A DNA stretch of 32,173 nt from Actinomycetes bacterium (lineage in GTDB: Bacteria > Actinomycetota > Thermoleophilia > BMS3ABIN01). Both the position numbers and the translations under genes were made by a program. Under the pieces are notes generated by a model. That model did not search any database, had not been told where the DNA came from, and saw nothing but the letters and a program-made list of their open reading frames with translations. Of this stretch, positions 1 through 32,173 are shown in pieces (position 1 is the stretch's first letter; each line of letters opens with the position of its first letter). The stretch spans positions 2,503 to 34,675 of the forward strand of contig JAJZQT010000012.1 in assembly GCA_021803005.1 (NCBI GenBank), in the 5' to 3' direction.

Positions 1-54
1 CTCAAGCCACACTTTGGAGCGGACCTGCAGATTGCCGTTCTTCTTGTCCGTCAT
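1..54 (-). CDS. N-terminus of a ModE-like molybdate-responsive regulator (truncated by window edge)
   Basis: Minus-strand ATG at 54-52, 6 nt after the fdh stop codon, reads MTDKKNGNLQVRSKVWLE and is open to the edge. It resembles the start of ModE-type wHTH proteins (..RsKvWlE-dG..). Only 18 residues are visible. Confidence 0.45.
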   Translation of the reverse strand, partial: MTDKKNGNLQVRSKVWLE

Positions 55-60
55 CTTCAA

Positions 61-3000
61 TCACATCTGTTTCTTCGCCGGCGCTCGGGCCTTTTCGATC
101 TTCACGGCGCAGACCTTGTATTCCGCGGTCTTGGAGATGGGATCGTAGGCCGAGTTGGTCAGCTCGTTGACGGCAGACTCCCAATAATGGAAGGTCATGA
201 ACAGGATCCCCGGCGGCACCTTGTCGGTGACGGTCACCCGGCTGACGACGGAGCCCCGGCGCGAGCTGATCCTGATCTCTTCTTCCTCGGAAACACCGAT
301 GGCGGCCGCGTCCTCGGGATTGATCTCCGCCAGCTCATAGGGCCTCAGCGATTCGAGGACCCCCGATTGCCTGGTTGACACATTGTAATGGTAAAGCATG
401 CGTCCTGTGGTCAGCAGGATAGGGTACTCATCGTTCGTCAGCTCCGCCGGCGCCTCGTGCTTGAGCCCCTGCAGCAATCCCTTCCCCCTGGGGAAGCAGT
501 TCTCGTGCAGGTAGGGCGTGCCCGGATGCGAGATGTCGGGGCAGGGCCACTGCAGCCCGACTGCTTCCAGACGGTCATAGGTGATGCCGGCGTAGGCGGA
601 AATCAGCGGACGGATCTCCTCGAAGATCTCCTCGGGCGATCCATATTTCATCTCGTACCCCATGCGCGTGGAGAGATCGCAGATGATCTCCCAGTCGGCG
701 CGGCACTCCCCGGGGGGCTCGACGGCCTTGCGCACCCGCTGCACGCGGCGCTCGGTGTTGGTGAAGGTGCCGTCCTTCTCCGCATACAGGGCCGCGGGCA
801 GGACCACGTCGGCGTATTTGGCCGTCTCGGTCATGAATATGTCCTGGACCACCAGGAACTCGAGTGCGCCGATGGCATTGCGCGAATGGTTGGTGTCGGG
901 ATCGGTGAGGATCGGGTCTTCACCCATGATGTACATCGCCTTGAGGCCGCCGTCGAGGACCGAGTCGAACATCTCCGGGATTCGCAACCCCGACTGATCG
1001 CGCAGCTCGACGCCCCATGCTTTTTCGAAACGGGCCACGTTTTCCTGCGCGTTGACGTTCATGTAGCCGGGAAGCAGGTTAGGCAGGGCGCCCATGTCGC
1101 AGGCTCCCTGGACATTGTTCTGACCCCTCAAGGGATTGACCCCGGCGTGCTCGACACCGACATGGCCGGTCACCATGGCAAGGTTGGCCAGGTTCATGAC
1201 ATTGGCGGTGCCGGTAGTGTGCTCGGTAATACCCAGGGTGTAGAAGATGCCGGCCCTGGGAGTATGGGCGTAGATATCGGCGGCGGCGAAGAGCTTGTCT
1301 TCGGGAATCCCCGTAATCTCGCTGACGACCGCGGGCGTGTATTCCTTGACGACCTTCCACATGGCGTCGTAGCCCTCGCAACGTTCCTCGATAAAACCTT
1401 GATCCGCCCAGCCCTCGTTGATGATGATGTTGATCAGTCCGTTGATGAGGGCCATGTCCGTACCAGGTTTCAATCTCAGCCAGAGCTCGGCGTAATCGAC
1501 CAGCTCTATGTGCCTGGGATCGGCGACTATCACACGTGCCCCCCGGCGGGCGGCGCGCTTCATCTTGCCGCCGATGATCGGATGCGCCTCGGTGGTGTTG
1601 GAGCCTATGATAAAGAGCGCGTCATAGAATCCCACCTCGCTGATGGAATTCGTCATGGCGCCGCTTCCGAAGGAGATGGCCAGACCGGCCACCGTGGGAG
1701 CGTGTCAGGTGCGGGCACAATGATCAACGTTGTTGGTGCCCATCACCACCCTCGTGAACTTCTGCATCAACCAGTTTTCCTCGTTGGTGCAGCGCGCCGA
1801 GCTCAGCGTGGCGAGCGCGTCGGCGCCGTCCCTCTGTTTGATTTCCATAAATTTTGTAGCCACCAGATCGAGCGCCTCGTCCCAGGTCGCCTCCTCGAAC
1901 TCGCCGTTGCGCTTGATCAGCGGCGTCTGCAGCCGGTCGGGGCTGTTGATGAGGTCGGTGTGGTAGCGCCCCTTGACGCAGAGGGTGCGGCGGTTGACCG
2001 GAGCTTCGGCGATGGTGGTGACGCCGACGACCTTCCCATCCTTTACATTGAGATCGAAGTTGCAGCCGGTGCCGCAGAGCGGGCAGGTCGTCGTCACCCT
2101 GGTCAGCTCCCATTCCCGCGTATCCTTGAGCTGCGCGTTGACCAGGGCCCCCGTGGGGCAGGCGTCGACGCAGGAGGCGCATGAAGTACAGCCCGATTCC
2201 CGATAGGTGGCGCCGCGCAGGACGGGATATTCGTCCTCGTCCACCGTGTAGACATGGTTCATCTCGAACTCGTCGCAGACGCGGACGCAGGTATGACAGC
2301 GGATGCAGCGCTTGCGGTCCAGCTGCAGGATGGGCGAGCCGTCAAAGAGCGGGAAATGGCCCTCGCCCCTGAACTCGGTCGTGCCGGCGCCGTAACGGAT
2401 GGACAGGCGCCTGAGCTCGCAGTCGGCGACAGCATGGCAGGTGCACTGCAGGCAGCGGGCGGCTTCAGCCCTGGCCTCGGCCTCTTGGTAACCAAGCTCG
2501 ATCTCATTAAAATTTTTGCGGTCAGAGACGGCCAGTTCCGGCATGTGGAAGCGCTCATGCCCGGAAAGAGGCTTGGCGCCGATATCGAACATCCTCGGCC
2601 GCCGCCGCTTGAGGCCGGCCGCAGGCGACAGGCAGACTTCGTCGGGGTCCTGGCCGGTGACATAGGCATCCATGGCAACCGCGGCGCGGCGGCCGGCGGC
2701 AATGGCCTCGACGACGGTGGCGGGGCCGGTCTCGCAGTCGCCGCCGGCAAAGATTCCGTCCACGGTTGTGGCCAGCGTGCGCTGATTGGCCTCGATGGTG
2801 CCCCACTTGTCCAGCGCCAGGCAGGTTTCCAGGCCCTCGCGGTCGACCTGCTGACCGATGGCCAGGATCACCGTTTCCGCCTCGATGGTGAATTCAGAGC
2901 CGGCTACCGGTTCCGGCCGGCGCCTGCCGCTCTGGTCGGGCTCGCCCAGCTCCATCTTCTGGCAGATAACGCCGGTGATGCGGCCGCTTTCCCTGACTAT

Positions 3001-4200
3001 GGAAACGGGAGCGGTCAGCAACGACAGCAGCGCGCCCTCGTTTTCGGCCTCGTTGACCTCCTCGGCGGTTGCCGGCATCTCCTCGCGGGAACGGCGGTAG
3101 ACAACGGTCACCTCGCCGGCTCCGAGGCGGAGCGCCGACCTGGCCGCGTCCATGGCGGTGAAGCCGCCACCGATAACCAGGGTCTTGCCAAGCGGCGTCT
3201 CCCAGTCGCCGCTGTTGCTTAGCGCCAGAAAATCGACTGCCGAATAAACACCCTCGCCCTCGGCGTTTTCGATGCGGCCCACGGCCCCGCGCTGAGCGCC
3301 GATTGCCAGGTAGATGGCCTTGTAACCGTCAGTTCTGAGCTTGTCGAGGGTGAAATCCCTGCCGAGGCGGCTGTTTAGTTTCAGCTCGACGCCCAGCTTG
3401 AGGATGGAGTCAACCTCTTCCTCGATGACCTCGCGCGGCAGCCGGAAGGGTGGAATGCCGGTCAGCATCATGCCGCCGGCCTTGGAATTGGCTTCGAAAA
3501 TGGTCACCCGGTGGCCGCTCAGCGAAAGATAATAGGCCGCGGACAGGCCGCTGGGGCCGGCGCCGATCACGGCCACCTTCTTGCCGCTTGGCGGCGCCAT
3601 CTCTTCATCGACCAGAGCACCCTCGGCATCGGCCCGATCGCCGGCGAATCTTTTGAGCTGACATATGGCCACCGGCTCGGTATCGACCTGGGTGCGCCGG
3701 CAGGCGCTCTCGCAGGGACGCGGGCAGATGCGGCCGATGATGCGCGGCAACGGCAGGCGCCGTTTGACGATCCTGATGGCCTCGGCGTCGTCACCACGGG
3801 CGATCGCTCCGACGTATGCGGGAATGTCGATGCGCGCCGGGCAGGCGTTGTGGCACGGCGGCTCGCAATAGGCGTTGTGAGTAGCCAGAAATTGATTGAG
3901 CTTTTGCCGGCGGACTTCCGCGATCTCGGGCGACTCGCTGATGACCTCCATGCCGTCGACCACGGGCGTCTGGCAGGAGTTGACGATGCCGTTGCCGACG
4001 ACCTCGACCACGCAGAGGCCGCAGCGGCCAGAAGGAGCTATGCGGAAATCGCTGCAGAGCGTGGGAATCTCAATGCCGTGCGCCTGCGCCGCCTCCAGGA
4101 TGGTCATGCGGGGGTTCACCTGCAGGTAGCGGCCGTCTATGAAGAACCTGACCAGCGGGCCGCTTTCGGCGATTATCTCGTGATGGGGAAGATCGGCCAT
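61..4200 (-). CDS. fdhA: Selenocysteine-containing formate dehydrogenase alpha subunit fused to 2Fe-2S, GltD-like FAD/NAD(P) and ferredoxin domains (about 1379 aa, Sec at about residue 832)
   Basis: ORFs 1705..4272 and 61..1692 are in the same frame, separated only by TGA (1707-1705) in [32 protein letters not shown], the FDH Sec/Cys site. N-terminal Fer2 (CSDFRIAPSGRCGLC), GltD-like Cys cluster and FAD motif (VIGAGPSGLSAAYYL), 4Fe-4S motifs (CIRCHTCVRVC, CTSCASCVDAC) and the bis-MGD domain (CPLCGTGCNF). The ATG at 4200 is preceded by AAAGGGT. Confidence 0.93.
1675..1707 (-). promoter_or_regulatory. UGA-Sec codon plus bacterial SECIS hairpin
   Basis: Minus strand: TGA CACGCTCCCAC GGTGGCC-GGTCT-GGCCATC. 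The 7-bp stem is fully paired (one G-U) with a GGUCU apical loop, as in the E. coli fdhF SECIS. The stem starts 11 nt after UGA. Confidence 0.9.
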
Positions 4201-4465
4201 TGTTACCCTTTCTGACTCAAGGCTAGGTCCGGTGGAAGGCTCCGGAGATGAAAAAACACCCAAGCCATCCAATATTATCTTGGAGGGCCCAGGCGTCCGG
4301 CCAATCGGCTGACTTTAAACCGCGAAGATGCTCCCGAGTGGTTATCCACTGAACGCCAGTCACATCTCGTGCCAGAAACAATATAGAAAATTTTATTCAA
4401 AGGCAAGTAAAATAACCGGCTGACTCGCCCAGATACCAACTTCAGCCGGCAGGCAGGATTACCGG

Positions 4466-4975
4466 TCACCGGGCGCATTCGCCACGAACGCCGGAGAGTG
4501 TTTCCAGGGCGTGTGCAAGCGCCGGCCCGACCACGGCGAAGGCCTCCCGGCAGGCTTTGGGACTTCCGGGGAAATTGATTATCAGGGTGGCGCCCCGGAT
4601 CCCGCTAACGCCCCGGGAAAGCATGGCATGCGGTGTGATGCCGAGCGAAGCCGCCCGCAGCGCCTCGGCAAAGCCGGGCGCCTCCCGCTCGACAATGTCG
4701 AGCGTCGCCTCCGGGGTGAGATCGCGCGGCGACAGGCCGGTGCCGCCCGTGGTGATGACCAGATCGACCCGATCCGGGCCCAGGCACAGACCCTCGAGCA
4801 TGGAAGCGATCTCCCGGCGCTCGTCCGGCGCCAGGCGGCGCACCACCGGTGAGGCTCCCGCCCCGGCAAGCAGCCGCTCCAGTACGGCGCCGCTTTCATC
4901 GGTCCGCTCTCCCTGGGAACAGCTGTCGCTGACTGTGACCACGGCCGCCGTGAAAGTCTTCATTGCCCCGGTCAT
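4466..4975 (-). CDS. MogA/MoaB-family molybdopterin adenylyltransferase-like protein
   Basis: AAVVTVSDSCSQGERTDESG, ITTGGTGLSPRDLTPEA and NFPGSPKACREAF are MoaB/MogA signatures. Confidence 0.9.
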   Translation of the reverse strand: MTGAMKTFTAAVVTVSDSCSQGERTDESGAVLERLLAGAGASPVVRRLAPDERREIASMLEGLCLGPDRVDLVITTGGTGLSPRDLTPEATLDIVEREAPGFAEALRAASLGITPHAMLSRGVSGIRGATLIINFPGSPKACREAFAVVGPALAHALETLSGVRGECAR

Positions 4976-5430
4976 TTCGCATCTCCCGCGGGCACGCCAG
5001 CCATGACTTCTACAGCGTCCCCGTCCCCGACCATCCCGCCCTCGATCACCCTGGCGAAGATGCCGTCGCGGGGCATGACACAGTCCCCCGCCTGCTTAAA
5101 GATTTCACAGCGGCTGTGGCAGTTCTTGCCGATCTGGCTGACCTCGACCAGCGCCGCCCCCAGCCGCAGCCGTGTTCCCACCGGAAGCGAGGGAAGATCC
5201 ACTCCAAGCGTGGTGATGTTCTCGGCGAAATCGCCGGGGCCGACGTCCAGGCCTTTCTCGCGCATGGTGTCGATGCTTTCCGACGCCAGCAGGCTGACCT
5301 GCCGGTGCCATTCGCCGGCGTGGCCGTCACCGTCCAGGCCGTGGCCGGCAACGAGCAGGCCCTGGCCGGCCGGCTTTTTCCGCTGGCCCTTGCCCGGGGA
5401 AATATTTATGGAAACTATCACCGCGGTCAT
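4972..5430 (-). CDS. MOSC domain protein
   Basis: [40 protein letters not shown] and [24 protein letters not shown] match the MOSC domain. Overlaps the neighbouring genes by 4 nt. Confidence 0.88.
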
Positions 5431-5888
5431 CCCGATTTGCCTCCGCGCTTTTCCCGCAGCCGGATCTCGCCGATGACCATTCCCTTATCCACCGCTTTGC
5501 ACATGTCATAAATCGTCAGCGCCGCGACGGCCGCGGCCGTGAGCGCTTCCATCTCCACGCCAGTCTTGCCGCTGAGGCTCGCGGTCGATTCGATCTCGAC
5601 GCCGGGCCGCTCGCGGTCGATGCGGAAGGCCACCTCCACGTGGGTGGGATTCAAGGGATGGCAGAGGGGGATAAGCCTGGAGGTTTCCTTGGCGGCCATG
5701 ATCCCCGCGACCCTCGCCACGGAGAGCACGTCACCCTTGGGCAGCGCCCGCTCCTCGAGCAGCTCCAGCGTCCCCGCGGCCATGTCGACGCGGGCCCCGG
5801 CGCGGGCCTGCCGCAGGCTGTCGGGTTTGCCGCCGACGTCAACCATGCGCGCCCGGCCTTCATCATCGAGATGGGAAAAACCGTCCAT
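5427..5888 (-). CDS. moaC: Cyclic pyranopterin monophosphate synthase MoaC
   Basis: [45 protein letters not shown] and [28 protein letters not shown] are classic MoaC motifs. Confidence 0.97.
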
Positions 5889-5889
5889 G

Positions 5890-6834
5890 TTATCCCCCGA
5901 TCTGCGACATCGTGCGCGGGCCGGGACTGGCGCCGCCGCGGTTGAACTTCTTGGCGTCGATGGCGTCGAGGATGATTGCCGTCAGCCGCTGCCGATCCCC
6001 GCCGATGAAGGGCCGGACATTTAATTCATCACCGGAAAAAAGACAGCCGCGAAGGTAACCGTCAGCCGTAAGCCGCATCCGGTTGCAACCGCCGCAGATG
6101 TGGTCGCTCATGGAGCTGATAAACCCTATCGTGCCGGCAGCGCCGGCATACTGGAAGTACTGGGCCGGACCGCCGCCGCCAGGCGATGGCGCCGGCGCCA
6201 GATCCCCGAAAGCGCGAAGCTCGCCCAGCAGCCGCTCCCTGGGAATGAACCCCCAGCCGCCCCCGTCAAACCTGCCGATCGGCATATGCTCGATGAAGCG
6301 GATATGCACCGGCCGCCGCCGCGAGAGCGAGACAAATTCCCCGAGACCGTTCTCGATGCCGTCAAGCGCCACGACGTTTACCTTTACCGGTGAAAAACCG
6401 GCGTCCAGGGCGCTCGCCAGTCCCGCCAGAACCGGCTCGAGGCCGGCGCCGCCGCTCAGCCGGAAAAAACGCGCGGGATCGAGGCTGGCGATGCTGACGT
6501 TGATGCGCCCAAGCCCGGCCCTTTTCAGGTCACGGGCAAAGCCATCCAGCAGGGAGCCGTTGGTCGTCAGCGACAGGTCCTCTATGCCGGGAACCGCCGC
6601 CAGCTGCTTTACCAGGGACACGCACTGCCGGCGCACCAGGGGCTCCCCGCCGGTGATCCGCACCCTGGAGATGCCTGCGGCCACGGCGGCCCGGGTGAAA
6701 CGCACGATCTCCTCGAAACTGAGGATGTCAGTGTGCGGCTTCCAGGGAATCCCTCCCGGGGGCATGCAGTAGGTGCACCGGAAATTACACCGGTCGGTGA
6801 TCGAAATGCGCAGGTAATCGACGCGGCTTCCCAT
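5890..6834 (-). CDS. moaA: GTP 3',8-cyclase MoaA (radical SAM)
   Basis: [20 protein letters not shown] (CxxxCxxC), [11 protein letters not shown]-terminal [21 protein letters not shown] cluster and terminal GG. Confidence 0.97.
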
Positions 6835-8054
6835 CAGCGGAGGCCCTCCCCGCTGCCGCTTTCCGTCGCCGGGCCATTCTCGCGCCCGCCGCCGAGTCCG
6901 TAACGGATGGTCAAAAGGTTGGCGAGGGCGACGGCGTCATCGAGTCCGAAGACCGGCACGCTCGCCGCGGCATCGGGACGGTCGGAAACCACCGCTATCA
7001 GGTCTTCCTCGGCGCAGACAAGCTGGCGGGAGCATTCGCTGCGCGAGACTTCGATCCTGTCGGCGGCGGATTGCTTGAAGCCCTCGGCGATCGCCAGGTC
7101 GATGGAGCTTCCCAGGCCCCGGCGCAGCTCAGCCAATTCCTTTTCCGTCTCAACACTTTGCACCGAAGCCACGCTGTCCGGAGAGGAGATCACCGTCTGC
7201 ATGGCGCCCGCCTGCGCCAGGCGCCGGGTGTCGGTGCCATCCCGGTCCATCGTGAAACCATGCACGTCGTGCTTGATGAATGCCACCGTAATGCCCCGGG
7301 AGGTCAACACCGGCACCAGCTTCTCCAGGAAGGTGGTCTTCCCGGAATTCTTGTTGCCCACAAAACAGACGAGCGGCGGCCGCCCGGGACCGGTTTCGCT
7401 CAAAAGCGCGTGCTCGCGCCAGCGGCTGATGCGCGGCGCCAGTTGCGAAGCCTCCTCCAGGTCGACCACGGTGTTGACATTGAGGAAGACCATGTCCAGC
7501 TGGCAGAGCGGCGCCATCTCGTCCGCCTCGACATATCGGACGTCCAGCCCGTCGAGCAGGCGGCTGACGGAAAGGTCGCCGGCCTCGATCTGCCGGCGCA
7601 TCGGCTCCAGGCAGCGCCGGGAATAAACAGCGTGCAAGGGCTCGCGGCCGCGCCGGCTCACGGGCACGGCGGCGTCGTGGCCGGATGCCAGCGATGCCAG
7701 CATCCGCACCAGTCCGGGTTCTGTAAAGGGCATATCGCAAGCCACGGTGAAGCAGTATTGATTGCGTGAAGCCGCCAGCGCCGAATAGATCCCCACCATC
7801 GATGAACGCACATCGTACTGGTCGGCGCAGATCGGCAAACGGAAGCGTTCGTAGGCGCCGACGTCGCGGGCGACGAGATAGATATCGCCCGCCAGGGGCG
7901 CCAGGGAATCGATGACGTGGGCAATAACGGGTTTTCCGCCCAGGTCCTGCAGCGCCTTGTTGGCGCCCATACGGGTGCTCTCGCCGCCGGCGAGGATAGC
8001 GATGGAGAAGCCCTCCATCGCGGAATCGCGAGGCATTTCTTGTCTCCTTTCCAA
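6834..8054 (-). CDS. MobA-MobB fusion (molybdenum cofactor guanylyltransferase plus GTP-binding adapter)
   Basis: N-terminal ILAGGESTRMGANKAL (MobA). C-terminal VCFVGNKNSGKTTFLEKLVPVLTSRGITVAFIKHDVHGFTMDRDGTDTRRLAQAGA (MobB, P-loop). Confidence 0.93.
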   Translation of the reverse strand: MERRQEMPRDSAMEGFSIAILAGGESTRMGANKALQDLGGKPVIAHVIDSLAPLAGDIYLVARDVGAYERFRLPICADQYDVRSSMVGIYSALAASRNQYCFTVACDMPFTEPGLVRMLASLASGHDAAVPVSRRGREPLHAVYSRRCLEPMRRQIEAGDLSVSRLLDGLDVRYVEADEMAPLCQLDMVFLNVNTVVDLEEASQLAPRISRWREHALLSETGPGRPPLVCFVGNKNSGKTTFLEKLVPVLTSRGITVAFIKHDVHGFTMDRDGTDTRRLAQAGAMQTVISSPDSVASVQSVETEKELAELRRGLGSSIDLAIAEGFKQSAADRIEVSRSECSRQLVCAEEDLIAVVSDRPDAAASVPVFGLDDAVALANLLTIRYGLGGGRENGPATESGSGEGLR

Positions 8055-8271
8055 ACACGGGAGGCCTGCCCGTTTCCCGGCAAACCCTGTGACCGCCGGA
8101 GGCGGCCGTCGGCTGCCCCTTCCTAGCCGGCCGGGCTAAAAACAAACCGCCAGCCTTAGAAGGAGCCGCTCGGAGATGTGCCTAGATTATCCACTAATCC
8201 GCCCAAAAACGCCAAAGGCATACCGCCGGCCCTACCGCTCCATGCAGGAGTTTCCTGGGTAGTAACCCCTG

Positions 8272-8286
8272 GCAAGCGGCGCTTGC
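8272..8286. promoter_or_regulatory. 15-bp inverted repeat (GCAAGC-GGC-GCTTGC) next to a possible promoter
   Basis: Perfect 6-3-6 palindrome in the divergent intergenic region, directly upstream of TGTGATATACT, a possible extended -10. Confidence 0.35.
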
Positions 8287-8456
8287 TGTGATATACTTTA
8301 AAGGTCGGCTTCCTTGATAGAAGCGGAATTCTACCACTTTCGCCGCAACAGAGAAACTCAAGGTCAATTCCCCTGCTTCCGAATAGATTTCATCTCAGGG
8401 CGTCGCTTGTACAGGAATATTCTAGCCCGAAAGCAAAGGAAAAGCTCCGGTAAACC

Positions 8457-10064
8457 ATGACGGCAGCCTCATCAGAGACTGATCAGGTTTTAGTACACAA
8501 GAGGTTCGGCCTCAGGGCCAAGATCCTGTTGCTGCTGGCAGCCATGTGCGTCCCCATCATCGGCGGGCTCATCTATATCTTCATCAGCACGCTCACGGAC
8601 ACCATCAACCGTGATTTCGAGCAGCGCGCCATGACCATCGGTCAGTTCTTTTCCGCCGACGTCATCAATCTCCCCGAGAAGATCAGCTACGAGCATTTCC
8701 AGGGGGAGATCGAGAAACTGCGCGCGCTGAACACGGATATCATGAAGATCTCCGTATACGCTCCCCGCGGCGACCAGGTCATCAGGATCGCCAGCACCGA
8801 CACCAGCCAGATCGGCGAAGTAGCGGATCCCGAGGATTACGCGCCGCTGGAAACCGACCAGGCAACCCACGCCGAGAGTATCCAGAACGGCCGCAAGATC
8901 ATCGAGGCGATCGCTCCCATCACGCTTGGGGACAGCAAGCCGGCGGCCACCATCGGCATATATATGTATCTCGATGCCCGCGACGACCTGATCCGCTCCC
9001 AGCAGATCAAATTCCTGCTGATCGGCGGCCTCGGCATCATCGCCCTGCTGGTCTTGCTCTACCTGAGCCTCAACATTTTCATGGTCAACCCCGTCGACAG
9101 GCTTGCCAGCGTCACGCAAAGCGTCGCCAAGGGTGATTTCGACCGCAAGGTGCAGATCAAATCCAGGGACGAACTGGGCGAACTGGGCCGGTCGGTCAAC
9201 CGCATGACCGAATCGCTCAAGGTGCAGAGCGAAGAATTGCGGGGCAAGGTCGGAGAGCTCGAGCAGGTCAACCGCGATCTCCAGTCCCGCGAGCATGAGC
9301 TGCAGCTGACCAACAAGCAGCTGGAGACCGCCAACCGGCTCAAATCGCAGTTCCTGGCGACCATGAGCCACGAGCTGCGCACACCCCTCAATTCCATCAT
9401 TGGCTTCTCGGAGCTGCTCGAAGATGAGACTTACGGCGGACTCAACAACAAGCAGATGAAATACGTGGGCAACATCGTCGTCTCGAGCAAGCATCTGCTA
9501 CAGCTGATCAACGACATCCTCGACCTGGCGAAGGTCGAGTCGGGCACGATCGAAGTCCGGCCCGAGCTGCTGTCGCTCCCCGACGCGATGAGCGTGGTTC
9601 AAAGCGTGGTCGAACCACTGGCTAACAAGAAGGATATCGACATGCAGGTCGATATCGACGGCGGCGTGGAAATGGTCACCGCCGATCCGGCCCGTTTCAA
9701 GCAGATCCTTTATAACCTGCTGAGCAACGCCATCAAGTTCACCCCCGCCGGCGGCCGCGTCTCGATCGAGGCGGTCCGCCACGACGGCGACGTAGCCATC
9801 TCCGTCGCCGACACCGGCATTGGCATCGGCGAAAAGGACCAGCAGCGCATCTTCTCGGAATTCCTCCAGGTCGAAGGCTCGTATGCCCGCAAGTATGAGG
9901 GCACCGGTCTGGGACTGGCCCTCACAAAAAAACTGGTGGAACTGCACGGCGGCAGGATCTGGGTTGAGAGCTACCCGGGCAAGGGCAGCCGCTTCACCTT
10001 CACCATTCCGGAACATCCCGGAACGGCCGGCCCTGGCGCCGCTGGTATCGAGCTCAACAAATGA
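8457..10064 (+). CDS. Membrane sensor histidine kinase (extracytoplasmic sensor, HAMP, HisKA, HATPase_c)
   Basis: Two TM segments, HAMP region ([22 protein letters not shown]), [24 protein letters not shown]-box, N box ([16 protein letters not shown]), DTGIGI and GTGLGL. Confidence 0.95.
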
Positions 10065-12028
10065 ACCGGGACCGGCGACGCTTGAATATTCCTCTCCAGA
10101 GAAGCCTCGAGGCAAAGATACTCATCCTGGTCATCGGAATCGTGACCATCGGTTTCGGCATATTCGCCGTCTTCGATGTCAGCCGCGATTCCAGTGACCT
10201 GCACAAGCAGAAGGAGGAGAGCACCGATCAGCTGAGCGCCAGCGTTGTCGACAGCATTCAGAACACGATGCTGGCAGGTAAGGGCCGGGTCGCAACCAGC
10301 GCCATCGACAAACTCAGGACCGCCCCCGAAGTCAACAGGATCGAGGTTTATTCCAACAAGGGCACTGAGGTCTTCAGCGATTCCGGGGTTCAGCACTCCG
10401 CCAACGACGCCGTCAACACCGTACTGAGCACCGGCACGCCGACGCAATATTATGAGGACACGAGCGGCGGGCATTTCCTGGTCCAGGTCAAGCCCTTGCC
10501 GACCGAGGCCGCTTGCCTGCAGTGCCATACTGACGGTCAGCCCCTGCGTGGCGCCGTGCTGGTGGCCACGTCCATGACCAATGTCCAGCAGGCCATCCAG
10601 GCTGACATCGTCCGCATGGCCGTCGTCTTCGTCACGGGTATCGTCACGCTGCTCCTGGTGCTGTGGTTTGCGCTCAGGGCCACGGTTCTGAAGCCGCTGC
10701 GCCATGTCGTCGGCGTCATTCACAACATCGCCGAAGGCGATCTGAGTGAAAGGGTCAAGGTCAGCTCCTCGGACGAGGTCGGTGACATGGCCGACAGCTT
10801 CAACAAGATGGCCGACAGCCTCGAAGACACGCAGGACAACCTGCGCCGGGTCAACCTGAACCTGCTGGAGGCCAACCGCCTGAAATCGGAATTCCTTTCG
10901 GTGATGAGCCACGAGCTGCGCACACCGTTAAATGCCATCATCGGGTTCTCGGAAGTGCTCAAGGACCTGGGCGACGGCAACAGCTCCATCGGTGACCGTG
11001 AGGAAAAGTACCTCCTGAACATCGAGACCAGCGGACGCCACCTGTTGCAGCTGATCAACGATATCCTCGATCTGGCAAAGATCAGCTCGGAAGACAACGA
11101 GCTGATGCTCGAAGGTATTTCCATTCCACAGGTCATGGAAGACATCCGTAAACTGGGACATCCCTTCGCCGCCCAGCGGCGCGTCCTGCTCGAAGTGCCG
11201 CCCCAGAATGCGCTGCCGTTGATCCAGGCGGACGCGGCCAAGATAAAGCGGATACTGTATAATCTGGTGAGCAACGCCATCAAGTTCACACCTGAGGGCG
11301 GGCATGTCATTATGGAGGCCAGGACAGCCGGCAACATGGTGGAAATCTCGGTCACGGACACCGGTATTGGCATCAGCGAGGAAGACCAGGTCAGGATTTT
11401 CGCGGAATTCCAGCAACTCGAAAGCGCGCACACGCGCCGTCACGAGGGAACCGGCGTCGGCTTGGCCCTCAGCAAGAAACTGGTTGAGATGCACGGCGGC
11501 CGCATATGGGTCGAGAGCGAACTGGGCAAGGGAAGCCGTTTTACTTTTTCACTGCCGGTAACACCCGGCAAGAGGCGCAGCGCAGATTGGCAACTGGGCA
11601 AGCTTCCCGAACCGGTTATCGGGCCGGAGACGGTGGCCGGCCAGCCGCTGGTGCTCGTGGTCGAGGACGACCGCCAGACCAGTGAACTGATCGGGCTCTG
11701 GCTGGAAGAAGCCAGCTACCGGGTCGCCCGCGCCTTTGACAGCGAGCAGGCGCTGAGGCTGGCCAGGGAACTCAAACCGTACGTCATCACCCTGGACATT
11801 CTGTTGCCCAAAGTGGACGGATGGCAGGTGCTCCAGGAGCTCAAGGCGAACCCGGAGACGAGGGATATTCCAGTGATAATCATCTCCATCCTGGAACGAA
11901 GCCGGCGGGGAATCGAACTGGGTGCGTTTGATTATTTCGTCAAACCCATCGAGAAAAAAGAGCTGCTTTGCCGTCTCGAGAGCCGCTCGCTCTATACTTC
12001 GAGTTTGAAAACAAAACCAGTCGAGTAG
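10061..12028 (+). CDS. Hybrid sensor histidine kinase with CxxCH (putative c-heme) sensor domain, HAMP, HisKA, HATPase_c and C-terminal REC
   Basis: ATGA overlap with the previous gene. [31 protein letters not shown] in the extracytoplasmic part, H-box [26 protein letters not shown] domain VLVVEDDRQ...[16 protein letters not shown]. Confidence 0.94.
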
Positions 12029-12031
12029 TAA

Positions 12032-12424
12032 ATGGATGAGAAGAAGATACTCGTCGTGGAAGATAACGTCATGAACCTCGAACTGGTCAGCGACCTGCTC
12101 GAAGCGCATGGCTTCAGGGTAGTCCAGGCGCAGAGCGGCGCCACGGCCATAGCGCTGGCGGAAAAAGAACTGCCGGACCTGATCCTGATGGACCTGCAAT
12201 TGCCGGAGATGGACGGACTGGAAGCTACTCGCTGGCTGAAGCGGAATCAGTTGACAAAAGATATTTGTGTGGTAGCACTTACCGCGCATGCCATGCTCGG
12301 CGACGAGGAAAAGGCTCGCGAGGCCGGTTGCAGCGGCTACATCGCCAAACCGATAAACACACGTGAGTTTGCGGAAGTGATCTCGGGTTTCCTGGACGGA
12401 GACCCTCATACGGCGGAGGAATAA
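12032..12424 (+). CDS. Single-domain response regulator (REC only, DivK-like)
   Basis: ILVVEDNVMNLELV, LILMDLQLPEMDG, VALTAHAMLGDEEKAREAGCSGYIAKPI, with no output domain. Confidence 0.93.
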   Translation: MDEKKILVVEDNVMNLELVSDLLEAHGFRVVQAQSGATAIALAEKELPDLILMDLQLPEMDGLEATRWLKRNQLTKDICVVALTAHAMLGDEEKAREAGCSGYIAKPINTREFAEVISGFLDGDPHTAEE

Positions 12425-12452
12425 TGCTCAACGGGAAAGTGGAAACACCGTG

Positions 12453-13463
12453 ATGAACGGGAATAGTCACCAGGACAAGATCCTCATAGTGGATGACAGT
12501 CCGCAGAACGTTCAGCTGCTGGAAGCCTACCTGGCAGCCGCCGGTTACGAGGTGACCGCGGCCTTCGACGGTACGGAGGCGCTGCAGAAGCTCGAGAGCG
12601 AAGACCATCCTGATCTCATCATTCTCGACGTGATGATGCCGGGGCTCAATGGTTACCGGGTCTGCGAGGAGATCAAAAACCACCACGACACCCATCGCAT
12701 ACCGGTGATGATGCTGACGGCGCTCAGCGAGATCGACGACAAGGTCAAGGGCTTCGAGGCCGGAGCTGACGAATTCCTCTCCAAGCCGGTTGATAAACTT
12801 GAACTTCTTCTAAGGGTCAAGTCGCTGCTTCGCACCAAGCATCTCAACGAAGACCTGGAAAACGCCCGCGACGTGATCTACACGCTGGCGCTGGCGATCG
12901 AAGCCAATGACCCCTACACCAGGGGCCACTCCGAACGGGTCGCCCAGTACGCCGCCAGCATCGCCATGCGCATGAAGCTTTCCGACGAACAGATCGACGT
13001 CATTCGCAACGCCGGCATCCTGCACGACATCGGCAAGATCGGCATCAGTGAGGTCATCCTGCAAAAACCGGGCCCTCTGACTGAAGCAGAACTGATCGCC
13101 GTCCAGGACCACCCGGCCATAGGTGAGAAGATCTGTAAACCGCTCCGCTCCGCCAATCTGCTCCTGACCGTCATCCGCCATCACCAGGAGCGGTTCGACG
13201 GCGACGGCTATCCCGATCGCCTGGCCGGCGACCAGATTCCGATCGAAGCCCGCATCATAGCCGTGGCCGACGCTTACGACGCCATGACCTCGCCGCGGCC
13301 GTACCGTCCGCCGATGTCGCAGCGGCAGGTTTTGGGAACACTGCGCCGCGAGGCCGGCAAACAGTGGGACCCGGAAGTCGTCAAGGCGTTTCTGGAGCTG
13401 ATCAAGGATGAGCGGCAGCTCAGCCCTCACGCTACCGAAGTGGAATCCCGGGAAGCTGATTAG
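12453..13463 (+). CDS. Response regulator with HD-GYP output domain (putative c-di-GMP phosphodiesterase)
   Basis: REC: ILIVDDSPQNVQLL, LIILDVMMPGLNGY. HD-GYP: HSERVAQYAASIA, GILHDIGKIGI, HHQERFDGDGYPDRL. Confidence 0.94.
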   Translation: MNGNSHQDKILIVDDSPQNVQLLEAYLAAAGYEVTAAFDGTEALQKLESEDHPDLIILDVMMPGLNGYRVCEEIKNHHDTHRIPVMMLTALSEIDDKVKGFEAGADEFLSKPVDKLELLLRVKSLLRTKHLNEDLENARDVIYTLALAIEANDPYTRGHSERVAQYAASIAMRMKLSDEQIDVIRNAGILHDIGKIGISEVILQKPGPLTEAELIAVQDHPAIGEKICKPLRSANLLLTVIRHHQERFDGDGYPDRLAGDQIPIEARIIAVADAYDAMTSPRPYRPPMSQRQVLGTLRREAGKQWDPEVVKAFLELIKDERQLSPHATEVESREAD

Positions 13464-13473
13464 TTGTCCTAGA

Positions 13474-13566
13474 TGAAATTCCGCGGCGCGGATTAGCGGC
13501 GCCAGCTGAAATTCTGCGGCGCAAGCTCCGCCCGGCGGGAACGATCTTCAGCTAGGCGGGAACGAT
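13474..13566. repeat. Two short direct-repeat pairs in the convergent intergenic region
   Basis: TGAAATTC(C/T)GCGGCGC at 13474-13489 and 13507-13522. GGCGGGAACGAT at 13534-13545 and 13555-13566; the latter overlaps the end of the USP gene. Confidence 0.6.
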
Positions 13567-13992
13567 TGTCACGGGACAGGGCACCTCGGCGCCGACCTGG
13601 CGGGCCACACGCGAGGCGGTGCTGCCCACAAAGGCTCGGGCCAGGCCCCGGCGGCCGGCGGCGCCCATCATGATCGAACGGACGACATCCCTGTTCTCCT
13701 TGACGTAGGCGATGATCTCGTTGGAAGCGTCACCGTAGCGCACGATCTTCTCGACCTTGATCCGCTTGGCGGCGGCCCGTTTCTCGATGTCATCGAGGAT
13801 CTCGGCTGCGTCGCGTTTAAGCTCCTCCTCGACCTGCCCGCGCATGAACTCCCACTGACCCGTATAACTCTCCACATCGATGACACGCAGCGCCACGATC
13901 TCGTCGCCCATCAGGGCCGCCATTTCGATCGCAGCGTCCGCAGCGTTTTTTGCCGACTCGCTGCCGTCGACAGGAACAAGTATCTTGCCCAT
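13552..13992 (-). CDS. Universal stress protein (single domain)
   Basis: ILVPVDGSESAKNAADAAIEMA and the ATP-binding motif MGAAGRRGLARAFVGSTA. ATG at 13992 with AAGGAG upstream. Confidence 0.92.
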   Translation of the reverse strand: MGKILVPVDGSESAKNAADAAIEMAALMGDEIVALRVIDVESYTGQWEFMRGQVEEELKRDAAEILDDIEKRAAAKRIKVEKIVRYGDASNEIIAYVKENRDVVRSIMMGAAGRRGLARAFVGSTASRVARQVGAEVPCPVTIVPA

Positions 13993-14078
13993 GGTCACTC
14001 CTTTTTCGCTTAGGATTAATCTTCCTCATTTGCAGCCGGGCTAATCCTGCAGGCTGTTCCTTCCCCGCCGCATGCCCG

Positions 14079-15446
14079 TCAGACTTCCTCCATCTCGTAC
14101 TTCTTGATCTTCCTCCAGAGCGAGACCCGGTCGATGCCCAGAATGCCGGCGGTCAGCGTCTTGTTCCCGCCCGTCTCCTGCAGCACCCAGCGGATGTAGG
14201 AAAGCTCCTGTTCGGCGAGGGTGGGGTAGCGGCCCTCCTTGCGGCGGAAAGTCTTGATGTCGAGATCCTTGAGGTCGTCCGGCAGATGGGCCATCTCGAC
14301 CACATGCTCGTTTGCCAGCGCCACCCCTCTTTCAACGATGTTCTCGAGCTCGCGAACGTTACCAGGAAAATCATAGTTCATCAAAAGGCCTATGACCGAG
14401 GGAGAGATCTCCCTGACGTCCTTGTTCATGAGCGCCGAGTATTTCTTGAGGAAATGCTGGCACAGCAGCGGGATGTCGTCGCGCCTCTCCGAAAGCGGCG
14501 GGATATGCAGCGAGACCACGTTCAGCCGGTAGTAGAGATCCTGGCGGAAACGTTTCTGCATCGTTGCCTCGTGGAGATTGCGGTTCGATGCCGCCAGAAT
14601 CCTGACGTCTGCCTCGATCGCATCGGTGCCGCCGACGCGGATGAGCTCCTTCTCCTGAAGCACCCTCAGCAGCTTTACCTGCATGGCGCCTGACATCTCG
14701 GTGATCTCATCGAGGAACAGGGTGCCGCCGGACGCCGACTCGATGATGCCCTTCTTGAGCGAGTTGGCCCCGGTAAAGGCCCCCTTCTCATGGCCGAAGA
14801 GCTCGTTGGCAAGCAGGTCTTCGGTCAGGGCGCCGCAGTTGATGGCGAAGAAGCCCGACTGGTTGCGATTGCTGGTGAAATGCAGATAGCGGGCGAAGAG
14901 TTCCTTGCCCGTGCCCGACTCGCCGGTAATGAGGACGTTACAGTCCGTCGGCGCTATCTGCCGGGCCGTCTCCAGAAGTTTCTCCATCATCGAGTTCTGG
15001 GTCACGATCTTGACCTTGCCCTCGAACTGTTGGAGCTGCTCGCGCAGCTGCGTGTTTTCCTTCCTCAGCGCCACCCGCTCGAGCGCGGCGCGGACTGCCT
15101 TCCTGACATCGTCGAGATTGAAGGGCTTGGCGATGTAGTCGTAGGCGCCCTTCTTCATGGTCTCCACTGCCGAGGGGATGGAAGCGTACGCCGTGATCAT
15201 GATGACTTCTGAGTCCGGATAGAGCGTCTTGCTCTTCTCCAAGACCTCGACGCCGTCGACCTTTTCCATTTTCAGGTCCGTGAGCACGATGTCGTACTCG
15301 TTCTTCTCCAGCAGCTGCAGGGCATTGGGCCCGCTCATGGTGCCGGTGACCCGGTAGCCTTCTTTTTTCATCACATGTTCAAGGTTCTTGAGCGCCGTTT
15401 TTTCATCCTCGACGATCAACATGCGTCCTGCGTTTTCCATTGTCAC
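14079..15446 (-). CDS. NtrC-family sigma-54-dependent response regulator (REC, AAA+, Fis-type HTH)
   Basis: MLIVEDEKTALKNLE, GESGTGKELFARYLH, ELFGHEKGAFTGA and C-terminal GNKTLTAGILGIDRVSLWRKIKKY. Confidence 0.96.
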   Translation of the reverse strand: MTMENAGRMLIVEDEKTALKNLEHVMKKEGYRVTGTMSGPNALQLLEKNEYDIVLTDLKMEKVDGVEVLEKSKTLYPDSEVIMITAYASIPSAVETMKKGAYDYIAKPFNLDDVRKAVRAALERVALRKENTQLREQLQQFEGKVKIVTQNSMMEKLLETARQIAPTDCNVLITGESGTGKELFARYLHFTSNRNQSGFFAINCGALTEDLLANELFGHEKGAFTGANSLKKGIIESASGGTLFLDEITEMSGAMQVKLLRVLQEKELIRVGGTDAIEADVRILAASNRNLHEATMQKRFRQDLYYRLNVVSLHIPPLSERRDDIPLLCQHFLKKYSALMNKDVREISPSVIGLLMNYDFPGNVRELENIVERGVALANEHVVEMAHLPDDLKDLDIKTFRRKEGRYPTLAEQELSYIRWVLQETGGNKTLTAGILGIDRVSLWRKIKKYEMEEV

Positions 15447-16882
15447 GACTCCTTCATGGGAAGCACGATAGTAAAGGTTGTCCCCCCGCCGGGATAGCTA
15501 TCGACGCTGATGGAGCCGCCGTGGTCGGCGATGATGTTGTGCACGATGAACAGCCCCAGGCCGTATCCCTCCTGCTTGCTGGTGTAGAAGGGATCGAAAA
15601 TCTTCTCGACCTTGTCGGGCTCCATCCCGGCGCCGTTATCGATGACCACGATCTCGAGGTTTTTGTCATCGAGTTTTGCCGCGAACACGCGGATCTTTCC
15701 CTCTCTCTCGATGGCGTCGATGGCATTTTTAACAAGGTTTATCAAAACCTGCTGGATCTTCTGGCGGTCGGCGTAGATGGTCAGCCCCGCGGGAATGTCA
15801 ATCTGCAGAGCGATGTTTGCCGGCATCTCGGCCTTGACCAGCCTCACGGTCTCGTCCACGGCGCCCTTTAGCTCAAAAGCCTGTTTTTCCTTGGAGCGGG
15901 AGTAGTTGAGCAGTGAGTCCACCACGTCGCTGGCCCGGTCGGTCTCTGCCTGGATCTGGCCCAGCAGTTCTTTCTGGTACTTGATGTTTCCGTCGTCGAT
16001 CTCTTCCTTAAGTATCTGGCAGGAAGCAGAGATGTTGGCAAGCGGGTTGTTGAGCTCGTGGGCGACGCCGAACACCAGCGTGCCCATGGCGGCGAACTTC
16101 TCAGACTCTACCAGGTAGTCCTGACGGGCCCTGAGTTCGAGCAACATCTTGTTGAAGGCGGCCTTGAGCGAGACGAATTCCCTGTCCCTGAACTTGACCG
16201 GGATCAGGGAGAATTCACCTGAGGTGATCCGCACCATGTGTTTTTCCAACAGCGACAGCGGCAGAATTGCCTTGCGGGAGAAGAGGATGCCGCCGGCGAG
16301 GACGGCGGCCAGAAGCAGGCCGATGCCGATCAAAAGGTTGCGTTTGCCTGACCGCAGCGTGTCCGCCATGATCTCGTTGCGGCTGGTGCTGATCTGCTCG
16401 CCGGTGGTTACGATCTCCTTGCCTTTTTCCCGAATGGCGGCTTTCAGCGCGGGGCCGCCCGCCGGACTGCCCGGCGCCGCGGGGCTGCCTGGGCCTGTAG
16501 AGCCACCGGCGGCCGCGGAGCTGCCTGTGTCCTGAGTCAGCAGGACGCGATATGCCTGAAGGTTGTCCCTGATGCCGTTGATCACCTCGGGCGTGGTGAA
16601 CATGGAGATTTCCGGCATCCCCAGCAGCTCGTCGGCCTGATCGATGTAGGCCAGCAGCTCGTTGTAATCGCCGGCGGTGCGGTACAGGAAGTAGTTCTTC
16701 TCGAAACGCCTGATCTCGAGCGTCGTGTCGAAGAGGCTCGACACCGTCTCGCCCGAGGAGACTATCGCCTGCTGGGTATTGAGGTTGTTCCAGCTGAGCG
16801 CCGCAAAAGCAAAGACCAGAGCGGCACCCGCCAGATAGGCGATAATGATTTTTTCCCTGAGGCTGCCCGGGTAGAATTTCAT
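15443..16882 (-). CDS. Membrane sensor histidine kinase partner of the NtrC-type regulator
   Basis: TM segments, HAMP, FGVAHELNNPLANISASCQIL H-box and DNGAGMEPDKVEKIFDPFYTSKQEGYGLGLFIV. Start placed at MKFYPG (16882). Confidence 0.94.
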   Translation of the reverse strand: MKFYPGSLREKIIIAYLAGAALVFAFAALSWNNLNTQQAIVSSGETVSSLFDTTLEIRRFEKNYFLYRTAGDYNELLAYIDQADELLGMPEISMFTTPEVINGIRDNLQAYRVLLTQDTGSSAAAGGSTGPGSPAAPGSPAGGPALKAAIREKGKEIVTTGEQISTSRNEIMADTLRSGKRNLLIGIGLLLAAVLAGGILFSRKAILPLSLLEKHMVRITSGEFSLIPVKFRDREFVSLKAAFNKMLLELRARQDYLVESEKFAAMGTLVFGVAHELNNPLANISASCQILKEEIDDGNIKYQKELLGQIQAETDRASDVVDSLLNYSRSKEKQAFELKGAVDETVRLVKAEMPANIALQIDIPAGLTIYADRQKIQQVLINLVKNAIDAIEREGKIRVFAAKLDDKNLEIVVIDNGAGMEPDKVEKIFDPFYTSKQEGYGLGLFIVHNIIADHGGSISVDSYPGGGTTFTIVLPMKES

Positions 16883-16903
16883 CGGCCTCAATATATCACT
16901 ACA

Positions 16904-16920
16904 TATTGCAATATGCAACC
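16904..16920. promoter_or_regulatory. Candidate operator (TATTGC-AATAT-GCAACC)
   Basis: 10/12 match in the half-sites to the perfect TGTTGC-N5-GCAACA at 16977. Overlaps a perfect palindrome CATATTGCAATATG (16902-16915). Confidence 0.5.
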
Positions 16921-16976
16921 TTACACCATTTTATGCAACACCACAACTGAGCGCCCTCAGGCCGCATCGATAGAAT

Positions 16977-16993
16977 TGTTGCTTTTGGCAACA
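16977..16993. promoter_or_regulatory. Candidate enhancer/operator palindrome TGTTGC-TTTTG-GCAACA
   Basis: Perfect 6-5-6 inverted repeat about 155 bp upstream of the predicted start of the sigma-54 promoter at 17114. Confidence 0.6.
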
Positions 16994-17113
16994 CTTTTAC
17001 CCCAATATTGCTGGCGCGATTCTGGATCGGTTCCACAAGATTCCCCGTGAAATTGCCGTAAATAGCGGGCATCCTCGCGTTTCTAATCCCAAAGCTGAGC
17101 GACTTTGATGGCT

Positions 17114-17130
17114 TTGGCACGGTTATTGCT
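17114..17130 (+). promoter_or_regulatory. Sigma-54 (RpoN) promoter
   Basis: TTGGCACGGTTATTGCT matches the consensus TGGCACG-N4-TTGC(A/T), with GG (17116-17117) and GC (17128-17129) 10 bp apart. Confidence 0.92.
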
Positions 17131-17169
17131 TCTTGAAACAGTAAAGTCCAAACCCAAGGAGGTTAATAA

Positions 17170-17355
17170 ATGAAACTGTTCCAGAAAATCGACAACTGGT
17201 ATTCCGCGGCCGCCTTCGCGGAAGCCGGTGAGTTCGAGGCCGCCCGGGAGATCGCGGCTGAGGACGTCAGCGTGGACACCGGCAGGACCAGGGCCGAAGA
17301 AGTGAAGCCGGGTACGCCCCGGCTGGGACGCGGCCGGCTGGCGCCGAAGGCCTGA
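17170..17355 (+). CDS. Small conserved-looking protein (61 aa) with FAEAGEFEAAREIAAE motif
   Basis: AAGGAGG SD before the ATG. Its N-terminal 30 aa are similar to those of the next gene. Confidence 0.8.
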   Translation: MKLFQKIDNWYSAAAFAEAGEFEAAREIAAEDVSVDTGRTRAEEVKPGTPRLGRGRLAPKA

Positions 17356-17359
17356 GGCC

Positions 17360-17833
17360 TTGTCTGATCTCGGCAAAAAGCTGGAGAAGCTGTTTTCCGC
17401 CGCCTCTTTCGCCGAGGCGGGGGAATTCGAGTCCGCCCGCGAGCTGGCCGCGGGCGAAAGGAAGGTCCTGTTAGTGCTCACGGGCAGGGAAACCGACGTC
17501 CGGTCTCTCAAGTACGCGCTCAGCATCGCCAAGCGGACTGATGCCGGCCTGGAAGTGCTCACCACGTCCGGCAACCGCGTCGCCGATGCCGTCCTCGAAC
17601 TTTGCGAGCGCGAAGCCGGGCAGGAATCGCTCGACTACACGCTGGTGAAGAAGAGCGGCTGCATCAAGAAAGCGGTCATCGGCTACGCCAAGAACAGGCG
17701 CGACTTTCTCTGCGTCGTCATCGAGTCCACGGAAGCGCTGGATATCGACTGCTTGCGTGAGGAACGGAAATTCGCCGGCATCTGGGACAAGCTGGGCTGC
17801 CCGCTGGCCCTGGTCTCGGAAAAGCTGGACTGA
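17360..17833 (+). CDS. USP-like protein with N-terminal FAEAGEFESARELAAG motif, lacking the USP ATP-binding loop
   Basis: TTG start with GAGG upstream. After the FAEAGE segment: KVLLVLTGRETDVRSLKYALSIAKRTDAGLEVLTTSGN, a USP-like alpha/beta pattern. Confidence 0.78.
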   Translation: MSDLGKKLEKLFSAASFAEAGEFESARELAAGERKVLLVLTGRETDVRSLKYALSIAKRTDAGLEVLTTSGNRVADAVLELCEREAGQESLDYTLVKKSGCIKKAVIGYAKNRRDFLCVVIESTEALDIDCLREERKFAGIWDKLGCPLALVSEKLD

Positions 17834-17854
17834 CAAACATCAAGGAGAAGACAA

Positions 17855-18094
17855 ATGGCAAACTCAACAAAGAAAAAGCCTTACCTGAGAATGACGGCAC
17901 TGGGAATCCTGTCGCTGGTCTCTTACTACATGTTGCTGACCAACCAGAACCTGGTGACGGAGTACTTCATCAAAGGCGGCATCTATGCGGCTCTGCCAAT
18001 AATTACCGCACTGTATTTCTCTTTTGTCCACGGCACGTTCGCTAGTGACTTGCTGTCGATTATGGGCCTTTCCGCAAAAGGCTCTTCACACTGA
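17855..18094 (+). CDS. Small membrane protein (79 aa, about 2 TM), TSUP-associated
   Basis: Hydrophobic segments MTALGILSLVSYYMLL and GIYAALPIITALYFSFVHGTFASDLLSIMGL. AAGGAG SD; directly upstream of the TSUP gene. Confidence 0.8.
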   Translation: MANSTKKKPYLRMTALGILSLVSYYMLLTNQNLVTEYFIKGGIYAALPIITALYFSFVHGTFASDLLSIMGLSAKGSSH

Positions 18095-18126
18095 CAACGA
18101 TTATTACTAAGGAGATGGATGGCAAC

Positions 18127-19458
18127 ATGAAAAAATGGATCGTATCGATTCTGGCGGTAATATTCGTGATGATGGCACTGGCGCCGGCGGCGTTTGCTGA
18201 AAGCGCTCCGCCTTCCAATGCCAAAAAAGGTGATTTCACATCAGTCGATCCGGCTACGCACACCGCGGTCTTCCAGCCGGTGGACTCCGATCAGCCGATC
18301 ACTCTGAAGCTGGCCGATTCAATCAAGGCCGAAGACGTGCAGCTCAATGACCGGGTGCTCGTATCCATGAGCGATGTCAACGGCGAGCAGGTGGCTTCGG
18401 AAATCTCGACGATGTTCATTGGCCTGACCCTGGACAAATTGATTGCGCTCCTGCTCGTGGGCCTGGTGGGCGGCCTCCTGAGCGGTTTTATCGGCTCGGG
18501 CGGCGCCTTCGTTCTGACTCCCAGCATGATGGCCCTGGGCGCGCCTGGAGCCGTCGCCGTGGCCAGCAACATGTGCCACAAGTTCCCGAAAGCCATGGTC
18601 GGCACCTACAAGAGGTTCAAGTACGGCCAGGTGGACGTCAAGCTGGGCCTGGTGATGGGTGTTTCCTCCATCGTCGGCGTTGAACTCGGCATCCGGGTCC
18701 AGGAAAAGATCCTCGACACCTGGGGCAGCACCGGGTCCGACCTCTATGTGAGCTTTGTCTTCGTCATCATCCTCGTCGTCGTCGGCGCCATCATTCTTCG
18801 CGACGCTCTGACCGGCTCGAAAACGGTGAACGCAGACGTCATGCCCAAGCTGGCCCTGGCAATGCAAAAGATAAAAATCCCCCCGATGATGAACTTCAAG
18901 AAAGCCGGCGTCGTTCTCTCGGCGTGGGTTACCGTGCCGATCGGGTTCGCCACCGGCCTGCTGGCGGCGACTATCGCCGTCGGCGGTTTCATCGGCGTTC
19001 CTGGCATGATCTATGTAGTCGGGGCCTCCGCGATGGTCGCCAGCGCCACTGAGCTGTTGATTGCTTTCGTGATGGGTATGTGGGGCTCGGTCGAATGGGC
19101 CCTGGCCGGCCTCATCGACATCAGGATGACCCTGCTGATCCTGGCCACGTCCCTCATCGGCGTGCAGCTGGGCGCCCTGGGAACCACGTACGTCAAGGAC
19201 CACACCATTAAGCTGGTCATGGCTTCGGTCATGCTGATAGTGGCGGTCAGCCGGGGCGTCAAAGTGCCGGTCTATCTGTCGAAACTGGGCGCCATCGATA
19301 TCAATACGGGTACCGCTGACATCCTCAATGCCCTCAGCTTCTGGACTCTCATCGCCGCACTCGCCGCAGCCGGTTTCATCATTGCCAGCGCCATGATCAA
19401 GGGCATCGCCAGGGCAAAGGTGGAAGAGAAAGAAGCTGCCATCGCCGAAGGCGCGTGA
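18127..19458 (+). CDS. TSUP (TauE/SafE) family transporter with signal-peptide-led N-terminal domain
   Basis: Signal peptide MKKWIVSILAVIFVMMALAPAAFA. Repeated TSUP motifs GGLLSGFIGSGGAFVLTPSMMALG and GFATGLLAATIAVGGFIGVPGMIYVVG. Confidence 0.9.
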   Translation: MKKWIVSILAVIFVMMALAPAAFAESAPPSNAKKGDFTSVDPATHTAVFQPVDSDQPITLKLADSIKAEDVQLNDRVLVSMSDVNGEQVASEISTMFIGLTLDKLIALLLVGLVGGLLSGFIGSGGAFVLTPSMMALGAPGAVAVASNMCHKFPKAMVGTYKRFKYGQVDVKLGLVMGVSSIVGVELGIRVQEKILDTWGSTGSDLYVSFVFVIILVVVGAIILRDALTGSKTVNADVMPKLALAMQKIKIPPMMNFKKAGVVLSAWVTVPIGFATGLLAATIAVGGFIGVPGMIYVVGASAMVASATELLIAFVMGMWGSVEWALAGLIDIRMTLLILATSLIGVQLGALGTTYVKDHTIKLVMASVMLIVAVSRGVKVPVYLSKLGAIDINTGTADILNALSFWTLIAALAAAGFIIASAMIKGIARAKVEEKEAAIAEGA

Positions 19459-19462
19459 AGAG

Positions 19463-20314
19463 ATGGGCGACTATAGTAAGATACTGGTCGCCTTCGACGG
19501 GTCCGAGTCCAGCGAAAACGCGCTGAGACAGACGCTGGCCGGATTCGAACAAGGCTGGATCAAGGTTCTGGGCGTCGTTCCCGGCTATGACGGAGACCTC
19601 GAAATGGTTGGTGTCCGCGATCTCGAGGGCCTTCTTCGGGGGCCTACCGACGATCTGAAACAGAGAGCGTCGGCGATAATAGCAGCGGACTCCAGCCGCG
19701 CCGAAATAGAAATAGTCAGGGGCGAGGCTTACCAGCAGATCGTGGACTGTGCCGAAAAAGAGAGCTGCAACCTCATCGTGATGGGCCGGCACGGCCTGCA
19801 TCGTGTCGAGCGCATGCTGATGGGCAGCGTCACCGCCAAGGTGATTGTGCATTCTGCCAAGGACGTCCTCGTTGTCCCCAGCGGCGGCGTCATCGGCTGG
19901 AACGATATCCTGCTGGCCACCGACGGTTCAGCCAGCGGTGACGCGGCCCTGGAACGAGCGCTGGTTTACGCGCGCAGACATGGTTCCGGACTAGCTGCGG
20001 TATCGGTGGTCGACATGCATCCGGAATACTACGCCGACGCCGGCGCGGTTGTTGACAAGATGGAGAAAAAGGCGTCAACGGTCCTGGAGCATGTCCGTGA
20101 GCGAGCCGGACAGGAGGGCGTTGAGATAACCACACATGTGCTGCGCGGCGATCCGGCGGCCGAGATCACTGGCTTCTCTGCGAAAAACGGAGCAGGAATC
20201 ACGTTCGTGGGCAGCCGCGGGCAGTCGGGCCTGCGCAAGATCGTGCTCGGTTCGGTGGCCCAGAAGGTCATCGGCTTGTCCCCGTCACCCGTGTTCGTGG
20301 TGAAACCGAAATAA
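19463..20314 (+). CDS. Tandem universal stress protein (two USP domains)
   Basis: ILVAFDGSESSENAL...MGRHGLHRVERMLMGSVTAKV and ILLATDGSASGDAAL...VGSRGQSGLRKIVLGSVAQKV. Confidence 0.93.
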   Translation: MGDYSKILVAFDGSESSENALRQTLAGFEQGWIKVLGVVPGYDGDLEMVGVRDLEGLLRGPTDDLKQRASAIIAADSSRAEIEIVRGEAYQQIVDCAEKESCNLIVMGRHGLHRVERMLMGSVTAKVIVHSAKDVLVVPSGGVIGWNDILLATDGSASGDAALERALVYARRHGSGLAAVSVVDMHPEYYADAGAVVDKMEKKASTVLEHVRERAGQEGVEITTHVLRGDPAAEITGFSAKNGAGITFVGSRGQSGLRKIVLGSVAQKVIGLSPSPVFVVKPK

Positions 20315-20337
20315 GCAGGTCTGGGTTTTATTGATTG

Positions 20338-20374
20338 ACGGGAACGGGGGGCCGTTCCGGCCCCCCGTTCCCGT
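20338..20374 (+). terminator. Strong hairpin (16-bp perfect stem) between USP gene and kinase gene
   Basis: ACGGGAACGGGGGGCC-GTTCC-GGCCCCCCGTTCCCGT, 24 nt after the USP stop codon. No clear T-tract, so terminator function is inferred. Confidence 0.6.
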
Positions 20375-20448
20375 GCATTTCGGGATAATCCACCGTGCGG
20401 TCGAGGTTGATTCCCGTACCGCTCCTGATGATATAGACTGCAGGGAGA

Positions 20449-22026
20449 ATGTCCCTCCGCAAAAAGATAATATTCGGCTTTTCCATAAGCGCCTTCATCA
20501 TCACCATCCTTGCCGCCTTCGAGTATGTCAACTTCATCCAGGTCAGAAACGAGATACAGTTCCTCGAGGTGACGGATTCCATCCGCAACAAATCGCTCGA
20601 GCTGCGGCGTCACGAGAAAAATTTCTTCCTGTTCCCGGAGCAGGCGGCTGCTGAATCGGGCTCTGTTTACGACTACCTCGACCAGCTCGGGGGAATCACC
20701 AATAATCTAAATTCTGGCGACCCGGCAAAAATAAAGGATCTAAGAGATTACGTATCCGGTTATGGAACCCAGTTCGGAGCGATCGAGAAACAGCTGACCG
20801 GAATCTCCGCCGATTTTGAGAGCCGCAGAGCGTCATTCGGCCCGTCCCAGAGCTTCCTGCCGCTGGCGGAGGCGTATTCGCGCGATAAGCCGCTGTTCGT
20901 CTCCGGCTTCCTCCAGAATTCCATGGGCCTTCCGCCCACAGATCCTCTTGTGGTCAAACTCAACCGGCTGGACACCAGCATCAATTCCCTGCGGACGGCC
21001 GGCGAGAACATCCTCACCGCTTCCGAGGGCCTCGACAAGATCGCGCGCGACGACGCCGACCATGTCATCCGCCAGTCGCAGATCGCCCTCCTGGTGTTCT
21101 TCCCGCTGTTTCTGCTCATTGGCCTGAGCGCCATGCTCTATATCAGCACCGGCGTCGTCAGGCGGCTCAAGACCCTTACTGTGGCTATCGACAGGATCGG
21201 CGCCAGGTACGCCGGCGGGGCGCCGGCAAAGGAAGGGCAGAAAGCCGCGCACAAGGATGAAGTCGATACGCTGGTGGAGAAGTTCAACAACATGAACTCA
21301 CAGCTCAACACCTGGGAGATCGAGCTGAGGGAGAAGAACCACGAGTTGCTGCAGTCGAAGAAGCTCGCGGCCATCGGCACGCTCGCCGCGGGCGTGGCCC
21401 ACGAGCTCAACAACCCCCTTAACAACATCAACCTCTCCGCCCAGGCGCTGAAGAAAAATCTAAAAGAGGAATCCGAGGCCGAGATCCGCGAGATAATCGA
21501 CGACATCGTCGGGCAGACGGCACGCGTCAAGGAGATCGTCGGCAACCTGCTGGAGTTCGCCCGGGAGCGCGAGCCGCGCCTGCAGGACGTCGAGCTCAAC
21601 GCGCTGGCACACAACGCTTACCGGCTGGTTAGCGGTACAATGGATACGGGCGGGATCACGTTTGCGCTCGACACGGAAGAGGAAAGGATAATGCTCAGGG
21701 CCGACCCGGCGCAGCTGGAGCGCGTCTTCGTCAACCTGTTCACCAACGCCATTGCGGCGATGGACGGAGCGGGGCAGCTGGCGGTGAGGATCGAGCCGGG
21801 GAAGGATTCCCTGAAAATATACGTATCCGATACCGGCAAGGGCATCCCCGAGGAAGACCGTGACAAGGTATTCGATCCCTTCTTCACCAAGAAGGACAAG
21901 GGCACCGGCCTGGGGCTGGCAATCGTGATGAATGTTATCAACAAACACGGCGGCGAGATATCCGTGGTAAGCCAGGAGAACATGGGAACCGTCTTCGAAA
22001 TCGATCTGCCCCGGAAGGGCGTGTGA
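20449..22026 (+). CDS. Membrane sensor histidine kinase (HAMP, HisKA, HATPase_c)
   Basis: Two TM segments, AAGVAHELNNPLNNINLSAQAL H-box, DTGKGIPEEDRDKVFDPFFTKKDKGTGLGLAIV. Confidence 0.95.
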   Translation: MSLRKKIIFGFSISAFIITILAAFEYVNFIQVRNEIQFLEVTDSIRNKSLELRRHEKNFFLFPEQAAAESGSVYDYLDQLGGITNNLNSGDPAKIKDLRDYVSGYGTQFGAIEKQLTGISADFESRRASFGPSQSFLPLAEAYSRDKPLFVSGFLQNSMGLPPTDPLVVKLNRLDTSINSLRTAGENILTASEGLDKIARDDADHVIRQSQIALLVFFPLFLLIGLSAMLYISTGVVRRLKTLTVAIDRIGARYAGGAPAKEGQKAAHKDEVDTLVEKFNNMNSQLNTWEIELREKNHELLQSKKLAAIGTLAAGVAHELNNPLNNINLSAQALKKNLKEESEAEIREIIDDIVGQTARVKEIVGNLLEFAREREPRLQDVELNALAHNAYRLVSGTMDTGGITFALDTEEERIMLRADPAQLERVFVNLFTNAIAAMDGAGQLAVRIEPGKDSLKIYVSDTGKGIPEEDRDKVFDPFFTKKDKGTGLGLAIVMNVINKHGGEISVVSQENMGTVFEIDLPRKGV

Positions 22027-22027
22027 C

Positions 22028-23362
<1,335 letters not shown>

Positions 23363-23387
23363 CGCCGCTATGGCGTTCACCGCCCAG

Positions 23388-23410
23388 CAGCGTTCATATT
23401 TGAGACGCTG
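23388..23410. promoter_or_regulatory. Candidate upstream activator site CAGCGT-N11-ACGCTG
   Basis: Perfect 6-bp inverted repeat about 100 bp upstream of the predicted start of the sigma-54 promoter at 23472. Confidence 0.4.
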
Positions 23411-23471
23411 GATTAGCTCATTTCCCATCGCTTAAACCGCGCTTTACCTATATTTGCAGGCGCTTTCCAAC

Positions 23472-23488
23472 TTGGCACGCTTCTTGCT
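23472..23488 (+). promoter_or_regulatory. Sigma-54 (RpoN) promoter
   Basis: TTGGCACGCTTCTTGCT with GG (23474-23475) and GC (23486-23487) 10 bp apart. Upstream of an AAGGAGG-led gene. Confidence 0.92.
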
Positions 23489-23529
23489 TCCTTATTGTTT
23501 GTAATACCAAAACAAGGAGGTGAAAGAAG

Positions 23530-24009
23530 ATGCCGCAGCAGGAAATTCTGTACGTGGGCTATAGGGATGAAGATCTGGATGACGGCATTTCCTATGCCAT
23601 GTACCTGTCCAACATGCTCGGAGAGAGGCTGCGGGTGATCCTCCTGAGCCGGGGCGGTTTCGGCAGGAAACTCAGCGACCTGATGAGCGCGGTTACTTTC
23701 GCCGAGGCCAACGAGCACGAGACTGCCAAACGGATACTCTCTCACGAGACCGACAGCAACGAGGCAGCCGCGATCCAGAACTACGTCATGCAGAAATGCG
23801 AGGGCGAAGGAATCGAGGCGACTGTCCATATCGGTCTCGAGGCCACGGTCACCGTGATCATGAACTTCCTCAGACAGAAGAAGGTCGACCTGGTGCTCCT
23901 GAGCCCCGAGGTGACAGAGAGCCGGTCTATGCTCAAGAAGCTGGTCAAGTCCTCACCGCGCCCCGTAATCACGATGGCGCGCGGAACCCGCACCTTCATC
24001 CCGTCATAA
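23530..24009 (+). CDS. USP-like protein with internal FAEANEHETAKRIL motif, lacking the USP ATP-binding loop
   Basis: AAGGAGG SD. EILYVGYRDEDLDDGISYAMYLSNMLGERLRVILLS..., KKVDLVLLSPEV; internal LSDLMSAVTFAEANEHETAKRIL. Confidence 0.8.
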   Translation: MPQQEILYVGYRDEDLDDGISYAMYLSNMLGERLRVILLSRGGFGRKLSDLMSAVTFAEANEHETAKRILSHETDSNEAAAIQNYVMQKCEGEGIEATVHIGLEATVTVIMNFLRQKKVDLVLLSPEVTESRSMLKKLVKSSPRPVITMARGTRTFIPS

Positions 24010-24051
24010 CGAACAATCGCAAACCACGATCAAAGGAGGAAATAACCCTTA

Positions 24052-24981
24052 ATGTATATATACCTTCCGGTAGCACACACTAGCATTAACATCCTCATCC
24101 CGATTGCCCTGGGATTGACGGTCGGCCTCATGTCCGGACTCTTCGGAGTCGGCGGCGGCTTCCTGATGACGCCGCTGCTGATAATGCTGGGCATCCCCCC
24201 GACTGTCGCCGCGGCTACCGATTCCAACCAGATCGTCGCCGCTTCGACCTCGGGCACTTTCGCCCACTGGAGGCTCGGAAACGTCGACTTCAAGATGGGC
24301 CTCATCCTGCTGGCCGGCGGCTTCGGCGGCGGCCTTGGCGGAGTGCAGCTCATCAAAATACTCAAGGCGATGGGCAACGCCGACTTCGTCATCAAGCTCA
24401 CATACGTGCTGATGCTCGGAATCGTCGGCAGCTACATGCTCGCCGAAAGCCTTGCCGCTATCAAAAGAAAAAGGAACAAGGCGGCAGACCACGCGCCCAA
24501 GACCGATTCCAAGATGGCGCGGTTGCTGGCATCGATGCCGTTCCAGACCGAGTTTAAAAAATCGGGCGTCACCCATTCCGTGCTCGTACCGCTGTTCTTC
24601 GGCACTTTCGTCGGCATACTGGCGGCGGTTATGGGCGTGGGCGGCGGCTTCCTGCTGGTGCCGGTCATGGTCTACATGCTCCGGATGCCGATGCACGTCG
24701 TCGTCGGAACCAGCCTCTTCCAGATTCTTTTCAACTGCGTCGAGGTTACGTTCCTGCAGGCCTACACCAACCATACTGTTGATTTTCTGCTCGCCCTGCT
24801 CCTGCTGGCCGGCTCCACGCTCGGCGCCCAGGTCGGGACGATTTTCGGCCGCAAACTGAAGGGCGATCAGCTAAAGATCCTGCTGGCGATACTGGTGCTG
24901 GCCGTCACCGTGAAGATGGTAACCGACCTCACCTTGACGCCGGATCTGCTGCTTGGCCCGGCGGGAGGTGACGGAGGATGA
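24052..24981 (+). CDS. TSUP (TauE/SafE) family transporter
   Basis: GLMSGLFGVGGGFLMTPLLIMLGIPPTVAAATDSNQIVAASTSGTFAHWRLGNVDFKMG and GILAAVMGVGGGFLLVPVMVYMLRMPMHVVVGTSLFQ. Confidence 0.95.
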   Translation: MYIYLPVAHTSINILIPIALGLTVGLMSGLFGVGGGFLMTPLLIMLGIPPTVAAATDSNQIVAASTSGTFAHWRLGNVDFKMGLILLAGGFGGGLGGVQLIKILKAMGNADFVIKLTYVLMLGIVGSYMLAESLAAIKRKRNKAADHAPKTDSKMARLLASMPFQTEFKKSGVTHSVLVPLFFGTFVGILAAVMGVGGGFLLVPVMVYMLRMPMHVVVGTSLFQILFNCVEVTFLQAYTNHTVDFLLALLLLAGSTLGAQVGTIFGRKLKGDQLKILLAILVLAVTVKMVTDLTLTPDLLLGPAGGDGG

Positions 24982-25766
24982 GATACCGTTTGACCACAAT
25001 CATAACCCTGCTAACCCTGATGGCGGCGGGAGCGGCCTTCTTGACGCCAAGCGCCCTTGCGGCGCTGACGATCGAGGCCAATCACAAAGACATCCGGATG
25101 AACCTCACCTATCACGGCAGTTCCGTCAGCGTCAGCGGGATGTCAGACCCGAACGTTGACCTTATTCTGAAAATAACCGCGGCTTCGGGTAACGCGGAAG
25201 AGAAAATGATGAGGAAGGACAGGGAAGCCGGCTTCCTCTGGATGAACGTGGAGCAACTCACCGTGAAAAACGTGCCGGCGCTATACTTCATCAGGAGCAC
25301 CAAACCGGTTGCCGACCTGCTCGATCCCGCGCAGCTCAAGGCCAATGGCATAGGATACGCCGCCGTCGAGGACAGCCTGGAGATTACTCCGACACCCGGC
25401 CCCGAACAGCGCGAAAAACTGCTGGCGGACTTCATCAAGTACAAGGAGTCAGGCGCCGTGTATTCCCAGTCGGTTGGTGATGTCGAAATCAAGCCCGATC
25501 CGGCAGGCGATACTTACGAAACGGTCTTCAACTGGCCCTACCAGGCGCCCCCAGGCGATTATGCCGTCACTGTCTATGCCGTGAAGGAAGACAAGATCGT
25601 TGACAAGGCCGAGTCGCCGGTGACGGTGGAAGAGACAGGGATCGTCAAGACGCTGGACAATATGGCGCAAAACAACGCCGCGTTATACGGCACCGCCGCC
25701 ATCGGCATCTCGCTGACCGCCGGCTTCGGCGTCGGCATGATCTTCAAGGGCGGTGGTTCACACTGA
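24978..25766 (+). CDS. TIGR02186/Alph_Pro_TM-like secreted, C-terminally anchored protein associated with TSUP
   Basis: Signal peptide, then LTIEANHKDIRMNLTYHGSSVSVSGMSD...RKDREAGFLWMNVEQLTVKNVPALYFIRSTKP and a C-terminal TM segment. ATGA overlap with the TSUP gene. Family name is from pattern memory. Confidence 0.75.
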   Translation: MRYRLTTIITLLTLMAAGAAFLTPSALAALTIEANHKDIRMNLTYHGSSVSVSGMSDPNVDLILKITAASGNAEEKMMRKDREAGFLWMNVEQLTVKNVPALYFIRSTKPVADLLDPAQLKANGIGYAAVEDSLEITPTPGPEQREKLLADFIKYKESGAVYSQSVGDVEIKPDPAGDTYETVFNWPYQAPPGDYAVTVYAVKEDKIVDKAESPVTVEETGIVKTLDNMAQNNAALYGTAAIGISLTAGFGVGMIFKGGGSH

Positions 25767-26632
25767 CCGCTTACAAAAACATAATACTGGGCTTCGATGA
25801 TTCCAAATACAGCCGCGCCGCGCTGGTGGAGACACTTTCGTGGGCCAAGGCGCACGACAGCAAGGTCACCATCGTGCACGCCGTGTTCTTCGATTCCGAG
25901 GAATTCAGCATCTCGCCGAGCCAGCTCGAGGAACGGCTCTGCCGCGGCAAGGAAGCCTGTGAGAAAGCAGTCGAGGATTATTCCCCCCAGCTCGGAGTCG
26001 ATCTCGAATATCTGGTCGTGCAGGGCGAGCCACATGAAGTAATACCGGCCGTCGCGCGCGAGCGGGGAGCGGACCTTATCGTCATGGGCACCTACGGGCG
26101 CCGGGGCATCCGCCGGATGATCATGGGCAGCGTCACGTCCGGAGTCATCCTCGATTCTCCCTGCGACGTGCTGGTGGTGAAAAAGCAGTGCGAGGACTGC
26201 ACCGGCGAATACCGGCACATCCTCGTGCCGTACGACGACTCGGAGTTCAGCCGCAAGGCTGTGAGCCACATCACCAACATCACCAATTCGCGTTCCGGCG
26301 ACACCTCCACTACCATCCTCTACGTGATTCCACGCTACGAGGAGATGGTCGGTTTCTTCCGCACGGAATCAATTGAGAGCAGGCTCCGCGAAGAGGCCAC
26401 GAAGGTCGTCCTCGGCGGTGAGAAGATCGCCGCCGACGAAGGCATCACAGCCAACACCGTGGTCGAGGAAGGCAACCCCGCCGACAAGATCGTGGAAACG
26501 GCCGAGGGCCTGGGTTGCGATCTCATCGTGCTTGGCAGCCACGGCTGGCACGGCCTCAGCCGGTCGATCCTCGGCAGCACCACCGAACGCGTTATCGCCC
26601 ATGCCAACATCCCGGTACTGGTGGTGCGTTAG
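25763..26632 (+). CDS. Tandem universal stress protein, probably initiated at CTG overlapping the upstream stop
   Basis: The in-frame extension LTAYKNIILGFDDSKYSRAALVETLSW supplies the USP beta1/DDS motif missing if the GTG at 25826 is used. Motifs MGTYGRRGIRRMIMGS and LGSHGWHGLSRSILGS. Confidence 0.85.
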   Translation: MTAYKNIILGFDDSKYSRAALVETLSWAKAHDSKVTIVHAVFFDSEEFSISPSQLEERLCRGKEACEKAVEDYSPQLGVDLEYLVVQGEPHEVIPAVARERGADLIVMGTYGRRGIRRMIMGSVTSGVILDSPCDVLVVKKQCEDCTGEYRHILVPYDDSEFSRKAVSHITNITNSRSGDTSTTILYVIPRYEEMVGFFRTESIESRLREEATKVVLGGEKIAADEGITANTVVEEGNPADKIVETAEGLGCDLIVLGSHGWHGLSRSILGSTTERVIAHANIPVLVVR

Positions 26633-26635
26633 GCC

Positions 26636-27076
26636 ATGGCCGGTCACAGGAACCTGCTGGTCACCGTAAACGGCTCCAGGGAAGCGCTGCGCGAGGACTC
26701 GCAGGCTCTCCGGGAGGGCCTGCGCCTGGCCGCGGATGAGAACTGCTGGGTCACGGTGCTCGAGGTGGTCGCGCCCTACGAGGGCGACATCGACCTCACC
26801 GGCATCAAGAACATCCGCCGGGTGCTAACATCTGACAGGCTCGGACAAGCCCGGGTCTGGAACCGGGCGCTCCGCAGCGAGAACGCCGCCCGGGTAAGAG
26901 TGGAACAGGGCGATTTACCGGAAACGATCAACCGGGTCGCCGAGGAAGAAGGTTGCGACCTCATCATCATGGGCGTCCGGAAAAAGGGAGGACTTCTGCG
27001 CCGTTTCATGGAAGGCAACCTGGTGCACCGGGTTACCAGCGGGGCTCCCTGCTCGGTGATGGTGGTTGATGCCTAG
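26636..27076 (+). CDS. Universal stress protein with degenerate ATP-binding loop
   Basis: NLLVTVNGSREALREDSQALREGLRLA, GCDLIIMGVRKKGGLLRRFMEGNLVHRV. Confidence 0.87.
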   Translation: MAGHRNLLVTVNGSREALREDSQALREGLRLAADENCWVTVLEVVAPYEGDIDLTGIKNIRRVLTSDRLGQARVWNRALRSENAARVRVEQGDLPETINRVAEEEGCDLIIMGVRKKGGLLRRFMEGNLVHRVTSGAPCSVMVVDA

Positions 27077-27101
27077 TTAACCCGTGCTAAAGTGGACTTA
27101 C

Positions 27102-27134
27102 GCGGCGCCGGCGCCAGCCGGCGCCGCTGCTTTT
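27102..27134 (+). terminator. Rho-independent terminator
   Basis: GCGGCGCCGGC-GCCA-GCCGGCGCCGC (11-bp perfect stem) followed by TGCTTTT. Confidence 0.8.
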
Positions 27135-27142
27135 CCATGTAG

Positions 27143-28339
27143 TCACTTCGTCCGCGAGCCGAACCAGTTGGCCAGGGGCGTGTCCGAGGCGCTGTGGAAG
27201 ATGATCGAACCGAAAACCACCAGCGCGGTAAGGTGGAATATGTGTTCCCCTTCCGGCACATCCATGGACAGCACCAGCAGCGAATAGGCGATGCAGGCCA
27301 CGCCCTTGGGCCCGAACCAGGACATGAACAGCCTCTGTGCCCAGTCCAGCCGGGTGCCGGCGAGCGCTGGCAGAAGCGCGATGGTTCTGGCCACGAAGAG
27401 GACAAAGACGGCAAAGAGGATGCCGCGGGCGCCGTCTTCGAGCAGCAGATCGAAGGTGAGCAGGCTGCCGAAGATCACGAAAGTCGCCAGCTTCAGCACC
27501 TCGCCGACATCCCGGCTGAAGCGGGAGAAGACGGCGGTGTCGCCCTCCGCAGCGCCGGCAAAAACGATTCCCGCCACGTAGACGGTTATGAAGCCGTTGC
27601 CGGTAAGCAGGATCGAGATGCCGTAGAGCGACAGCGCCACGGCAAAGGCGTAAAGCGCCCGGTAATGGGGCACCAGGCTGAGGCTGCCGCGAAAGAGCCG
27701 AAGCACGCGCACGGCCAGGAAAGCTCCGGCCATGCCGACGGCGGCGCCGATGAGCAGATCGAAGGTGAGAAAACGCCACCAGGCGTGTCCGGCCCCGCCG
27801 ACACCGCCTATCTGCAGCGCCAGCGCGAAGATGAGCACTGCCGGCAGCGCCAGGCCGTCGTTGAAACCCGACTCGAGGTTGAGGCTGTTTCTGATCGCCG
27901 CCGGGATCTTGCGGTTGGTGACGACCGAGGAGGTCAGCACCGGGTCGGTGGGGCTTAAAAGCGCGCCCAGCAAGAGCGACTGCGGCCAGGTCAGACCGAT
28001 AATGAAGCGGGCGGCGGCGGCGGTGACGATGGCGGTCAGCGGCATGGCGATGAGCAGTGAGCGCAGCGGCACGCGCCAGCCCCGTCTGACCACTCCCCTC
28101 TCGACCTCGAGGCCGTCCACGAACAGGATCACCAGCAGGGTCAGTTCCGTCACCCGCTGGACAAACGCGGAGGAGGCGCTCTCGTTGATGAGGCCGAGAC
28201 CCTGATTCCCCAGAACCATGCCGGCGGCGAGGAAGAGGATAGCCAGTGAGAGGATGCTGCGGTTGGCGAGACCCGAGACCAGCGCCCCCATGGCCAGGAG
28301 CAGTCCCAGCAGCAGCAGGTATAATTCGAAGGTTTCCAT
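27143..28339 (-). CDS. Cation:proton antiporter (CPA1 / Na+/H+ exchanger family)
   Basis: Polytopic; SLLLGALLSPTDPVLTSSVVTNRKIPAAIRNSLNLESGFNDGLALPAVL is a characteristic CPA motif. Confidence 0.92.
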   Translation of the reverse strand: METFELYLLLLGLLLAMGALVSGLANRSILSLAILFLAAGMVLGNQGLGLINESASSAFVQRVTELTLLVILFVDGLEVERGVVRRGWRVPLRSLLIAMPLTAIVTAAAARFIIGLTWPQSLLLGALLSPTDPVLTSSVVTNRKIPAAIRNSLNLESGFNDGLALPAVLIFALALQIGGVGGAGHAWWRFLTFDLLIGAAVGMAGAFLAVRVLRLFRGSLSLVPHYRALYAFAVALSLYGISILLTGNGFITVYVAGIVFAGAAEGDTAVFSRFSRDVGEVLKLATFVIFGSLLTFDLLLEDGARGILFAVFVLFVARTIALLPALAGTRLDWAQRLFMSWFGPKGVACIAYSLLVLSMDVPEGEHIFHLTALVVFGSIIFHSASDTPLANWFGSRTK

Positions 28340-28359
28340 TGAGCAGCCTGCCGGAACAG

Positions 28360-28378
28360 GGCCCGGAGCAGCCGGGCC
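28360..28378 (-). other. GC-rich hairpin between USP and antiporter genes
   Basis: GGCCCGG-AGCAG-CCGGGCC immediately after the USP stop codon. No T-tract. Confidence 0.5.
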
Positions 28379-28855
28379 TTATCCCAGATCCAGCCTCGCG
28401 CCGGGCGTGCCGGAAGCGCTGGGAACGACCACTACCGGACAGGGAAGGTCCCGTCCCACCTGCCGGACCACGCGCTCCGCGGTGCTGCCGATGAGTTGGC
28501 GGCCCAGGCGCCGGCGGCCGGTGGCGCCCAGCACAATCAGGGCGACGTCGGGGTCTTCCTGGGCAAAACGGATAATCTCTCGCGAGGAATCGCCGTGGCG
28601 GATCTGCGGATCGACTTTGAGGCCATGCTTGCCTGCTTCCGCCTCAAGTTCGCCAAGGATGCGGCGGGCGTGTTCTTCGAGCTCGACGGCGACCGTGTCG
28701 CGCACGGCTTCCCACTCGGAAGCATAACGGTCGAGGTCGACCACGCGCAGGCCGGTGAGGCCGAGCCCCGTCTTGCCCGCGATCTGGAAAGCATACCGGG
28801 CCGCGTCCATCGCCGGTTCCGAACCATCCGTCGCTATGAGAATCTTCTGTGCCAC
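28379..28855 (-). CDS. Universal stress protein (single domain)
   Basis: ILIATDGSEPAMDAARYAFQIA and LGATGRRRLGRQLIGSTAERV. GTG start with GGAG upstream. Confidence 0.93.
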   Translation of the reverse strand: MAQKILIATDGSEPAMDAARYAFQIAGKTGLGLTGLRVVDLDRYASEWEAVRDTVAVELEEHARRILGELEAEAGKHGLKVDPQIRHGDSSREIIRFAQEDPDVALIVLGATGRRRLGRQLIGSTAERVVRQVGRDLPCPVVVVPSASGTPGARLDLG

Positions 28856-28895
28856 TCACAACTCCAGTGCGATCGATCAGCCCGGGACCGCTATG

Positions 28896-29741
28896 TCAGT
28901 TCCGGCTTTGGCTACATGACACCAGGACCGCGCATTTCGAGTGTCCGATGACACGCTCGGTGACATGGCCCATGAGGAGCTTACCAAGTCTGCCCCTGCC
29001 GTGACAACCGACTACGATCAGATCGATGTTCTTATCCATGGCGGTTTCAACGATGCGGGCGAACGGTTTGCCGGTGGCGGTCATGGTCTCGCAGGCCAAG
29101 CCCTCGGATTCGGCCATCTGTTTGACCTTCCGAACGTTCTCCCGGGCTTCCGGGGCCTTGTCCCCTGAAGCCGCCGCGGAAAACGCGATCAGCGAACCGC
29201 CGACTTTCCTGGCGATCTTGATGGCGTCGCCGGCCGCCGCCTCTCCGTGCGGCGAACCATCATTGGCCGCAAGTATCGTCCTGAACTCGGTGGGGCAGTC
29301 GCGGGGTACGACCAGGACGTCACACGGCTGGTGGCCGACGACCCTGGCGGTGACGCTGCCCATGGCCATGCGCTTGATGCCGGTCATGCCGCGCCGGCCC
29401 ATGACGATGATCTCGCTGGCGTTCTTGCGGGCCTCGTCGACGATGATCTGATAGACGCTCTCGCCGGTATGGGTCTCGATGGCGGCTTTAACCCCGGCAG
29501 CGTCCGCCTCGGCCTTGATGGCCTCGAGGTATTTCCTCGCCTGGTTCTCCTGCTTCTCGACGAAATCAGGCGCTTGGGCGGCGAACTCGACGTTGGCCTC
29601 GACGACCGAGATCGCGGTCAGATGGCCGGAACATTTTTCCGCAAGATAGAGCGCTTCCCTGACAGCGCCCTCACTGTACCGGGAGCCGTCGGTGGCCAGC
29701 AGGATCTTGTCCAGGTTATCGATCGGGCAGGTGTCAGTCAT
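28896..29741 (-). CDS. Tandem universal stress protein (two USP domains)
   Basis: ILLATDGSRYSEGAV...MGRRGMTGIKRMAMGSVTARV and ILAANDGSPHGEAA...VGCHGRGRLGKLLMGHVTERV. Confidence 0.93.
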   Translation of the reverse strand: MTDTCPIDNLDKILLATDGSRYSEGAVREALYLAEKCSGHLTAISVVEANVEFAAQAPDFVEKQENQARKYLEAIKAEADAAGVKAAIETHTGESVYQIIVDEARKNASEIIVMGRRGMTGIKRMAMGSVTARVVGHQPCDVLVVPRDCPTEFRTILAANDGSPHGEAAAGDAIKIARKVGGSLIAFSAAASGDKAPEARENVRKVKQMAESEGLACETMTATGKPFARIVETAMDKNIDLIVVGCHGRGRLGKLLMGHVTERVIGHSKCAVLVSCSQSRN

Positions 29742-29742
29742 A

Positions 29743-30180
29743 TCAGTGACCTCCCGACGGAATCACGCCAGATGCGGCCAGCACCAGGATTACTATTTCC
29801 AACGACGCCAGCACGACGTAAACCATATCTTTCTTTTTGATAAAAATCGGAATTATGGTCAAATAACACAGGGCCGTGATCGACGCCAGCAGCGCGATCG
29901 GCGCGAAGTTGAGAAAGTCGCCCTCGCCCAGCCGTCCCATCCAGGACCATCCCTTTTCAACGCCGATGGCCTCGAGGTATTTTTCCCCTTTGAGTCCCCA
30001 GAGCCGGGATACATCGCCCACCGGCACATGCGGTTTGGGCACGCCGGCGAGATAGAGGATAAAAGTAATCACCAGCAGCACGAAACCGATCTTCATCATC
30101 GCGCCCAGGACTGCCGCATATCTTTTCTGCTCCTCGCTGGCGCCCGGCGATGAAACCGGAGTATTTGCTTTGCCTTCCAA
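29743..30180 (-). CDS. Small membrane protein (about 3 TM), DUF1634-like TSUP partner
   Basis: MKIGFVLLVITFILYLAGVPKPHVPV..., GDFLNFAPIALLASITALCYLTIIPIFIKKKDMVYVVLASLEIVILVLAASG. Downstream of a TSUP gene. The DUF name is tentative. Confidence 0.72.
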   Translation of the reverse strand: MEGKANTPVSSPGASEEQKRYAAVLGAMMKIGFVLLVITFILYLAGVPKPHVPVGDVSRLWGLKGEKYLEAIGVEKGWSWMGRLGEGDFLNFAPIALLASITALCYLTIIPIFIKKKDMVYVVLASLEIVILVLAASGVIPSGGH

Positions 30181-30234
30181 GGTTTCCCTCCTTTTCGCAT
30201 TAAGCCTGAACGGAACCGGGATGACCTGGTCGTT

Positions 30235-31209
30235 TTATTTCCAGATTCCCAATCCTTTAAGCAGCGCGCGCAGGCCGGCGAAGCTCAGCATCACCAGCAC
30301 GAGGACACGCACGGCCGACGGCTTCGTCTTCTCGAGGATCCTGACGCCCATCAACGAGCCCAGCATGATGCCGACGATCGAGGGCACCACGATCATGGGA
30401 ATGACGTCGCCGGCGTTCATGTACATCCAGGCGGCCGAGGTGTCGGTCGTTGCCAGCAGGAACTTGCTGGTCGCCACCGAGATCTTCAGCGGCGCGCCCA
30501 TGACCAGGTTGAGCACGGGCACGTTGGCCCAGCCGGCGCCGAGGCCGAACATGCCGGCCATGAAGCCGATGCCGACGAAAAGCACCAGCCCGTGGATGGT
30601 GCGGTGGATCTTCCAGTCGATGTCCTTGCCGGAGGTCGGCTCGTGATAGATGCCGCTGATCCGGAGGACGCTCGAGAGCTTGTCCGCCTTTTGCACGTCC
30701 GGGTACTCAGACTTCCTGGCCAGAAACATGACGACCACGATCGCCAGGATGGCAATGCCCATCGAGGTCTGGATGATGGCGTCGGAGAGGGCGAGCCCGA
30801 CCATGGCCCCGCCGATGGCGGCGGTCGAGGCGATCAGCGCCACCGGGATGGCCAGGCGCAGATCGGCAAAGCCCCTCTTGAGCAGACCCGGCCCGGCGGC
30901 GAGCGATCCTGCCAGGGCCACCAGCAGGCCGGCGCCCCTGACGAAGTCCATGCCGAAGGGGAAGAAGCCGCCGATGATCGGCGTGTAGAGCACGGCGCCG
31001 CCGACGCCGCCAAGCACCGCCAGGATGCCGAGGGCGAAGGTGACGACGAACAGGATTATCGGCCAGGCCCACCAGACCAGGCCCGAATCCGAACCGCCGG
31101 GGTTTGCCGGCGACGATTCCCCCGTTGCCGCCTGCACCATGCTCACCGCGAAGATCGTCATGAGGAAGATCAGGGCGATGGTGAAAAGAAGCGCACGTTT
31201 CTTGGACAT
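30235..31209 (-). CDS. TSUP (TauE/SafE) family transporter
   Basis: GILAVLGGVGGAVLYTPIIGGFFPFGMDFVRGAGLLVALAGSLAAGPGLLKRGFADLRLAIPVAL and GFMAGMFGLGAGWANVPVLNLVMGAPLKISVATSKFLL. Confidence 0.93.
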   Translation of the reverse strand: MSKKRALLFTIALIFLMTIFAVSMVQAATGESSPANPGGSDSGLVWWAWPIILFVVTFALGILAVLGGVGGAVLYTPIIGGFFPFGMDFVRGAGLLVALAGSLAAGPGLLKRGFADLRLAIPVALIASTAAIGGAMVGLALSDAIIQTSMGIAILAIVVVMFLARKSEYPDVQKADKLSSVLRISGIYHEPTSGKDIDWKIHRTIHGLVLFVGIGFMAGMFGLGAGWANVPVLNLVMGAPLKISVATSKFLLATTDTSAAWMYMNAGDVIPMIVVPSIVGIMLGSLMGVRILEKTKPSAVRVLVLVMLSFAGLRALLKGLGIWK

Positions 31210-31376
31210 GTTCCTCCCTTAAACGGTTACGCATGAAATATTTTAAGGCGCCACCGCTTGAGACGCCGGTCTCCGGGTGATGTGGCGCCAGCGGATTTGA
31301 GGGACAAAACCATACGGCGAGGCCGTTTCCCCCCGCGTCAAACTCCGAGATAATACCATATAAATCGAAAACTTTC

Positions 31377-31393
31377 TGTTACATACCGCAACA
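31377..31393. promoter_or_regulatory. Candidate operator TGTTAC-ATACC-GCAACA upstream of the third TSUP operon
   Basis: 11/12 half-site match and identical 6-5-6 spacing to the 16977-16993 palindrome. A minus-strand extended -10-like TGGTATTAT lies just downstream. Confidence 0.5.
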
Positions 31394-31514
31394 TGTTAAA
31401 AATAAATGCAACACTATTGGGAAATTCTGCTGAAAATATTGAGGAAATTGCGTAAAAAGAGCGTTGCGGGGGAAAATTCCCCAGAAAAAAGGGGAGAGGG
31501 TATTTAGGGAAGGA

Positions 31515-31706
31515 TCAGCGCTCGCACCATTTGCCCAGCAGGCACTTCCCCGCTTTCTTGCGGGAGACCTCGGAGAAACGCTCGTCCTTGGTGCAGAGCC
31601 AGATGTCGCGGGCGGTGCGGTATTTCGCGGAGTCCCTGTAGAGGTGCTTGCAGGCGGACTCCGGCTTGGGGGGAAGCTCTCTGTCGATGCGTTGTGTCGG
31701 GGTCAT
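31515..31706 (-). CDS. Small four-cysteine protein (63 aa), unknown function
   Basis: MTPTQRIDRELPPKPESACKHLYRDSAKYRTARDIWLCTKDERFSEVSRKKAGKCLLGKWCER. Four spaced Cys; start (31706 or 31757) uncertain. Confidence 0.5.
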   Translation of the reverse strand: MTPTQRIDRELPPKPESACKHLYRDSAKYRTARDIWLCTKDERFSEVSRKKAGKCLLGKWCER

Positions 31707-31789
31707 GACCTGAAAAGGATAGCACGAAAGACCCGTCGAACGGATACTCGTCAACATGAGGCAGTCAAGGGCCGGTGCCGGGATTTCTG

Positions 31790-32173
31790 TTATTCCGGCG
31801 AGCTCGCCTTGACGAAAGTGATCTGCATGCTCGAGAGCGCTCCGGTCAGAGCCTGGGCGTCCTGTTCGGGAAGGCGCTTGCTGACGGCTTCGAGCAGAGC
31901 CTTGTAGCCGTCGATGGCGAGGCTCGCCTGCGCCAGGTCCTTGAAGTCGGTGGTATCTTCCGTGAGGCCCATCTTGATGTAGGCGAGGTTGGTCAGCGAG
32001 ATCATGAACTGGACCAGGACGTCGTCAACCTTCTGCTGGCGGAAGTGCTTTTCGAACTCCGCGCGCAGCTCTTCCTCGGTCATCTGGCCGGTCTCTTCAT
32101 CGCCGGTGGGTGCGGCGGGGGCTTCTTCCCGCTCCGGAGCTTCATGCTCTTCCGCGGCGGTGGTTTCTTCCTT
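31790..32173 (-). CDS. DUF1844-like protein (N-terminus beyond window)
   Basis: DDVLVQFMISLTNLAYIKMGLTED..DFKDLAQASLAIDGYKALLEAVSKRLPEQDAQALTGALSSMQITFVKA is DUF1844-like. The frame stays open to the window end through a Glu/Ala/Pro-rich N-terminal region. Confidence 0.75.
   Translation of the reverse strand, partial: KEETTAAEEHEAPEREEAPAAPTGDEETGQMTEEELRAEFEKHFRQQKVDDVLVQFMISLTNLAYIKMGLTEDTTDFKDLAQASLAIDGYKALLEAVSKRLPEQDAQALTGALSSMQITFVKASSPE

Follow-up and report, generated by a model that had tools for sequence, protein, structure and literature searches.

The third TSUP operon (TSUP3) of the window, by which the whole analysed stretch of 32,173 nucleotides is meant, raises a twofold question: which regulator reads an operator-like palindrome that recurs, about 14 kb away, in front of the first TSUP operon (TSUP1), and what would that regulator do at a promoter of a different type? 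Read directly in the window, TGTTACATACCGCAACA occupies 31377-31393 and ATGCAACA 31406-31413. The former is a TGTTAC-N5-GCAACA palindrome that keeps the 6-5-6 geometry of the 16977-16993 dyad (TGTTGCTTTTGGCAACA) and differs from it in one of the 12 half-site bases, just as the preliminary description had it. The latter, there taken for a further half-site, is indeed present but does not stand alone: a weak half completes it to a second dyad. The centre of this dyad (A) lies 20 bp upstream of that of the first one (B), and a spacing of 20-21 bp recurs in relatives (Table 1). On the gene's strand, the extended -10 suggested earlier is real (TGGTATTAT at 31358-31350) and conserved in relatives, which supports the sigma-70-type control put forward with it; the -35 is weak in this genome (G000) and four relatives, with 3-4 of six positions matched. 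As also reported before, the TSUP3 promoter is devoid of a sigma-54 -24/-12 element (at best 7-8 of 11 positions, vs 11/11 for TSUP1). Only the placing of TSUP3 at a divergent edge was mistaken: the small ORF upstream lies on the same strand, so there is no divergent arrangement here, and in all likelihood the sites belong to the TSUP operon alone. That putative operon runs, in order, TSUP3, small membrane protein, USP, USP and Na+/H+ exchanger, and its leader contains a weak terminator-like stem (31314-31336). A conserved riboswitch in this leader was considered and rejected, given the lack of any Rfam match there and the absence of most of the leader from G003. Elsewhere in the window, Rfam matches to a molybdenum cofactor riboswitch (8028-8187) and a ZMP/ZTP riboswitch (4280-4373), both on the minus strand, sit upstream of molybdopterin and formate-dehydrogenase-like genes.

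Table 1. Genes, promoter elements and candidate operator dyads of the three promoters discussed (window coordinates).
Feature	Position	Strand	Remarks
RR1, NtrC-family response regulator	14079-15446	-	GAFTGA intact; Fis-type HTH GIDRVSLWRKIKK
Histidine kinase, HAMP-HisKA-HATPase	15443-16882	-	ATG at 16882; predicted leaderless
-10 TATATT, kinase/RR1 promoter	16895-16890	-	TTGCAT-N17-TATATT
Dyad B, kinase/RR1 promoter	16904-16920	-	GGTTGC-ATATT-GCAATA; covers -35 and spacer to -10
-35 TTGCAT, kinase/RR1 promoter	16918-16913	-	
Dyad A, kinase/RR1 promoter	16924-16940	-	Strong half TGTTGCAT; centre 20 bp from that of B
Dyad TGTTGC-TTTTG-GCAACA, probable enhancer (UAS) of TSUP1/USP operon	16977-16993	+	Conserved in 9 genomes
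Sigma-54 promoter TGGCACG-GTTA-TTGC	17115-17129	+	11/11; relatives have the same element before TSUP1
Weaker dyad TATTGC-TTCTT-GAAACA	17124-17140	+	Over -12 of the sigma-54 promoter; genus-conserved
Na+/H+ exchanger	27143-28339	-	Last of putative TSUP3 operon
USP	28379-28855	-	Putative TSUP3 operon
Double USP	28896-29741	-	Putative TSUP3 operon
Small membrane protein	29743-30180	-	Putative TSUP3 operon
TSUP3, TauE/SafE permease	30235-31209	-	First gene of putative operon
Extended -10 TGGTATTAT, TSUP3 sigma-70-type promoter	31350-31358	-	Conserved in relatives' leaders
Weak -35 CAGAAA, TSUP3 promoter	31373-31378	-	Overlaps edge of dyad B
Dyad B, TSUP3 promoter	31377-31393	-	TGTTGC-GGTAT-GTAACA on gene strand; centre about -42
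Dyad A, TSUP3 promoter	31397-31413	-	Strong half TGTTGCAT and weak second half; holds ATGCAACA
Small ORF upstream of TSUP3	31706-31515	-	Co-oriented with TSUP3

Could such a resemblance have arisen by chance? The genome-wide scan that the preliminary description had proposed gives a first answer. The pattern TGTTRCN5GYAACA has two exact matches in the window vs none in 100 dinucleotide shuffles and, over the entire 1.77-Mb genome, exactly two, the 16977 and 31377 sites themselves, vs about 0.23 expected from base composition and one match of a reversed-pattern control. A symmetrised position matrix was then run over 1.27 Mb (71% of the genome); it ignored the central five bases and had been trained, with every TSUP3 site left out, on sites from kinase promoters and sigma-54 enhancers in this genome and in relatives. 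It replaced a tandem model trained on kinase promoters (R1), which was over-fitted to these and did not recover the TSUP3 sites, and a covariance model of the 17-bp dyad (R2) was dropped as too weak. The four best-scoring sites of the matrix are 16977, C84:8783, 31377 and 16904, of which the first and the last belonged to the training set and 31377 did not, so that the TSUP3 dyad ranks third, with a score of 17.1 vs 17.8 for the second-ranked site, which sits inside a plausible GtrA-like coding frame; motif-permuted matrices yield a mean of 0.07 non-coding matches at the score of 17.8. The automatic coding label on the 16904 site stems from an over-extended kinase ORF. On 298 kb of DNA from relatives, the matrix finds 25 matches scoring at least 14.5, nearly all of them on TSUP3, kinase/RR1 and TSUP1 promoters. 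Other near matches in the genome itself (L003-L007; C72), in coding DNA or beside unrelated genes, were taken as chance.

The footprint of the TSUP3 sites in relatives points in the same direction. Within the genus, seven genomes have a TSUP3 orthologue, as do four more from the rest of the family (the contig of G002 stops at the gene), and the tandem dyads upstream of these genes are kept in 7/9 genomes, from five genera: two 6-5-6 dyads with centres 20-21 bp apart in G000, G005, G004, G003, G016 and G018, and a shifted, weaker pair in G017. Directly downstream follows the conserved extended -10 (TGNTATNNT), which together with a downstream GTTT is kept in all eight aligned leaders (8/8). The centre of dyad B lies 30 bp from the -10 in G000, G005, G004, G003 and G016, and 24 bp from it in G001, G006, G017 and G018. 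Promoter by promoter, the best dyad exceeds shuffled sequences at p ~0.003-0.007 in G000, G005, G004, G016 and G018 and marginally in G003 (p 0.10) and G017 (p 0.06). In the sister genomes G001 and G006 the dyads have decayed, with half-sites that now read TGTTTC/GAAAC and fall below scoring, and the -35 is TTGAAA (5/6). Chance similarity within an AT-rich intergenic region is therefore hardly credible: lone 17-bp motifs do arise randomly, at about one per genome in the reversed-pattern control, but here a pair with fixed spacing is kept in several genera, ranks third in the matrix scan and reaches p ~0.003 per promoter in G000, G005, G016 and G018.

The best candidate for the regulator is RR1, whose domains above cut-off (PF00072, PF00158, PF25601 and PF02954) comprise a receiver, an AAA+ sigma-54 activation domain and a Fis-type HTH, and which, as a member of the NtrC family (bEBP), has both the GAFTGA loop and the receiver Asp (TDLKM). 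The core of its recognition helix, GIDRVSLWRK(I/L/V)K(K/R), is invariant across ten orthologues. The promoter of the kinase/RR1 genes (16940-16882, minus strand) is of the sigma-70 type and carries tandem dyads with the same 20-21 bp spacing, a pair conserved in nine genomes; the centre of dyad B falls at about -29, and the kinase ATG about where transcription is expected to start. Nine genomes also keep both the 16977 enhancer and the 17115 sigma-54 promoter of TSUP1, at which the weaker dyad over the -12 might be a governor site, recalling those of NtrC. A second sigma-54 promoter, TGGCACG-CTTC-TTGC (23473-23487), lies upstream of the USP/TSUP2/TIGR02186 operon and is probably served by another response regulator, RR2 (22028-23362), whose gene belongs to the TSUP1 operon, so that a cascade is possible. 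Taken together, the rarity of the motif, its five-genus footprint, the tandem site on RR1's own promoter and the invariant helix support, at the level of sequence, the regulator shared by two TSUP operons that had been suggested.

Which known systems does this resemble? Enterobacterial NtrC, with 17-bp sites, activates glnAp2 by sigma-54 and represses glnAp1 and glnL by sigma-70. RR1 would share with it the 6-5-6 dyads, the paired sites and, as proposed here, the combination of sigma-54 activation with sigma-70 repression, whereas the half-site bases differ; RR1 is not NtrC by TIGR01818 (390.7 vs a cut-off of 558.6 bits). LuxO, the NtrC-family response regulator of Vibrio, binds TTGCAWWWTGCAA (PMC10162802; PMC11443567), its sites have been mapped by ChIP-seq (PMC10328515) and it autorepresses luxO (PMC3482212). 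RR1 is not LuxO by NF041946 either (318.4 vs a cut-off of 800 bits), although the core dyad TTGC-N5-GCAA is common to both, LuxO sites are often paired, and LuxO activates sigma-54 promoters and represses its own gene, both of which are proposed for RR1. The LuxO consensus is found exactly at 16906-16918, inside dyad B of the kinase promoter, and the 31377 site matches the LuxO-type site in its TTGC-N5-GYAA core only. Unlike LuxO, RR1 is partnered by an adjacent kinase and not by LuxU, and its proposed targets are TSUP/USP operons and not Qrr RNAs.

Binding by RR1 is inferred from the gene neighbourhood, from gene and sites occurring together, and from the site known for another member of the family. 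It seems very unlikely that a different regulator, be it RR2 or an unrelated dimeric repressor, binds the dyads with RR1 as a mere neighbour. RR2 is 48% identical to RR1 and has a related recognition helix, but the dyads persist in G001, G002, G016, G017 and G018, where RR2 has no match at the cut-offs used (a strict one for G016-G018), and they always accompany RR1, even in G008. As for an unrelated protein, a Nitrospirae TSUP homologue (L030 9600-9650) has a similar, good-scoring palindrome adjoining a GntR-type gene; that palindrome probably has a different regulator and was left out of the counts, and the 6-5-6 dyad matches the site of an NtrC-family protein, LuxO. The link of RR1 with TSUP3 is nonetheless not universal: G001 retains RR1 in spite of its decayed TSUP3 sites. 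No RR1 match was found in G006.

What, then, would RR1 do at TSUP3? We consider it fairly probable that 31377-31413 is a tandem operator of RR1 at the -35 region, at which RR1 probably represses TSUP3, while it activates TSUP1 via sigma-54. RR1 dimers, presumably depending on phosphorylation, would bind two TGTTGC-N5-GCAACA-type dyads about two helical turns apart; at TSUP3, the dimer on the proximal dyad would cover or abut the -35, most likely blocking RNA polymerase and lowering the expression of TSUP3, the USPs and the antiporter. On the kinase/RR1 promoter, a tandem operator over the -35 and the spacer may lead to autorepression, whereas at TSUP1 the GAFTGA loop would allow activation from the 16977 enhancer, about 150 bp upstream of the sigma-54 promoter. 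All three promoters seem to answer to one sensor, which would raise one exporter operon while lowering the other. The opposite control raised as a possibility in the preliminary description is accordingly favoured, in the form of repression, on three grounds: the dyad lies over or against the -35 at each of its different phasings; the same layout on the kinase promoter puts it at about -29, where repressors typically sit; and GAFTGA, which RR1 keeps, is missing from the NtrC-family proteins reported on sigma-70 promoters, namely VspR and the NtrC proteins of Rhodobacter and Caulobacter (PMC10274813).

The converse, class II activation of the TSUP3 sigma-70 promoter by RR1, which from about -42 would offset the poor -35, is possible but doubtful. 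The centre of dyad B does lie at -42 in five genomes, next to a weak -35 and an extended -10, and the near-consensus TTGAAA of G001 and G006, which have lost the sites, could be a compensation for the loss of an activator. In every one of these sigma-70 promoters dyad B meets the -35, but its centre varies (about -29, -36 and -42): in G017 and in G018, whose site is strong, it falls at about -36, over the -35 itself and facing roughly the other side of the helix, and on the kinase promoter at -29. The intact GAFTGA loop, foreign to the sigma-70-acting relatives, speaks against this activator as well.

The RR1 orthologue of G008 (L075, G008:C35, 6641-8240) reads GAYAGA for GAFTGA, TRLRM for TDLKM and IAQPF for IAKPF; the receiver Asp is gone, and no kinase is encoded directly upstream. 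The TSUP1 operon of G008 has no sigma-54 promoter (best match 8/11) but a sigma-70-like one, with TATTGCAGTTTGTAATA between TTGCAT and TATTAT, and a tandem model trained without G008 places its best G008 site directly upstream of RR1. Although this evidence comes from one contig of an incomplete assembly (69%), it suggests that the DNA sites persisted after the sigma-54 function had gone, as would fit a regulator able to act at sigma-70 promoters. In lacking GAFTGA and having the TSUP1 dyad within a sigma-70-like promoter, G008 resembles the GAFTGA-less NtrC-family proteins mentioned above; unlike these, the RR1 of the window keeps GAFTGA and has an 11/11 sigma-54 target promoter. A more far-reaching reading appears unlikely: a GAFTGA-keeping RR1 would activate one operon via sigma-54 and another directly via sigma-70 from -42, the family alone in the sampled class would have kept or acquired sigma-54, and the G008 regulator would now be phosphorylation-independent and sigma-70-only, its target promoter having changed with it.

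The regulatory logic is already known from NtrC and LuxO; it is the setting, together with G008, that is unusual. Actinomycetota are stated in a 2025 survey to be effectively without functional RpoN (PMC12316311). In this family, RpoN is present in 18/19 genomes vs 0/130 other genomes sampled from the class, and that of the window's genome (G000:C24:12199-12672, L008) has AID, CBD and DBD; five relatives with TSUP3 are MAGs submitted as Thermoleophilia or Actinomycetes. A sigma-54 circuit that looks functional, with RpoN, an enhancer-binding protein and a conserved enhancer and promoter, is thus found in MAGs submitted as Actinomycetota. For a two-component system so far uncharacterised, which brings TSUP transporters together with universal stress proteins, the model offers a concrete three-promoter regulon, and with it the prediction that two exporter operons are under opposite control; in G008, the possible conversion of a sigma-54 activator, together with its promoter, into a sigma-70-only regulator can be put to the test.
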